From Geothrix oryzisoli (GTDB taxonomy: Bacteria > Acidobacteriota > Holophagae > Holophagales > Holophagaceae): 64,000 nucleotides of DNA. This document shows positions 1-64,000 of this stretch, in pieces (position 1 is the first letter of the stretch; each line of letters starts with the position of its first letter). The stretch is from NCBI RefSeq assembly GCF_022808865.1, contig NZ_JAKZLB010000003.1, positions 315,875 through 379,874 of the forward strand, given 5' to 3'. Below the pieces are notes generated by a model. It was not told the origin of the DNA and did no database searches. It worked only from the letters and a program-made list of their open reading frames with translations. Both the position numbers and the translations under genes were made by a program.

Positions 1-1344
1 CCTCCCGCTCTCGCGACCATCCTGCTGGCAGGCGGATCTCTGCTTGCCCAGAGCGCCCTCGGGCAGCTGGAGTCCATGACGGGGCAGAAGGTCCAGCGCT
101 TCCAGGGATCCAGCGCCTACCGGAAACAGATCACGCGGCCCGTGCCCAGCCGCACGACGACGAAGGTTCCGCGGATCACGCCCGATCAGCGCGCCGCGGG
201 CCTGCTGGCGGGAGTCTTCGGCGGCATGCTCTCCCAGGCCCTCCAATCGGGCCCACGGTCCGGCGTCGGCACCGCCCTCCACGACGACCAGCAGGCCCAG
301 TTGGAGGCCCGGCTCGCCCAGCAGCGCCAGGACGCCATAGCCCGGGACCAGCAGGCGCTCCATGCCTGGGCCCAGGACTATTCCTCGCAGCTGAACCGGC
401 AGCTCCTGGCCCAGCGGGGCGGCAGCCTAGAGAGCCAGGCCGCTGCCCAGTCGGCCCTGTGGGACGGGGGCGCGCGGCCAGCGGGCGTCGACCCTCTGGC
501 CGTGGACCTGAGCGATGCGCGGGCCCTCACGCCCGGCAACCTGAAGGAGCTTCCGGCGCCGAAGCCGGTCACGGCCGACGAAGTGCTTGCGCGCCGGGCC
601 GAAGCCCAGGCCCGCCTCCAGCGGATGATGGTGGAGAACGGCGATCTGAAGGTCCTGGGCCAGCGCTTCTATGAGCTGGAAGACGAGCTGGCCCGCCTGA
701 AAGAGGAGGCCGCGCGGCTGGGCTCCGACGGCCGCCAGTTGATGCGGGAGCATGAGGCCTGGGGCGCCCAGGTGGACCGGGCCGTGCAGAACTCCCTGGA
801 GCGTGGCGCCAGCCTGCTCACCGGCACCATCATCCCCGACGGGACCGCGGACGGCCTCAAGACCCTCCGGAAAAACCCCAAGGTCTGGAACGGCACTCTG
901 GAGGCCCTTTCCGGCGTGAACGACTTCACAGACTTCGTGACGGAGCGCGCGGACCGCGCCATGGCGGCTCGCGATGCCGTGGACTGGGCCCGGGCCAAGC
1001 AGTCGCTCTTCCAGAATGTCGACTACCTCGCCTCCAACCTGTCGCAGGTCAGCAAGGCCTGGAAGCCCCTCAGCACGCAGTGGGAGCTGGGCAAGAACAT
1101 CGTGGGCTCGGGGCTGGACGTGGCGCAGGAGCTGGATGCCTGGGGGAACCTGAAGGGCGCCGCCGGCGACCAGGCCCTCCTGAGCCAGAAGCAGAAGGCC
1201 CTGATGGGGAAGCTGACCGCCCTGGCGGGGCAGCTCCAGGCCTCCCGCACCACCATCGCGGGACGGCTCGGCGTGCGCCCCGAGGACCTCATCCCCGCAC
1301 AGGTCCAGCCCAAGGGGCTGGGCAGCGCCGTGCCCCGTCTCTGA
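1..1344 (+). CDS. Secreted protein of unknown function, 5' end outside the window
   Basis: The frame is open from the first base. Before the first ATG (position 76) it reads LATILLAGGSLLAQSALG, a typical signal-peptide hydrophobic core followed by a small-residue cleavage region, so the true start probably lies upstream of the window. An internal start at 76 with GGAG in front is possible but would discard the signal. The mature part is Ala/Gln/Arg-rich, with helical, coiled-coil-like stretches around residues 215-250 (many Glu/Leu/Arg heptads). I recognise no family. It is translationally coupled to the following TPR-PDZ gene, whose frame opens at its stop codon, so the two may act together in the envelope. 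Confidence 0.7.
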   Translation, partial: PPALATILLAGGSLLAQSALGQLESMTGQKVQRFQGSSAYRKQITRPVPSRTTTKVPRITPDQRAAGLLAGVFGGMLSQALQSGPRSGVGTALHDDQQAQLEARLAQQRQDAIARDQQALHAWAQDYSSQLNRQLLAQRGGSLESQAAAQSALWDGGARPAGVDPLAVDLSDARALTPGNLKELPAPKPVTADEVLARRAEAQARLQRMMVENGDLKVLGQRFYELEDELARLKEEAARLGSDGRQLMREHEAWGAQVDRAVQNSLERGASLLTGTIIPDGTADGLKTLRKNPKVWNGTLEALSGVNDFTDFVTERADRAMAARDAVDWARAKQSLFQNVDYLASNLSQVSKAWKPLSTQWELGKNIVGSGLDVAQELDAWGNLKGAAGDQALLSQKQKALMGKLTALAGQLQASRTTIAGRLGVRPEDLIPAQVQPKGLGSAVPRL

Positions 1345-1364
1345 TGTCCCTTCCTGGAGCCGCC

Positions 1365-2510
1365 ATGTGTCTGTTGCCCCTCCTCCTGCTCGCCGGTACC
1401 GGCCTGGCCGCGTCCGCTCAGTCCCCTGCTCCGGCCCCAGCTCAGGCACCGGCCCAGGGGCCCCTTCCGTCGGCGGCGGGGACCTTCGAGGATGCGCGCC
1501 GCCACCTGGTGCGGGGCGCCGCCGCCATCGAGATGGCCAAGGCTGATTCGGACCTGGCCCTGGCCGCGGACGAATTCAAGAGGGCCACGGAGATCGCTCC
1601 CGAATGGGCCTTCGCGTGGATGAACCTGGGCCAGGTGCAGGCGCGCCTGGGCCGCCTGCCGGAGGCCATGGCCAGCTACAAGCGCTACCTGGCTCTGGCC
1701 CCCAACGACAAGGACGCGGCCCGCATCGGGGACGAACTCATCAAGCTCGAATTCCGGATGGAGCAGACGGCGCGGATCCAGAGCCGCGCTGGCGTCTGGC
1801 TGGGCAGCGGCCGCGGCTGGTGGACGGCCACCGCCGAGGGCAACCGCCTGGTGCTGAAGTGCGCCAACGAGTTGATGTCCTCGACGGAACTGGACGCCAA
1901 CACCTTCTGGACGGACACCCCCAAGCCTCCCCAGCGGGAATTCCAGCTGGAACTCCAGGGGACGAAGGTGACGGGCAGCAGCAGCCGGAGCGAGGTGATC
2001 GTGGGCAAGTGCACCGTGCCCGCGGAGGTGGCGGAGGTGACCGGAACCTACGATGAGGCCGCCGGACGGTTGCACTTGAAGTTCCCCCGCAGCCGGTTCA
2101 GTGCGAAGACGAGCCTGAACCTGTTCCTGGATCCGGTGGACTGCGCGGGGGTCACCGTGCTGGAGAAACCCACCGTCGAGGTGTATCTGCACGGCCCGCT
2201 CCCCGTTGGGGGGATCGGCGCCCACATCGACACGGCCTACAAACCCGGCGCCGTGCTCATCCGTACCGAGTGGTCGGGGCACCTGGGCGTGACCGACGTG
2301 TTCAACCCCGCCGCCCAGGCCGCGGGCCTCCAGGCCAAGGACGAGATCCTGGCCATCGACGGGGTGAAGGTGGCCGGTCTCGATCCCGGCGAGGCGGTGC
2401 GTCGCCTCTACGGCGTGCCGGGCACCGAGGTGACGCTCAGCATCCTGCACAAGAAGGCCAAGGAGCCCGTGGACATCAAGATCACCCGGATCAAGCTTTC
2501 CGGCCGCTGA
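1365..2510 (+). CDS. Secreted TPR and PDZ domain protein
   Basis: About 381 residues. The N-terminus is a signal peptide (MCLLPLLLLAGTGLAASAQ) followed by a Pro/Ala linker. Residues about 45-120 form TPR-like helices (AFAWMNLGQVQARLGRLPEA). A beta-rich middle of unknown type follows. The last 90 residues are a PDZ domain, with NPAAQAAGLQAKDEILAIDG typical of the carboxylate-binding loop and helix region. I chose ATG 1365 because GGAG sits 8 bases upstream and it begins the signal peptide; an ATG at 1344 overlaps the preceding stop but has no ribosome-binding site. It is likely a periplasmic scaffold or protein-binding factor cotranscribed with the upstream gene. No catalytic residues are visible. 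Confidence 0.75.
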   Translation: MCLLPLLLLAGTGLAASAQSPAPAPAQAPAQGPLPSAAGTFEDARRHLVRGAAAIEMAKADSDLALAADEFKRATEIAPEWAFAWMNLGQVQARLGRLPEAMASYKRYLALAPNDKDAARIGDELIKLEFRMEQTARIQSRAGVWLGSGRGWWTATAEGNRLVLKCANELMSSTELDANTFWTDTPKPPQREFQLELQGTKVTGSSSRSEVIVGKCTVPAEVAEVTGTYDEAAGRLHLKFPRSRFSAKTSLNLFLDPVDCAGVTVLEKPTVEVYLHGPLPVGGIGAHIDTAYKPGAVLIRTEWSGHLGVTDVFNPAAQAAGLQAKDEILAIDGVKVAGLDPGEAVRRLYGVPGTEVTLSILHKKAKEPVDIKITRIKLSGR

Positions 2511-2520
2511 GCCTGGGGCC

Positions 2521-3123
2521 TCAGCCGCGGAGCAGGCCCTCCAGCCCGTCCCGCCAGGCGGCCCTCAGGTCGTCCAGCTTCAGGCCCCGGCCCTTCCCCG
2601 GCGCGGCCTGGAGCAGGCCCTGGGCGCTGGGATGGGGCAGGGCGTGGAGCTCGAAGGGCGGCGCCTCCAGCAAGCGGGTGAGCACCCACTCGGCCCGCTT
2701 GCCGAAGGCGATCACCCGCAAGGGGGTGCTGCGGCCGGCGGCGGCCCGGGCCAGCTCCGCCGCGAGGCGGGTGAGGTTGGCGGGGGCGAGCAGATCCTTG
2801 TTGGAGGGGGCGAGGAAGTGCTCGCCATCCTTCGTGGGGCAGGCGGGGTAGGCATTGCTGAGGGCCGTGCCGAGCAGGTGCGGAGCGAGACCCAGGGCCC
2901 GGAAACGGGCCCCGTCCCAGTCCTCCCAGGCGGCACTGGGCACCTCGGCGCGGCCGGTGGCGGCCAGGGCGCGGTACACGGTGATGCCCGCGCCATCGCC
3001 CCAGAACGGGAGGCCCGACTGGTCTGCGCCCCGGGGGCCCGGAGCCTCGCCGAAGAGCATGACGGACACCGCCCCGGAAGTCGGGAAGAGGGCGGGGACC
3101 GGCCGGCCTTGAATCCGGGGCAT
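2521..3123 (-). CDS. Uracil-DNA glycosylase superfamily protein
   Basis: About 200 residues. Near the N-terminus GEAPGPRGADQSGLPFWG matches the superfamily motif A (G-E-A-P-G, then D-x-x-G-x-P-F), and HPSAQ near the C-terminus matches the DNA-minor-groove loop motif B. In this family these residues excise uracil or other damaged bases from DNA. The cysteines that hold the iron-sulphur cluster of family 4 enzymes are not evident, so the subfamily is uncertain. The start at 3123 lies two bases after the stop of the isochorismatase-like gene, which indicates cotranscription; a longer N-terminus is possible but would overlap that gene. Confidence 0.7.
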   Translation of the reverse strand: MPRIQGRPVPALFPTSGAVSVMLFGEAPGPRGADQSGLPFWGDGAGITVYRALAATGRAEVPSAAWEDWDGARFRALGLAPHLLGTALSNAYPACPTKDGEHFLAPSNKDLLAPANLTRLAAELARAAAGRSTPLRVIAFGKRAEWVLTRLLEAPPFELHALPHPSAQGLLQAAPGKGRGLKLDDLRAAWRDGLEGLLRG

Positions 3124-3125
3124 GG

Positions 3126-3716
3126 TCAGCCCGGCTGCCCTTCTTTCATCAACGCCGACAGCGCCTTGAACTGGGGGTGGTTCTTGTCGCGGGCCCACTC
3201 GAAGGCCACGGACTCGTGGTTGGTCAGCGTGGCCCCGGCGGCGGCCATGCGGTCCAGCGCGTGCCTCCGGTATTCCTCGCCCCGGCCGCTGACGGCGTCC
3301 CAGCAGAGGTGCACCTCGTGGCCCGAGCCCAGCAGCTCGAGCACGGTCTGCATCACGCAGACATGGGCCTCGATGCCCGCCACGACGATCTGCCGCTTCT
3401 CCCGGGCCAGGTGGGGCCGGGCCTGCTTGAGCAGGGCTTCGAAGCCGGCATCGCCGCAGCAGCCGAAGGCCGTCTTCTCCAGGAAGAACTTTGGCGTGGC
3501 CAGGGCGTCGTAGGTGGCGCGGATGCTCTCCTCCGTGGGCCCGATGCCCTTGGGGTACTGCTCGGTGAGGACCACGGGCACGGCGAAGAGGTCCGCCAGC
3601 CGCATGAGCCGGCGGGTGGCCTCCAGCACGAGGGCTGGCCGATGGACCATGCCCACGAGCTTGCCCTGGAGGTCGATGACCACGAGGATGCTGCGGCTGG
3701 AATCGAGCAGGGCCAT
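3126..3716 (-). CDS. Isochorismatase-family cysteine hydrolase
   Basis: 196 residues with the complete family triad: Asp15 in VVIDLQGKL, Lys81 in LEKTAFGC and Cys120 in GIEAHVCVMQT. The cis-peptide-like VAGIEAHVC segment and overall length fit the YcaC-like cytosolic amidase/hydrolase branch rather than true isochorismatase. The substrate cannot be told from sequence. It starts 17 bases after the M13 peptidase stop and is followed at once by the UDG-like gene, so all three may form one minus-strand transcript. Confidence 0.85.
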   Translation of the reverse strand: MALLDSSRSILVVIDLQGKLVGMVHRPALVLEATRRLMRLADLFAVPVVLTEQYPKGIGPTEESIRATYDALATPKFFLEKTAFGCCGDAGFEALLKQARPHLAREKRQIVVAGIEAHVCVMQTVLELLGSGHEVHLCWDAVSGRGEEYRRHALDRMAAAGATLTNHESVAFEWARDKNHPQFKALSALMKEGQPG

Positions 3717-3732
3717 GGGAGCCTCCTGGGGC

Positions 3733-5778
3733 CTACCAGATCTTCACGCGGTCCGCCGGAGCCAGGTAGAGCGTCTGGCCGGGCTTCACGCCGAAGGCCG
3801 CGTACCAGGCGTCCAGGTTCCTCACGGTAGAGGGCCGGAAGGAGGCGGGGGCGTGGCCGTCCGTGAGGATCTGCTGGCGCAGCAGGGGCTCGCGGGTCTT
3901 CTCTCGCCAGCTCTGGGCGTAACTGAGGAAGAACTGCTGATCGCCGGTGAGGCCCTGCACCATCGGTGCCTCCTTCCCCTTCAGGGACAGGCGGTAGGCG
4001 TCATAGGCCGCGGCGAGGCCCGCCACGTCCGCGATGTTCTCGCCCAGGGTCTGCCTGCCCTTGATGTGGAGGCCCGGGAACGGCTCGTAGGCGTCGAACT
4101 GCCTCACCAGCTGGTCGGCGGAGGCCTGGAAGTGCTTCAGGTCCTCGGGCGTCCACCAGTTCTCCAGCTTCCCGCTGGCGTCGAAGAGCGAGCCGGAGTC
4201 GTCGAAGCTGTGGCTGATCTCGTGCCCGATCACCGCGCCGATGGCGCCGTAGTCCATGACCATGGACCGCTTCGGATCGAAGAACGGGGGCTGCAGGATG
4301 GCCGCGGGGAAGTTGAGGGCGTTCATCACCGGCAGATTCACGGCGTTCACGAGCTGGGGGTTCATCACCCACTCCGTGCGGTCGATGGGCTGGCCGAGCT
4401 TGGCCAGGTTGCGCTCGTACTCGAAGCGCTCGGCCCGCTGGAGGTTGCCGAAGGCGTCCCCGGCCGTGACCTTCAGGCCGCGGTAGTCGCGCCAGCGATC
4501 CGGGTAGCCCACGCCCACCTTGAGCGCGTCCAGCTTGGCGAGGGCCTTGGCCTTGGTGGCGGGGGACATCCAGTCCAGGTGTTCGATGCGGATGCGGAAG
4601 GCCTCCTTGATGTTCGAGACCATCCGTTCGGCCCGGGCCTTCTCGGAAGGCGGGAAGTACTTCGCCACGTACGCCTTGCCCACGGCCTCGCCCAGGGCCT
4701 GGTTGGCCAGCGCCACCCCCGTCTTCCAGCGGTCCAGGGGCTTGGAGGCGCCGCTCAGGACCTTGCCGTAGAAGGCGAAGGACTGGTCCGCCACGGCCTT
4801 CGGCAGCACCGGAGCCCAGTGCTGGATCGCGTGGAAGGTCAGGTAGTCCCTCCATACGCCGAGGGGCACCTCCGCGGTCAGAGCCGAGAGGCCGGTGACG
4901 GCGCCGGGCTGCCAGACCACGAACACCTGGGATTTCGTCAGGCCCGCAGCGGCGAAGAAAGCCTCCCAGTCCAGGCCCGGGGCCTTGGCCGTTAACTCGG
5001 CCCGGGTCCAGTGGTTGTTGCCCTTCTGGACGTCGCCGGATTCCTCGCGGCCCAGGTGGGCCTTGGCCATGCGGGTCTCCAGATCCACCACGGCCGAGGC
5101 GCGCTCGAGGGCGTTCGACAGGCCGGCCAGCTTCAGCATGGCCGCCACGTGGGTGGTGTACTGGATGCGGACGGCCGCCATGCCCTCGGAGGGATCCAGG
5201 TAGTAGCTGCGCTCGGGGAGGCCCAGGCCGCCCTGGAGGAGGAAGGGCGCGTAGCGGGTGGGGTCGTCCAGGTCCTGGGCCACCCACAGCCCGAGGAAGT
5301 TGGCCGTGTGGTACTGGGTGGCGTTCAGCACGTCCACGTCGGCCCGCAGGGTCGTGCCCAGGTACCGGGCCAGATCCTGGCGGCCCTGGATGGCGCCGAT
5401 GGCCTGGAAGGTGGGGCGGAGGGGGCTGAGGCCTTTCTTGTCGATGGCCTTCTCGGCCATGAAGCTCGTGTAGAAGTCGCCGATCTTCCGCAGCTCGGAC
5501 CCGGCGGGGGCCTTGGAGGCCGCCGCGGCCTGGATCAGGGCGGCCGTGCGCCGGTCCGTGAGGTCCGCCACTTCGCGCCCGACCCCGTAGGAGCCTCGGT
5601 CCGCGGGGATCTCCGTGCGCTTCACCCAGGCGCCGTTGGCGTAGGAGAAGAAGTCGTCGCCGGGGGCCACGGAGCGATCCATGCCCGAGAGGTCCAGGCC
5701 GTGGGGCACGGCTTTGGGAGGTGCCGCCACCAGGGCGGGGACGAGACAGAGGGCAAGGAGGGGCAAAGATCCGCGCAT
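3733..5778 (-). CDS. M13-family (neprilysin/PepO-like) zinc metallopeptidase
   Basis: 681 residues, the usual length for bacterial PepO. A signal peptide (MRGSLPLLALCLVPALVAAP) directs it out of the cytoplasm. The zinc site is HEISH at residues 519-523, and the third ligand lies in ENIADVAGLAAAYDA (ExxxD type). NAVNLPVMNALNFPAAILQPPFF is the conserved segment before the zinc helix that closes over substrate in this family. ATG 5778 follows GAGG and begins the signal peptide; upstream in-frame sequence looks non-coding. It should cleave oligopeptides in the periplasm or outside the cell. It is likely the first gene of a unit with the isochorismatase-like gene. Confidence 0.93.
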   Translation of the reverse strand: MRGSLPLLALCLVPALVAAPPKAVPHGLDLSGMDRSVAPGDDFFSYANGAWVKRTEIPADRGSYGVGREVADLTDRRTAALIQAAAASKAPAGSELRKIGDFYTSFMAEKAIDKKGLSPLRPTFQAIGAIQGRQDLARYLGTTLRADVDVLNATQYHTANFLGLWVAQDLDDPTRYAPFLLQGGLGLPERSYYLDPSEGMAAVRIQYTTHVAAMLKLAGLSNALERASAVVDLETRMAKAHLGREESGDVQKGNNHWTRAELTAKAPGLDWEAFFAAAGLTKSQVFVVWQPGAVTGLSALTAEVPLGVWRDYLTFHAIQHWAPVLPKAVADQSFAFYGKVLSGASKPLDRWKTGVALANQALGEAVGKAYVAKYFPPSEKARAERMVSNIKEAFRIRIEHLDWMSPATKAKALAKLDALKVGVGYPDRWRDYRGLKVTAGDAFGNLQRAERFEYERNLAKLGQPIDRTEWVMNPQLVNAVNLPVMNALNFPAAILQPPFFDPKRSMVMDYGAIGAVIGHEISHSFDDSGSLFDASGKLENWWTPEDLKHFQASADQLVRQFDAYEPFPGLHIKGRQTLGENIADVAGLAAAYDAYRLSLKGKEAPMVQGLTGDQQFFLSYAQSWREKTREPLLRQQILTDGHAPASFRPSTVRNLDAWYAAFGVKPGQTLYLAPADRVKIW

Positions 5779-5836
5779 GGAGTACCTCAAGACCCTCCAG
5801 GGTGGACCGAAAGCTCCCGCCGGGGAAGATGCCGGA

Positions 5837-6784
5837 TCAGCGGGCCGGCTCCATCTCCCCGGGGAGGGCGTGGCGCCAGTCCCGTCCCACCAGCAGGACC
5901 TGGGGTTTTCCGCCCAGGCGGAAGACCGCGGTGTCCCAGAGGAAACCGGGGAAGATGCGAGTGGGGCCTGACGCGGCGTCAAAAGCGAGGCTCCGGGTGC
6001 GGAACCAGCGACGGTAGACCAGGTGCCAGTGCCCCCCGGCGCAGGCGAGGTAGGCCCCGTGGAACGCCGGCAGGCCCTTCACGCGGCGCGCGAAACAAGG
6101 CAGAACCTCGCTCCGGCCTGAAGAAGCCAGGTCCAGCACCTTCAACTCCACCCAGGCGGGGATTTCGTCCCGGGTTCCGCGTCCCACCAGGGAGCGCAGG
6201 GCGCCGCGGGAACCGGTGAGCACGAAGGCCAGGGCCCGCAGCAGCAGGGGCAGGAGGAGGGCCGTGGCCACCAGCACCGCTCCGAGCACGGGCAGGGCGA
6301 TGGCGGGATGGCGGTAGGCCAGGGCGAGCAGGGCCGCCACGCCCACATCCTCCGCCACGCTGAGGATGCTGTGGCTGGCGGGCTCGGGCGCGGTGTGGGC
6401 CAGGAGCCGCACGCCCATCTTGCTGCCGTGGGTGCCCAGGGCGATGGTGCCGCCCGCCAGCAGGGCCAGCACCTTGGCCACGGGATGCAGCTCGCCGGCG
6501 GCCCCCAGGGCCAGCAGGGCGCCGCCCATGGGCCGGATGAAGGTGTGGAGCCCGTCCCAGATGGGCGTGATGAAGGGGATCTTGTCCGCCAGGAACTCCA
6601 GGAGGAACAGGATCGCGGCCACGCCCAGCACCACCGGGTGGCTGAGGATGGTCAGGTCCGGGGGCAGGCCGTGGATCCAGCCGAAACGCTGTCCGGCGCC
6701 CACCAGGAGCACCGTGAGGTAGAGGTTGATGCCGGAGACGGTGGAGAGGCCGAGGATGGCCGCCAGGGTCTGCGCTGGGCCCAT
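5837..6784 (-). CDS. DUF4126-type multi-spanning membrane protein
   Basis: About 315 residues. The N-terminal 190 residues hold several hydrophobic helices with GINLYLTVLLVG, LLEFLADKIPFI and GGALLALGAAGELHP, the signature of the DUF4126 family, whose function is not established. The C-terminal 110 residues are soluble and appended (LVYRRWFRTRSLAFDAA onward). The start ATG overlaps the stop of the GlsB-like gene by one base (TGATG), so the two membrane proteins are translationally coupled. I chose ATG 6784 because the sequence upstream in this frame is antisense-like and hydrophilic. Confidence 0.75.
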   Translation of the reverse strand: MGPAQTLAAILGLSTVSGINLYLTVLLVGAGQRFGWIHGLPPDLTILSHPVVLGVAAILFLLEFLADKIPFITPIWDGLHTFIRPMGGALLALGAAGELHPVAKVLALLAGGTIALGTHGSKMGVRLLAHTAPEPASHSILSVAEDVGVAALLALAYRHPAIALPVLGAVLVATALLLPLLLRALAFVLTGSRGALRSLVGRGTRDEIPAWVELKVLDLASSGRSEVLPCFARRVKGLPAFHGAYLACAGGHWHLVYRRWFRTRSLAFDAASGPTRIFPGFLWDTAVFRLGGKPQVLLVGRDWRHALPGEMEPAR

Positions 6785-7038
6785 CAGGCCGTGGCCCGCT
6801 TGTAGATGTGGTAGATGCCCAGCAGGATCACCGCGCCCACCACGGACATGAGAAAGCCGGCACCCTGGCCTGCCTGGTAGTGCCCCACGGCTCGCCCGAT
6901 CCAGGTGCCCAGGAAGGAGCCCGCGATGCCGAGGACCATGGTGATGATCCACCCGCCCGGATCCTTGCCCGGCATGACGAGCTTCGCCACGGCGCCGGCG
7001 ACGAGACCGATGATGCAGGTCCAGATGAGGTGGAGCAT
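6784..7038 (-). CDS. GlsB/YeaQ/YmgE-family small membrane protein
   Basis: 84 residues with three hydrophobic helices. The N-terminal IIGLVAGAVAKLVMPGKDPGG is the family hallmark (GLVAG-x2-A-x3-MPG), and GSFLGTWIG follows. Members are small stress-associated inner-membrane proteins of unknown biochemical role. The start at 7038 is the first ATG after the divergent promoter region shared with the yidB-like gene. It is coupled to the downstream DUF4126 gene. Confidence 0.85.
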   Translation of the reverse strand: MLHLIWTCIIGLVAGAVAKLVMPGKDPGGWIITMVLGIAGSFLGTWIGRAVGHYQAGQGAGFLMSVVGAVILLGIYHIYKRATA

Positions 7039-7198
7039 GGGAACCCCCTGTCTGATGGAGAGATGGTGGTCCCACCCTACGCTTGGTCCGGAACCAGGGT
7101 CAACGGATGCCGGGCTGTTTCGAACATTCCACGGGATGAGCCTTGCCCCGGGGGCGATCCGGATGGACCCTGGGGCTCCACTTCCCGAGGAGGATGTC

Positions 7199-7591
7199 AT
7201 GGGTCTGCTGGACATGGTGGGCGGTCTGATGGGGCAGGGCGGTCAAGCGGAGGGCGGCAACCCGCTCATGGGTGCCGTCATGGGCCTCATCCAGAACCAC
7301 CCCGGCGGCCTCCAGGGCCTGCTGGGCCAGTTCCAGGAGAAGGGACTGGGCGACCAGGTGGCCTCGTGGGTCGGCACCGGCGAGAACCAGCCCATCAGCG
7401 CCGAGCACGTGCAGGCGGCCCTGGGCTCGGAACAGGTGCAGCAACTGGCCGGCCAGCTGGGCGTCTCCCACGACGAGGCCGCCTCGGGCCTGGCCAGCCT
7501 CCTGCCCCAGGTGATCGACAAGCTGAGCCCCCAGGGCAGCCTCCCCGAGGGCGGCCTCGGCCTGGATCTGCTGAAGAAGTTCCTGGGCTAG
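7199..7591 (+). CDS. YidB-family (DUF937) protein
   Basis: 130 residues, Gly/Gln-rich, beginning MGLLDMVGGLMGQGG, then LIQNHPGGLQGLLGQFQEKGLGDQVASWVGTGEN, which is the YidB/DUF937 signature. The C-terminal half (SAEHVQAALGSEQVQQLAGQ) is the helical repeat also seen in this family. ATG 7199 is preceded by GAGGAGG at good spacing; an earlier ATG would add non-coding-looking residues. The biochemical role is unknown. It is divergent from the GlsB-like gene and ends three bases before a convergent gene. Confidence 0.82.
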   Translation: MGLLDMVGGLMGQGGQAEGGNPLMGAVMGLIQNHPGGLQGLLGQFQEKGLGDQVASWVGTGENQPISAEHVQAALGSEQVQQLAGQLGVSHDEAASGLASLLPQVIDKLSPQGSLPEGGLGLDLLKKFLG

Positions 7592-7594
7592 ACG

Positions 7595-8152
7595 CTACAT
7601 CCTGAGCGCGGTTTCCGCGGCCACGGCATCCCGTTCCTTCAGATGGTCGAAGAGGATCAGGTACCAGCCGAAGGCCGCCAGCAGGGCATGCCGGAAGCGC
7701 GCGGAGTGCTCCGAGTTCAGGTCGACGTCGCCATGCTCGATGCCCGGAAGGGAGGTGAGATCCCTTCCGGTGCGGGCATGGAGCCGGACCAGGGGCAGGC
7801 CTTCCGGATCCGAGAAGGTTCCTCCGGGACCCATGCCGTGGTGCCAGGTCCAGTCGAAGACCGCCCCGTCCTGGAATTCCAGCTTCCCGTGCCGCAGGGT
7901 GTGGGGGTGGAAGGTGGCGAGGTTGACCTTCCCGCCCTCCTCGCGCAGGGTCACGACCGGGTTCATGACGCCCAGGTGCTTGAGGGTCCAGGTCCCCTCG
8001 GCGGTCTCCACGCGGGCCAGGATGTGCTCCGGGTCCAGGAAGGCGAGGGTGGCGAAGGTTCCACCCTCGGCGCGCAGTTCAAAGGCCAGCGGGGTGGCGT
8101 CTTGCCGCCACCATTCCAGGGAGCTGGTCGGGCATTCGGTGAGGGATCTCAT
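7595..8152 (-). CDS. Hypothetical protein with a possible tubby/LURP-one-like fold
   Basis: 185 residues. The pattern is a run of short amphipathic beta-strands (ELRAEGGTFATLAFLD, GTWTLKHLGV, KLEFQDGAVFDWTWH) ending in a hydrophobic helix (ALLAAFGWYLILFDHL). This strand-barrel-plus-buried-helix layout resembles tubby C-terminal-like and LURP-one proteins, but there is no diagnostic motif, so this is an impression only. No signal peptide. It converges on the yidB-like gene with three bases between them and has its own upstream region of about 250 bases shared with the next small gene. Confidence 0.6.
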   Translation of the reverse strand: MRSLTECPTSSLEWWRQDATPLAFELRAEGGTFATLAFLDPEHILARVETAEGTWTLKHLGVMNPVVTLREEGGKVNLATFHPHTLRHGKLEFQDGAVFDWTWHHGMGPGGTFSDPEGLPLVRLHARTGRDLTSLPGIEHGDVDLNSEHSARFRHALLAAFGWYLILFDHLKERDAVAAETALRM

Positions 8153-8401
8153 GGCTTCCGCCTGTTCCCGCGGGGGGATGGGCCCGCGTACGGGAAATGT
8201 ACGTCCATCCGGGCGGGGTGGTCAGGCGGAGCCGCGGAAAAATCCAGGTGGAATCAAGTTCTGACAGGTATTGAGACATCGTCCAGGCTGGACCGCGCCG
8301 GGCCGGGCCCGGATGGCTTCCGTCACGAATCCGCCGGGCTCCGGAGGAGCAGGTGGCGCCTGGGGAAGGCAGGCCTATCTTTTAGATTTCACAGGGGAAA
8401 G

Positions 8402-8635
8402 ATGATGGTCTGCGAGACAAGGGGCGACCGACGCCAGGCGTCGCAGTTGCGCGAGGACGAGGGCCGGGGTGGGCTCTGGTCCCTGCCGGATGGCCACCGC
8501 CTGCCCAACCTGGTGGATGCGGTTCCCCTCGTGCTGGGGGATCCCTCCCACCCTGCCCGGTTGCGCCCCACGGATCTCGAACATCCCGAAGATTTCCACA
8601 CCCGCCTCACGGCCTGGCTGCTTCGCCAGGGTTGA
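8402..8635 (+). CDS. Small hypothetical protein (77 aa)
   Basis: A short frame beginning MMVCETRGDRRQAS. An AGGGG ribosome-binding site lies about five bases before the first of two adjacent ATGs. Composition is ordinary for the genome (Leu/Pro/Asp/Arg), with no signal peptide, membrane segment or recognisable motif. It stops 15 bases before the convergent aspartate kinase gene. The ribosome-binding site and compact fit between neighbours argue for a gene; the size leaves doubt. Confidence 0.45.
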   Translation: MMVCETRGDRRQASQLREDEGRGGLWSLPDGHRLPNLVDAVPLVLGDPSHPARLRPTDLEHPEDFHTRLTAWLLRQG

Positions 8636-8650
8636 GGGCCCGGGCCCGGA

Positions 8651-10015
8651 TCATCCAGCCAGCTGGCACGCCTCGGATGGGGACAGGGGCCGGCGGTCCA
8701 CGCAGCGGGCGTGGAGGCGGGGGATCAGGTCGCCCAGCCGGGATTCGGGCACGAGGAAGGCGATGGAGACGGTGCTGCTGCCCGTGAGGAGGCCGCCCAC
8801 GGGTTCCTGACCCAGGGCCGCCAGGTGGCGCAGGGCGGCCAGGGGGTCGGCCCGCAGGCCCTCGCCCACCAGGGCCACCACGGCCCAGCCGGTTTCCAGC
8901 TCCGGGCCCGAGGCGGCCAGATCCTCCATGACCTTGGCCGCGGCCGGGGTGTCCGGCCGCACGGCCAGCAGGGTGCCGGCGGGGCTCGACACCAGGCCGA
9001 AGCGCAGGGCCCCGGCCTCCTCCAGGCGCCGGGCGGCCTCCAGGGGCGGTTCCAGGCCCTCCGAGGCGGGGAAGCGCAGAAGGCTGAGCCCCTCCTTGTA
9101 GGCCACGGAGGTGACGGCTCCGGGCTCGCGGCGCGGGGGCACCGGCAGGATCTCGGTGCGGGAGGCGCTCGGCCGCAGCGTGTTGGCCACCACGAGCCGG
9201 AAGCCCGCGCGGCCTCCGGGGGCGAGGGAGTCCGCATGGAGCACCTTGGCCCCGAAGGCGCTGAGGGCCTCGGCCTCGCCCAGGCTCATCTGGGGGATGG
9301 GCCGGGCCTCGGGTACCAGACTGGGATCCGCCGTCAGCACGCCGTCGACGTCGGTCCAGATCTGCACCTCGTCGGCCTCCAGGGCTTCGCCCAGCAGCGT
9401 GGCGCTGGTGTCGGAACCGCCCCGGCCCAGGGTGGTGGTGAGGCCTTCGGAAGTGGCCCCCAGGAAGCCCTGCGTGATCCACAGGGCGCCAGCTGCCAGC
9501 GATGCGCGCCAGGGGGCCGCCGCGACGCGGAGGTCCGCGAGCTGCGGCCGGGCCTTGCCGAAGCGGGCGTCGGTCCGCATCACCTCGCGGACTTCCCGGA
9601 AGGTGCCGCCGAAGCAGGCCGCCGCCAGGTGCGCCGACAGGGTCTCACCCACGGCCAGGGCGGAATCCCGGCCCCGGGCCGTGGCTTCACCCAGCATGGC
9701 CATGCCCGTGAGCAGCTGGTCCAGCCGGTCGAACAGGGGATCCCACTCGGCCGTGACGGTGTCCAGCAGCCCCAGGCCTGCGGCCGTCTCGCGGTGCCGG
9801 CTCCGGAGCCCGGCCAGGTGAGTCTGGGCTTCGGGCAGACGGCCCGCGCTGGCGGCGGCGCAGGCCTCGAGGATGCGATCCGTGGTGCCGCGGAGGGCGG
9901 ACACCACCACGAGGCCGCCCGAGGGCAGCTCTTCCTTCACGATGGCCGCCGCCCGGCGGAGGGCCTCGGCGCTGCCCACGGAACTGCCGCCGAACTTGAG
10001 GACTTTCAGGGTCAT
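8651..10015 (-). CDS. lysC: Aspartate kinase
   Basis: 454 residues, the length of single-function LysC-type enzymes. It opens with [18 protein letters not shown], the aspartokinase KFGGSSV nucleotide-binding motif, and has [16 protein letters not shown] and the [10 protein letters not shown] loop of the catalytic domain. The C-terminal 150 residues are the regulatory ACT pair. There is no fused homoserine dehydrogenase. It phosphorylates aspartate, feeding threonine, lysine and methionine. The start overlaps the metA stop by four bases, making it the last gene of a metY-metA-lysC operon behind a SAM-I riboswitch, so here it appears tuned to methionine supply. Confidence 0.93.
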
Positions 10016-10947
10016 GCCTGCCTCCCTTCCAGCGGGAGGGGCCGAAGGTCGAAGGGCGCCTCCTGGTAGACGAAGTAGTTCAGCCAGTTGGAGAAGAGGA
10101 GGTTCGCGTGGCTCCGCCAGCGCACCAGCGGCTCGCGGGCCGGGTCATCGCCGGGGAAGTAGTTCTTCGGGATGCCGATGGGCAGGCCCTTGCCGAGGTC
10201 CCGGGCGTACTCGCCCTGGAGGGTGCCCGGGTCGTACTCCGAGTGCCCCGTGACGAAGACCTGCCGCCGGTCCCTGGACTGGACGAGATACACCCCGGCC
10301 TCCTCGGATTCGGCGAGCAGCTCCAGCCCCGGTTCCGCCAGGATGTCCGCGCGGCGGGTCTCCGTGTGGCGGGAGTGGGGCGCGAAGAACGCATCGTCGA
10401 AGCCCTGCACGATCCGCTCGTGGCGGGTGTTCAGCCGGTGCGGGAAGACGCCGAACAGCTTCTCCGCCAGGGGATGCTTGGGAATCCCGTAGTAGCGGTG
10501 GAGAGCCGCCTGGGCGCCCCAGCAGATGAAGAGGCTGGAGAACACATGCGTGCGCGCCCAGTCCAGCAGCTCCGCCAGCTCCGGCCAGTAGTCCACGGAC
10601 TCGAAGGGCAGCGTCTCCACAGGGGCGCCGGTGACGATGAGCCCGTCGAAGGTCTGCCCGCGCACCTCCGCGAAGGACACGTAGTGCTCCAGCAGATGTT
10701 CCGCTGGTGTGTTCTTCGCCTCGTGGGAGGCCATGTGGAGCAGCGTGACCTCCACCTGCAGGGGGGTGTTCCCCAGCAGACGCAGGAGCTGCGTCTCCGT
10801 GGCGATCTTGGTGGGCATCAGGTTCAGGATCGCGATGCGGAGCGGGCGGATGTCCTGATGGAGGGCGCGGTGCTCCTCCATCAGGAACACGTTCTCCGCT
10901 TCCAGGACGCCGCGGGCAGGCAGGGAGGCCGGGACTTTGACAGGCAT
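10012..10947 (-). CDS. metA: Homoserine O-acetyltransferase, MetA type
   Basis: 311 residues. The catalytic residues are visible: Cys142 in [11 protein letters not shown], His235 and Glu237 in VTGHSEYDP. Position 111 is Glu ([10 protein letters not shown]). In this family Glu111 marks acetyl-CoA users while Gly111 marks succinyl-CoA users such as E. coli MetA, so the product should be O-acetylhomoserine. That fits the upstream metY gene, which uses this compound. The gap to metY is 13 bases; the end overlaps aspartate kinase. I chose ATG 10947, which gives the normal family N-terminus; upstream residues look antisense. Confidence 0.93.
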
Positions 10948-10960
10948 GGCTGCGGCTCCC

Positions 10961-12500
<1,540 letters not shown>

Positions 12501-12603
12501 TATGGAACTGACAAGGATCTCGTAAGAGAACGGCCCCGAAGGGCCGGTCAGAAAAGGTAGCGCTCCAGCAGCCTCCTGGCAAGGGCCATCGTCGCCTGCA
12601 CCG

Positions 12604-12630
12604 AAAAAAGGAGGGGATGCGGGCCCCTCC
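12604..12630 (-). terminator. Minus-strand intrinsic terminator
   Basis: A 7-bp stem (GGAGGGG at 12610-12616 with CCCCTCC at 12624-12630) has six A on its low-coordinate side, which becomes a T6 tract on the minus strand. It sits upstream of the metY riboswitch and downstream (minus strand) of the metH operon, so it could end metH transcripts that run past the oppositely oriented lipoprotein gene. Confidence 0.6.
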
Positions 12631-12725
12631 CGGCTGCGGGTTCCCTGGATGCCAGCCTCTGGCACACTGCTCCTGTCAGGCGCCGCTCCCCGGGGTGGAA
12701 GGCCTGCCCGGACTGGAGCCCTCCC

Positions 12726-13223
12726 ATGCAGCGACGCCTTGCCGCCCTGATGATCGCCCTTCCCGCGGCTGTGTCCGTGGGCTGCACGCGGCCGGACCTG
12801 GACGTGACCAAACTCCGGGTGGGGATGACCAAGCGGGAGGTGATCGAGCGTGTCGGGAACCCCTCCAAGACGACGGTCGTCAACGACACGGAAGTGCATG
12901 AGTACGAAGCCTATGATCGGTACGGAGCCATCAAGATCAACAGCCGCACCCAGTACATCCGCTTCGTGGACGGCAAGGTGGTCGCCTTCGGCACCCTCGA
13001 GGACCTCAAGGCCGGGCGGGCGGCCCGGGGCACCGCAGAGGCCCGGGCCAAGAAAGGCCTGGAGGCGCGGGAAGCGGCCCCCCAGGACCGACCGGCCGCC
13101 CCGGCGTTCGACTTGCGCCTGGAACTGGAAAAGCTCGAGAAGCTGAAGAAGGACGGGCTCATCACCGAAGCTGAGTTCGGGGAGCTCCGCCAGAAGGTCA
13201 TGGACAAGGCCCGGGCCCAGTAG
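12726..13223 (+). CDS. Lipoprotein with SmpA/BamE-like and SHOCT-like segments
   Basis: 165 residues. The signal peptide ends in a lipobox (AVSVGC), so Cys is probably lipidated and the protein anchored in the envelope. LRVGMTKREVIERVGNPSKT is the SmpA/OmlA (BamE-like) signature of a small alpha-beta fold. After a charged linker, LEKLEKLKKDGLITEAEFGELRQKVMDK is a SHOCT motif, a short oligomerisation segment. It need not be the true BamE of the barrel-assembly machine, since many lipoproteins carry this fold. It stands alone between minus-strand operons. Confidence 0.8.
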   Translation: MQRRLAALMIALPAAVSVGCTRPDLDVTKLRVGMTKREVIERVGNPSKTTVVNDTEVHEYEAYDRYGAIKINSRTQYIRFVDGKVVAFGTLEDLKAGRAARGTAEARAKKGLEAREAAPQDRPAAPAFDLRLELEKLEKLKKDGLITEAEFGELRQKVMDKARAQ

Positions 13224-13250
13224 GGACCTGCCGCCGGCCGGCGGGATCGC

Positions 13251-16200
13251 CTACACGGAGAAGTACCGTGCCTGGGGATGCCAGGCCACCAGGGCGCTGG
13301 TGCTGTATTCGGGGTCCATCTGGTGGCTGTCGCTGAGGTGGACGCCGATCTCCGGGCCCTGCAGGAGGTCCAGGATGGGGCCGTTGCCGGCGAGATCCGG
13401 GCAGGCGGGGTAGCCGTAGGAATAGCGGGAGCCCTGGTAGCCCTGAGCGAAGAGGGCCCGGCCCGGCAGATCCTTGAGGTGGATGCCCAGCTCGTGGCGA
13501 ATGCGGGCATGGAGCCGCTCGGCGTAGGCCTCCGTCAGTTCCGTGGCGAGGCCATGGAAGGCGAAGTAGTCCGCGTAGCCGTCCTCCCGGTAGAGCTTCG
13601 CCGCGTGATCCGCGGCGGCCTGCCCCAGGGTGACGAGCTGGAGGGCCAGCACGTCGGTGGCGTCGGCCCGGAAGAAGTCCGCGATGCAGAGCCGTCTTCC
13701 CGCACCCTGGCGCGGGAAGGCGAGCACCGCGAGCGTCCTGGAGCGATCAGCGGGATCGAGCACGCGCAGCGCATCGCCTTCCGCACGTACGGGGAAGTAC
13801 CCGTAGCGGGCCCTGGGCTGGAAGACCGGGTCGGCCGCGAGACGCTCCTTCCATCGCGCCAGCTGGGGCTCGGCCTTGTCCCGCAGCACCGCGGCGAAGG
13901 CCTCGTCGCCCTGGCTGCCCTGGCTGTAGCCCCAACGGTTGCGCACGAGGGCGAACTCGTCCAGGTGCGCGAACAGATCCGCGGGTGCGTCCGCGAGTTC
14001 CCGCACGCCCCAGAAAGGCGGTGCCGGCGGGGGCGCGTCATGGCGCACCCAGCTGCTCTGGCCCGGTTCCGTGAGCGGCACCGAAGCGCTACCTCGCTTC
14101 AGTATTTTGATATCGCCAGCCGCGGTCGCGGCGGGTGCAGGGGCCGGGACGCTGGTTTCCCCCGCAACCAAGGCCTGCATGTGCCGCAGGCCTTCGAAGG
14201 CATCCTCGGCATAGAGGACCGCGCCCGAATACGATCGCCGGCAGTCGCCCTCCACATAGTCGCGGGTGAGGGCCGCACCGCCCAGGATGACGGGCACGCG
14301 CTGCGCCTGCTCTTCCATGAAGTGCAGGTTCTCCTTCATGATCACGGTGGACTTCACCAGCAGGCCCGAGAGGCCGATGGCATCCGCAGGCCACAGTTCC
14401 AGTTCCTTGAGGATGGCCTCGATGGGCTGCTTGATGCCCAGGTTCCGCACCTCGAAGCCGTTGTTGCTGAGGATGATGTCCACCAGGTTCTTGCCGATGT
14501 CGTGGACATCGCCCTTCACGGTGGCCAGGAGGATGCGGCCCTTCTGGTAGTTCGACTCCTTCGGCAGGTGGGGCTCGATGCGCTTGATGGCGGCCTTCAT
14601 GGCCTCGGCGCTCTCCAGCACGAACGGCAGCTGCATCTCGCCCGCGCCGAAGCGCTCGCCCACCACCTTCATGGCGCCCAGCAGCACCTCGTTGATGAGA
14701 CTGAGGGGATCGTGGTCCTTCAGAGCCTCATCCACATCGGCCAGGATGGCCTGCTTCTCGCCATCGAGGATGCCGCGCCGCAGGCGTTCCAGCACGGGCA
14801 GGTCGGCCCGGTGGTCGTCCACCACGGAGGCCTTGCGGTCACTGAATCGCGCCAGGACGGCCTTGAGGGGATCGTAGCCCCCGGAGCGCCGGTCGAAGAT
14901 CAGGTCCTCGACCATGCGGCGGTCCTCGGGGTCGATCTTCGCGACGGGGAGCACCTTGGAGGCGTTGAAGATGGCCATGTCGAGGCCGTGCTTCACGCCG
15001 TGGTAGAGCATGAGGGCATTGAGCACGTGCCGGGCCGCGGGGTTCAGGCCGAAGCTCACGTTGCTCACGCCCAGGATGGTCATCACGCCCGGCAGCTCGG
15101 CCTTGATGAGCCGCAGGGCCTCCAGAGTTTCGACTGCGGAGCCCCGGAATTCCTCTTCGCCGCTGCCCAGGGTGAAGGTCAGTGGATCGATGATCAGGTC
15201 GCCGGGATCGAATCCGTACTCGCCCACCACGAGGGCATGCAGGCGGCGGGCCACCGCCAGCTTCTCTGCCCGCGTCTTGGCCATGCCCCGCTCGTCGATG
15301 GTGAGGGCCACCACGGCGGCGCCATAGGTCTTGCACAGGTCCAGGATCTTCCGGGCTTTGCCTTCGCCGTCCTCGAAGTTGATGGAGTTCACCACGCACT
15401 TGCCCGGGGATCGCTGCAGGGCCCGCTCGAGGACCGGCACCTCCGTGCTGTCGATCACCAGGGGCAGGGTGATCTGGGTGATCATGCGGCCCAGCAGCTC
15501 GTCGGCGTCGCGCACCTCGTCCCGGCCCACGTAGGCCACGCAGAGATCCAGCAGGTGGGCACCCTCCTTCTGCTGTTCCTTGGCCAGCGCGACCATGCCG
15601 TCCCAGTCCTCGGCGGCCAGCAGGTCGCGGAACTTCTTCGAGCCGTTGGCGTTGGTCCGCTCGCCGACGATGAGGGGCGCGGGTTCCTGCCGGAGCGCCA
15701 CGCTCTGGTAGAGGCTGGCCGCGCTGCGCTCGAGCTTCGGTGAGCGCACGGGGGCGTTCAGTTTCTCCACGCCCGCCGCCAGGGCCTCGATGTGATCCGG
15801 CGTGGTGCCGCAGCAGCCGCCCACGATGGCAAGGCCGAACTCCGCGGCCGCATGCAGCACCTTGGGCGCGAAGGCTGCGGGATGCAGGGGGTAGACCACC
15901 TGGCCGTCGACGTTCACCGGCAGGCCCGCGTTGGGCAGGCAGCTGATGCGGAAGGGGCTGGCTTCGGCGAGGGTCTGCAGGTGCATGTGCATCTCGTCGG
16001 GCCCCGTGGCGCAGTTCAGGCCCAGCACGTCGAGACCCAGGGGCTCCACGCTGGTGAGCACGGCGGAAATGTCGGAACCCACCAGGAGCGTGCCCGTGGT
16101 CTCCACGGTGGCCTGCACCCAGAGCGGCACCTTCCGGCGCTTGGCGGCCATGGCCTCGCGGGCGGCGCGCACGGCCACCTTGATCTGGCCCAGGTCCTGG

Positions 16201-16673
16201 CAGGTTTCGATGAGGATGGCGTCGGCGCCGCCGTCCAGGAGCCCGTCCATCTGCACGCGGTACGAGGCGAGCAGGTCGGCGTAGCCCACGTGGCCCAGGG
16301 TGATGAGCTTGGTGCCCGGGCCCACGGAGCCGATGACAAAGCGGGGCCGGTCGAAGCTGCGGGCCACCTCCTGGGCGAGCGAGGCCGCCTGCACGTTCAG
16401 GGCGTAGGCCTTGTCGGACAGGCCGAACTCGCCCAGCACCAGGGGATTCGCCCCGAAGGTGTTGGTCTCCACAGCGTCGGCGCCCGCGTTGAAGTAGCTT
16501 TCGTGGATCTCGCGAATCCATTGGGGTCGCCGCTCCGTGAGCAGGTCCACGCAGCCCTCCAGCGCTGCGCTGCCGTAGTCCTCCACGGTGGGTTTGCGGG
16601 CGAAGATCTGCGTGCCCATGCCGCCATCCAGCAGCAGCACCTTGTCGCGGAGGAGCGCATCGAGGGTCGTCAT
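13251..16673 (-). CDS. metH: Cobalamin-dependent methionine synthase
   Basis: 1140 residues with all four modules. The homocysteine domain (1-310) has LLLDGGMGTQIF and zinc ligands Cys221, Cys287 and Cys288 (GLNCATGP, GGCCGTTP). The methyl-THF domain spans about 340-600. The B12 cap and cobalamin domain carries DVHDIGKN, with cobalt-ligand His724. The C-terminal activation domain has RYSYGYPACPDL. It transfers the methyl of 5-methyl-THF to homocysteine. The start at 16673 is one base after the ferredoxin stop. It is the third gene of an operon behind a SAM-I riboswitch. It is slightly shorter than E. coli MetH (1227). Confidence 0.96.
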   Translation of the reverse strand: MTTLDALLRDKVLLLDGGMGTQIFARKPTVEDYGSAALEGCVDLLTERRPQWIREIHESYFNAGADAVETNTFGANPLVLGEFGLSDKAYALNVQAASLAQEVARSFDRPRFVIGSVGPGTKLITLGHVGYADLLASYRVQMDGLLDGGADAILIETCQDLGQIKVAVRAAREAMAAKRRKVPLWVQATVETTGTLLVGSDISAVLTSVEPLGLDVLGLNCATGPDEMHMHLQTLAEASPFRISCLPNAGLPVNVDGQVVYPLHPAAFAPKVLHAAAEFGLAIVGGCCGTTPDHIEALAAGVEKLNAPVRSPKLERSAASLYQSVALRQEPAPLIVGERTNANGSKKFRDLLAAEDWDGMVALAKEQQKEGAHLLDLCVAYVGRDEVRDADELLGRMITQITLPLVIDSTEVPVLERALQRSPGKCVVNSINFEDGEGKARKILDLCKTYGAAVVALTIDERGMAKTRAEKLAVARRLHALVVGEYGFDPGDLIIDPLTFTLGSGEEEFRGSAVETLEALRLIKAELPGVMTILGVSNVSFGLNPAARHVLNALMLYHGVKHGLDMAIFNASKVLPVAKIDPEDRRMVEDLIFDRRSGGYDPLKAVLARFSDRKASVVDDHRADLPVLERLRRGILDGEKQAILADVDEALKDHDPLSLINEVLLGAMKVVGERFGAGEMQLPFVLESAEAMKAAIKRIEPHLPKESNYQKGRILLATVKGDVHDIGKNLVDIILSNNGFEVRNLGIKQPIEAILKELELWPADAIGLSGLLVKSTVIMKENLHFMEEQAQRVPVILGGAALTRDYVEGDCRRSYSGAVLYAEDAFEGLRHMQALVAGETSVPAPAPAATAAGDIKILKRGSASVPLTEPGQSSWVRHDAPPPAPPFWGVRELADAPADLFAHLDEFALVRNRWGYSQGSQGDEAFAAVLRDKAEPQLARWKERLAADPVFQPRARYGYFPVRAEGDALRVLDPADRSRTLAVLAFPRQGAGRRLCIADFFRADATDVLALQLVTLGQAAADHAAKLYREDGYADYFAFHGLATELTEAYAERLHARIRHELGIHLKDLPGRALFAQGYQGSRYSYGYPACPDLAGNGPILDLLQGPEIGVHLSDSHQMDPEYSTSALVAWHPQARYFSV

Positions 16674-16674
16674 G

Positions 16675-16962
16675 TCAGAGCCCGAGATAGTCGATGGCGA
16701 CATCGCCGTGGATGATCACCTGGCAGGCCAGGCGCTGGTCGGGGGGGGCCTCCAGGCCCCGGAGGAAGTCCCGTTCCTCCGTGCCCATGTCGCTGCAGTG
16801 GGCCAGGCCCTCCACCACCCGCACCCGGCAGGTGCCGCAGGAGCCCGTGCGGCAGCCGAAGGTGATGTCCGCCCCGGCGGCGTCGGCGATGCGCTGCAGG
16901 GGCGTGCCCTCCGGCGCCTCCACCAGCAGATCCTCGAGGAGGAAGTGGACCTTCGCGCTCAT
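16675..16962 (-). CDS. [2Fe-2S] plant-type ferredoxin
   Basis: 95 residues with the Cys pattern CRTGSCGTC, then LACQV near the C-terminus, giving C-x4-C-x2-C-xn-C for a [2Fe-2S] cluster. The start overlaps the MTHFR-fusion stop by four bases, and the stop is one base from metH, so it is coupled to both. The location suggests it carries electrons for one of its neighbours: reductive reactivation of cob(II)alamin in MetH or reduction of methylene-THF by the MTHFR domain. Neither partner is proven. Confidence 0.9.
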   Translation of the reverse strand: MSAKVHFLLEDLLVEAPEGTPLQRIADAAGADITFGCRTGSCGTCRVRVVEGLAHCSDMGTEERDFLRGLEAPPDQRLACQVIIHGDVAIDYLGL

Positions 16963-18824
16963 GCGACCTCCCGTTTCGGCAGCAGGGGCGCCACCAGTTC
17001 CACCTGGCCGAAGGGGGCGCTGAGCTGGAGCCCGCGGATGCGGGGGCGGATCGTCTCGATGATCTCCTGGGCGATGGCCAGGCCCTCCTTGACCTGGTCT
17101 TCGGCGGTGGCCCACTTGGCCATGCGGGCCAGGATGGCGGGCGGCATGAAGACGCCGGGCACCTCATTGGCCATGAACTCCGCGTTGCGCAGGCTCTTGA
17201 GGGGCCAGATGCCGGCGATGATGGGCAGGCCGCCCCGGCCGTCCAGGGACTCGGTGAAGTCCAGGAAGCGGAACAGGCTCTCGGCGTCGAAGACAGGCTG
17301 GGTGATGGCCCACTGGGCGCCGGCCTCCACCTTGTAGCGGAACCGGGCCTTCTCCCGCTCCAGGTCCGGGGCCACAGGGTTGGCGCCCACGCCCACACTG
17401 AAGGAGGTGGGCTTGCCGATGCTGGCGCCGCCCAGGTCGAGACCCGTGTTCAGGCGCTTCAGCATGTTCACCAGGCCGATGGCGTCCACATCGAAGACCG
17501 CCGTGGCCTGAGGATAGGGCCCCAGCTTCGGCGGATCGCCCGTCACGGCCAGGATGTTCCTCAGGCCCAGGCCCGCCGCGCCCAGGAGGTCGCTCTGCAT
17601 GCCCAGCAGGTTCCGGTCGCGGCAGGCGTAGTGGAGGATGGTCTCCAGGCCCACCTGCTGCTCGATGATGAGGGCCGTGGCCAGGGCGGACATGCGGGCC
17701 ATGGCGCGGGGGCCGTCGGGCACGTTGATGGCGTCCACGCCCAGGGCGCGGCACTGGCGGGTCTTGGCCAGGAGCTTGTCGTATTCCATGCCCTTGGGCG
17801 GCACCAGTTCCACGGTGTGGATGAACTCGTTCTGCGCCAGCTTGAGGCTGAACCGGCTGCGGTAGGGGAATGGCACCTCGGCCTGGGGCTGCTCGTGCGG
17901 CTTCAGCTCGAAGCCGCCGCCCCCTTGCACGAAGGCCCGTTCCTGGCGGAAGGCCCCCCGCATGGCCCGGATGTGGGCCGGCGTGGTGCCGCTGCACCCA
18001 CCCACGGCCCGGGCGCCGGCCGCCAGGGCGCGGGCCGCGAAGCCGCCCAGGTACTCCGGGCTCGCCCCGTAGATGAGCCGGCCGTCCACCTGGTGGGGTA
18101 GCCCGGGGTTCGGCTGGAGGACGATGGGCTTGGCGGTGACGGCCTTCAGGCGTTCCAGCAGGCGCAGCTGGGGGGCCGGCCCGTTGCCGCCGATGAGGCC
18201 GACCAAGTCGGCGCCCCAGGTGTCCAGCTGCTTGATGAACCACTCGGGCTCGGCACCGAACAGGGCCTGGCCATCGTCGCCGGTGGTCATCAGGGCCGCG
18301 ACGGGCAGGTCGCCCACCTCCTTGATGGCGAGGAGGGCCTGGTGGATCTCATTCAAGTCCTCGAAGGCCTCCAGCACGATCAGATCCGCCCCGGCCCCGG
18401 CGAGGGCCTCGGCCTGCTCGCGGAAGAGGGCGCGGGCCTCGTCGAAGGAGGTGGGCCCCCAGGGCTCGATCCGGACCCCCAGAGGGCCGATGCAGCCCGC
18501 CACCCAGGCTCGGGCGCCCTGTTGGGTGATGGCCTGTTTCGCCAGGGCCACGCCCTCACGGTTGATGGCGTCGAGGTGGCCCTCCAGGCCCCGGGCGGCC
18601 AGCTTGAGGCGGTTGGCGCCCCAGGTGTTGGTGGTGAGCACCTGGGCGCCAGCCGCCAGGAACTCCCCGTGGATGGCCAGCAGCAGGTCCGGCGCCTTGA
18701 GGTTGCACTCCTCGAAGCTGCGCTGCAGGGTGATGCCGCGGTCATGCAGGGCCGTGGCCGTGCTGCCGTCGAAGAGGAAGCATTCGCCCTCGGCGAGGGC
18801 CTTCTGGAAGGAGGGGTGGGTCAT
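16959..18824 (-). CDS. Fusion of a homocysteine-methyltransferase-like domain and methylenetetrahydrofolate reductase
   Basis: 621 residues, arranged as in B. subtilis YitJ. The N-terminal 300 residues have the S-methyltransferase fold but are degenerate. The zinc-ligand segments read GLIGGNGP (Gly212 where Cys is expected) and GGCSGTTP (Ser278 for the second Cys), so two of three zinc cysteines are gone, and the DGGMGT loop reads DGSTAT. The C-terminal 300 residues look like a normal MTHFR (RFSLKLAQNEFIHTVELVPPKGMEYDKLL, ITQPVFDAESLFRFL). The MTHFR half should make 5-methyl-THF for MetH two genes downstream. First gene behind the second SAM-I riboswitch. Confidence 0.9.
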   Translation of the reverse strand: MTHPSFQKALAEGECFLFDGSTATALHDRGITLQRSFEECNLKAPDLLLAIHGEFLAAGAQVLTTNTWGANRLKLAARGLEGHLDAINREGVALAKQAITQQGARAWVAGCIGPLGVRIEPWGPTSFDEARALFREQAEALAGAGADLIVLEAFEDLNEIHQALLAIKEVGDLPVAALMTTGDDGQALFGAEPEWFIKQLDTWGADLVGLIGGNGPAPQLRLLERLKAVTAKPIVLQPNPGLPHQVDGRLIYGASPEYLGGFAARALAAGARAVGGCSGTTPAHIRAMRGAFRQERAFVQGGGGFELKPHEQPQAEVPFPYRSRFSLKLAQNEFIHTVELVPPKGMEYDKLLAKTRQCRALGVDAINVPDGPRAMARMSALATALIIEQQVGLETILHYACRDRNLLGMQSDLLGAAGLGLRNILAVTGDPPKLGPYPQATAVFDVDAIGLVNMLKRLNTGLDLGGASIGKPTSFSVGVGANPVAPDLEREKARFRYKVEAGAQWAITQPVFDAESLFRFLDFTESLDGRGGLPIIAGIWPLKSLRNAEFMANEVPGVFMPPAILARMAKWATAEDQVKEGLAIAQEIIETIRPRIRGLQLSAPFGQVELVAPLLPKREVA

Positions 18825-18887
18825 GGATGCGCCTGGGGCGGCAATCCGTTTATCGGCATCCAGGAGGTCTCGGGTCAGTCTGAATCA

Positions 18888-19000
18888 TTCGGTATCTTCC
18901 CCCCGGACACGCCGGGGGCAGGAATTGGCACCTTGCTTTCGCAGGTTGCCAAGGTTTCACAGGGCCTTTCCCTCCACCTTTCTGGATAGCGCTATCGGAC
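18888..19000 (-). promoter_or_regulatory. SAM-I (S-box) riboswitch upstream of the MTHFR fusion-ferredoxin-metH operon
   Basis: On the minus strand it carries the same S-box core as the metY leader: AGAAAGGTGGAGGGA, GGCCCTGTGAAACC, GGCAACC, AAGGTGCCAATTCC, then a strong P4 (CCCCCGG/CCGGGGG) and GAAGATACC, which pairs weakly with the 5' CTATC as P1. No T-tract terminator follows before the start codon at 18824, but CCTGG/CCAGG (18864-18860 with 18836-18832) could mask the weak AGG ribosome-binding site. Control may therefore be translational; this is inference. Confidence 0.92.
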
Positions 19001-19044
19001 TGCCAAAGATCAAGGGATCAGAATGGTCTGGCAACAGGTATTCG

Positions 19045-20478
19045 TCAACCCTGGGGCGGTTCATCCGGTGCCGGGTGCGTGGTGAGGCCCCTGCGCTTCA
19101 CGTGACCCCAGCTGTTCTTGCCGCGGATCCAGTCGAAGGTGCCCTTCAGGCGCCACCAGACGGTCAGCTGGCGGTAGCCGAAGTTCTCGACCACGGCCGT
19201 GAAGAGCAGCAGCATCCAGGCCTTCAGGCCCTGGTACCGGTGGCCGCTGATCTCCTGCAGCACCACGGCCACGACGGAGTTCAGCACGCCGAGGAGCAGG
19301 GCCACGTAGACGAACAGGATGGCGAAGGTGCCGTTGATGGAGTGGGTCCAGAGGGCCCAGACGAACACCAGATACCCGCTGACTTCAATGACGGGCGCCA
19401 GGGCTTCGAAGAAGAGGAAGTAGGGCATCGAGAAGAGCCCGATGCGGCCGTACCGGGGGTTGAAGCACATGCGCCGGTGCCGCCAGAGGGTCTCCAGGAG
19501 GCCCCGCTGCCAGCGGTTCCGCTGCCGTCCGAGTCCGCGGAAATCCTCGGGCACCTCGGTCCAGCACACCGGGTCCGGCACCAGGGTGATGTGATGGGGG
19601 CGCTTCTCCTCGCGCAGGCAGCGGTGCAGGCGCACGACCAGCTCGAAGTCCTCGCCGATGGTGGCGGTCTCGAAGCCGCCGGCCGCCACGACCAGATCCT
19701 TGCGGAAGACCCCGAAGGCGCCGCTGACGATGAACATGCTGTCCAGGGAGGCCAGGCCCACCCGGGCGAACAGGAAGGCCCGGAGGTATTCGACGATCTG
19801 GAAGCGGGCGAGCCAGGAGTCGGGCAGGAAGATGCCGCGGATGCCCATGGGCGTGACCTTGCACCCGTTGAGGGGGCGGACCACGCCCCCCGAGGCCACC
19901 AGGTCGGGCCGGTCCATGAAGGGCCGGGCGATGCGCAGGAGGGCGTCGTTCTCCAGGAGGCTGTCGCCATCCATGCAGCAGACCAGGGGATAGCGGGCGA
20001 GGTTGATGCCGCAGTTCAGGGCGTCGGCCTTCCCGCCGTTCGCCTTGTCCACCACCACCAGGTTGGGGACGTAGGCGCTCTCGTAGATGCCGCGCACCTC
20101 CTGGGTGGGCAGCAGCTGGCGTACGACCCGCTGGCTGGGCTGGAGCTTGAAGGCGGTGATGAGGCGCTCGAGGGTGGCGTCGGTGCTGCCGTCGCTCACC
20201 ACCACCACCTGGAATTCCGGATAGCGGAGGCTGATGAGGCTGTTGATGCTCGCCACCGAACCGGCCTCCTCGTTGTAGACGGGGCAGATCAGGGTGATGG
20301 GCTTGAAGTGGCTGGTCTCGAAGGCCGTGTCGAGGCGGTCGATGCCGACGGCGTCCAGGTAGTTCCGGATGGAGAAGAAGGCCCTCAGGATCAGGGCCAG
20401 GTGTGTCAGGTTCGTGGCGAGGAAGTAGAGGAGGATGCTCCACTCCACGAGGGCGGTGAGGAAGACCAGGACCGTCAC
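19045..20478 (-). CDS. Membrane glycosyltransferase family 2, processive polysaccharide synthase-like
   Basis: 477 residues. An N-terminal hydrophobic segment (FLTALVEWSILLYFLA) precedes the GT-A catalytic domain, which shows VVSDGSTDAT, CMDGDSLLE, GEDFEL and the processive-synthase motif QRNRW. About four C-terminal helices follow (MPYFLFFEALAPVIEVSGYL and others), then WWRLKGTFDWIRG, a sequence style seen in PgaC-like synthases. No PilZ domain. It should polymerise a sugar nucleotide and pass the chain through the inner membrane. The start is GTG at 20478, overlapping the HEAT-protein stop by four bases; it is the last gene of the operon. Confidence 0.88.
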   Translation of the reverse strand: MTVLVFLTALVEWSILLYFLATNLTHLALILRAFFSIRNYLDAVGIDRLDTAFETSHFKPITLICPVYNEEAGSVASINSLISLRYPEFQVVVVSDGSTDATLERLITAFKLQPSQRVVRQLLPTQEVRGIYESAYVPNLVVVDKANGGKADALNCGINLARYPLVCCMDGDSLLENDALLRIARPFMDRPDLVASGGVVRPLNGCKVTPMGIRGIFLPDSWLARFQIVEYLRAFLFARVGLASLDSMFIVSGAFGVFRKDLVVAAGGFETATIGEDFELVVRLHRCLREEKRPHHITLVPDPVCWTEVPEDFRGLGRQRNRWQRGLLETLWRHRRMCFNPRYGRIGLFSMPYFLFFEALAPVIEVSGYLVFVWALWTHSINGTFAILFVYVALLLGVLNSVVAVVLQEISGHRYQGLKAWMLLLFTAVVENFGYRQLTVWWRLKGTFDWIRGKNSWGHVKRRGLTTHPAPDEPPQG

Positions 20479-21560
20479 ATGTGCCCCCGTTCATCCGCCC
20501 ATTCGAGCCGCTCCCGGGCGATGTCGCGGGCGAAGCGGTCGGCGGCCGGATCGTCCGCCAGCCAGGTCAGGGCCGAGACGCCGGAATGGCCGAGGTCCAC
20601 GAGGCTCTGGGCGGCGTTCCGGCGGACCTCGTACACGGGGTCGGCCATCAGGGGCAGCAGGTCCGGAACGGCGGAAGGCCCGCCCAGCACGCCCAGGGCC
20701 CGGGCGACCTGGGTCCGGATCTCCCAGGCGGGGCTGGCGGCGAAGCTCAGTACCTTGGGATAGACCAGCGGGTCCGCGAGGATGATGAGGGCCTTGAGGA
20801 CGGAAGCCCTCAGGTCCACGCTCGGGATCCCCAGCAGCCACAGCAGGCGGGGCTGGGACTCGCGATGCCGGTGGGAGCCCACCAGCAGGGCGTAGAGGAT
20901 CCAGGGCTCGGGGTTCTGGTCGGGCGACTCCAGGTTCTCCTTCATCCACGGCAGGAGGATGGGACCGAAGCCTTCCAGCACCCGGAGCAGCCGCTCCCGC
21001 TGGTAGAGCTCCTCCCGCATGACCCAGGCGAGGACCGGGGCGGCGTAGGTCAGGCTCCGGCTGTGGGTCAGGGTCTGGGCGGCCGTGTGGGCGACGAAGG
21101 GGACGGGATCATCCAGCAGTGGCAGGACCAGCTCGAGGTAGCCTTCCATCCGGACTCCGGGCTTCCAGCGCCAGGGTCGGGCCGTTACCGGGGGCGGCAC
21201 ATGCTCGGCCGGCTCATCCAGGCGGAAGATGGCGATCTCCTTGGCGGCCTGCGCGCGGACCTTGGGGTCGCGGTCCCGCAGCCGCTGGGGCAGGGTGGCG
21301 TGGATGCCCATGCTGAGGTACAGCTCCCGCAGCAGCTCGGATTCCTGGCCGGCAATGGTGGACTGGTAGCGGGCGAGGAAATCCCTGAACAGCCACCGGT
21401 CCGACCAGGCGACCTGGCCGAAGCCGCCGCGCTCATAGCCCTTCTTGAAGAGGTAGTCCGTGAGCTGGCCTTCCCAGGCCTGGTAGCGGGCGATGCGGTG
21501 CCGGTTCCGGCGGTCCTTGCGGTACTGCATGATGCTGCCCAGCAGCACCAGTGCGACCAC
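20475..21560 (-). CDS. Membrane-anchored HEAT-repeat protein
   Basis: At least 361 residues. A hydrophobic N-terminal helix (VALVLLGSIM and upstream residues) is followed by a basic stop-transfer segment and HEAT-like repeats, clearest in RDRDPKVRAQAAKEIAIF, LDDPVPFVAHTAAQTL and MADPVYEVRRNAAQSLVDLG. GTG 21560 is the first standard start, but the frame is open to the stop of the preceding response regulator, and the residues between complete the transmembrane helix, so a rarer start may be used. It probably acts as a scaffold beside the GT2 synthase, to which it is coupled. No enzyme motif. Confidence 0.78.
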   Translation of the reverse strand: MVALVLLGSIMQYRKDRRNRHRIARYQAWEGQLTDYLFKKGYERGGFGQVAWSDRWLFRDFLARYQSTIAGQESELLRELYLSMGIHATLPQRLRDRDPKVRAQAAKEIAIFRLDEPAEHVPPPVTARPWRWKPGVRMEGYLELVLPLLDDPVPFVAHTAAQTLTHSRSLTYAAPVLAWVMREELYQRERLLRVLEGFGPILLPWMKENLESPDQNPEPWILYALLVGSHRHRESQPRLLWLLGIPSVDLRASVLKALIILADPLVYPKVLSFAASPAWEIRTQVARALGVLGGPSAVPDLLPLMADPVYEVRRNAAQSLVDLGHSGVSALTWLADDPAADRFARDIARERLEWADERGHM

Positions 21561-21638
21561 CAGGCAGACCAGGCCGAGGGTCGCCCAACGGAGGACAGGC
21601 AGCAGGACGCTGTGGGACAGGTGGATGGGGAGGATGGC

Positions 21639-22043
21639 TCACCCCGCGCGATGGGAGCGTTCGTAGAGCCGCCACAGCCGCTCTACCATCACCTGGACCG
21701 AGATCGGTTTGGCCATGTAGTCGTCCGCGCCTGCCGCCAGGCACCGCACCATGTCCTGTTCGCTGTGGTTGCTGGAAAGGAGCAGGATGGGGAGGCGCCC
21801 CTTGGGGGGCGGGAGGTCCCGGATCTCCTGCACCAGCCGGAAGCCGTTCATGGCCGGCATCATGAGGTCCGTGGTGACCAGATCGACCTTCTCCTGGCGG
21901 AGGAGCTCGAGGGCCTCCATGCCGTTGGCGGCCACGAGCACCTTCAGCCCCTCCATCTCCAGGCGGACCTGGATGATCTTGGCCGTCGCGGGGTCATCTT
22001 CCACCACCAGGACGGTCGTTTGCTCTGGCCAGCGTCGAGTCAT
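21639..22043 (-). CDS. Stand-alone response-regulator receiver
   Basis: 134 residues, a complete REC domain with no output domain: acidic pair Asp16/Asp17 (VVEDDP), phospho-acceptor Asp59 (TTDLMMP), Ser90/Ser91 at the switch position and Lys112 (MAKPIS). It should be phosphorylated by a histidine kinase or HPt not visible next to it and act by protein contact. Lying inside the glycosyltransferase operon, it may switch polysaccharide production or export. Its TGA is in the same frame as the following HEAT gene. Confidence 0.92.
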   Translation of the reverse strand: MTRRWPEQTTVLVVEDDPATAKIIQVRLEMEGLKVLVAANGMEALELLRQEKVDLVTTDLMMPAMNGFRLVQEIRDLPPPKGRLPILLLSSNHSEQDMVRCLAAGADDYMAKPISVQVMVERLWRLYERSHRAG

Positions 22044-22065
22044 CGGAAAAAAGTCTACCGCCTTT

Positions 22066-23763
22066 CTACCAAATCCAGCGATTCCCACGGATCCGGAGCC
22101 CGCAGCGGAGGGTGTGGTCCCGGTAGCTGGTGGGATCGAGGGGGTCGGAGATGGGCAGCCCCGCCACGCTCTGGTCCCAGGCGGCAAAGAGGGATACGGC
22201 CGACCCTCCGGGCGTCCAGGTGGCGGCCAGGGTGTACCCCCAGGTGAACTGGCTGGACCCCTGGTTCACCGTCTGCCGCCCCCCCCAGGCGTCGAGGGCG
22301 AGCTCCCAGCGCTCCTCCTGCCGCAGGGACGCCCCGGCGGTGGCGCCGTAGTAGCGGTACCGCTCGGGATTGAAGAAGCCGACCCGGAGGGAGCGGTCCT
22401 GGTCGATGAGGCGGCCGGAAAGCCCCAGGCGCCACTCGCCCGCCTCGAAGGGGAAGCGGTGCCCGGCCTCGGCGCGGAGCCCGGTCCGCGCGGCGCCGGC
22501 GGAAAGGAAGGCGCGGTCCGCGGTGAGAGCCGCATGGTCGAGGGTCTGGTTGAAGACCCAGTTCCCGCCCAGGGCCCAGGTCCGGGTGTAGGTGCGGAGG
22601 TCCACGGCCAGGGGCGTGGCCAGGTTCGGCGCGAAGGTATGGGAGAGGACCAGGTTCAGGCCCTTGGCCGCGCGCCAGCCCAGGGCCAGGCTGTGGAAGC
22701 CCGCGGCCTCCCCGCCCACGTCATCCACCCGGCCCGCCTGGGCCGAAGCCATGAAGCGCGTCCCCAGGGGGTGGCTGATCCCCACCGACCATTCCCGGGG
22801 TTTGCGCTCGGCTCCGCCGCTCTGGTCGAGCCGGTCGAAAGCGCCCCCGAACCGCAGGCTGCCATCCAAGAACGGGACCGCCGCGTCCACCCGCTGGGTC
22901 TGGGCCCGCAGGCCCTCATTGGAATCCGTACGGATCTGGGAGAGCTCGAGCCAGGGGCCCTGGGCGTCGACGAGGCCGCGAAGCCTGGACTGGGCATCCT
23001 CGCGGATGTCCGGATTGCCCAGCTGGGCCTCGGTCCGGGTCCGGGCCCGGCGGAGGTGCCCCATCCTCTGGTCGACCTGGGCGCGCATGAGCTCCGCCTC
23101 GGGGGTCCGCGCATCCTCGGGCGGGAGGCTGGCCAGGCGGCGGTCCGCGGCCTCGGGATCGCCGGCCCAGAGGTCCAGCTGGGCCAGGCCCAGCAGGGCT
23201 TCCCGGTCCGCCGGGGCCTGGCGGAGAACAGCCTCGTAGGCCTGGCGGGCTTGGCCGTGCCTTCCCCGCCAGCCCAGCACCCGGCCGCGGTTGATGAGGA
23301 AGTCCCGGTCCGCCGGGTGGTCCTTCAGCCAGGCGCCGGTGAGGGCCAGGCTCCGGTCCAGTCGTCCGTCCCAGCTGAGGTAGGTGGCGGTGTCCAGGGT
23401 GGCCTGGCGGTCCCCCTTGGCCACGTAGGGTGCGAGGATCCGCACGGCCTCCTTGAACTGTCGGGACCAGGCGGTCACCCGCGCCAGGACGGGCTCGGAC
23501 TCCGCCGCGAGCTCCGGATGGACCTCCCGGTGGCGCTTCAGGTCGCGGATGGCCTCATCGAACCGCTTCATCCAGCTCAGAGTCCGGGCGCGCTCCAGCA
23601 GCGCGTCCGGCTGGTCCCTCCAGAGCTCCAGCATGCGGGTGTACACCGCCACGGCTTCGGGCAGGCGCTTCTGCGAGCGCAGGTCCCGGGCCTGCCTCAA
23701 GAGGAGGGAGGCATCCGGGGCGGGAGCGGGCTCCTGCTGGACGGGCGGGGCGGGGTGGATCAT
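22066..23763 (-). CDS. TPR protein with C-terminal outer-membrane beta-barrel (polysaccharide-export type)
   Basis: 565 residues. Residues about 20-270 are TPR repeats (LPEAVAVYTRMLELWRDQPDALLERA and others). Residues about 280-565 are alternating amphipathic strands ending in RGNRWIW, as in a YaiO/PgaA-like barrel. This architecture exports polysaccharide across the outer membrane in Pga, Bcs and Pel systems. The only possible start overlaps the glycoside hydrolase stop (ATGA), and an in-frame stop lies five codons upstream. No signal peptide is visible, which is odd for an outer-membrane protein. Confidence 0.8.
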   Translation of the reverse strand: MIHPAPPVQQEPAPAPDASLLLRQARDLRSQKRLPEAVAVYTRMLELWRDQPDALLERARTLSWMKRFDEAIRDLKRHREVHPELAAESEPVLARVTAWSRQFKEAVRILAPYVAKGDRQATLDTATYLSWDGRLDRSLALTGAWLKDHPADRDFLINRGRVLGWRGRHGQARQAYEAVLRQAPADREALLGLAQLDLWAGDPEAADRRLASLPPEDARTPEAELMRAQVDQRMGHLRRARTRTEAQLGNPDIREDAQSRLRGLVDAQGPWLELSQIRTDSNEGLRAQTQRVDAAVPFLDGSLRFGGAFDRLDQSGGAERKPREWSVGISHPLGTRFMASAQAGRVDDVGGEAAGFHSLALGWRAAKGLNLVLSHTFAPNLATPLAVDLRTYTRTWALGGNWVFNQTLDHAALTADRAFLSAGAARTGLRAEAGHRFPFEAGEWRLGLSGRLIDQDRSLRVGFFNPERYRYYGATAGASLRQEERWELALDAWGGRQTVNQGSSQFTWGYTLAATWTPGGSAVSLFAAWDQSVAGLPISDPLDPTSYRDHTLRCGLRIRGNRWIW

Positions 23764-26072
23764 CGGGGCAACCTCGGTTCATCGGGGGTGTCGGCCAGGG
23801 CTTTCTGGTAGATCGTGAAGGACTGCTTCCGGAAACGATGGTAGGTCGGCTGGTTCCAGGTCGGCCAGGTGAAGCGTGGTGGCAGGGGGATCCGGCCCTG
23901 GAGGGTGGGGGGAAGGGTGCGGCGGACGGTGCCTTGACCCTCCCAGAGCGGTTTGTCGGCATCCAGGGCCGCCAGCACGAATCTGAACCCGGGGGTGACG
24001 GCGGTCCCCATGGGGCCGGGGCTTTTCTCCTCGGGATCATCGAGGACCGTCCGGCTGCTGGGATCAGTGACCTGCAGCAGGGTCCAGGGGATCCGCGCCT
24101 CGAGGAACCCCTGGCCGTCGGAGGCGAGGCCCACCTGCCACTCCGCCCGGGAATCGAAGGCGGCCTCGGCACGATCCTGGGTGCCCTGGCGCAGCCAGCC
24201 GATCTCGGTGCTGTGGCCCGGGAACCGGGTTCCGTCGCGACCGATCCGCGGGTGGTTGCTCTTCGCCGTGGGCATGACGAACCGGCCCTCTTCGTTGACG
24301 AGGCTCCGGTAGCGCTGCCGGGGTTGGGGCCGGTACTCGGGGATGGCGTAGGGTGCGTCCACGAAGACGCCGGTGCGACCCGCGCCCTGGAACAGGATGG
24401 CGAACTCCAGCCCCGCGTCGCTGCGGAGGTCCCGGGTCCAGGGCAGGCGATGATCGCCCCGCCGGGCATCCACGGTGTCGATGCCCACCAGGAAGGCCTG
24501 CTTCGAGAAGTCCACGGGGCCCTGGACGAACAGCCCCAGGTGGAGCCAGCCCTCGTCCGCCAGCACTTTCAAGGTGAGGCCGCCCCCCTGGAGGTAGACG
24601 GGGACCCGCGCCCAGTCACCGGCCCTGCCGTCGATCTGGATGGCCGGACCCCGGGCGCCCGGCCGGTAGGCGATGAGCCCGTAGTTCTCCTCGGCGTCCA
24701 TCGCGTTGTACCAGAAGGGCTTCCGATCCGCGGGCCGCTCGAACGGCTGGGTCAGCCAGTTCTTCTTGAACCATTCGTCGATCCAGGCGAAGAGCACGCC
24801 GCCGGCACAGCCGGCCTCGTAGATGTTCCGCTGGAGCCGGGCATCCTGCTCGCCCTGTTCCCGCTCGTTCTGGCCGCCGTGGGTCAGGCCCTGGGCCTGC
24901 CAGTGGGCGACGATGCGGGAGGAGGGCACGCCGAATTCCGCGATGAGCACCGGATGGCGGGCATGGTGCCGCACCAAGTCGGCGAGGTATCCGGCATAGC
25001 TGCTGGGGCCCAGGTGATCCCGGGCCTGCGCGTAGCCCGGATCCAGGTTCATGAAATCGGGGTAGTACGGGTAGGCGTGGTAGCTGGCGAAGAGGCCCGC
25101 CTTGAGGTCTGCCGTGCCGTCGAACTTCTCCAGGTCGAGGCTGACGGCATCCTCGTCGTCGGGTGCGTCGGTCAAGGGCTCGGCGCCCAGGCCCAGCTTC
25201 TGCCGCAGGGCGTGTTCCTCGCGCTCCGTGGCTTCCGTGGGATGGAAGAGGGGGTCCAGGGTGGGCCAGTTGGTGAAGGCCATGGGACGCTGGGCGTGGA
25301 ACTGGTCCCACTCCAGGGCCAGGAAGTGGTCCATGCTCTGGGCCAGAAACCGCTCCATGGCGTGCCCATCGCGCAGGGTGACGAAGCGGCCGGCCCAGTC
25401 CGAGGTGCCCGGGTGCTGGCCGTTGAACGCCATCACCGCGGAGGACTCCCACTCGCGGCCCAGGATGATGGCCAGGGTCCACGGGCTGACGTCGGCCCCA
25501 TAGGTGCCGGCGCTGTGGCCCGGGCGGAGGGGGATCCGGGCGCGGCCGTGGAGCACCTCCACCACCTCCTGCATCTCCCGGTGCCAGGCGAGGAGCCAGG
25601 CGGGATCCTGGAAGTCGCTGCGGGGGGGCAGCTCGGCCCAGACGCCGTGGATGAGCCAGAGGGGCTTCCGGGCGTGGAGGTTGTAGGCGCGCAGGGCCTC
25701 GTAGAACGCGGGCGGATGGATCGTATAGACGCGCACCGTGTTGATGCCCGCTTCGGCCATCTCCCGGAGCCATCCGTCATAGGTGGCCCGGTCGGGGAAC
25801 TCGCTGGGATAGCGGCCCGGGAGGGAGGCCCCCAGGTTCATGCCCTTGACGTAGAAGGGCCGCCAGCCGCCCTGACCATCGGCCACCTCCAGCCTCCGGG
25901 CATGGGCGCGGGCGGGGATCTGCGGCAGGGCGGGCCGGGGGAGGGCGGCCGGGGCTGCCGTCGCGGGCGGGGCTTGGGGTCGTGGCCTGCCTGAGGCCAT
26001 GGCCGCCGGTCCTGGCTGAACCAGGAAAAAGGTGAGACCTGCGAACGCCAAGACCGGTAATGGCAAAATCAT
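23760..26072 (-). CDS. Exported glycoside hydrolase (GH-A TIM-barrel-like) with C-terminal carbohydrate-binding-like domain
   Basis: 770 residues. An N-terminal signal or anchor (MILPLPVLAFAGLTFFLVQP) and a Pro/Ala linker precede a TIM barrel that begins YVKGMNLGASLPG and INTVRVYTIHPPAFYEAL, as in GH2/GH5-type enzymes. Candidate catalytic acids are Glu207/Glu209 (ILGREWES) and Glu379 (VLIAEFGVPSS). The last 300 residues are beta-rich and resemble a CBM9/DOMON-type module. It probably trims or remodels the polymer made by the GT2 synthase in the same operon, as PgaB or PelA hydrolase domains do. The substrate is unknown. First gene of the operon. Confidence 0.82.
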   Translation of the reverse strand: MILPLPVLAFAGLTFFLVQPGPAAMASGRPRPQAPPATAAPAALPRPALPQIPARAHARRLEVADGQGGWRPFYVKGMNLGASLPGRYPSEFPDRATYDGWLREMAEAGINTVRVYTIHPPAFYEALRAYNLHARKPLWLIHGVWAELPPRSDFQDPAWLLAWHREMQEVVEVLHGRARIPLRPGHSAGTYGADVSPWTLAIILGREWESSAVMAFNGQHPGTSDWAGRFVTLRDGHAMERFLAQSMDHFLALEWDQFHAQRPMAFTNWPTLDPLFHPTEATEREEHALRQKLGLGAEPLTDAPDDEDAVSLDLEKFDGTADLKAGLFASYHAYPYYPDFMNLDPGYAQARDHLGPSSYAGYLADLVRHHARHPVLIAEFGVPSSRIVAHWQAQGLTHGGQNEREQGEQDARLQRNIYEAGCAGGVLFAWIDEWFKKNWLTQPFERPADRKPFWYNAMDAEENYGLIAYRPGARGPAIQIDGRAGDWARVPVYLQGGGLTLKVLADEGWLHLGLFVQGPVDFSKQAFLVGIDTVDARRGDHRLPWTRDLRSDAGLEFAILFQGAGRTGVFVDAPYAIPEYRPQPRQRYRSLVNEEGRFVMPTAKSNHPRIGRDGTRFPGHSTEIGWLRQGTQDRAEAAFDSRAEWQVGLASDGQGFLEARIPWTLLQVTDPSSRTVLDDPEEKSPGPMGTAVTPGFRFVLAALDADKPLWEGQGTVRRTLPPTLQGRIPLPPRFTWPTWNQPTYHRFRKQSFTIYQKALADTPDEPRLPR

Positions 26073-26152
26073 TTGCCTTATTAGACCGGATTTTTCTGGA
26101 TCGCGAACATGAAATCAGGGACCGTCAGGCCGGACCGGGCCCTGGTGAGGAT

Positions 26153-27115
26153 TTACCAGGCGAGGAGTCGCCCGAGGGCGGATCTCACGGCCTCCACGCC
26201 GGGCAGGAAGGCCGCCTCGAGGGGCGGGCTGGCCGGGGTCGGCGTGTCGGCCGCGCCCAGGCGCAGCACGGGGGCGTCCAGCCAGCCGAAGCAGGTCTCG
26301 CCGACGCGGGCCGCCAGCTCGGCGCCGGGGCCGTAGGTCAGGCTGGCCTCCGTGAGCACCAGGGCGCGGTGGGTGCGCTTCACGAGCCCGGTGATGGCCT
26401 CGTCATCCAGGGGCCAGAGGGTGCGCAGGTCGAGCACGGCCACATCCAGGCCCGCCGCGGCCTCCAGGGCTACCTGCTGCGCGGCGCCGTAGGTGAGGAT
26501 GCAGGCCTGCCCGCCTTCCTTGCGGAGGGCCGCTTCGCCCAGGCGCGCCGTGGGGGCCTCGTCCCACTGGTCCTTGAGGCGGCGGTAGAGGTGCTTGTGC
26601 TCGAAGAACAGCACGGGATCCGGGTCGTCGATGGCAGCGCGGAGCAGGGCGTAGGCATCGCGCACGGTGCCGGGCGCCACCACCTTGAGGCCGGGGCTGC
26701 CCAGGAAGTGGCCTTCGGGGTTCTGGCTGTGGAAGGGGCCGCCTCCGTTGCCGCCGCCGGAGGGTCCGCGGAACACGGCAGGCACGGTGGCGCCCCAGCG
26801 CCAGTGGGCCTTCGCGGCGAAGTTCACCATGAGGTCCGAGGCCAGCAGCGCGAAGTCCATGAACTGGAACTCCGCCACCGGCCGTTGGCCCATGAGGGCT
26901 GCGCCGATGGCGGCGCCCACGATGGCCTGCTCGGAGATGGGCGTGTCGATCACCCGGTCCGGCCCGAAGCGGTCCAGCAGGCCCTCCGTGGCCCGGAAGG
27001 CGCCGCCGTAGGCGCCGATGTCCTCGCCCAGGCAGCAGACCCGCGAATCCGCCTCCATGGCGTCGAGCAGCGCCTGGCGGATGGCGTCGACGTAGGTGCC
27101 GGAGAAGGCGGTCAT
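26153..27115 (-). CDS. 2-oxoacid dehydrogenase E1 component, beta subunit
   Basis: 320 residues, the normal length for an E1-beta. DAIRQALLDAMEADSRVCCLGEDIGAYGGAF, RVIDTPISEQAIVGAAIGAALMGQRPVAEFQFMDF and the C-terminal ADTPTP segment are family signatures (pyruvate or branched-chain 2-oxoacid dehydrogenase, transketolase-like fold). E1-beta works as a heterotetramer with E1-alpha, but no alpha, E2 or E3 gene is near. Its start overlaps the CBS-like gene by four bases, so the two are coexpressed. Substrate undetermined. Confidence 0.88.
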   Translation of the reverse strand: MTAFSGTYVDAIRQALLDAMEADSRVCCLGEDIGAYGGAFRATEGLLDRFGPDRVIDTPISEQAIVGAAIGAALMGQRPVAEFQFMDFALLASDLMVNFAAKAHWRWGATVPAVFRGPSGGGNGGGPFHSQNPEGHFLGSPGLKVVAPGTVRDAYALLRAAIDDPDPVLFFEHKHLYRRLKDQWDEAPTARLGEAALRKEGGQACILTYGAAQQVALEAAAGLDVAVLDLRTLWPLDDEAITGLVKRTHRALVLTEASLTYGPGAELAARVGETCFGWLDAPVLRLGAADTPTPASPPLEAAFLPGVEAVRSALGRLLAW

Positions 27116-28110
27116 TCCGCCTCCAGGAGGCCCCGTTCCGCCAGCCACGCGTCGTTGAAGATGCTGCTCAGGTAGCGGCCCGCGCCGTCGGGGAACACGG
27201 TCACGATGCGGGCGGGGCGGTCCAGGGAGGGCAGCTTCGAGGCCACCTGCCGCACCGCCCACAGCGCCGCGCCGCTGGAGCCGCCCCCCAGGACACCCTC
27301 CTCCTTCACGAGCCGGCGGGCCTGGTGGAAGGCATCGCGGTCGGACACCTGGAACATCTCGTCGATGAGCTCGAACTCCATGGTGGGGATGAGGAACTCG
27401 TCGCCCAGGCCCTCGAGCTTGTAGGGGCCCGCCTTGGGATCCTTCTCGCCGTGGAAGTGGGGGGTGAACACCGAGCCCACGGGATCCACGGCCACGATCT
27501 TGATGCGCGGATCCTGCTCCTTGAGATAGCGGCCCACGCCTCCGATGGTGCCGCCCGTGCCGGCGCCGGCCACCAGATAGTCGATGCGGCCCTCCATCTG
27601 CTCCCAGATCTCGGGGCCCGTGCCGTGGTAGTGGGCGGCGTTGTTCTCGCGGTTGCCGTGCTGGTCCGGAAAGAAGCAGTGGGGCGTCTCCCGGGCCAGA
27701 CGCGGCGTGATGTTGTTGTAGCTGTCGGGGTGTTCCGGGGGCAGGCTCGTATCCACCTTGAGCACCTCGGCGCCCAGGGCCAGCAGCTGGTTCAGCTTCT
27801 CCTGGGAGATGGTGTCGCGCACCACCACCTTCAGCTTGTAGCCCTTCTGGATGGCCATGAGGGCCAGGCCCATGGCCGTGTTGCCCGAAGAGTTCTCGAT
27901 GATGGTGTCGCCGGGCTTCAGCCGGCCGTCCCGCTCCGCCGCCTCGATCATGTGCTTGGCGATGCGGTCCTTGCTGCTGCCCATGGGGTTCAGGAACTCG
28001 AGCTTGGCGAAGACCTCCGCCGGAAGGTCCGACACGACGCGGCGCAGCCGCACCAGCGGCGTGTTGCCGATGGCTTCCAGGACGCTGCCGCAGGGCTTCC
28101 GGTACTGCAT
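27112..28110 (-). CDS. PLP-dependent cystathionine beta-synthase / cysteine synthase family enzyme
   Basis: 332 residues, the catalytic core only, without C-terminal CBS regulatory domains. PLP lysine is Lys47 (GSSKDR), and SSGNTAMG and GAGTGGTIGG bind substrate and phosphate. VAVDPVGSVF with the preceding YHGTGPEIW favours cystathionine beta-synthase over O-acetylserine sulfhydrylase. It would condense homocysteine with serine, the first step of reverse transsulphuration, which fits the methionine genes nearby. ATG 28110 has AGGAGG at ideal spacing. It is followed by an E1-beta gene with overlapping start. Confidence 0.85.
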   Translation of the reverse strand: MQYRKPCGSVLEAIGNTPLVRLRRVVSDLPAEVFAKLEFLNPMGSSKDRIAKHMIEAAERDGRLKPGDTIIENSSGNTAMGLALMAIQKGYKLKVVVRDTISQEKLNQLLALGAEVLKVDTSLPPEHPDSYNNITPRLARETPHCFFPDQHGNRENNAAHYHGTGPEIWEQMEGRIDYLVAGAGTGGTIGGVGRYLKEQDPRIKIVAVDPVGSVFTPHFHGEKDPKAGPYKLEGLGDEFLIPTMEFELIDEMFQVSDRDAFHQARRLVKEEGVLGGGSSGAALWAVRQVASKLPSLDRPARIVTVFPDGAGRYLSSIFNDAWLAERGLLEAE

Positions 28111-28214
28111 GAGGTTCCTCCTGCTGCCAGTATGACCGGCGCCACAGCCCGGGAGCCGGCGACAATGGGATGCGCCGCCGCCGGGGATCCCATGGGCGCG
28201 GCCGACGGGGACCC

Positions 28215-29447
28215 ATGCAGCGCCGCTTCGCACCCATCTTCGACCGCCATTCCCACGTGAGCCTCTACGCGGCCCTGGAGGGCTGCCTCGATCTCTCGAC
28301 CTGCGTGGATCCGGCCTCGGCCCTGGCACGGATGCGCAGCCTGCCGGAGGATCGGCTCTCCCTGGTGCGGGGCTGGCACAGCGGGCGCCTGCCCCTGTCG
28401 GAGGCCGACCTCGCCGGCCTGCCACCGCTGCTCCTGGTGAACTTCAGCCTCCACGGCCTGGGTCTCAGCCCCGGGGCCGCCCGGCTGCTCCGGGACGCGG
28501 ATCCGGAGCTGGTGGCGCGGCACGCCGATCCCGCCTGGTGCGAGCGGAACCTGGACCGGCTCCTGGTCCTCTTCGGCCGGACGGCGGGCCTCACGGCCGC
28601 CAAGTTGGAGACCTGGATCCAGGGTCTCGAGGCGCTGGGGGTGGGCGCGGTGGAGGATCTGCTCCTCACGGGAGAGGCGGCCTGGCGGGTGGTGCGGGCC
28701 TCCCGGTGGACGGACCGCCTTCCCTGGTGGACGGTTCCCGCCATCTTCGACACGCTGCCCGCGGAGGCCCAGGCCGAGTGCGCGGGGCTGAAGCTCTTCA
28801 CCGACGGGGCCCTGGGCGCCCGCACGGCGGCTCTGGGCGAGCCCTTCCGGGGCGGCGAGCCAGGCCTGCTGCTGTCCGCCGACGAGGCTCTGAGCCAGGC
28901 GCTGGCGACGCACCATGCCCGTGGCAAGGCGCTCGCCATCCATGCCATCGGCGATCGGGCCATCGGGCAGGTGCTGGCCGCGCTGGAGGATCTCGACCGG
29001 CAGGGCCTCCGGTTCCCCCAGGTCCGCCTGGAGCATGCCCAGTTCATCACCGAGGCTCAGGCCCGCCGGGCCCGGGACCTGGGGCTGGTGCTCTCCATGC
29101 AGCCGAACTTCTCCAGCGACAGTGTGGACTACGCCGACCGCCTGGGCCCGGACACGCTGGCGCAGAACAATCCCTTCCGGATGCTCATCGACCGGGTGGG
29201 ATTCCGGCCGGGCCACGACCTGATCTTCGGCTCGGACGGCATGCCCCACGGCCTGGCCTACCCGGCCCAGTGGAGCCTCTTCCCGCCCTTCGAGGGCCAG
29301 CGCCTGAGCCTGGAGGAACTGCTGGCAGGCTACGGGCCGGCGCCGGGGGGCCTCCCCTGGCGCGAGGTCCGGATCGATGAGGGGGCCCGGAGCGTCCAAA
29401 TCCTCCCATCGGGCTCCGTGGCCGGGTCCTGCCCTCCGCTAGACTGA
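28215..29447 (+). CDS. Amidohydrolase family 3 (YtcJ-like) enzyme
   Basis: 410 residues. DRHSHVSLYAAL is a metal-binding HxH-type start. LKLFTDGALGARTAALGEPF, LAIHAIGDRAIGQVL, VRLEHAQFITE and LIFGSDGMPHG are the ordered signatures of YtcJ-like amidohydrolases. It likely hydrolyses an amide or related C-N bond; the substrate is unknown. ATG 28215 follows GGGGA; a longer start would add a basic low-complexity stretch overlapping the divergent CBS leader. recN starts five bases after its stop, so the two are cotranscribed. Confidence 0.85.
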   Translation: MQRRFAPIFDRHSHVSLYAALEGCLDLSTCVDPASALARMRSLPEDRLSLVRGWHSGRLPLSEADLAGLPPLLLVNFSLHGLGLSPGAARLLRDADPELVARHADPAWCERNLDRLLVLFGRTAGLTAAKLETWIQGLEALGVGAVEDLLLTGEAAWRVVRASRWTDRLPWWTVPAIFDTLPAEAQAECAGLKLFTDGALGARTAALGEPFRGGEPGLLLSADEALSQALATHHARGKALAIHAIGDRAIGQVLAALEDLDRQGLRFPQVRLEHAQFITEAQARRARDLGLVLSMQPNFSSDSVDYADRLGPDTLAQNNPFRMLIDRVGFRPGHDLIFGSDGMPHGLAYPAQWSLFPPFEGQRLSLEELLAGYGPAPGGLPWREVRIDEGARSVQILPSGSVAGSCPPLD

Positions 29448-29451
29448 TCCC

Positions 29452-31134
29452 ATGCTTTCATCCCTCAGAATCCAGAACCTGGCCCTGGTGGAAGACCTGT
29501 CTCTGGATTGGGGACCGGGCTTCACGGTGCTGACGGGCGAGACCGGCGCCGGCAAGTCGCTGCTGGTGGATGCGCTCTCACTGCTCGTGGGCGCCCGGGG
29601 CGACGGGGAGCTGGTGCGCCATGGGGCCGAGCGGGCCACGGTGGAAGCCGTGGTGGAGGGCCGCTTCGAGGCCTGGCGGGCCTTCCTGGCCGAGCGGGGC
29701 CTGCCCGAGGAGCAGCCGGTGGTGCTGCGCCGCGAGGTGGGACCGGGCCGCAGCCGGGCGTGGATCAATGGCGCCAGCTGTTCTCTGGCGGACCTGCGGG
29801 AGGCGGGCCGCCTCTGGATGCGCCTCACCAGCCAGCACGACCACCAGTCGCTGCTGGGCGAGGAGCGGCACCTGGCGCTCATCGACGAAGTGCTGGGCAT
29901 CGAGCCCGCCCTGGAGCCGCAGGCCGCCGCCGTGCGCGAGGCCGAGGCCGCCCTGAAGGCCCGGCGCCGCAGCGAGGCCGAGCGGGAGCAGCGCCTGGAG
30001 CAGCTGGCGGAAGCCCTGGCGGACCTGGAGAAGCTGGCGCCGAAGCCCGGCGAGTGGGCCCAGCTCAAGGCCGATCGCGAACCCCTGCGCCACGCCGTCC
30101 ATCTCGAGCAGGCCTTCCGCGAGGCGGCCGAGGCGCTGGACGAGGGCATTCCCAAGGTGGAGCTGGCCCACAAGGCCCTGGTGCGCGCCGTGGCCCACTG
30201 GCCGGATGCCGTGGCCGAGCAGGACCGCCTGCGCTCCGCGGTGCTGGAGCTGGAGGACCTCCTGGCCCTGGCCCAGGACCAGGCCCTGCGCTGGGCCCAG
30301 GCCGGGGCCGACCGCATCGAGGCCATGGAGGCCCGCCTCGCCCTCTACGAGCGCCTGGCCCGCCGGCACCGCTGCGAGCCGGAGGAACTGGCCGCGCGCC
30401 AGCAGGCCCTCAAGGACGAGCAGCGGGCCCTGCTGGCCGGCGATGTCTCGGTGAAGGAATTGGAAAAGGCTCTGGCAAAGGCCGCGGAGGCCTACCGGCA
30501 GGTGGCCGAGGCCTTGCACGGGCGCCGGGGCGAAGCCATCCCCAAGCTGGAGGCCGAGGTGCAGAAGCGCCTGGGCCGCCTGGGGATGAAGGGGGCGCGG
30601 CTCCAGCTGCGGTTGGCCCTCGCGGAGGAATCCGGCAGCCCCGTCCAGCAGAGCGGCCGCCCGGTGCGCGTGGCAGCCCAGGGGTTCTCGGCCCTGGCCA
30701 TCTGGATCGAGCCGAACCCCGGCGAAGGCTTCCGCCCCCTGGCGAAGATCGCCTCCGGCGGCGAGCTGAGCCGCCTCATGCTGGCCCTGGTGGGAGCGGG
30801 CCTGGCCCTGGGCGCGGGCGTGAAGGATGGCCTGACGCTCGTGCTGGATGAGGTGGATGCGGGGCTGGGCGGCGAGACGGCCCTGGCGGTGGGCAAGGCC
30901 GTGGCGGAACTGGGGAAGGCCCACCAGGTGCTGGCCGTGACGCACTTGGCCCAGGTGGCGGCCCGTGCCGATCGGCACGGACGCCTGCACAAGGAGACCG
31001 AAGGCGGCCGCACCCGCAGCGCCATGGGCTGGGTGGCGGGGGAGGCCCGCAACCGCGAGCTGGCGCGGCTCCTGTCCGGCCATCCCGACCGCCCCGAGGC
31101 CCTGGAACACGCCAAGGTGCTGCTCGAAGGATGA
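29452..31134 (+). CDS. recN: DNA repair protein RecN
   Basis: 560 residues, normal for RecN. It begins MLSSLRIQNLALVEDLSLDW and has Walker A GETGAGKS at 29-36, a long central coiled coil (residues about 150-350), and a C-terminal half with ABC signature SGGELSRLMLAL, Walker B LVLDEVDAGLGG and the H-loop VTHLAQVAA. It is an SMC-like ATPase that helps repair double-strand breaks. The start lies five bases past the amidohydrolase stop. A bidirectional terminator follows. Confidence 0.96.
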   Translation: MLSSLRIQNLALVEDLSLDWGPGFTVLTGETGAGKSLLVDALSLLVGARGDGELVRHGAERATVEAVVEGRFEAWRAFLAERGLPEEQPVVLRREVGPGRSRAWINGASCSLADLREAGRLWMRLTSQHDHQSLLGEERHLALIDEVLGIEPALEPQAAAVREAEAALKARRRSEAEREQRLEQLAEALADLEKLAPKPGEWAQLKADREPLRHAVHLEQAFREAAEALDEGIPKVELAHKALVRAVAHWPDAVAEQDRLRSAVLELEDLLALAQDQALRWAQAGADRIEAMEARLALYERLARRHRCEPEELAARQQALKDEQRALLAGDVSVKELEKALAKAAEAYRQVAEALHGRRGEAIPKLEAEVQKRLGRLGMKGARLQLRLALAEESGSPVQQSGRPVRVAAQGFSALAIWIEPNPGEGFRPLAKIASGGELSRLMLALVGAGLALGAGVKDGLTLVLDEVDAGLGGETALAVGKAVAELGKAHQVLAVTHLAQVAARADRHGRLHKETEGGRTRSAMGWVAGEARNRELARLLSGHPDRPEALEHAKVLLEG

Positions 31135-31161
31135 AAAAGGGCCGCCCGGAGGCGGCCCTTT
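31134..31161. terminator. Bidirectional intrinsic terminator between recN and the M4 protease gene
   Basis: Perfect 8-bp stem GGGCCGCC (31139-31146) with GGCGGCCC (31151-31158), loop CGGA, flanked by five A on the left and TTT on the right. It serves both convergent genes, more strongly the minus-strand protease transcript. Confidence 0.85.
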
Positions 31162-31177
31162 CCGTGGTTCGTCCGGA

Positions 31178-33607
31178 CTACTTGACGCTCACATCGTCGA
31201 TGACGAAGGAGGTCTGGAGGCTGCTGTCCTCCACCGAGTAGAAGCGGAGGCGGATGGTCTGGCCCTTGTAGGCGCTGAGGCTCAGCGACTGCTGGGTGTA
31301 GCCCGTGTTCTTGTTCAGGTTCGAATAGGTGGCCAGGGTGGCCAACACGGTGCCGGAGGTGTTGAGGACCTGCACCTTCATCGTGTCGTAGGCGGTGGTG
31401 GTGGTGGTTTCCGCCGTGTCGATGTGGAGCCAGAAGGTCAGGGTGCCGGTGGCGGTGCTGGGGATGGCGATCTGCTGGTAGACGTAGTCGGTGTGCGCGG
31501 AGCCGTAGCCGCACATCCAGGCATCGGAGGAGCCGCCGTGGGCGGGCTCGCCAGTGAAGGTGCCGATGACGCCGGAGGTCTGGGTCCAGCTGGTGGCGCC
31601 GCTTTCGAAGCCGCCGTTCAGGATCAGCTCGGCCCCGGAAGTGGTGTTGGACACCGTGAAGCTGACACCGGTGCTGGTGCCGACGTTGCCTGCGGCGTCA
31701 TAGGCCTTGGCCGTGAGCGTGTGCGTGGCGTTGGTCAGCGTGGTGCTGTCCAGGGTCATGGTCCAGGGGGTGGCGGTGTCCGTGCCCTTCAGGACGCCGT
31801 CCACGTAGAACTCCACCTTGCTGACGCCCACGTTGTCGGAGGCGGTGGCGGAGAAGGTGATGGTGCCGCTGGTGCCGGACTCCGTGACCGAGACGGTGGG
31901 AGCGGTGGTGTCGGTGGAGCCGCTGGTCCACGCGGAGCCCACGTTGATGCCGTGGAAGGCGTTCCACACGGCCTGCTCTTCGGCGCCGCCGGCACCGTAG
32001 AGATCCTTGGCGGCGCTGATGGCGGCGGTGCGGGCCGCGGCGTAGTTGGAGCTGGAGGTCAGATAGACCGTGAGGGCCCGGTACCAGATGGCGGCGGCCT
32101 TGTCGTTGCCGACGCCCGTCATGCCGCTGGGCAGGTAGGTGGTGCTGGTGTTGCCGCTGGTGGTGGCGCCCTGGCTCAGAAAGTAGAAGCAGCGGTTCAT
32201 GGGGCCGCTGGAGTAGTGCACGTCCAGGTTTCCGATGGTGGAGGACCAGGCGTCGGGGCTGGAGCCGTCGAGGCTGGGCTTGTACATCCAGCGCAGGGGA
32301 TTGGTGGCCAGCTGCTCGCCGATGGTCCAGTTGCCGCCGGTGCTGCCGATGGTGGAACCCGAGCCGCCGCGGGCGTAGAACTCGATCATGGTACCGAAGA
32401 TGTCGGAGTTGGCCTCATTCAGGCCGCCCGACTCGCCGGAGTAGGTCAGGTTCGCGGTGCGGGCGCAGACGCCGTGGCTCATCTCGTGGCCGGCCACGTC
32501 GAGGGCGGTCAGCGTGGTGAAGCTGGTGCCGTCGCCGTAGGTCATGCAGAAGCAGCTGTCGGACCAGAAGGCGTTGTCGTAGCCGTTGCCGATGTGGACC
32601 CGGCTGTAGGTCGCGGTGCCCGCGGCATCGATGCCATTGCGGCCATAGACGTTCTTGTAGAAGTCCCAGGCCTTGATCATGCCGAACATGGCGTCCACGG
32701 CTGCGGTCTCGCCGTTGGCGGCGGTGGTGGAGCTGCCTTCCACGTAGTTGGCGCCATCACCCCAGGTGTTGTCGGCGTCGGTGTAGAGCGTACCCGTCGC
32801 GGTGCTGCTGGTGGAGGCGTGGGCCATGTTGGTGACCACGTTGTTGCCGAAGGAGCCGCCGCTGCCGCGGGTCATGTCGCGCAGCTCGTAGGTGCTGCCA
32901 GTGTAGTTGGTGGGCAGGGAGACCGTGCCGTTGTACTGGCTGTTGCCGGTACCCGTGGCGGCGGAGGTGTGCAGGGTGTTCCAGCTCTTGAGGATGGCGC
33001 CGGTGTGGGCGTCCACCAGGTAGTCGGTGTGCTTGATTCCGTCCTGGTCGTTCTCGAGCTCGGTGTGGATGTGGTAGGCCAGGGTGTAGCGGAGCACCTG
33101 GCGCGACACGTCCTCGGCGTTCAGGTCCGCGGCGGCGCGGCCGGAACGGCGCACGACCTCGGCCACCTCGGGGTAGACCACCAGTTCGGAGGTCGGGGCG
33201 TAAGCGTAGGCGCCCTTGGGGGCGAGATCCTGTTGGGCGACGGCGAGCGCCTCGGCGCTGCCGAGTGCGGGAGTCACGTTGAGCTGGATGCCCTTGAGCA
33301 GGGCGTTGGTGAGCGGGAGTTCGGCGCCATCCTGGCCTGTGTGGGTGATGGCGTCACCGCCCCACACCTTCACGCCCTTGTAGGTCTGCTGGAAGTGGGC
33401 GTGGGCCTGACCGAGCTGGTCGGTGTGCGTGCCACGGAGCAGGAACGCGTGGTCGCCGTCCAGGCCCAGCTGGGCGCGGCTGGCCAGCAGGCGCTGAGTG
33501 GCGGCCTCGGCGCGCGGGGACTCCTGCGGAAGGCGCGCGCTCAGGGAGCCGGCGGCAAGCGCCGCGGTGAGGAAGGACAGGGCCAAGCGGCCCGTGGAGA
33601 ACGCCAT
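31178..33607 (-). CDS. Secreted M4 (thermolysin-like) metalloprotease with Ig-like and jelly-roll C-terminal domains
   Basis: 809 residues. A signal peptide is followed by an FTP/PepSY-type propeptide (residues about 40-210). The catalytic domain has zinc ligands His374, His378 (HEMSH) and Glu398 (GGLNEANSD). An Ig-like module (DNVGVSKVEFYVDGVLKGTD) spans about 590-690, and a C-terminal beta-sandwich (LILNGGFESG to VIDDVSVK) completes it, probably for substrate or surface binding. It degrades extracellular protein after propeptide removal. AAGGAG lies 7 bases before ATG 33607 and is partly inside a 15-bp inverted repeat. Confidence 0.94.
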   Translation of the reverse strand: MAFSTGRLALSFLTAALAAGSLSARLPQESPRAEAATQRLLASRAQLGLDGDHAFLLRGTHTDQLGQAHAHFQQTYKGVKVWGGDAITHTGQDGAELPLTNALLKGIQLNVTPALGSAEALAVAQQDLAPKGAYAYAPTSELVVYPEVAEVVRRSGRAAADLNAEDVSRQVLRYTLAYHIHTELENDQDGIKHTDYLVDAHTGAILKSWNTLHTSAATGTGNSQYNGTVSLPTNYTGSTYELRDMTRGSGGSFGNNVVTNMAHASTSSTATGTLYTDADNTWGDGANYVEGSSTTAANGETAAVDAMFGMIKAWDFYKNVYGRNGIDAAGTATYSRVHIGNGYDNAFWSDSCFCMTYGDGTSFTTLTALDVAGHEMSHGVCARTANLTYSGESGGLNEANSDIFGTMIEFYARGGSGSTIGSTGGNWTIGEQLATNPLRWMYKPSLDGSSPDAWSSTIGNLDVHYSSGPMNRCFYFLSQGATTSGNTSTTYLPSGMTGVGNDKAAAIWYRALTVYLTSSSNYAAARTAAISAAKDLYGAGGAEEQAVWNAFHGINVGSAWTSGSTDTTAPTVSVTESGTSGTITFSATASDNVGVSKVEFYVDGVLKGTDTATPWTMTLDSTTLTNATHTLTAKAYDAAGNVGTSTGVSFTVSNTTSGAELILNGGFESGATSWTQTSGVIGTFTGEPAHGGSSDAWMCGYGSAHTDYVYQQIAIPSTATGTLTFWLHIDTAETTTTTAYDTMKVQVLNTSGTVLATLATYSNLNKNTGYTQQSLSLSAYKGQTIRLRFYSVEDSSLQTSFVIDDVSVK

Positions 33608-33615
33608 GGAGAACT

Positions 33616-33735
33616 CCTTAACTTGAGGGGGGCACTCCCGTTTCGCGGAGGCGAAGGCAGGAGGCAAGGTTGGGGAAGAAAGATCGGGAAGGCCGAATCA
33701 GAGTCCCCGCCGCCCGTCAACCCCTCAAGTTAAGG
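33616..33735. repeat. 15-bp perfect inverted repeat in the M4 protease leader
   Basis: CCTTAACTTGAGGGG at 33616-33630 is repeated as its exact complement at 33721-33735, separated by 90 bases. On the minus-strand mRNA the arm nearer the gene ends in AAGG, the first four bases of the AAGGAG ribosome-binding site. If transcription starts above 33735, pairing of the arms would hide the ribosome-binding site. It could instead be a two-site operator. Confidence 0.85.
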
Positions 33736-33840
33736 CTTGTTAATTTTCTTGAGAATCAGTTCTATCTGGTTTGATGTAAATTAAACCATTTTATTGCAGT
33801 GATTAATAATCAATCTAAAAGTCGTATTTGAATGTTTTGG
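33736..33840. other. AT-rich intergenic patch, probable promoter region of the M4 protease
   Basis: About 100 bases rich in A/T runs (TTAATTTTCTTGAG, GATTAATAATC) inside otherwise GC-rich DNA. No gene fits. Its position upstream of the protease leader suggests promoter or regulator-binding DNA on the minus strand. TTGACC at 33844-33839 could be a -35 box, but no convincing -10 is at standard spacing. Confidence 0.5.
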
Positions 33841-33920
33841 TCAAGGAACCCGGCGAACGACCCTGCCTCCCTTAGAGGGCGAAGGAAACCCGTTCCAGGG
33901 TCCCGAGGTCCGAAGAACGA

Positions 33921-34013
33921 GCCGCAGCAGCCGGGCCATCGTGGCGCTCTGGATGGCCTGCAGGGGCGCCATGCCGTAGTCCACGAGATGGCGGAAACCC
34001 ATGACCATGACCT
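33921..34013 (-). pseudogene. Remnant of an amidohydrolase C-terminus
   Basis: Directly after the der stop codon a minus-strand frame reads FRHLVDYGMAPLQAIQSATM followed by ARLLRL. This matches the conserved stretch near the end of imidazolonepropionase/prolidase-like amidohydrolases (LV-x-x-G-M-x-P-x-x-A-I-x-x-A-T-x-x-x-A-x-L-L). No start, metal-binding motifs or catalytic domain accompany it, so only a scrap remains. A chance match is possible but unlikely for a run of about 26 residues. Confidence 0.55.
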
Positions 34014-34022
34014 TGGACGGGG

Positions 34023-35603
34023 CTAGGGCCGCTTGGTGGACTTCTGCCGGACCCGCTTCGGTGGCGCGCCGGGCCCCTTGCGCGGGGCCTGCTTGGCGGC
34101 GGGCTTGGGGCCTTCCTTCTTCTTCGGCCTGGGGCGGGCCTTCACCTTGTCCACCCGCTGGGCCTGGAGCGACTCGTTGCTGCGGGAGGGCTTGAGGCCC
34201 TCGCCGGGGTCCAGGATGCGGCGCACGGCTGCGACTTCGGCCTCCTCGCCTTCGCCCTTCTTCTTCTTCTGGACACTGAGGCGCAGGGGCACGCCCGCGA
34301 GGCCGAACTGCTCGCGCAGGCGGTTCTCCAGGTAGCGCACGTAGCTGAAGTGCAGCCCGCGGTCGGTGTTGGCCTTCACCACGAAGCTGGGAGGCCGCAC
34401 GCCCACCTGGGTCATGAAGTAGAGCTTGGGCAGCTTGCCGTCGATGGCGTGGGGGCTCATGGCGGCGACGGATTCCCGCAGGAAGCGGTTCAGCTCGCCC
34501 GTGGGAATGCGGCGCCCGTGGGCCTCCGCCAGCTCGTCGATCATGCCGAACAATTTGGACACCCGCTGTCCAGTGAGCGCCGAGAGGAAGATCATGGGCG
34601 CGTGGTGCAGGAACCCCAGGCTGCGCCGCAGGTCCTCCTCGGCGCCGTAGATGGTGTGGGTGTCCTTCTCGACGAGATCCCACTTGTTCACGACGAGGAT
34701 GACGGCGGCGCCGGCCTCCTGGGCATAGCCGGCGATGACGGCGTCCTGGTGGGTGGCGCCTTCCACGGCATCCAGCAGCAGCAGGCTGACGTCGGCCCGG
34801 GCCATGGCCTGCTTGGCCTTCAGGATGCTCAGCTTCTCGGCGCCCTCGTGGGTCTTCCCCTTCTTGCGGATGCCGGCCGTATCGATCATCCGGTAGACCT
34901 TGTCCTTCACGTGGAAGACCGTGTCCACCGTGTCCCGCGTGGTGCCGGCCACCTCGCTGACGAGGCTGCGCTCATAGCCCAGCAGGCGGTTCGTGAGCGA
35001 GGACTTGCCGACGTTGGGGCGACCGATGAGGGCGAAGCGCAGCTCATCGGCAAGGGAGTGGCTCTCCGCCTCCTCGGGCGTCCGGTGGAAGGGCAGGCGG
35101 GCGCGAAGGGCTTCGATCAGCTCGGGGACGCCGGCCCCGTGGGCGGCGGAGATGGCCAGCACTTCGTCGAAGCCCAGGCCGTAGAAGCCGGCGTCGGGGG
35201 CGCCCCCCTTCATGCCATCCAGCTTGTTGATGACGAGGAGGATGGGCTTGCCCTGGCGGCGCAGGCGCGCGGCGATCTCCTCGTCCCCGGCGGTGAGGCC
35301 GTCGTGGCCATCCACCAGCAGGATGGCCGCGTGGGCTTCGCCCAGCGCGGCTTCGGCCATGCGGGTGATGCCCTGGGTGATGACGTCGTCACCCTCGAAG
35401 TCGAGGCCGCCGGTGTCCACCAGTTCGAAGACCTCTTCGGCCGCCCCGTCCTCGCTGAGGCAGGTGACGCGGCCGTAGCTGCGGTCGCGGGTCATGCCCG
35501 GCAGGTCGTGGACCAGGGCCGCCCGGCTGCGGGTGAGCCGGTTGAAGAGGGTGGACTTGCCCACGTTGGGGCGTCCGCAGAGGGCGACGAGCGGCAGTTT
35601 CAT
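34023..35603 (-). CDS. der: Ribosome biogenesis GTPase Der (EngA)
   Basis: 526 residues with two tandem GTPase domains: GRPNVGKST at 10-18 and GRPNVGKSS near 195, each with DTGG or DTAG and NKxD motifs (NKLD, NKWD). A KH-like domain follows, then an unusually long Lys/Arg/Pro-rich tail (about the last 60 residues) that makes it longer than E. coli Der (490). Essential for 50S subunit assembly. Start at 35603 gives the standard MKLPLVALCGRPNVGKST N-terminus. Downstream lies an amidohydrolase remnant. Confidence 0.96.
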   Translation of the reverse strand: MKLPLVALCGRPNVGKSTLFNRLTRSRAALVHDLPGMTRDRSYGRVTCLSEDGAAEEVFELVDTGGLDFEGDDVITQGITRMAEAALGEAHAAILLVDGHDGLTAGDEEIAARLRRQGKPILLVINKLDGMKGGAPDAGFYGLGFDEVLAISAAHGAGVPELIEALRARLPFHRTPEEAESHSLADELRFALIGRPNVGKSSLTNRLLGYERSLVSEVAGTTRDTVDTVFHVKDKVYRMIDTAGIRKKGKTHEGAEKLSILKAKQAMARADVSLLLLDAVEGATHQDAVIAGYAQEAGAAVILVVNKWDLVEKDTHTIYGAEEDLRRSLGFLHHAPMIFLSALTGQRVSKLFGMIDELAEAHGRRIPTGELNRFLRESVAAMSPHAIDGKLPKLYFMTQVGVRPPSFVVKANTDRGLHFSYVRYLENRLREQFGLAGVPLRLSVQKKKKGEGEEAEVAAVRRILDPGEGLKPSRSNESLQAQRVDKVKARPRPKKKEGPKPAAKQAPRKGPGAPPKRVRQKSTKRP

Positions 35604-35718
35604 ATCTGTTCCAAGCCTTCCAGTCTATCGGTTCAGGCGGGAAAAGACAGGGAAGGAATGGAGACGTTCCATTCAATCCGCCCTAAGCTAGGGTGGAGAA
35701 ATCCGACGAGGTGCCTTC

Positions 35719-36063
35719 ATGAAGAGGATTCTGGCTGTCTTCCTGGTCGTGGCCGCCCTGTTCACCGTGGGCTACTATCTCTCGACGGGCCGCCTGCCCT
35801 GGGTGGCGCTCTCGACGGAAGAACAGCAGGTGATCGACCTGGGCGAGGAGTTCGCGCGAGTTCGGGAGCAGTGGCAGGCGGCCGGACGGACCCAGGCGCT
35901 GGGGGTGGATGCCTCCAGCCAGATCGAGGGGCCGCTCGCCAACCTCGAGCGCATCGACCGGGAGCTGGCGGAGCTGACGCCCCAGCTGAAATCGACCGAG
36001 GCCAAGAACCGGGCCACGATCCTGCGGAGGGACATCGCGGCGTTCAAGGGCGAGATGAGGTAG
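35719..36063 (+). CDS. Small membrane-anchored or secreted protein, unknown function
   Basis: 114 residues. An N-terminal hydrophobic segment (ILAVFLVVAALFTVGYYL) acts as signal or anchor. The rest is charged and helical (QQVIDLGEEFARVREQWQAA, LANLERIDRELAELTPQL), suggestive of a short coiled coil outside the membrane. No family recognised. It has its own upstream gap after the divergent der gene and ends before a strong bidirectional terminator. Confidence 0.7.
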   Translation: MKRILAVFLVVAALFTVGYYLSTGRLPWVALSTEEQQVIDLGEEFARVREQWQAAGRTQALGVDASSQIEGPLANLERIDRELAELTPQLKSTEAKNRATILRRDIAAFKGEMR

Positions 36064-36150
36064 GAGGGGCGAACCGCGCCGTTCTCCGCCTTCTGCGCCG
36101 ACCCATGCCATCGGGGGCTCGAACGCATCCCCGTCGGCCTCGCGCTTCAG

Positions 36151-36188
36151 AACGAAAAAAGGGTCCCGCATGGGACCCTTTTTTCGTT
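36151..36188. terminator. Strong bidirectional intrinsic terminator
   Basis: A perfect 17-bp stem, 36151-36167 (ending AAAAAAGGGTCCC) with 36172-36188, and GCAT loop. The A6 and T6 tracts give a U-run on either strand, so it ends the small membrane-protein gene on the plus strand and the tRNA-Val/tRNA-Asp transcript on the minus strand. Confidence 0.93.
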
Positions 36189-36189
36189 C

Positions 36190-36266
36190 TGGCGGGGCTG
36201 ACGGGGCTCGAACCCGCGACCTCCGGCGTGACAGGCCGGCACTCTAACCGACTGAGCTACAACCCC
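36190..36266 (-). tRNA. tRNA-Asp (GTC)
   Basis: On the minus strand it folds as a full cloverleaf: acceptor GGGGTTG with CAGCCCC, anticodon stem CCGGC/GCCGG around loop CTGTCAC (anticodon GTC), T-arm GGTTCGAGCC, discriminator G and encoded CCA. Second tRNA of the transcript, directly before the terminator. Confidence 0.97.
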
Positions 36267-36295
36267 TTGCTTTTCCTGCTTTTCACCAGACTAGC

Positions 36296-36371
36296 TGGTG
36301 GGCGATGACGGGCTCGAACCGCCGACATGCTGCGTGTAAGGCAGCTGCTCTACCGACTGAGCTAATCGCCC
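36296..36371 (-). tRNA. tRNA-Val (TAC)
   Basis: Minus-strand cloverleaf: acceptor GGGCGAT with ATCGCCC, anticodon stem GCTGC/GCAGC around CTTACAC (anticodon TAC), T-loop GTTCGAG, discriminator A and encoded CCA. First of two tRNAs in the unit. Confidence 0.97.
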
Positions 36372-36387
36372 GAATCGCCGAACCACG

Positions 36388-36416
36388 ATCCTCACACAGG
36401 ACGCGGGAGGGGTCAA
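36388..36416 (-). promoter_or_regulatory. Probable sigma-70-type promoter for the tRNA-Val/tRNA-Asp unit
   Basis: TTGACC (36416-36411) and GAGGAT (36393-36388) are separated by 17 bases, ending about 17 bases before the tRNA-Val 5' end. The -35 is good and the -10 weak. Confidence 0.45.
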
Positions 36417-36431
36417 GGCCAAAGGTCTGCA

Positions 36432-36460
36432 TTGAGGGTTTCCGGCTGATCTGGTAAGGT
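36432..36460 (+). promoter_or_regulatory. Probable sigma-70-type promoter of the atp operon
   Basis: TTGAGG (36432-36437) and TAAGGT (36455-36460) with a 17-base spacer lie about 100 bases before the first atp gene. A small GGCCGA/TCGGCC hairpin follows in the leader. It is divergent from, and about 15 bases away from, the tRNA promoter. Confidence 0.5.
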
Positions 36461-36566
36461 TTTCAGACTTCCGTGCCAGGGGTTCCCGCGGACCTTTCGC
36501 TGGTGTCGGTGTGACCCTGGCCGATTCTTTCGGCCGTGGCCTTGGGATGTTTCTGGAGGGTGGCCT

Positions 36567-37079
36567 GTGGCGCTGCTGGAACTGGCGAATCTGACGCTCC
36601 GATCACCGGAAGGGGACGGCCCCGTCGCGCGCATCCTGGCTCAGATGCCGGATCCCATGCGTCCCGACCTGCCGGCCATCCTGTTCGTGATCGTGCTGCT
36701 CGTGGTGCTCTACCTCTACCTCCGGGTGGTGTTCTTCAAGCCCATCACGCAGGTCATGAACGATCGGGAGCGCGACCTGAACGCCGGCGGGGACGCCAAG
36801 GCCCAGGCGGCGACCCAGCTGGAGGCCCGGCAGAAGGACTACCAGGGCCGCCTGAAGGACCTCCGCGCCCAGGCCTTCGCCCGCCGCAAGGCCCTGGCGG
36901 ATGCCGCGGGCAAGGACAAGCAGCGGCTGCTGGATGAGGCCCGCGCCAAGGCCCAGGCCGAGCGCCAGGCGGCGGTCGCCTCCCTGCAGTCCCAGCAGGC
37001 CGAGGCCAAGCAGAACCTGCTGGCCCAGGTGGACGCCCTGTCCGAGGCCATGGCCCAGACCCTTCTGAAGCAGGCCTGA
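36567..37079 (+). CDS. atpF': ATP synthase F0 subunit b' (first b-type subunit)
   Basis: 170 residues from GTG 36567, which has GGAGGG at proper spacing; an ATG at 36645 has no ribosome-binding site. One membrane helix (ILFVIVLLVVLYLYLRVVFF) is followed by FKPITQVMNDRERDLNAGGD and a long Ala/Gln/Lys-rich helix, the b-subunit stalk. With the second b subunit it forms the peripheral stator that holds the F1 head still. First gene of atpF'-atpF-H-A-G-D-C. Confidence 0.88.
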   Translation: MALLELANLTLRSPEGDGPVARILAQMPDPMRPDLPAILFVIVLLVVLYLYLRVVFFKPITQVMNDRERDLNAGGDAKAQAATQLEARQKDYQGRLKDLRAQAFARRKALADAAGKDKQRLLDEARAKAQAERQAAVASLQSQQAEAKQNLLAQVDALSEAMAQTLLKQA

Positions 37080-37081
37080 GC

Positions 37082-37815
37082 ATGACGATGCTGACCCAAC
37101 TCTCCCTCGCCGCCGCCCTGGCCCTCAGCCCCCTCGGGCTCGCGGCCCAGGCCCACGACACCCACGAGGCTCCCGCCGCCGAGAAGCACGAGGCCCCGGT
37201 GGCCGGGCATGAAGCCCCGGCCGCGGAGGGCCATGCGCCCGAAGCCCACGGCACGGAAGCGGCCGGCCACGAGGCCCACGGGGGCGCCCACCACGGCCCG
37301 GCCATGAAGCTCTTCGGCAAGGAATACGGCAACCTGGGCGCGTTCGTCGTCCAGCTGCTGAACTTCGCCATCTATGGTGCGGCCCTGTTCTTCCTGCTGA
37401 AGGGCGCGCTGTCCGCCATGTTCAAGTCCCGCAAGGAGGAGCTGGAGACCCTGCTCGCCCAGGCGGAGAAGGACAAGGCCGAGGGCGTGGCCCAGATGAA
37501 GGAGATGGACGCGAAGATGGCCGGGCTGGAAGCCGAGCTGGCGGGCATCCTCGCCAAGGCCGAGACCGACGCCGAGGCCGAAAAGCAGCGTGTGCTGGAG
37601 GCCGCCAAGGCCGAAGCCGCCCAGATCCTGGCGCAGGCCCAGGCCGAGATCGGCTTCCAGAAGCGCCAGGCCGAGCAGGAACTGCGGGCCCTCGTCGCCG
37701 AGCTGGCGGTCGAAGGCGCCGCCAAGCGCCTCGAGGCGAAGCTCCAGGGGCCTGAGGCGGCCCAGGCCGTCGACCGGGCCATCCAGCAGATCGGCCAGCA
37801 GACCGGGGGGATCCA

Positions 37816-37819
<4 letters not shown>
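37082..37819 (+). CDS. atpF: ATP synthase F0 subunit b with signal peptide and His-rich N-terminal extension
   Basis: 245 residues. It begins with a signal-peptide-like MLTQLSLAAALALSPLGLAAQA, then about 50 residues rich in His/Glu/Ala (about ten His, for example HEAPAAEKHEAPVAGHEAP). The usual b-subunit follows: membrane helix LLNFAIYGAALFFLLKGALS, MFKSRKEELETLL and the stalk helix. The extra N-terminus would lie on the periplasmic side. Stator function as for b'. It starts two bases after atpF' and overlaps atpH by four. Confidence 0.88.
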
Positions 37820-39979
<2,160 letters not shown>

Positions 39980-39983
39980 TCCG

Positions 39984-40865
39984 ATGGCCGGTCTCCAGGA
40001 CATTCGCCGCCGCATCCGGTCGGTGAAGAACACCCAGCAGGTCACCAAGGCCATGAAGATGATCTCCGCGGTCAAGCTGCGGAAGTCTCAGGAACGCCTG
40101 GTGGCCCTGCGCCCCTACGCCGGCAAGATGATGGAAGTCGTCCGCCGCGTGGTGAGCCGCATCAAGGGTGATTCCGAGATCCAGCCGGGCCCCGCCGCCC
40201 AGGCCTTCCTGTCCCCCCGCGAGGAGAAGCGCATCCGCGTGGTCCTCGTGGCCTCGGACAAGGGGCTCTGCGGCGGCTTCAACGCCAACGTGCTCAAGGC
40301 CGCCAACGCCTTCGCGGCGGAAACCACCGCTGAGATCGTCCACCTGGATGTGGTGGGCAAGCGCGCGGCCGAGTGGGCGCGCAAGCGCAACCTGACCGCC
40401 GCCGGAGAGTACCTGGGGATTCCCCTCACGGGCTTCCAGCGCGTGGTGACCGAGATCTCGGAAGGCGCCGCCGCCCAGTACCACGCCGGCGAGATCGACG
40501 CGCTCTATGTGATCTACAACTACTTCAACAGCCCCATGTCCCAGACGCCCACCGTGTTCCGGGTCTTCCCCATGGAACTGGACCGGCGCACCGAGGGCCG
40601 CGAGGCCGTCGAGGTGTCCCACCTGCTCGAACCGGATCCCAACGCGGTGCTGGAGACCCTGCTGCCCCGCTTCGTGGAGACGGAACTGCTCCGTAACCTT
40701 CTGGAGAGCAGCGCCTCCGAGCATGGCGCCCGCATGGCGGCCATGGACAAGGCCAGCAACAACGCCGGCGAGATGATCGCCAAGCTGACCCTGACCATGA
40801 ACAAGATCCGCCAGGCCGGCATCACCAACCAGATCATCGAGATCGTGTCCGGAGCAAATGCCTGA
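39984..40865 (+). CDS. atpG: ATP synthase F1 subunit gamma
   Basis: 293 residues. LQDIRRRIRSVKNTQQVTKAMKMISAVKLRK at the start and ITNQIIEIVSGANA at the end are the paired central-shaft helices, and VVLVASDKGLCGGFNANV is the conserved middle motif. It is the rotating shaft that couples proton flow to catalysis. A 119-base gap with palindromes separates it from atpD. Confidence 0.96.
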   Translation: MAGLQDIRRRIRSVKNTQQVTKAMKMISAVKLRKSQERLVALRPYAGKMMEVVRRVVSRIKGDSEIQPGPAAQAFLSPREEKRIRVVLVASDKGLCGGFNANVLKAANAFAAETTAEIVHLDVVGKRAAEWARKRNLTAAGEYLGIPLTGFQRVVTEISEGAAAQYHAGEIDALYVIYNYFNSPMSQTPTVFRVFPMELDRRTEGREAVEVSHLLEPDPNAVLETLLPRFVETELLRNLLESSASEHGARMAAMDKASNNAGEMIAKLTLTMNKIRQAGITNQIIEIVSGANA

Positions 40866-40875
40866 GACCGCGAAT

Positions 40876-40893
40876 TTCGCGAACGTTCGCGAA
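40876..40893. repeat. 18-bp perfect palindrome between atpG and atpD
   Basis: TTCGCGAACGTTCGCGAA is its own reverse complement. Just upstream CGCGAATTTCGCG gives a second, overlapping 13-base dyad. It could be a protein-binding site or an mRNA stem-loop marking a processing point between atpG and atpD. The rest of the 119-base gap shows nothing else. Confidence 0.8.
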
Positions 40894-40909
40894 TGAAACG
40901 GCCCTTTGA

Positions 40910-42406
<1,497 letters not shown>

Positions 42407-42468
42407 TTCTGTCTTTCTCCAACTCGGAATCCGCGCGAGCGGATTCCGAGCCTTGAAAAGAGCTTGCC

Positions 42469-42891
42469 ATGTCTCAATCCATCAAACTGGAAGTGGTGAC
42501 GCCGGAGCGGCCGGTCTTCTCGGCCGAAGTCTCCGAGGTGCAGTTCCCCACGGCCGCCCGCGGCTACTACGGCATCCTGCCGGGCCACACGCCCCTGATG
42601 ACGGAAGTGGGTGACGGCCTGCTCTACTATGTCCAGGACGGGCAGAAGCACTGGCTGACGGTCTTCGGCGGCTTCGCCGAGGTGGGTCCGGACCGGGTCA
42701 CGATCCTGGCCCGGGAAAGCGAAACCGTGGACATGATCGACTTGGAGCGGGTCGAGGCCGATCGCCAGCGGGCCCTCAAGCTCCTGAAGGAGGCCCACAC
42801 GGAGCATGATCTGGCCAGCGCCCAGGCGGCTCTGGATGCCAGCCTCATCCGCCTCCAGGCCGCCGGTCATCCGGCGGGTCACGGCTTCTGA
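42469..42891 (+). CDS. atpC: ATP synthase F1 subunit epsilon
   Basis: 140 residues. LEVVTPERPVFSAEVSEVQFPTAARGYYGILPGHTPL is the epsilon beta-sandwich signature. The C-terminal helical part (residues 90-135, VEADRQRALKLLKEA and onward) is present and could inhibit ATP hydrolysis. Last atp gene; a hairpin terminator follows. Confidence 0.95.
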   Translation: MSQSIKLEVVTPERPVFSAEVSEVQFPTAARGYYGILPGHTPLMTEVGDGLLYYVQDGQKHWLTVFGGFAEVGPDRVTILARESETVDMIDLERVEADRQRALKLLKEAHTEHDLASAQAALDASLIRLQAAGHPAGHGF

Positions 42892-42921
42892 CCTTCCCGT
42901 TCCTCTCGTACCGCCTTCCCG

Positions 42922-42963
42922 CCCGACCTCATGGACCCGCCTCGGGGGGCCGATGAGGTCGGG
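42922..42963 (+). terminator. Terminator-like hairpin after atpC
   Basis: An 11-bp perfect stem, CCCGACCTCAT (42922-42932) with ATGAGGTCGGG (42953-42963), has an inner GC-rich loop. Only a weak GTTT follows, so termination may be partial and the HPt gene could still be read from the atp promoter. Confidence 0.6.
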
Positions 42964-42987
42964 TGAAGACTGTTTGATGGAGGGGCC

Positions 42988-43350
42988 TTGCCCGGCGACC
43001 CGCTTCCTGTGATCGATCCCCAGCCCCTCCGGGACCTCCTGGACATGGGGGCGGAACCGGGCCTGGTGGGAGAACTGATCGGGCTGCTCGAGGGGGACGT
43101 TCCCGTCCGGCTGGCTTTCCTGCGGACGGCCCTGGCGGCCTCGGACCGGGAGGCGGCCCTGCCGCAGGCCCACCAGCTGAAGGGCGCCCTGGGCACCATG
43201 GGGCTTCAGCGGTTCGCGGGCCTGGTCCAGCAGCTGGAGGGGCTCCTCCGGGAGGCGCAGTGGGAGGAGGCGCGCCGCCTCCTCGACACCTTCCCCGTGG
43301 CCTATGAGGAGGCCCTGGCTGCGCTCCGCTCAACCTTCCCGGAAGCCTGA
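42988..43350 (+). CDS. HPt (histidine phosphotransfer) domain protein
   Basis: 120 residues, all helical. AHQLKGALGTMGLQRFAGLVQQLE is the HPt motif, with phospho-acceptor His62. It would relay phosphate between receiver domains of a multistep phosphorelay. The start is TTG 42988 with GGAGGGG just upstream; no ATG occurs before the first helix. It follows the atp operon with no kinase or regulator beside it, so partners are elsewhere, possibly including the lone receiver at 22 kb. Confidence 0.82.
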   Translation: MPGDPLPVIDPQPLRDLLDMGAEPGLVGELIGLLEGDVPVRLAFLRTALAASDREAALPQAHQLKGALGTMGLQRFAGLVQQLEGLLREAQWEEARRLLDTFPVAYEEALAALRSTFPEA

Positions 43351-43355
43351 AGGCG

Positions 43356-44117
43356 TCACCAGGCCAGCCGCTCGTCCTGCGCCAGCAGGCTGATCCGCGG
43401 GTCACCCAGGGCCTGCAGCTGGGGCAGCATGGTGGCCTTGTCGCCAGGGGTGAGGTGGTAGACCCGCACCGGCACGTCGCGGCGGAGTTTCTTCAGTTCG
43501 GCGCCGAGGGCGGCGGGGGTGAGGTGCTTGGAGGCCTCGGCCAGCCAAGCCTGCTCGTTGGGAAAGCTGGCCTCGGTGATGACGATCCGCAGGTTGGGCG
43601 TGGCATTGGCCACCTCCCAGATCTGATCGGTCTCGGCGGTGTCGCTGGTGAAGATGAAGGCGTCCTTGCCGTCATCCACCTTGTAGCCCACGCAGGGCAC
43701 CAGGTGGTTCACCCGGATGGGCGTGATGTGGAGGCCGCAGACATGATAGGTGCGCCCGGGTTCGATCTCGGTGTACCGGATGGTGGGATCGTTGGGGCTG
43801 GGGATGACGCTGAAGTCGGGCCAGAGCTCGTCATTGAAGAGGTGCCGGCGCAGCGCATCGAGGGTCTCGGGCAGGGCGTGGATCTCCACCGCTTCGTGGG
43901 TGTGCCCGAAGATGTTCTTGGTGAAGAAGGGCAGCGTGCAGATGTGGTCCAGGTGCGAGTGGCTGAGGAACACATGCTGGATCTGCACCTGCTCCTCGAC
44001 CGCCAGGGCAGCCGTGATGGAGCCGGCGTCGATGGCCACGCAGCCGTTCACGAGCAGCCCCGTCAGGCGCTCGCCTTCGGCCTCCCCGCCGCTGCAGCCC
44101 AGGACCCGGAGTTCCAT
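43356..44117 (-). CDS. MBL-fold hydrolase, class II 3',5'-cyclic-nucleotide phosphodiesterase-like
   Basis: 253 residues. The metallo-beta-lactamase-fold motif SHSHLDHIC binds zinc, with further ligands in VNHLVPCVGY and FTSDTAETDQI. GLLVNGCVAIDAGSITAAL at the N-terminus and HVFLSHSHLDHI are typical of class II (PDE1/CpdP-like) cyclic phosphodiesterases. It may degrade cAMP or a related nucleotide; other MBL activities cannot be excluded. It converges on the HPt gene with a five-base gap. Confidence 0.78.
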   Translation of the reverse strand: MELRVLGCSGGEAEGERLTGLLVNGCVAIDAGSITAALAVEEQVQIQHVFLSHSHLDHICTLPFFTKNIFGHTHEAVEIHALPETLDALRRHLFNDELWPDFSVIPSPNDPTIRYTEIEPGRTYHVCGLHITPIRVNHLVPCVGYKVDDGKDAFIFTSDTAETDQIWEVANATPNLRIVITEASFPNEQAWLAEASKHLTPAALGAELKKLRRDVPVRVYHLTPGDKATMLPQLQALGDPRISLLAQDERLAW

Positions 44118-44150
44118 CGCCCCTCGGTGAATGAGCCTTCATCATACGGA

Positions 44151-44176
44151 AAAGGGACACCCGGAGGTGTCCCTTT
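44151..44176. terminator. Bidirectional intrinsic terminator
   Basis: AAAGGGACACC (44151-44161) pairs perfectly with GGTGTCCCTTT (44166-44176), loop CGGA. Its minus-strand U-tract ends the small barrel gene that stops at 44196. Confidence 0.85.
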
Positions 44177-44195
44177 CACGCATGGCCATGGGGAT

Positions 44196-44735
44196 CTAGA
44201 AGCGGATGCCGCCGTAGACGCCGATCTGCAGCTTGGGCCCAAGCTCTTCATCGGTGAGTGGAACTGCTACCTCGAGGCCGATGAAGGGCTTCACGATGGG
44301 TGTGGGGAAGGCGTAGCCTGCGTTCACACGGGCCCAGGGACGGCTGTAGGTGTGGGAGGAGGAATAGACGTTGGTGATCGTGCGTGTCTCGAAGCGGTAA
44401 TCCACCCCCGCACCGAAGGCGACCAGGGCCTTGAAGTTGAACATGGCCCCGACGGCCCAGTATTCATTTCCCAGTTTGGTGGGGACCAGGAAACCATTGG
44501 GCTTGAGCTCCGTTTCGGCCTTCGGCTGGTAGGCGGCCGTGACCTGGAACAGAGCCGGGCCGAAATCAATCAGGGAGTAGCCGGCCCGCGCGGCGACGAC
44601 CGTTTTGTCCTCGGCCTCGACTTTGGGGACGGTGTCCCGGGACTGGTAGGTCTGCCGGGAGACATTGAGGCCCAACTCGAAGCTCTGGGCCGCAAGAGGC
44701 GCCACGAGGAGCAGGGGCAGGACAAGCTTCTTCAT
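44196..44735 (-). CDS. Small outer-membrane beta-barrel protein, paralogue 1
   Basis: 179 residues. A signal peptide (MKKLVLPLLLVAPLAAQ) is followed by alternating amphipathic strands ending in LQIGVYGGIRF, with a C-terminal Phe as needed for barrel assembly. EYWAVGAMFNFKALVAFGAGVDYRFET, PWARVNAGYAFPTPIVKPFIGLEVA and the C-terminus match the adjacent gene, so the two arose by tandem duplication. Function unknown. Confidence 0.82.
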   Translation of the reverse strand: MKKLVLPLLLVAPLAAQSFELGLNVSRQTYQSRDTVPKVEAEDKTVVAARAGYSLIDFGPALFQVTAAYQPKAETELKPNGFLVPTKLGNEYWAVGAMFNFKALVAFGAGVDYRFETRTITNVYSSSHTYSRPWARVNAGYAFPTPIVKPFIGLEVAVPLTDEELGPKLQIGVYGGIRF

Positions 44736-44822
44736 GGTCAGGCTCCAGGGGGAGAGGCGGGTAAACTTTACCCTATCCTCCTGGAACGGGGGCGTCGAGG
44801 TCCTATTTCGGACCCGCAAACG

Positions 44823-44847
44823 AAAGGGATCCCGTTCAAGGGATCCC
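44823..44847 (-). terminator. Minus-strand terminator between the two barrel paralogues
   Basis: GGGATCCC (44826-44833) repeats at 44840-44847 and, being self-complementary, forms an 8-bp stem with a six-base loop. A short TTT follows on the minus strand. It separates the two barrel genes. Confidence 0.6.
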
Positions 44848-44873
44848 AGTGAAGCGAGGGTCTTCCAGGGGCA

Positions 44874-45470
44874 TCAGAAGCGGATGCCGCCGTAGATCCC
44901 GATCTGCACCTGGGGGGCCAAGGCCTCGCTCAGGTCCTTGTAGGTGCCCGTGGCGTCCTTCTTGGTGAGGGGCGCGGCCACCTCCAAGGCGAAGAACGGG
45001 CTCACGATGGGCGTCGGGATGCTGAAGCCCACGTTGATCCGGGCCCAGGGGCGGCCCAGGGTGCTGTCGGTGTTGGTGCCGCTGGAGGGCCGGAAGGTGA
45101 GGCTCTCCGTGCGGTACTCCACACCGGCGCCCACGTTCACGAAGAGCTTCCAGTTCACCATGGCGCCTACGGCCCAGTACTGGTTCTCCAACTCGCCGTA
45201 CTTGGTGCCGCCATAGGTGAGGTCGCCGGTGGTCTTGTTGTGCCAGGTGGCGTTCAGCTGAAGGGCGGCCACTTTCAGGTCCACCACATCGAAGCCACCC
45301 CGGAGGGCGAAGCCCGTGGGGCTTACAGCATCATACTTCTGGCCGGTACCGAAGGAGGCCGCCTGGGCCTTGCCGACCTGCTTGTCCACGAGCACACCAA
45401 GTTCGCCGGCAGCAGCTGGTAAAGCGGTCAGCGCGGTCAGCGCCGAGAGAAAGAGCAGTCGCCTGCGCAT
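44874..45470 (-). CDS. Small outer-membrane beta-barrel protein, paralogue 2
   Basis: 198 residues. The signal peptide is MRRRLLFLSALTALTALPAAA. It shares NQYWAVGAMVNWKLFVNVGAGVEYRTE, PWARINVGFSIPTPIVSPFFALEVAAPLT and the terminal QIGIYGGIRF with the next gene downstream. Likely an eight-stranded outer-membrane barrel. No known family assigned. Its own terminator follows, so each copy is probably expressed separately. Confidence 0.82.
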   Translation of the reverse strand: MRRRLLFLSALTALTALPAAAGELGVLVDKQVGKAQAASFGTGQKYDAVSPTGFALRGGFDVVDLKVAALQLNATWHNKTTGDLTYGGTKYGELENQYWAVGAMVNWKLFVNVGAGVEYRTESLTFRPSSGTNTDSTLGRPWARINVGFSIPTPIVSPFFALEVAAPLTKKDATGTYKDLSEALAPQVQIGIYGGIRF

Positions 45471-45562
45471 GTGGTCCCCCGATTCGGCAGATAGGGCATC
45501 ATCGGGCCTGAATCAGGTGCGGTCAACCTCCAACGGTGCAGTGGTTTTGTTAACCTCAGGTC

Positions 45563-46606
45563 ATGCGGGCCCACCTTCGCTTCCTGATCCTGGACGGCTT
45601 CGACCCCGACACGGGCGAGCTGGCCCTGCGGGTCGCCTTCCAATCGGGTCCCGAACCGGGCCTGGACCTGATCCGCCTGCGCCTCCACCTGGGGAGGGCG
45701 GGCAGCCCGCTGGAGCCCCTCAGCCGCCAGCTGCGGACGCACGTGCAGATGCCCGTGCCGCCCCTCTGGGAGCATGGCCTCCGCACCATCATCCATGCCA
45801 TCGAGGAGGAACTGGCCGAATCGGAGGGCCGCAACCCTCTCCGCTACCTGTGGGTGAAGACCCAGCTGCTTCACCCGGCCGAGGCGGCGCGCTCCACGCC
45901 GAACCACCCCGTGGCGCGACAGGTGGAGATCCTGCGGGACTGGGCGAACCGGCTGGATCAGGAGGGCCAGACCCTCCGCGCCGCCGAGGTCCTGGATCGT
46001 CTGCTCCTCCTGGCCCCCAAGGACGTGGCCAGCCTCGCCTACCTGGCCGGCTTCTTCCGGGCCCAGGGCATGGCCGAGGAGATGGCCGCGGTGGCCGAGC
46101 GCTGGACCCGGGCCGAGCCCGGCCGGATCGAGGCGCAGCTGCGCCTGGGCGAGGCGCTCCTCCGCCTGGGCCGGGCACGGGAGGCCCGGGCCGCCTTCGA
46201 GGCGGTGCTCAAGGCCCAGCCCGTCCACCTCCTGGCCCACCTCGGCATGGCCCAGGCCCTGGGGATGCTGGGGGGGAACCCGTTCCCCCACCTGGATGCC
46301 GCCCAGGAACTGGATCCCGCCGCCGCCGCCTCGGTCCTGCGGGAGACCTTCGACTACCGGCTGCTGGAGCCGCCGGCCGGGGACCGGGTCCACCCTCTGG
46401 ACGCCCTGCCGCCCCTCCTCGGCGTGTCCGGCGCCGAGGTCCAGGATTTCCTCCAGTTCCTGGGCCTGCCCCTCACGGGGCCGGAGGGCACCGTCCGCGA
46501 ATCGGAGCTCGCCCGGTGGGCCGGAGTGATGAACCGGTACGCCCTGCTGCCGGGGGGGCTCAACTGGTCCGCCCCCACCCCCAGGCGCCTGCCGGATCTG
46601 GTCTAG
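45563..46606 (+). CDS. TPR-repeat protein
   Basis: 347 residues, no signal peptide. The N-terminal 120 residues are a beta/alpha region of unknown type (LRFLILDGFDPDTGELALRVAF). TPR-like helices occupy about 125-250 (RAAEVLDRLLLLAPKDVASLAYLAGFFRAQG, IEAQLRLGEALLRLGRAREARAAFEAVL). The C-terminal part has no recognisable motif. Probably a cytoplasmic protein-interaction scaffold. A heptanucleotide repeat starts at its stop codon. Confidence 0.75.
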   Translation: MRAHLRFLILDGFDPDTGELALRVAFQSGPEPGLDLIRLRLHLGRAGSPLEPLSRQLRTHVQMPVPPLWEHGLRTIIHAIEEELAESEGRNPLRYLWVKTQLLHPAEAARSTPNHPVARQVEILRDWANRLDQEGQTLRAAEVLDRLLLLAPKDVASLAYLAGFFRAQGMAEEMAAVAERWTRAEPGRIEAQLRLGEALLRLGRAREARAAFEAVLKAQPVHLLAHLGMAQALGMLGGNPFPHLDAAQELDPAAAASVLRETFDYRLLEPPAGDRVHPLDALPPLLGVSGAEVQDFLQFLGLPLTGPEGTVRESELARWAGVMNRYALLPGGLNWSAPTPRRLPDLV

Positions 46607-46655
46607 GGCTATCGGCTATCAGCTGTCAGCTATCAGCTATCAGCTATCGGCTGTC
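46607..46655. repeat. Heptanucleotide tandem repeat, seven copies
   Basis: Seven contiguous copies of the unit RGCTRTC (GGCTATC, AGCTGTC, AGCTATC and variants) fill 49 bases between the TPR gene and purC. The same unit occurs at 52738-52822. Confidence 0.92.
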
Positions 46656-46708
46656 AGTGACTGACCGATGACGGGCGACCGCTAAGATGGATCGATTCCG
46701 GAGGCCCC

Positions 46709-47587
46709 ATGTCCGTCCTGCTCAGCACCGATCTCCCCTTTCCCGTCTTCCGCCGGGGCAAGGTCCGGGATGTGTATGACCTGGGCAAGCAGCTGCTCAT
46801 CGTGGCCACGGACCGCATCAGCGCCTTCGACTGCGTGATGCCCGAGGGGATTCCGGACAAGGGGCGCATCCTCACTGCGGTGGCGGCCTACTGGTTTGAG
46901 GCCACCGAGGACCTGGTGCCCAACCACTTCCGCGGCAACCCCACCTGGCCGGCGGCCCTGGAACCCTACCGCGAGGCCCTGGCCGGCCGCGCCGTGGTCG
47001 TGGAGAAGACCCGCCCCATGCCGGTGGAGTGCGTGGTGCGCGGCTACCTGGCGGGCAGCGGCTGGAAGGAATACCAGAGCGGCCAGTCTGTCTGCGGCGT
47101 GCCGCTGCCGGCGGGGTTGCGCCTGGCGGATCGCCTGCCCGAGCCCATCTTCACGCCCGCCACCAAGGAGGACGAAGGGCACGACGAGAACATCAGCTTC
47201 GAGCGCATGGCCGAGATCGTGGGCGCGGATCTGGCGGCTCGGCTGCGGGACCTGAGCCTGGCCCTCTACCGGCGCGGGGCGGAACTGGCCGCCCAGCGGG
47301 GGATCCTGCTGGCGGACACCAAGTTCGAGTTCGGCCTGAGCGATGCCGGCGAGCTGATCCTCATCGACGAGGCCCTCACGCCGGACAGCAGCCGCTACTG
47401 GCTGGCGGACAGCTGGGCGCCCGGGAAGAACCCCCCGAGCCTGGACAAGCAGTTCCTCCGCGATTACCTCGAGACCCTCCAGAGTTGGGACAAGCAGCCT
47501 CCTGCGCCCCACCTGCCGGCCGAGATCATCGAAGGCATCCGGGCCCGGTATCTGGACCTGGCGGCCCGCTTCGGCGTGCAGATCTGA
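46709..47587 (+). CDS. purC: Phosphoribosylaminoimidazole-succinocarboxamide synthase
   Basis: 292 residues. FPVFRRGKVRDVYDLGKQLLIVATDRISAFDCVMPEGIPDKG is the SAICAR synthetase start, ECVVRGYLAGSGWKEY and LADTKFEFGL are conserved ATP/substrate segments, and LIDEALTPDSSRYW completes the site. The long form (about 290-300 residues) resembles yeast Ade1 rather than the 237-residue E. coli PurC. It joins aspartate to CAIR in purine synthesis. Stands alone, flanked by a repeat and a terminator hairpin. Confidence 0.95.
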   Translation: MSVLLSTDLPFPVFRRGKVRDVYDLGKQLLIVATDRISAFDCVMPEGIPDKGRILTAVAAYWFEATEDLVPNHFRGNPTWPAALEPYREALAGRAVVVEKTRPMPVECVVRGYLAGSGWKEYQSGQSVCGVPLPAGLRLADRLPEPIFTPATKEDEGHDENISFERMAEIVGADLAARLRDLSLALYRRGAELAAQRGILLADTKFEFGLSDAGELILIDEALTPDSSRYWLADSWAPGKNPPSLDKQFLRDYLETLQSWDKQPPAPHLPAEIIEGIRARYLDLAARFGVQI

Positions 47588-47605
47588 CCGCTGCCTTCGT
47601 TCCGG

Positions 47606-47631
47606 CCTGAGCGCGCGCTCGCGCGCTCAGG
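47606..47631. terminator. Hairpin between convergent purC and the M16-like gene
   Basis: A 12-bp perfect stem (CCTGAGCGCGCG with CGCGCGCTCAGG) with a two-base loop. It overlaps the last codons of the minus-strand gene. No T-tract, so this is a strong hairpin rather than a classical terminator. Confidence 0.55.
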
Positions 47632-48856
47632 ATCCGGCGGGGGGTTTCACCACCGCCGGGGCAGCCAGCACGCCCGCCCGAAGCCGGGCCGGGTCCAGCC
47701 AGCGGCGGAGGTCTCCGTTCAGGACCTCCACGGTGATGGCCTCCAGGCGTGCCGGCGATACGGCCCGGCCGCGGGCCTCGGCCATGGCCTCGTCCACCAG
47801 GGTGCCCGGATGAAGGCTGGTGAGGGCCCGGCCTGCCGACCAGGCGGCCTTCGCCCGGCGCAGATCCGCCTCCGTGAAGCCGCGCTGTCTGAGGGTCTGC
47901 AGGCGTTCCAGCAGGGAGGTCCCGGCGGCGGAGGCGGACCCCTGCGGCTCGGTTTCCAGCGCCGCGACCAGGTCGGGCCCTTCCAGCCGCAATTGAGCGG
48001 GGAACAGGACCGGATCTCCGGGCAGGAGCAGGGTCAGCAGGGCCTCCATTTCCGGGCTCAGGTCCGCCGGCTCCGCGGCGACCGCAAAGGCCAGGGGAGC
48101 GGCTCCGGCGGCGGGCACCTCGATGGGCGCGGATCCGGGCGCCGCGGCGGCTGGAGGCGGGGCGGCCAGGGCCGCGGGGGGCTGCCGCGGGACCGTCCAG
48201 GTCCCGAAGGTCAGGAACACCAGCCGCTTGGCCTGTTCCAGTCCGAGGTCGCCGTGGAGGACCAGGATCGCCTGGTCGGGACGCAACACCCGGCCGTAGA
48301 AAGTGGCCAGATCCTCGTAGGTGACCCCCGCCAGCCCGTCGAGGGTGGGCGCCTGGCGGGTCCAGTCGGACTCCAGGAGCTGTCTCAGCTTGGCGCGGGG
48401 GGAGGCCTCCAGCCGCTCCGTATCCCGCCAGCAGGCGAGGCGCTCGGCCTCCAGCGTGGAGGGGTCGAGGATCGAGCGGAGGACGCGGTCGGCGAGCAGG
48501 CCCAGGGCCATATCCTGGTCGCGGCTCCGGGCGACCAGGCTCCAGGAGAGGCCGTCCGATCGGAGCGCCGGGGCCAGGTCGATGCCCGCCCCCGCCAGGA
48601 GCTGCTCGAAGTCGCCGGCCCGGAAGGCGCCGGCATCCGAGTGTCCGAGGACGCGCAGGGCCAGGGGAGCCAGCCCGGGACGGGCGGCCGAGCCGGGGTC
48701 CAGGGGAAGGTGCAGACGGGCCCTCACCAGGGGGCGCTCGTGGTCTTCCAGCAGGACCACCCGCAACCCGTTGGGCAGACGGAACGGCTGGGGCCGGATC
48801 TGGGCCTGGCTCTGGGCGGTGAGCGCGAATGCGGCCAGGGCCGCCAGGGCTCTCAT
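47627..48856 (-). CDS. M16-family peptidase-like protein lacking the zinc motif (second of pair)
   Basis: 409 residues with signal peptide (MRALAALAAFALTAQSQA). The M16 fold is evident from LPNGLRVVLLEDHERPLVRARLHLPLDPGSAARPG and AILVLHGDLGLEQAKRLVFLTFGTW. At the HxxEH position it reads GLAPLALR (Pro64, Leu67, Arg68), so zinc cannot bind in the usual way. It probably works as a non-catalytic partner or binding protein in the periplasm. The start overlaps the preceding M16-like gene by four bases. Confidence 0.82.
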   Translation of the reverse strand: MRALAALAAFALTAQSQAQIRPQPFRLPNGLRVVLLEDHERPLVRARLHLPLDPGSAARPGLAPLALRVLGHSDAGAFRAGDFEQLLAGAGIDLAPALRSDGLSWSLVARSRDQDMALGLLADRVLRSILDPSTLEAERLACWRDTERLEASPRAKLRQLLESDWTRQAPTLDGLAGVTYEDLATFYGRVLRPDQAILVLHGDLGLEQAKRLVFLTFGTWTVPRQPPAALAAPPPAAAAPGSAPIEVPAAGAAPLAFAVAAEPADLSPEMEALLTLLLPGDPVLFPAQLRLEGPDLVAALETEPQGSASAAGTSLLERLQTLRQRGFTEADLRRAKAAWSAGRALTSLHPGTLVDEAMAEARGRAVSPARLEAITVEVLNGDLRRWLDPARLRAGVLAAPAVVKPPAGS

Positions 48857-50523
48857 CGCTTCTCCGGGGCCAGCTGGGCTTCCAGGAGCTTGAGGGTGCG
48901 CTGGCGTTCCTCGATGCTGAGCATGCGGAGCTGGCGGAGCCCCTCGGAAACCATGTGCTCGCGCTGGGCCAGGTCCTCGATGCGCGTGGCGGCGAGGGCC
49001 TTCAACACCCGGGCGGTCTCGGCCTCCAGGGGATCCCGGCTTTCCTCTGTGTCGGCCTGCAGCCAGAGGGTGGTCCGGTGGCTGGGGTTCAGCCAGGTCC
49101 GGGCGGCCGCCTGGACGGCTTCGGGTCCGAGGTTCCGCAGGCGCTGGAGCTCCTGGTCCGCCTGCCGCCAGTCGCCCGCCTCCACCCAGGCCAGGCCCAG
49201 GGCCCGGGCCAGTGCGGCGGGTTCGTCCTGGATCCGGAGCTGGTCCACATCGATTTGGGTCAGGGCCCGCTGCCAGTCGCCCGCGGGGATCGGTTCCTGC
49301 TGGAGCCGCAGGATCTCCGTGTGGAGGGCGCCCTCGAGTTCCGCGAGGCTGTGCCCCGCGGTCGGCACCGCCCGGATGACCAGGAGTCCCGGCAGCCGTC
49401 CCCCTGGAACATCCACCTGGACCTCCACGGATTCGGCCAGCGCCTTCTGGCGCACCAGCCGCTGGGCCAGCCGGCCGGAGGGGCCGCTTCCCAGCAGGCC
49501 CGCGGCCAGCCGCAGGGCGAGGTGGTCGCGATGGGGCCGCGGGGGGATGCGCCAGCCCACCAGCAGCTCGGGGGTCTTGCCCGCGGTGGCCTGGATGCGC
49601 CGGTCCCCGAGGCCGGCGGGGATCTCGGGGAGGAGCGGATCCTCGGCGCTGGCGCCGACCAGGCCGGCCGGCAGGGTGCCGAAGGACCGGTCCAGGAGCG
49701 GCAGGGCCGTCTCCAGGTTCAGTCCGCCCACCAGCACCAGGGTGAGCCGGTCGGGGCGGAAGGCCTGGCGTGCCCAGGCCTGGAGGTCCGAGCGGCGCAT
49801 GGCCTCCAGGGCGGGCAGGTGGTCGGCCAGGTCCCGGCCGTAGGGATGGCCGGGGAGGGCGGCACCCTGGAGCAGGGCCGGCCCTTGGGGCCCCTGGGCC
49901 CGGAGCTCGGCCATCAGGGCGGCCCGGACCTCGGAGAAGCGGCTCAGCTGGAGGAGGGTCAGGCGCTGGACCTCCGTGCGGCACCAGAACTCGAAGGCGT
50001 CGGCCGGCAGCTCGATCTGCACGAGCAGGGCGTCCGCGCCGGCGCTGGCGGTCATCCGCCCTCCGCGGGCGGCATAGAGATCCGTCAAGGGCGCGCTGGA
50101 AAACCGCGCCCTCACGGATTGGTGCAGGGTCCAGAGCCGCGCCCCCAGGGCCGGCCCCTGGGCGGTGCCTTCGGGATCCTGCCGCTGCCGGAGCTGGTCT
50201 ACCCTCAGGGCCTCGAGGAGTCCCTCCTCCTCCCGGAGCAGGGCATCAAGGGAGCCGGGTCCCTTGGCCGTTTCGAGGTCCTCGGACCAGGTGGAGCCAT
50301 AGAGGGTCCGGGCCAGCAGGTCGGTGGCGCCGGCCAGGGCCGGGGGTTCCTCCGCCCGCCCGCCCCGGAAGACGAGGGTCGCGTGGAAGGCGTTCAGTCC
50401 GCGGCGCTCCACCAGCAGCAGCCGGACGCCATTGGCGAGCCGCCGTTCCTGCACGTCCGCCAGATGGGGCGTCTGGGCCTGCAGGCCCAGCGTGGCGAGG
50501 AGGAGCATGGCCAGAGGTCGCAT
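48853..50523 (-). CDS. M16-family peptidase-like protein lacking the zinc motif (first of pair)
   Basis: 556 residues with signal peptide (MRPLAMLLLATLGLQAQ). RRLANGVRLLLVERRGLNAFHATLVFRGGRAEE and LTLVLVGGLNLETALPLLDRSFG mark the two M16 domains. Where HxxEH is expected it reads GATDLLAR (Asp68, Ala71, Arg72); no other HxxEH occurs. Together with the following gene it resembles the paired M16B alpha/beta subunits, but here neither has a catalytic centre. It starts 22 bases after the DUF4097 gene. Confidence 0.82.
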   Translation of the reverse strand: MRPLAMLLLATLGLQAQTPHLADVQERRLANGVRLLLVERRGLNAFHATLVFRGGRAEEPPALAGATDLLARTLYGSTWSEDLETAKGPGSLDALLREEEGLLEALRVDQLRQRQDPEGTAQGPALGARLWTLHQSVRARFSSAPLTDLYAARGGRMTASAGADALLVQIELPADAFEFWCRTEVQRLTLLQLSRFSEVRAALMAELRAQGPQGPALLQGAALPGHPYGRDLADHLPALEAMRRSDLQAWARQAFRPDRLTLVLVGGLNLETALPLLDRSFGTLPAGLVGASAEDPLLPEIPAGLGDRRIQATAGKTPELLVGWRIPPRPHRDHLALRLAAGLLGSGPSGRLAQRLVRQKALAESVEVQVDVPGGRLPGLLVIRAVPTAGHSLAELEGALHTEILRLQQEPIPAGDWQRALTQIDVDQLRIQDEPAALARALGLAWVEAGDWRQADQELQRLRNLGPEAVQAAARTWLNPSHRTTLWLQADTEESRDPLEAETARVLKALAATRIEDLAQREHMVSEGLRQLRMLSIEERQRTLKLLEAQLAPEKR

Positions 50524-50545
50524 GGGCCCCAGGGTACTACCGGTT

Positions 50546-51451
50546 CTACTTCACCCGGATGCTGCCGTTGGTGGTTTCGAGGCGGATCGGCTGGGTCCGC
50601 CCGGGCACCTTCACATGGGCGCTGTGCTTGGTCATCTCGAGGACCTGGGCGCCGGGGACCTTGATCTCCATGGAGCCGTTGCTGTTCTCGGCCAGCAGGT
50701 CGCCCGTGGCCTTGCCCAGCTCCACCTCGATGCTGCCGTTGGTGGATTCCAGGTGGATGCCTTCACCCCAGCCATCCAGGCTCCGGGCCCGGACGCTGCC
50801 GTTGGTGGTCTCCAGGCGGATGCCGCCGGCCACATCCTCGAGGACGATGCGGCCGTTGGTGGTGCCGCCCTTGATCCGGGCCATCAGGTTCCGGGCCTCG
50901 ATGGGGCCGTTGGTGGTGTCGGCCAGCACTTCGCCCCGCACGTCGGCCACCAGGATGGCGCCATTGGTGGCTTCGCAGCGGGCGTAGCCCTCGAGGTGCT
51001 CCACGGCCACCGTGCCGTTGGTCGTGCGGAAGTGGCCCAGCAGCTTGCGGGGCACCTGGAGCGTCATCTCACAGCGGGGGCTGATGTAGAGGCCGAAACT
51101 CCAGGAGGGCTGCTGGAACATCGCCTCGATGTCCAGGTCCTGGCCCTTCCGCTGGAGCACGAGCTCCACCCGGCGCTTGTCACTGTCCCGGATCTGGGCG
51201 GTGAGGAAGACCTCCTCCTTGTCCCAGCCCGTCACCCGGATGCCGCCGTTGCGGTTCTTCACCCAGAGCTTGGAGCCGTAGGTCAGCTTCTCGGTCCGCT
51301 GCTCCGTCCGCGAGCCGGAGGGCATGTCCACCCCGATCATGGGCGCGGGAGGGGCCGGAGGAGCCGGCGGCGCGGGCGGGGGTGGGGGCGCCTGGGCCAG
51401 CAGGGCGCTCCCGACCAGGAACAGGGGGATCCAGCGGCTGGAAACGGTCAT
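50546..51451 (-). CDS. Exported DUF4097-type beta-repeat protein
   Basis: 301 residues. A signal peptide, then a Pro/Ala linker ([14 protein letters not shown]), then a right-handed beta-type array in which TTNG or a close variant (TTNGTV, ATNGAI, TTNGPI, TTNGRI, TTNGSV, STNGSI, NSNGSM, TTNGSI) recurs about every 20 residues, ending in TTNGSIRVK. This is the DUF4097 (DUF4098) adhesin-like repeat. Function unknown; likely a periplasmic or surface scaffold. First gene of an operon with the two M16-like proteins. Confidence 0.82.
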
Positions 51452-51560
51452 GACGGCTCCCGTGGGGAGAAAGAACCAGGGCGGGCCTGGATGTGAAGTT
51501 CACGGTACTGCGACTGGCGGGTTTAGTCACGATACCCTGGAAGATCCCTCCGGAGCCCCC

Positions 51561-52733
51561 ATGTCCGCCTACATCCTGTCCGCCACCCGCACCGCCGTCG
51601 GTTCCTTCGGGGGTGCCCTCAAACCTTTGACTGCCGTGCAGATGGGGGCCCTGGCCATCACGGAGGCCCTGAAGCGGGCTGGCGTGGCGCCCGAGGCGGT
51701 CGGGGATGTGGTCCTGGGCAACGTGCTCCAGGCCGGCAGCGGGCAGAACGTGGCCCGCCTGGCGGCCCTCAAGGCAGGGCTGCCCTTCTCGACGCCCGCC
51801 CACACCCCGAACCAGGTGTGCGGGTCGGGCCTCAAGGCCATCGCCCTGGGCGCCCAGTCCATCGCCATGGGCGACGCGGACCTGGTGGTGGCCGGCGGCA
51901 CCGAGAGCATGTCCAACGCCCCCTACCTGCTGCCCGCCGCCCGTTGGGGCGCCCGCATGGGCAACACCCAGCTCATCGACAGCATGATCCAGGACGGCCT
52001 CTGGTGCGGCCACGGCGACACCCACATGGGGATCACCGCCGAGAACGTGGCTGCCAAGCACGCCATCACCCGCGAGGCGCAGGACGCCTTCGCCCTCCGG
52101 AGCCAGCAGAAGGCCGCCGCCGCCCAGGCCGCGGGAGCCTTCGACCGTGAGGTGTTCGCGGTCACCCTGGCGGGGAAGAAGGGCGACACGGTCTTCAACC
52201 GCGACGAATACATCAAGACCGACGCCTCCGCGGAGGGCCTGGCCAAGCTCAAGCCGGCCTTCAAGAAGGACGGCACGGTGACTGCCGGGAACGCCAGCGG
52301 CATCAACGACGGCGCCGGTGCCCTGGTGCTGGCCTCCGAGGCCGCCGCCAAGGGCCAGAAGCCCATCGCCCGCATCCTCGGCTTCGCCCAGGCCGGTGTG
52401 GATCCCGCCACCATGGGCCTGGGCCCCGTACCGGCCATCCAGAAGCTGCTGGCGAAGACCGGTGTGACGCTGGCGGACATCGACATCTTCGAGCTCAACG
52501 AGGCCTTCGCCGCCCAGAGCCTGGGCGTGCTGGCGGAGCTCCCCGACCTGGATCCCGCGAAGGTGAACCTGCGGGGCGGCGCCATCGCCATCGGCCATCC
52601 CGTGGGCGCCAGCGGCACCCGCATCCTCGTCACCCTCCTGCACCTGCTCCAGGACGAGAACAAGAAGCTCGGCCTCGCCGCCCTCTGCGTCGGCGGCGGC
52701 CAAGGCGTGGCCATGCTGGTCGAGCGGCTCTGA
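51561..52733 (+). CDS. Acetyl-CoA acetyltransferase (thiolase)
   Basis: 390 residues. The nucleophile is the Cys in [13 protein letters not shown]; the C-terminal catalytic His and Cys lie in [14 protein letters not shown] and [20 protein letters not shown] is also conserved. It condenses two acetyl-CoA or cleaves acetoacetyl-CoA, for short-chain fatty acid or polyhydroxyalkanoate-type metabolism. ATG 51561 follows a CGGAG ribosome-binding site. No neighbour of the pathway is present. Confidence 0.93.
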
Positions 52734-52737
52734 AAAG

Positions 52738-52822
52738 GGCTATCAGCTGTCGGCTTTCAGCTGTCAGCCTGAAGAAGTTCGGACCACCTTTTCTGAAAGC
52801 TGATGGCTGATAGCTGACAGCC
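52738..52822. repeat. Heptanucleotide repeats in inverted arrangement
   Basis: Four RGCTNTC heptamers (52738-52765: GGCTATC, AGCTGTC, GGCTTTC, AGCTGTC) are followed, after about 30 bases, by four complementary heptamers (52795-52822: GAAAGCT, GATGGCT, GATAGCT, GACAGCC). The two halves can pair as an imperfect hairpin between the thiolase gene and ftsE. The unit matches the tandem array at 46607-46655. Confidence 0.88.
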
Positions 52823-52829
52823 CCCAACC

Positions 52830-53516
<687 letters not shown>

Positions 53517-53541
53517 GAGGGCCACGCCCGGGATCCCGGAC

Positions 53542-55707
53542 CTAGGGTCGGAAGGTCCAGCGGACTTTGAACGACAGGCGCTGCTGCTGGGGAACGAGCC
53601 TCATGGGCCCGGTTTCAAGCGGGTTGAGCCAGGTGCGGTCGCCCACCAGGAAGACCTCCAGCTCCGGGCGTGGAGTCCAGCGGAGGCGCACCTGACCGCC
53701 GAGGTTCCGGGATTCCGTTTCGTATTGGGCGATGGCGGAAAGCACGAGGTCGGCGCTCCAGGCCAGCTCGTTCCGCACGCTCAGAAGCTTCTGGGTGAAG
53801 TTGCCCCAGGGCAGGTGCCCGAAGTCCACTTCGCTGCTGGCGACGAGCTTCCAGCGGCCCTCCCGGGAGGTGTAGCCCGCGCCCCGCACCCACTGGGTGA
53901 GCCGGCCGCCGTAGAAGTCGCCGAACCACACGGTGCTGGAGGCCTGCCACCGCCGCGACGAGGCGCTCTCCACCTGGATCCGGTAGCGGTCGAAGCGGTA
54001 GTCGCCCACGGGGATCACCACGCCGGGCACGATCTCGAAGGGCGCGCCCAGCCGCTCGAACTCCGGCTGGACGTTGACCTCGAAGTGGTCACCCTGCGAG
54101 GTGACGAGGTTGAAGGGGGCCGTGAAGAACTGCCAGCTCTCCACCCGCCCGAAGAGGTCTTCGACCCGCAGGTATTCCACTTCGAAGAACGCCTGACGGA
54201 TCCACTGGAGGGAGGGCGAGGCGGGCCGGGGCTGGAAGGCCGCCGCCAGCTTGGACTGGCGCGTCCCCGGCCGGGGCAGGAAGCCCATGGCGGGCAGCAG
54301 CGCGTCGCCGAAGCGGTGCCAGGAGGCCGTGAGGTCCCAGAGATCGTTGGGGTAGTCCACCTTGAGGCCGTAGCCGTCGCGGTCGCCGGCAGGGAGGTCC
54401 CCGGAGGCGCGGCCGCCCCAGGCCCCCACCAGGAAGTTCTTGTCGCCGAAGGCCTCGGAGGTGTGCCACAGCAGGTCCGCGCCGTCGAACCCGTTCGGGG
54501 CCGAGGCCACTGGGTTCCCGCGGGTGCCGAGGTAGCCCAGCCGCAGGTGCGGGTCCAGGTCCCAGGCCAGGCGTGCGGTGCCCAGGGTCTGGGCCGGCGC
54601 GTCCCCCAGCCCCTGCTGTCGCACGCCGAGGGCCCCCACGGACAGGTCTCCCACGCGGCCGAGGACCTTCAGCCCCGCCTCCAGGGGCAGCACCTCGCCG
54701 TTCATCAGGCCGAGGGTGCGGGAGAAGAAGGGCAGGAACTTGTCCTCCAGGCCCAGGCCGAACTGGAAGAGGTTGGCCCCTTCGAGGAAGAATGCCCGCT
54801 TTTCGGGGTAGAGCAGGGGGAAGCGGGTGAGGTTGATCTGCTGGAGATCCACCTCCGTCTCGGCGAAGTCCGGATGGATGGCCAGCACGCCGGTCATCTG
54901 GTCGCCCAGGGGCGCGGTGAGGTCCAGTCCCAGTCGGACCCGGGACCTGGATTCCCGCGTCGGGAAATCCCGGAAGGACTGCCCGGAAAGGGATGGGGTC
55001 ACCGAGAAGCCCCGGCCCCGGTCGAGGCCCTGGAGGCCCACCAGCAGGCCGTTCCGGCTCATGTCCTCCAGTTTGGCGTCCAGGGTGGGGCTGGCCCAGC
55101 GGAGCGTGAGCTGTTCCCGCGCCACGAAGCGCTCCAGGTTCAGGCCCCAGGCATCCTTCGCGGGGTTGAAGCGCAGGGTGCGGCTGGGGATGAAGAGCTC
55201 CGCCGTCCAGCCGCCGGCGTCGCGGGTGGTGGCGGCTTCCCAGATCCCGTCCCAGTCCAGCGAGAGGGACTCGGGGCCGGAGATGAGGCCGTCCTGGCGG
55301 GCGCCACCGGCATTGATGCGGAACAGGTAGCCCGTGCGTCCGTCCCCGCTGGTGTCCAGTACGAGGGCCACCGTGTCGTCGCCACCCATGTCCGCGTCCC
55401 GCAGCAGCGAGTGGATGGCGATGCGCCGGGGCTCGGGATCCGCGCAACGGAGGCCGACATAGAGCCCCTCGGGGGCGACCAACACCCGGGCCGTGGTGGT
55501 GAAGGGCGTCGCCCCGCTGGGCTGGGGGGCCTGCTGGGTGAGGGACACCACCGGCGCCTGCGCCCAGGCGGCTTCGTCCAGGCGGCCGTCCACATGGATG
55601 ACCTGGTCCCAAGTGTCGAGACGGGTGGCGGAGAGGGAAGGGCGGTCGCCGCCCCAGAGGAGCGCCGGCAGGATCATCAGGGACGCGGAGCGGAGGAGGC
55701 TACCCAT
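53542..55707 (-). CDS. DUF5916 outer-membrane protein with N-terminal carbohydrate-binding-like domain
   Basis: 721 residues. Signal peptide, then a DOMON/CBM9-like domain (VIHVDGRLDEAAWAQAPVVSLTQQAP, TTARVLVAPEGLYVGLRCADPEPRRI). A DUF5916 barrel follows, with FPLLYPEKRAFFLEGANLFQFG, RSRVRLGLDLTAPLGDQ and a C-terminal WTFRP. Such proteins are typical of Acidobacteriota and Bacteroidota; the ligand is unknown. The start overlaps the chrA stop by eight bases, placing it third in a chrB-chrA operon. Confidence 0.85.
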   Translation of the reverse strand: MGSLLRSASLMILPALLWGGDRPSLSATRLDTWDQVIHVDGRLDEAAWAQAPVVSLTQQAPQPSGATPFTTTARVLVAPEGLYVGLRCADPEPRRIAIHSLLRDADMGGDDTVALVLDTSGDGRTGYLFRINAGGARQDGLISGPESLSLDWDGIWEAATTRDAGGWTAELFIPSRTLRFNPAKDAWGLNLERFVAREQLTLRWASPTLDAKLEDMSRNGLLVGLQGLDRGRGFSVTPSLSGQSFRDFPTRESRSRVRLGLDLTAPLGDQMTGVLAIHPDFAETEVDLQQINLTRFPLLYPEKRAFFLEGANLFQFGLGLEDKFLPFFSRTLGLMNGEVLPLEAGLKVLGRVGDLSVGALGVRQQGLGDAPAQTLGTARLAWDLDPHLRLGYLGTRGNPVASAPNGFDGADLLWHTSEAFGDKNFLVGAWGGRASGDLPAGDRDGYGLKVDYPNDLWDLTASWHRFGDALLPAMGFLPRPGTRQSKLAAAFQPRPASPSLQWIRQAFFEVEYLRVEDLFGRVESWQFFTAPFNLVTSQGDHFEVNVQPEFERLGAPFEIVPGVVIPVGDYRFDRYRIQVESASSRRWQASSTVWFGDFYGGRLTQWVRGAGYTSREGRWKLVASSEVDFGHLPWGNFTQKLLSVRNELAWSADLVLSAIAQYETESRNLGGQVRLRWTPRPELEVFLVGDRTWLNPLETGPMRLVPQQQRLSFKVRWTFRP

Positions 55708-56842
55708 GAAACAGCAGGCCTCCCGCGAGTGCCGCCGCGAGCACCAGCAGGGGCTCGGGAATCTTCGACTTCCAGACCAGGAGCAGGGTGGTGACCGCGA
55801 TGAGAGCCGTGGGCAGGTCCCGGATCGCCCCGCGGCCCAGGACGACCACGGAGCCGGCGATGGCCCCCGCGGCGCCGGCGGTGATGCCCTGCACCAGGGC
55901 CTTCAGGCCGGGGCGCTGGCCGTAGCGCCGCAGGAGGGGCGCCGCGAGGATGACGACCGCGAGGACCGGCAGGAAGACGCCCAGCGCGGCCGCCACGGCC
56001 CCCAGCGGCCCGGCCACGAGGTGGCCGATGAAGGCCACGGTGATGACCACGGGCCCCGGCGTGATCATGGCGACGGCCACGGCATCCAGGAACTGCTGTT
56101 CCGTGAGCCAGTGGAACTCCGTCACCACCGTGCCCCGCAGGAAGGGCACGATGGCCAGCCCGCTGCCGAACACGAAGAGGCCGGCCTTGGCGAAGAACAG
56201 GAAGATGCCGCCCACGGTGGTGAGGGCGGCGGGACCGTGGAGTCCCGTCAGCCAGAAGGGGGGCATCAGTCCCAAGGGCGCAGATGCGTGCTGCCAGGGA
56301 CGCGTCTTCACAATCCAGAAGAGCAGGCCGCCGCCGATCACCAGGAGGACCCATTCCTTCCCCGTGAGGGCCGTGGCCAGGCCCACCACCGCGCAGATCC
56401 CCCAGGCCAGGGGATCGCGCTTCAGCGTGGACTTGGCAAGCTTGACGGCACTGCGGGTGATGAGGCCGATGACCGCAGCCCCCACGCCGTAGAACACCGC
56501 CTGCATCCAGTGCAGCCCCCCGAAGCGCAGGTAGAGGGCCGCCAGACCCAGCACCATGAGGAAGGAGGGCAGGATGAAGACCAGCCCCACCAGGTTGGCG
56601 CCGAGGATCCCCGCCCGCACGTAGCCGAGGTAGATGGCCAGCTGGGCCGCCAGCGGGCCCGGGGAGACCTGGGCCAGGGTCAGGCCCTCCTGGTAGTCCG
56701 CCTCGCTGATCCAGCCCCGGGCCTCCACGAGGTCCCGGTGCATGGCCCCCGCCAGGGCGATGGGCCCGCCGAAGCCGAGCGTGCCCAGGCGCAGGAAGTA
56801 GGCGAGGAAGGGCCCGAGGGGTACAGGTGGTTTCCCGCTCAT
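55700..56842 (-). CDS. chrA: Chromate transporter ChrA
   Basis: 380 residues, about ten to twelve helices in two homologous halves. FLRLGTLGFGGPIALAGAM and FFAKAGLFVFGSGLAIVPFL are the paired CHR motifs, followed by LAQVSPGPLAAQLAIYLGY and AMITPGPVVITVAFIGHLV. It exports chromate from the cytoplasm. The start overlaps the chrB stop by four bases. Confidence 0.93.
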   Translation of the reverse strand: MSGKPPVPLGPFLAYFLRLGTLGFGGPIALAGAMHRDLVEARGWISEADYQEGLTLAQVSPGPLAAQLAIYLGYVRAGILGANLVGLVFILPSFLMVLGLAALYLRFGGLHWMQAVFYGVGAAVIGLITRSAVKLAKSTLKRDPLAWGICAVVGLATALTGKEWVLLVIGGGLLFWIVKTRPWQHASAPLGLMPPFWLTGLHGPAALTTVGGIFLFFAKAGLFVFGSGLAIVPFLRGTVVTEFHWLTEQQFLDAVAVAMITPGPVVITVAFIGHLVAGPLGAVAAALGVFLPVLAVVILAAPLLRRYGQRPGLKALVQGITAGAAGAIAGSVVVLGRGAIRDLPTALIAVTTLLLVWKSKIPEPLLVLAAALAGGLLFHG

Positions 56843-57828
56843 GCCCTGGCCTTCCGGAAGGCGGCGTAGAAGGCGTCCAGCACGCCGGATCCGGCCTCGA
56901 GACGGGCCTCGTCCTTCGCGTGCAGCAGGGCCACGCCCAGGATGGCCCGGTCGAAGCCGGAGGCCTCGGGGCGCTTGAACTTGGCGTCCTTCAGGTCCAC
57001 GTCGTGGATGAGCTCGGCCAGCGAATGGAGGGCGGGATCCTCCAGGCCCAGACGATGGATAAGCGTCTCGAAGCTGCACCAGTCACCTTCGTGGGTGAAC
57101 TCGCCCTCGAACATGTCGAAGCGCAGCTCGCCCTTTTTCACCTGGGTGGTCTTGGGCTCCACGAAGCGGAAGCGGGCCCCGGGATCGATGAAGCGGCGGA
57201 CGAGCCAGGCGCAGGCGATGCGGTCCACGTGGATACCCTTCCGCGTCACCCAGGTGCGGCCCTGGAGGTGCTCGATGCGCCAGGCGGGAGTCCCTTTGCC
57301 GGCGGGCGGCCCGGGCGCAATATGGGCTTCCAGGCGGCCGAGCTGGGTCCGGACCTCGGCGGCGCCCCCGGCCTCGAAGAAGTCGATGGCCTGGAGCTCG
57401 GCGAAGCGCTTCCGGAACTTGGCGAGCTGGAGCTCGGCGTCTTCCTTCTGGGCCTTGTCCGGATCCTTCGCGACCGCCTTGTGGACCGTCTGGATCTCCA
57501 CCTGGAGCTTGGCGTAGTCCTCGTCCCGGGCCTGGCGGAAGCGTTCCCGGAGGTCCCCGTCCGTGAGCCCGTCCGTGAAGCGCGCTTCCACCACGCTGGC
57601 CTCGCCCCCGCCCGCCGCGATCTGCCGGACCATCCACTGGAAGTCCTCGCGGGTCTCCTCGGACAGGGGCAGGGCGTAGACGGAGTTCTTCAGGGCCACG
57701 GCCCCCAGGGCCTGGAGCTGGCGCCACATCTTCACCCGGAAGTAGGCGGGGTGCGGCGGAAGCTGGTGGATCAGCAGGAGCCAGGGAGATGTTTCTTCAG
57801 CCAAGGGACCACCTATCAGTTGAATCAT
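56839..57828 (-). CDS. chrB: Chromate resistance protein ChrB (ChrB.N plus ChrB.C)
   Basis: 329 residues from ATG 57828. SPWLLLIHQLPPHPAYFRVKMWRQLQALGAVALKNSVYALP is the ChrB N-terminal domain. The C-terminal half (TWVTRKGIHVDRIACAWLVRRFIDPGARFRFVEP) is the ChrB.C domain. ChrB proteins sense chromate and regulate chr operons. A promoter-like -10 box touches ATG 57828, and AGGTGG precedes TTG 57804, so the true start may be 57804 (321 residues). First gene of chrB-chrA-DUF5916. Confidence 0.9.
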   Translation of the reverse strand: MIQLIGGPLAEETSPWLLLIHQLPPHPAYFRVKMWRQLQALGAVALKNSVYALPLSEETREDFQWMVRQIAAGGGEASVVEARFTDGLTDGDLRERFRQARDEDYAKLQVEIQTVHKAVAKDPDKAQKEDAELQLAKFRKRFAELQAIDFFEAGGAAEVRTQLGRLEAHIAPGPPAGKGTPAWRIEHLQGRTWVTRKGIHVDRIACAWLVRRFIDPGARFRFVEPKTTQVKKGELRFDMFEGEFTHEGDWCSFETLIHRLGLEDPALHSLAELIHDVDLKDAKFKRPEASGFDRAILGVALLHAKDEARLEAGSGVLDAFYAAFRKARA

Positions 57829-57856
57829 AAAATAGTAACAATTGTATCTAAGTCAA
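57829..57856 (-). promoter_or_regulatory. Candidate promoter/operator of the chrB operon
   Basis: TTGACT (57856-57851) and TATTTT (57834-57829) are 16 bases apart in an AT-rich patch. The spacer holds the 8-bp dyad ACAATTGT, a plausible regulator site, perhaps for ChrB itself. This would put the transcript start inside the annotated ORF, supporting the downstream TTG start. Confidence 0.45.
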
Positions 57857-57985
57857 TCAGGGTACTGGGCCACCGGGGCCGTCCCAGGGGACGCCCGGAA
57901 ACCGGAGGAGTTCGGGCGGTCCGGCCCTGGGGTGGTCCCTTCCGCTACCCTGAACCCTGCGGCTTCCCGCCGATCCCGAGATGCC

Positions 57986-58573
57986 ATGGCCCAGCCCCTC
58001 ACCGATGCCCGTTTCGTCACCTCCGCCGCCGACGCGAAGAAGCTGGGCGTCTGCCATGCGGAAGTGGCCTTCGTCGGGCGCAGCAATGTGGGGAAGTCCT
58101 CACTGCTGAACGCCCTGGCCAACCAGAAGCAGCTGGCGCGGGTATCGAAGACACCGGGCCGCACGCGGCTCATCAACGTGTTCCTCACGGGTCCCGACCG
58201 CTGGGTCGTGGACCTGCCGGGCTACGGCTTCGCGACGGGCCCCGTCGCCGAGCGGGCCACCTGGCAGAAGATGGTGGAAGGCTACCTGACGGGCCGCGCC
58301 ACGCTGCGCATGGTCTTCGTGCTGGTGGATGCCGAAGTGGGCCCCACGAAGCTGGACCACCAGATGATCGACTGGCTCCGCACCGAGGGCCTGCCCCACC
58401 GCATCGTGGCCACCAAGGCCGACCAGGTAAAGCCCAGCCGGGCCCTCAAGCAGCGCAAGGACGTGGCCGCGGACCTGGGCCTGCACAGCGCTGACATCGC
58501 CTGGGTGAGCGCGGCCAAGGGCACGGGCATCCCCGAGCTGCGGCGTGAAGTGGCGGATCTGCTCGAGATCTGA
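57986..58573 (+). CDS. engB: Ribosome biogenesis GTPase EngB (YihA/YsxC)
   Basis: 195 residues. GRSNVGKSS at 31-39 is G1, TPGRTRLINVF contains G2, DLPGYGFA is G3 and TKADQVK is G4, with WVSAAKGTGI as G5. Single-domain GTPase needed for large-subunit assembly. ATG 57986 gives the family N-terminus; an open frame extends upstream without support. Converges with the VanZ fusion gene. Confidence 0.95.
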   Translation: MAQPLTDARFVTSAADAKKLGVCHAEVAFVGRSNVGKSSLLNALANQKQLARVSKTPGRTRLINVFLTGPDRWVVDLPGYGFATGPVAERATWQKMVEGYLTGRATLRMVFVLVDAEVGPTKLDHQMIDWLRTEGLPHRIVATKADQVKPSRALKQRKDVAADLGLHSADIAWVSAAKGTGIPELRREVADLLEI

Positions 58574-58598
58574 CCGGCCTGTACTCCGGACGGATCCC

Positions 58599-59669
58599 CT
58601 ACAGCGCCTCCACCTTCCCGCTGCGCCACACCATGAAGCGCCCCTCGTGCGCCCAGGGCAGGGCGATGCCGTTGGCTTCCACCTCGTGGGTGTGGAAGTG
58701 GCCGGTGAGGAAGGTGGTCCCGGTGTGGGCCTGGGCGGCGGCGGCGAAGGCCTCGCGGGGGAAGGTCAGCTTGTAGGCGGCGTTGGTGGTGCGGAGCTTC
58801 CGCTCCAGCCAGGCGGATACGCGGCGGGCCATGCCGCCGGGCATGAGCCGGAAGACCAGCCACAGCGCGCCTGAGCGCGACGCCAGGTTCCACAGGCGGT
58901 ACTGGCGGTCGGCGGTGTTGATGAGATCGCCGTGTTCCCAGGTCAGCGCTTCGCCTTCGAGCGACCCGCCGATGCCTTCACCCATCAGGTCGAAGTGCGG
59001 GGCATGGCGATCCAGGAAGTACTCCCGGTTGCCCAGCCACAGGCCCACCCAGCGGCCCGCGGCGCGCCGTGACTCCACCCAGGCGAGGAAGGCCCGCTGC
59101 GGGGCGGTCTCCATCCCGGGGAAACCTACCCAGACGTCGAACACATCCCCGAGGAAGAGCCAGTCGGCCTCGGGAAGGGCGGTGGTGGCGGCCTCCAGTC
59201 CCGTGAGCGTGGCGCCCCAGTGGGGATCCGCCACCAGGATCAGGTCGCGGGAGGGCTCGGGCCGTCGCAGCCGACCCCGCCACCAGGAGAGGGCCTCCAG
59301 GTGGCGCGTCACCAGCAGGTGGAGGGAGCCGACCGTCAGGGCCAGGGCGCCGCCGAAGGTGTCGGCCGCCCAGTCGCCGAGTTCGCAGGCGCGTCCGGGG
59401 ACGAAATACTGGTGGAACTCGTCGGAGGCGCCGTAGAGGGACACTGCGGCCAGGATGAGGAGGTGGCGGCGGTACAGGGGCAGGCCGGGCGCAGAGTGGC
59501 GCAGGGCCGTGTCCAGGGTCAGGGCCAGGAGGCCGAAGACCGTCGCGTGGGCGAACTTGTCCAGGGGCGGCGGCAGCTGGATCCCGCCCGGGTAGTGCGA
59601 TTGCGCACTCAGCCAGAAGATGGTCCCGGCCACGGCCAGGGGAAGGAGCCAGAATCCACGAAAGCGCAT
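58599..59669 (-). CDS. Fusion of a VanZ-like membrane domain and an LpxH-like metallophosphoesterase
   Basis: 356 residues. The N-terminal 120 residues are VanZ-like: membrane helices with WLSAQSHYPGG, LDKFAHATVFGLLAL, SDEFHQYFVPGR and DWAADTFGGALA. Residues about 140-356 are a metallophosphoesterase of the LpxH type: VADPHW (Asp148, His150), GDVFDVW (Asp175), GNREYFL (Asn214), EHGD (His246) and GHFHTH (His324, His326). LpxH removes UMP from UDP-2,3-diacylglucosamine in lipid A synthesis. The fusion ties that activity to the membrane. Substrate not proven. Confidence 0.85.
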   Translation of the reverse strand: MRFRGFWLLPLAVAGTIFWLSAQSHYPGGIQLPPPLDKFAHATVFGLLALTLDTALRHSAPGLPLYRRHLLILAAVSLYGASDEFHQYFVPGRACELGDWAADTFGGALALTVGSLHLLVTRHLEALSWWRGRLRRPEPSRDLILVADPHWGATLTGLEAATTALPEADWLFLGDVFDVWVGFPGMETAPQRAFLAWVESRRAAGRWVGLWLGNREYFLDRHAPHFDLMGEGIGGSLEGEALTWEHGDLINTADRQYRLWNLASRSGALWLVFRLMPGGMARRVSAWLERKLRTTNAAYKLTFPREAFAAAAQAHTGTTFLTGHFHTHEVEANGIALPWAHEGRFMVWRSGKVEAL

Positions 59670-59722
59670 GACCTATCGAACCACAGGCTGTTCAGAGATG
59701 CGAATCGTCCCCTGTCCCCCGG

Positions 59723-62713
59723 CTACTCGAAGCGGAACGCCCCGATCTCCACCATGCGGCCCCGCCCATCGAGCCGCAGAGTGGTGGACCGGTTCTCGAC
59801 GCGGCCGGTTCCGTAACGCAGATAGAGCTCCAGCGTCACGGTCGTGGCCCCGATGGCCGTCTGCTGGCGGGTGCCGAAGAAGCTGGCCTTCACGGTGTAG
59901 GTGCCGGGAATGGCCTTGCGGAGCAGGAACTCTTCGGGCCCGTAGCCGTTGGTGACGTCCGCGCTGAGGCGGCCGCCGATGGCGGTCCGGTTGTGGGAGT
60001 AGAAGCACTCCTCTCCCCTCGGGTCCACCACGTAGAGGTCCATGTCGCTGTTGTCCGTGTCCCAGTTCAGGACCACGCGCACGTCCACGGGCAGGTTCGC
60101 CAGGAGGCGGGGATCCACGGCCGAGGCGTCAAGCTTCGCCTTCGAGGTGGCCAGGAGGGCATTCAGCTCTCCCAGGGCGATGAGGTTCACATCGCGGAAC
60201 CGCCCATCCCACGGCGTCTTTGCCAGCTCCCAGAGGAGGTCCAGGCCACGCTGGGGCTGACCCGCCTCGGCCAGGGCCAGGGCCAGGTCGCGCCGGCTCT
60301 GGGGTTCCTCTTCGCGCATCCGCAGAACCTCCTCGAAGGTCCAGACCGCCAGGTCGGGCAGTCCCAGCTGCCGCAGCCGGTAGCCCAGGATCCGCAGCAA
60401 GGGGGCGTCCTCCAGCTTCAGCTCGGCCAGGTTGGAGAGGATGCGAAGGGCGAGTCCCTTTTCGCCCTGCTCCCGGAAGTAGTCCGACACGTCCAGGAAG
60501 AACCCGGGGGTCTTCCCGTAGGTGTCCCGCTGGCGGAGGTAGAGGCTGTAGCGCTCCGCGCCCGGCGCGGCCTTGAGTTCCTTCAGGTAGGGGGTGTCCG
60601 GGCTCCAGGGCTTGAGCTCGATGGCACCGGCGGGTTCGGGTGTCTCTGCCTCGGCGCGACTCCTGGGCATCGAACTCATCACCCCTGGCGCGAGGTTCGC
60701 GGCCGTGCGGGTCTCGGTGCGGTCGAGGGTGGCCACAGAGGCCACGACCTCCACGACCGCCTGGCCCTGCTGCCGCGGCCTGGGAGATCCGGGTGGGGGC
60801 GGTGGCGGTGGTGGGACCGATCCGGGCCGCGCCGTGCCGCCGGCCACCCCACCCACCACACCGCCCACCACGCCGCCGATGACACCCCCGGGGACACCGC
60901 CCGGAACACCACCCTTGGCCTTCTCCTTCGAGGGGTCTGGCGCTTTGAACACGGTGTTCCACCAGGCCTTCCGTGCCTCGAACTGCCGCACGAGGGCTTC
61001 GAGGTGAGCTTTCTCGCGTTGGTTCGACTGGCCCAGATCCGCTGCCACCCTGCGGTCGTACTCGGCGCGGAGGTCCTCCGGCGGCAGGATGCGGTAGCGG
61101 ACGTAATCGGCCACGTCGTCGAGCACGATGAGGCTCGTGCCCTCGGTGACGAGGCCATGGGTCTGGCCGAGGGCCGAGATGGCCTGCGCATTTCGGGCCT
61201 TGTCCAGTTCCAGCTCGGCGAGTTTCCTCTGGGCCCAGAGCCGGGCCACCGGGGCCGCCACGGCGGCCCGGTTGGCATCGATGTCGAAGGTCCGGGTGAA
61301 CCGTGTCGTGGTCCCGAAGCCGAAGTGCAGGGTCACCTTGGCGCGGGGGGTCTTGAGGATGCCCGCCAGGCCGAAGGGGCCGCGCACGACGCGGCCGGCG
61401 CTGGGATAGACCTCTTCCACCTCGGCGGCTCCCGCCGTGGTGCGCAGGAAGGCCAGAGGGCGGGTCGTGAGGGCCTTCAGGGCCTCCGCCTGGCTGAGGG
61501 ACTGAAGGTTGAGGTACTCGCCGCCGCGCCCCTCGCTGAGGGCCCGGAGGAGGCCGTGCTCAGCCGTCAGAGCGCTGTTGATGGCCTGCAGAGGGGCCTC
61601 GGGGAACCGCGCCTCACCGGGGCCGAAAGTGGCTACCCCATCGGAGAAGAGCAGGGTCTCGTCCACCTTCACGTCCTTCAGGTCCAGGGCCCCCAGGCGC
61701 GTGGCCCCGTCCAGCGGTTCGTTCTCGATCTGCTTCCTCAGGTCGCGGGCGTCGCCGCCCTGGATCTGGAAGACCCGCAGAGGCTCGGCCTCGTTGCGGA
61801 AGACGGCCAGGCTCACCTGGCAGGTGCCCAGACCCCGCAGGTAGGCCTCCAGCAGATCGAGCTCCCGCTTGAGGTCGCGCTGACGGGCGCTGGCGGAGGC
61901 ATCCCACGCCACGAGGAGGCGCTTCGGCAGGACCTTGGGCTCCCGGGGCAGGCGCGGATGGACCATCACGAAGAAGTAGGCCCGGCCCTCGCGCCGCTCG
62001 ACGAACACCTGACCGCTGTCCGCGCCCCGGGGGATGGTCACGGCCAGGGGCCTGTCCGGCGCGAAGTCCTTCCGGCTCGCCTCGGCGAGGAACCCGCGGC
62101 GCACGGCCCTGAAGGCGAAGTTGGCCAGGGGGCTCGTGGTGGCCTTCGGGGCCTCCGGCTGGTCCAGCACCTCCACCCGCAGGCCGAAGGTGGCCACTTT
62201 TTCCGTGAAGGCCAGCGGCAGCCGGTAGAGCAGCTCTCCGCGGCCCGCATCGGCGAGGTCCTGCTCGTAGGCCAGGACCACCCGCTTGTAGCCCTTCGCC
62301 GGGATCGGGTAGACCCGGGCCTTGAAGCTGTTGCTGGCGGTCTTCTCGAGGAGCCCGGGATCCACGCCCCGGCGGACGACTTCCTCGAAGGCCTGGCGGC
62401 CCTTGGCCTTTTCCACCACCACGCCTTCCCGGAGGCGTCCGTTCACGTCCATGGCGAAGCGCGTCACCGTCTGGCCCTCGCCCAGGGGGAAGACGAGCTC
62501 CCCCTCCAGGATCCGATCCTGGGGGTTGTGGACCGTCAGGTCCCAGGTGGTGGTGGCCACGTGGCCCACCACCTGGACGCTGACCTGGAGGTCATGGAGC
62601 TTCGCGGGTTGCGACCGGTCCTGCTCGACGATCCGCACCTGCGGCATGGGCATCCGCTCCTGCGCGCAGAGCGGGGCGGAGACCAAGAGGACGAAGAGGA
62701 GGCGGCGGAGCAT
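59723..62713 (-). CDS. Exported VIT / von Willebrand factor A domain protein with C-terminal DUF2135-like domain
   Basis: 996 residues. Signal peptide; VIT domain at about 25-160 (ATTTWDLTVHNPQDRILEGELVFPLGEGQ, FKARVYPIPAKGYKRVVLAYEQ). VWA domain from about 265, with MIDAS start DASAS at 271-275. A long Gly/Val then Pro-rich low-complexity linker follows (GGVPGGVPGGVIGG, PPPPPPPP). TPR-like helices come next, then a C-terminal beta domain (VVLNWDTDNSDMDLYVVDPRGEECFYSH) resembling YfaP/DUF2135. Probably a metal-dependent adhesion or protein-binding protein in the envelope; partner unknown. Confidence 0.85.
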   Translation of the reverse strand: MLRRLLFVLLVSAPLCAQERMPMPQVRIVEQDRSQPAKLHDLQVSVQVVGHVATTTWDLTVHNPQDRILEGELVFPLGEGQTVTRFAMDVNGRLREGVVVEKAKGRQAFEEVVRRGVDPGLLEKTASNSFKARVYPIPAKGYKRVVLAYEQDLADAGRGELLYRLPLAFTEKVATFGLRVEVLDQPEAPKATTSPLANFAFRAVRRGFLAEASRKDFAPDRPLAVTIPRGADSGQVFVERREGRAYFFVMVHPRLPREPKVLPKRLLVAWDASASARQRDLKRELDLLEAYLRGLGTCQVSLAVFRNEAEPLRVFQIQGGDARDLRKQIENEPLDGATRLGALDLKDVKVDETLLFSDGVATFGPGEARFPEAPLQAINSALTAEHGLLRALSEGRGGEYLNLQSLSQAEALKALTTRPLAFLRTTAGAAEVEEVYPSAGRVVRGPFGLAGILKTPRAKVTLHFGFGTTTRFTRTFDIDANRAAVAAPVARLWAQRKLAELELDKARNAQAISALGQTHGLVTEGTSLIVLDDVADYVRYRILPPEDLRAEYDRRVAADLGQSNQREKAHLEALVRQFEARKAWWNTVFKAPDPSKEKAKGGVPGGVPGGVIGGVVGGVVGGVAGGTARPGSVPPPPPPPPGSPRPRQQGQAVVEVVASVATLDRTETRTAANLAPGVMSSMPRSRAEAETPEPAGAIELKPWSPDTPYLKELKAAPGAERYSLYLRQRDTYGKTPGFFLDVSDYFREQGEKGLALRILSNLAELKLEDAPLLRILGYRLRQLGLPDLAVWTFEEVLRMREEEPQSRRDLALALAEAGQPQRGLDLLWELAKTPWDGRFRDVNLIALGELNALLATSKAKLDASAVDPRLLANLPVDVRVVLNWDTDNSDMDLYVVDPRGEECFYSHNRTAIGGRLSADVTNGYGPEEFLLRKAIPGTYTVKASFFGTRQQTAIGATTVTLELYLRYGTGRVENRSTTLRLDGRGRMVEIGAFRFE

Positions 62714-62886
62714 GGAGCACCTGTGCGGGGGATTAGCGACACTCTACTCCACAGTGGGCCGGCGGCGGGCGCTCTCCTGGGCGGAAGTCCTCTGATAAGC
62801 GGGGTGCCGGGCCTTGCCGCCGGCCCTGGAGACCTTATCTTCCGAGCGCAGGGTGTTGGCTTGGCCAGGCAGAAGCCGGAGGTCCC

Positions 62887-63636
62887 ATGACCACGAACTT
62901 CGAATCCCTGATCCCGAGCATCGAGCAGCGGGAATCCGGCTGGATGCGCATCCGGGAGCGCCTCGCGCACCCCCACCAGGCGCCGTCCCGCCCCTCCGTG
63001 ACCATCTCCCGGCAGTACGGCTGCGAGGGCTATCTCCTGGCCCAGCGCCTGAAGGCGCTCCTGGAGGAGGCCTCGGGCCAGCCCTGGGGCCTGTTCGACA
63101 AGGCCCTGGTGGACAAGGTCGCTTCCGACGAGAGCCTTTCCCGCCAGCTCCTGGGCCACCTGGGGGATGAGAGCCACGCCCAGGATGTGCTCCGGACCCA
63201 CTTCGGCCATCTCACCCACGATGATGCCTACGCCAAGCTGGTGAAGCACCTCGTCCAGATCGCCATGGCCGGCTGCGCGGTCATCGTCGGCCGCGGCGGG
63301 GCGGTCGCCTGCCAGGACCTGAAGAACTGCTTCCATTTCCGCCTGGAAGGCAGCTTCGAGTTCCGGACCGCGACGCTGGCCCGCCGCCTGGAGATCCCTC
63401 TGGCCGAAGCGGAGAAGCTGGTCCGCACCCAGTCGAAGCTCCGGGAGAAGTTCATCAGCGAGTGCCTCCACGCCGACATCACCTCCTCCCGCTTCTACGA
63501 CGCCGTCTTCAACAACGAACGTCAGAGCGTGGAGGCCATCGCCCAGGCCTGCCTGCGCATCGTCATCTGCGGCTGGCCCGACAAGGACTTCTTCCGGCAC
63601 GTCCCCCTGCACCTGGCCGCGGCGGACCGGCGGTGA
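62887..63636 (+). CDS. Cytidylate-kinase-like family protein
   Basis: 249 residues. VTISRQYGCEGYLLAQRLKALL is the degenerate P-loop region of the cytidylate-kinase-like (AAK-type) family, and CAVIVGRGGAVACQDLKNCFHFRLEGSFEFR is its conserved centre. The substrate is unknown; members are distinct from true Cmk. ATG 62887 is preceded by a GGAGG ribosome-binding site. Stands alone, divergent from the VIT/VWA gene; its 170-base upstream region shows no clear operator. Confidence 0.82.
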   Translation: MTTNFESLIPSIEQRESGWMRIRERLAHPHQAPSRPSVTISRQYGCEGYLLAQRLKALLEEASGQPWGLFDKALVDKVASDESLSRQLLGHLGDESHAQDVLRTHFGHLTHDDAYAKLVKHLVQIAMAGCAVIVGRGGAVACQDLKNCFHFRLEGSFEFRTATLARRLEIPLAEAEKLVRTQSKLREKFISECLHADITSSRFYDAVFNNERQSVEAIAQACLRIVICGWPDKDFFRHVPLHLAAADRR

Positions 63637-63687
63637 TCCGGGCCTTACCTGCGCGCCATCCGTGACTTCGATTCCCCCTGGGACATG

Positions 63688-63712
63688 AAAAAGGCCCGGC
63701 TTGCGCCGGGCC
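63688..63712 (-). terminator. Terminator of the tRNA-Gln/tRNA-Glu unit
   Basis: GGCCCGGC (63693-63700) pairs with GCCGGGCC (63705-63712), loop TTGC, and a minus-strand T5 tract follows. Placed five bases after the tRNA-Glu CCA end. Confidence 0.9.
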
Positions 63713-63716
63713 GTGC

Positions 63717-63791
63717 TGGTAGTCCCAAGGGGAATCGAACCCCTGTTCCCGCCGTGAGAGGGCGGTGTACTAACCGCTATACGATGGGACC
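63717..63791 (-). tRNA. tRNA-Glu (CTC)
   Basis: Minus-strand cloverleaf: acceptor GGTCCCA with TGGGACT (a G-U first pair), anticodon stem CCGCC/GGCGG around CTCTCAC (anticodon CTC), T-arm AGGGGTTCGATTCCCCT, discriminator A and encoded CCA. Second tRNA in the unit. Confidence 0.96.
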
Positions 63792-63808
63792 ATCAAACAA
63801 ATTGTGAG

Positions 63809-63883
63809 TGGTTGGGGAGGAAGGATTTGAACCCTCACCTGACGGTACCAGAAACCGTTGTCCTACCATTAGACCACTCCCCA
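63809..63883 (-). tRNA. tRNA-Gln (CTG)
   Basis: Minus-strand cloverleaf: acceptor TGGGGAG with CTCCCCA, anticodon stem ACGGT/ACCGT around TTCTGGT (anticodon CTG), T-loop GTTCAAATC, discriminator A and encoded CCA. First tRNA in the unit. Confidence 0.96.
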
Positions 63884-63898
63884 ACGAGTGGAAGATTC

Positions 63899-63926
63899 AA
63901 TGTACCAGATGTTGGGCAAAAGACAA
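63899..63926 (-). promoter_or_regulatory. Probable promoter of the tRNA-Gln/tRNA-Glu unit
   Basis: TTGTCT (63926-63921) and TACATT (63904-63899) at 16-base spacing, about 15 bases before the tRNA-Gln 5' end. Confidence 0.45.
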
Positions 63927-63986
63927 GAGGTGGTTCCGGCGGTGGGGATGTAGTCTTCCGGACAAAGAGGATCTCCTGGAGGATCG

Positions 63987-64000
63987 ATGACGCGCAAACG
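63987..64000 (+). CDS. Start of a gene running out of the window
   Basis: ATG 63987 follows GGAGG at good spacing and the frame is open to the last base (MTRK). Only four codons are visible, so nothing can be said of its product. Confidence 0.4.

Follow-up and report, generated by a model that had tools for sequence, protein, structure and literature searches.

The D-A-B unit at positions 47627–51451 of the window (the whole 64,000-nucleotide stretch of Geothrix oryzisoli DNA that was analysed) encodes an M16 protein pair in which neither half retains the residues expected for cutting. Judged by sequence comparison, subunit A has lost the HxxEH active site, subunit B derives from the half that normally has no activity and has lost the R/Y substrate pair, and the loss of the site is old and maintained in the family. 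Because the parts needed for cutting are absent, A and B probably hold or scaffold a partner. We see roughly an even chance that they form a non-cutting M16B-type heterodimer that is exported with the DUF4097 protein D and is a dedicated scaffold or holdase for D or its complex.

Organization of the unit and properties of D

The features of the unit are listed in Table 1. At this locus, 22 bp separate the end of D from the start of A. We were unable to find promoter-like sites at the unit, terminator-like sites numbered one (1.3 expected), and an Rfam search of the unit matched no family.

Table 1. Features of the D-A-B unit, in window positions
Feature	Position	Strand	Description
Gene B	47627-48856	-	409 aa; M16 subunit, position of the normally inactive partner; R/Y pair lost
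Gene A	48853-50523	-	556 aa; M16 subunit, position of the normally catalytic half; HxxEH lost
Gene D	50546-51451	-	301 aa; DUF4097/Toastrack beta-helix protein; probably secreted; leads the unit
ATGA overlap, A stop/B start	48853-48856	-	B start inside the A stop codon
Former zinc site of A, residues 68-72	50308-50322	-	DLLAR replaces HxxEH; aligned with 31 HxxEH-bearing relatives
GLAPLALR of B	48653-48676	-	Column of HxxEH
C-terminal helical extension of A, approximately residues 515-550	48874-48981	-	Best-conserved part of A
Codon of D Cys127	51071-51073	-	Invariant
Codon of D Cys159	50975-50977	-	Invariant

D matches the DUF4097 model PF13349 (E 1.3e-8; 35 bits, above the cut-off of 22.9), which places it in the DUF4097/Toastrack group. 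It resembles LiaG/LiaX and other DUF4097 proteins in this match, but the scores with the LiaG and LiaX NCBIfam models are weak (27.5 and 39.5 bits, far under cut-offs of 285 and 350, respectively). Passages of PMC11237479 predict an intracellular location and PSP partners for Toastrack proteins; D departs from that picture in its N-terminal hydrophobic segment, its M16 neighbours and its two invariant cysteines, both of which are kept in 45/45 D. Mean column identity falls from D (69%) to A (54%) to B (40%).

All three proteins are apparently exported: in a crude hydropathy scan, for which some rows have an approximate start position, a signal-peptide-like hydrophobic N-terminus was seen in 43/44 D, 41/42 A and 33/35 B beginning with M. 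A lipobox-like string occurs in two D and one B.

Loss of catalytic residues in the two subunits

PF05193 is the sole Pfam match of A (E 8.9e-26) and is also matched by B (E 7.3e-8), together with a sub-threshold match to PF00675 (0.015). The PF05193 matches are above the cut-off in both subunits, and the AF2 models (pLDDT 87.1 for A and 89.3 for B) give VIA Z scores of 38.1 to 5euf_A and 32.6 to 5euf_B, indicating that the predicted structures retain the M16B fold. The two-gene arrangement likewise matches that of M16B heterodimers. SPH2681/SPH2682 and TTHA1264/TTHA1265 (active heterodimers according to passages of PMC12731061) and PA0371/PA0372 (a zinc protease according to its PDB title) share both gene pairing and fold with A/B, which differ from them in lacking both the zinc site and the R/Y pair. 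The best structural matches of A or B include 3ami/3amj, 3eoq/5hxk/7v4y and 4nnz.

The catalytic column of A reads GATDLLAR in the window, and HxxEH is found at the homologous site in none of the 48 A read at family loci, where the usual reading is [DE]xxAR. Over 47 dead A (a 194-aa fragment, L108, belongs to the 48 and is outside this column count), the first column is D in 30, E in 15, T in one and H in one; the second, or Glu, column is A in 43, S in two, T in one and G in one; and the third is R in 37, Q in five, H in three, Y in one and A in one. The third zinc-ligand column, on our reading of which of two neighbouring Glu columns is probably the ligand, holds E in the window A and in 24/47 A and D in 9/47, compared with E in 31/31 controls. 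No invariant or near-invariant His or Cys was seen in either subunit among 24 aligned rows each, and another metal site in A or B was rejected on this ground. The C-terminal extension of A has a mean majority-residue share of 0.75, as opposed to 0.62–0.63 in the two main domains. The same type of extension is seen in L094 (which carries HVLEH), in genus g11 and in L157.

As controls we took 31 pairs that do not belong to the dead clade. The family supplied 12 of these, genome G065 contributing two, and other parts of the phylum the remaining 19; all were hand-picked among high-scoring matches rather than drawn at random, and their activity is read from the motif. HxxEH is present in all 31 A-position proteins (columns H/E/H) and in none of the 31 B-position proteins, and it is likewise missing from the homologous site in 45/45 B read at family loci. 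The loss in B therefore concerns the R/Y pair and not an active site. This pair is found in 31/31 control partners (29/31 with a stricter pattern) and, by either pattern, in 0/47 B of dead pairs (those of the 45 trio rows together with L103 and L105; the B of L157 is outside the set), where the pattern is one derived from the alignments themselves. Two off-site HxxEH strings were found and rejected as the active site, since both are outside the homologous column: L180 A carries HLQEH beyond the site, and L061 B (locus L168 is identical) carries HLEEH approximately 30 residues ahead of it. Two elements of a functional M16B peptidase, HxxEH in one subunit and the R/Y pair in its partner, are absent from A and B.

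These results confirm the observation made in an earlier note on this DNA, which had described an operon of a DUF4097 beta-repeat protein and two M16 proteins, and support its interpretation in part. The coordinates of the note are exact, and its readings of GATDLLAR in A and GLAPLALR in B are those of the aligned catalytic column. The models support its retained fold, the hydrophobic N-termini its signal peptides, and the gene order its link to the DUF4097 gene; the single HxxEH subunit that it ascribed to ordinary M16 pairs is what the controls show. It held that both proteins had lost the active site, which is true of A but not of B. The family alignment, which the note had named as a possible refutation, places no functional HxxEH in either subunit, and by sequence A/B do not qualify as a zinc protease of the M16 type, as the note had suggested.

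Conservation, ancestry and selection

Forty-eight of the 77 family genomes were read at the trio locus, and the remainder only as search rows or via other loci. Conservation of the trio, a further check proposed earlier, is extensive: D-A-B is complete in 42/48 loci, five of the six exceptions ending at contig ends, and A and B occur together in 45/48, the other three being truncated by contig ends. The genes lie on one strand wherever present, the D-A gap is 9–41 bp in 37/45 loci across eight genera, and the A-B gap is -4 in 33/45. D is also present in 33 of 36 further contig-search loci (found via one motif of the A C-terminal extension, largely repeating the same genomes and thus non-independent); the other three begin at a contig end.

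In genome G050 (L091), A and B are present but the 2.45 kb read upstream of them contain no D, and a search of this genome with D at E 1e-20 gave no match; the g11 genomes that were read (G075 and G073) have a dead pair with no adjacent D. A/B can therefore persist without a neighbouring D. The g2 genomes G001–G003 each gave a single match to A, and the loci opened (G001 and G003) are HLFEH pairs rather than the dead pair. Outside the unit, a purC-like gene is found in 40/50 loci, on the opposite strand in 39/40 placements; with so constant a neighbour, proximity by itself says little about partnership.

Beyond the family, D matched 0/16 genomes of the class at E 1e-20, and matches in a 396-genome phylum sample were weak (best E 2.5e-35). 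The 11 phylum loci opened among these matches show no M16 in their flanks, and a wider home for the trio was rejected on these results together. At 19 loci of DUF4097 relatives outside the trio, no M16 was found in flanks of up to approximately 5 kb a side.

The dead pairs form one clade with 97/95 support in a tree that leaves out the long-branched trio row L093, so independent losses of the site are not needed and were set aside. A second tree includes L093 and lacks L157, itself a long branch whose placement is less sure. The stem of the dead clade measures 1.53 changes per column in the tree with L093 and 0.4 plus 1.01 in the 97/95 tree. The sister is L094, from genome G060 of the same family: like the dead clade it has the C-terminal extension on A, but it keeps HVLEH and the R/Y pair, and the 8.4 kb read there contain no D.

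Values of dN/dS for 11 pairs are all below 1 (D 0.05–0.24, A 0.10–0.26, B 0.13–0.51). Constraint is weakest on B, with one pair at 0.51 and the other 10/11 at 0.13–0.33. All 48 A frames read are open. A single TGA was flagged in four A search rows (G050, G065, G069 and G071) and is interpreted as the gene's own stop codon, into which the alignment end ran; a profile search showed no TGA for G050 and G065, and G069 and G071 were outside that search. A pseudogene or sequencing error is rejected by the open frames, the dN/dS values and the conservation.

Proposed role and alternatives

A and B would pair as their relatives do, and a partner, in place of a cleavable substrate, would be bound either in the cavity of the clamshell or by the conserved helices at the C-terminus of A. 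The partner or client may be D or a complex containing D, in which case A/B would be a scaffold or holdase dedicated to an envelope protein of the DUF4097 type, comparable to bc1 core I/II holding other subunits. The binding chamber or chaperone suggested in the earlier note fits these results; almost equally good fits would be a regulator of HxxEH-bearing M16 proteins in the same genome and a part with a purely structural role.

Among known systems, the closest parallel to A/B is the inactive pair formed by core I and core II in the mitochondrial bc1 complex. Passages of PMC12731061 describe the active-site motif as 'not detected' in the yeast core proteins and as YFVEH in bovine core I, place other subunits in or against the cavity, and regard the role as structural. 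Core I/II resemble A/B as an M16B heterodimer with catalysis lost or weak and the R/Y pair missing (same passages), but they are on the mitochondrial matrix side, belong to a respiratory complex and have a glycine-rich loop in core II, whereas A/B are bacterial and apparently secreted, with a DUF4097 neighbour and a C-terminal extension on A. We propose tentatively that A/B may be a bacterial counterpart of the bc1 core: an independently decatalysed M16 clamshell serving as dedicated envelope scaffold or chaperone for a secreted DUF4097 beta-helix protein, its zinc site turned into a conserved acid-arginine pair and its working surface moved to the C-terminal helical extension.

Among the papers searched, none covers both DUF4097 and M16, and the titles and abstract openings of the matches listed mention no bacterial M16 pair with both halves dead, although such a pair may have been described elsewhere. 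It is usual for M16 pairs to contain an inactive half. If the proposal is correct, a bacterial pair in which both halves are unable to cut, selected family-wide, would form with its intact sister a natural before/after series from protease to binding scaffold, accessible to testing in cultured Geothrix, and DUF4097 proteins would gain a candidate partner.

A general binder of peptides or unfolded proteins (a holdase, carrier or envelope peptide sink), adjacent to D through shared regulation or inheritance, is a possible though somewhat doubtful alternative. The modelled M16 fold would suit such a role, A/B can remain where D is absent (L091, g11), and the purC-like gene accompanies the pair almost as regularly. 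Against this alternative, that gene is almost always on the opposite strand, whereas D and A share a strand and the short spacing noted above in eight genera.

It is unlikely that the dead pair regulates active M16 enzymes of the same cell via mixed dimers or substrate holding. Pseudoenzymes are known to regulate active cousins (abstract of PMC11266112), and the search for an active M16 elsewhere, which the earlier note had advised, found at least three intact-HxxEH loci in the same genome (encoding an HLFEH protein of 453 aa and its partner, an HFLEH protein of 422 aa and a fused HLLEH protein of 934 aa). However, A and B are retained jointly in 45/48 loci, which an exchange of partners would not require, and dead A are only 24–31% identical to the opened HxxEH-bearing family relatives.

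A hydrolase working through an unusual site is highly improbable: the acidic third-ligand column of many A would allow for it, but the catalytic Glu is absent in 47/47 A, at most one His is left (first His position in 1/47, second in 3/47), neither subunit has an invariant His or Cys, and the R/Y pair is gone. Least probable of all is decay without function, to which the quick evolution of B (dN/dS up to 0.51) and the long stem of the dead clade could point, but against which stand the open A frames, the low dN/dS of A in 11/11 pairs and of B in 10/11, the maintained gene order and the strongly conserved C-terminal extension of A.

The D-A-B locus and its conservation

D, a DUF4097 (Toastrack) protein, and the M16-fold proteins A and B are encoded by a compact minus-strand unit (47627-51451) in which the stop codon of A contains the start of B (ATGA) and D lies 22 bp ahead of A. 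The window spans positions 315875-379874 of contig 3 in a genome of 3.23 Mb. A thiolase-like gene lies upstream of the unit (divergent) and a purC-like gene downstream (convergent), both recognised by eye. The C-terminal domain is the only Pfam match to A; B has an additional M16 N-terminal match below threshold.

Genes of the D-A-B unit in the window
Gene	Position	Strand	Pfam match
D, DUF4097	50546-51451	minus	DUF4097
A, M16	48853-50523	minus	M16 C-terminal domain, 8.9e-26
B, M16	47627-48856	minus	M16 C-terminal domain, 7.3e-8

The same genes occur in named relatives, including Geothrix campi (A, 82%) and G. fermentans (A, 79%). Other records with these genes are labelled Holophagaceae bacterium or Acidobacteria bacterium, and one Bacillota bacterium; this last record (L195) bears a family pair at 36% identity and is probably mislabelled.

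The locus was read in 48 of 77 Holophagaceae genomes. Conservation of the trio, a check proposed in the earlier note, was borne out: D, A and B are in order on one strand in 42/48 loci. D is missing from three (two cut by a contig end, and L091 of genome G050, with 2.45 kb of upstream sequence), and B from three, all at contig ends. The D-A gap is 9-41 bp in 37/45 loci, spread over eight genera, and the two largest gaps (L076, L077) contain a second DUF4097 gene; a 4-bp A/B overlap is present in 33/45. Two tandem DUF4097 genes precede the M16 pair in some genera (L076, L077 and L083, the same loci as L186, L187 and L189). A second DUF4097 gene of the window's genome (G000:C3:381751-382500) lies approximately 1.9 kb right of the window, with no M16 neighbours in the flanks read.

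For 11 pairs of relatives (Nei-Gojobori; dS near or past saturation in two pairs), dN/dS lies between 0.05 and 0.24 in D, between 0.10 and 0.26 in A and between 0.13 and 0.51 in B: all three genes are kept under selection, with B the least constrained. Conservation within A peaks in the helical extension at its C-terminus, where the majority residue has a mean share of 0.75, versus 0.62-0.63 in the two main domains. Because D has a hydrophobic N-terminus (43/44) and two invariant cysteines (45/45), its sequence suggests export and perhaps a disulfide, in contrast to the intracellular location proposed for Toastrack domains in PMC11237479.

Loss of the zinc site and substrate anchor

The earlier note's claim that neither M16 protein has an HxxEH motif extends to the family: none is found at the homologous columns of 48 A and 45 B proteins. 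B of L061 has an off-site HLEEH approximately 30 residues ahead of the site, a chance occurrence. Comparison was made with 31 control pairs chosen among high-scoring matches, 12 of them in the family and 19 in other parts of the phylum. In these pairs HxxEH is present in the A-position protein and absent from the B-position one. The catalytic columns read H, E and H in 31/31 A-position controls outside the dead clade; in A (n=47) they read D30 E15 T1 H1, A43 S2 T1 G1 and R37 Q5 H3 Y1 A1, so that the former zinc site is now a mostly conserved [DE]xxAR, whose acid and arginine may form a salt bridge. The third zinc-ligand column is E in 24/47 and D in 9/47. Neither protein has an invariant His or Cys (24 aligned rows each). 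Judged by sequence, A/B is not an M16 zinc protease.

Because the B-position controls also lack HxxEH, B is the counterpart of the ordinary inactive partner. The statement that both proteins had lost the active site thus holds for A, not for B. What B lacks is the R/Y pair in domain D4, described in PMC12731061 as a substrate-binding element. The pattern R-x(2,4)-G-x-x-Y, built from the alignments, is present in 31/31 control partners (29/31 under a stricter form) and in 0/47 B proteins of dead pairs (those without HxxEH in A) under either form; the segment is absent from the alignment in the dead-pair B rows shown. Taken with the zinc-site loss in A, both metal site and substrate anchor are, as judged from sequence, gone.

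The M16 folds are predicted to be retained. AlphaFold gives confident models (pLDDT 87.1 for A, 89.3 for B). The model of A is closest to the M16 subunit 5euf_A (Z 38.1, 401 residues, 2.1 Å); the best matches of B, likewise M16 subunits, are 5euf_B (Z 32.6, 380 residues, 3.2 Å) and 3amj_B (Z 31.2, 369 residues, 3.0 Å).

Evolutionary history

Thirty-two A proteins were placed in a maximum-likelihood tree (L093, a long branch, left out). Its dead members, namely 16 rows from trio loci, the g11 proteins L103 and L105, and L157, form one clade with support of 97/95. The sister of this clade, L094 from genome G060, belongs to a pair that keeps HVLEH and the R/Y pair and shares the C-terminal extension. 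The sister position of L094 (98) and the dead clade itself (100) are also recovered in a larger, quick tree of 56 rows, which does not include L157. The simplest reading is that catalysis was lost once, along a long stem; the loss is old. L157 (G058:C185, 3678-7081), a long branch, comes from another M16 pair lacking HxxEH (A site ALFAR); it is distinct from the trio's pair, which the same genome carries as well.

Since the rows of genus g11 nest in a 12-row set of otherwise trio loci (99/99 in the maximum-likelihood tree; their placement inside the dead clade is not resolved by the quick tree), the absence of D beside them looks secondary. In L105 (2762-7564) the dead pair is flanked by a heptosyltransferase-like and a purC-like ORF, both identified by eye; the trio of the window, too, has a purC-like neighbour. 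An unusual tandem expansion is seen in g11 locus L155 (G075:C178, 3-5347): seven DUF4097-like frames follow one another on a single strand, and the contig end truncates the outermost.

Possible roles of the dead pair

M16B pairs without a working site are already known from mitochondria; no bacterial report is among the matches listed from the open-licence literature. In the nearest known case, the core I/II clamshell of bc1, the M16 halves lack normal activity and serve to hold other subunits. We consider it an even chance that A and B form a non-cutting clamshell that binds or scaffolds D or its complex: A and B would pair with each other, the cavity or the A extension would bind a partner, and that partner would be D or D's complex. 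Several observations count against strict partnership with D: A and B occur without adjacent D in L091 and g11, no M16 gene adjoins DUF4097 relatives elsewhere in the flanks read (19 loci), and a purC-like gene that is not part of the unit accompanies it nearly as constantly (40/50 loci, though nearly always on the opposite strand). A general holder of peptides or proteins is a possible, distinctly less probable, role.

Regulation by the dead pair of active M16 enzymes of the same cell is less probable still, but a serious rival. The search for active M16 proteins that the earlier note had proposed yielded at least three intact-HxxEH loci in this genome. One encodes a 453-aa HLFEH protein together with its partner, another an HFLEH protein of 422 aa, and the third a fused, two-in-one 934-aa HLLEH protein. 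The dead pair is not the cell's sole M16 system. The fused protein is encoded just left of the window (G000:C3, approximately 312839-315643), some 48 kb from the dead pair.
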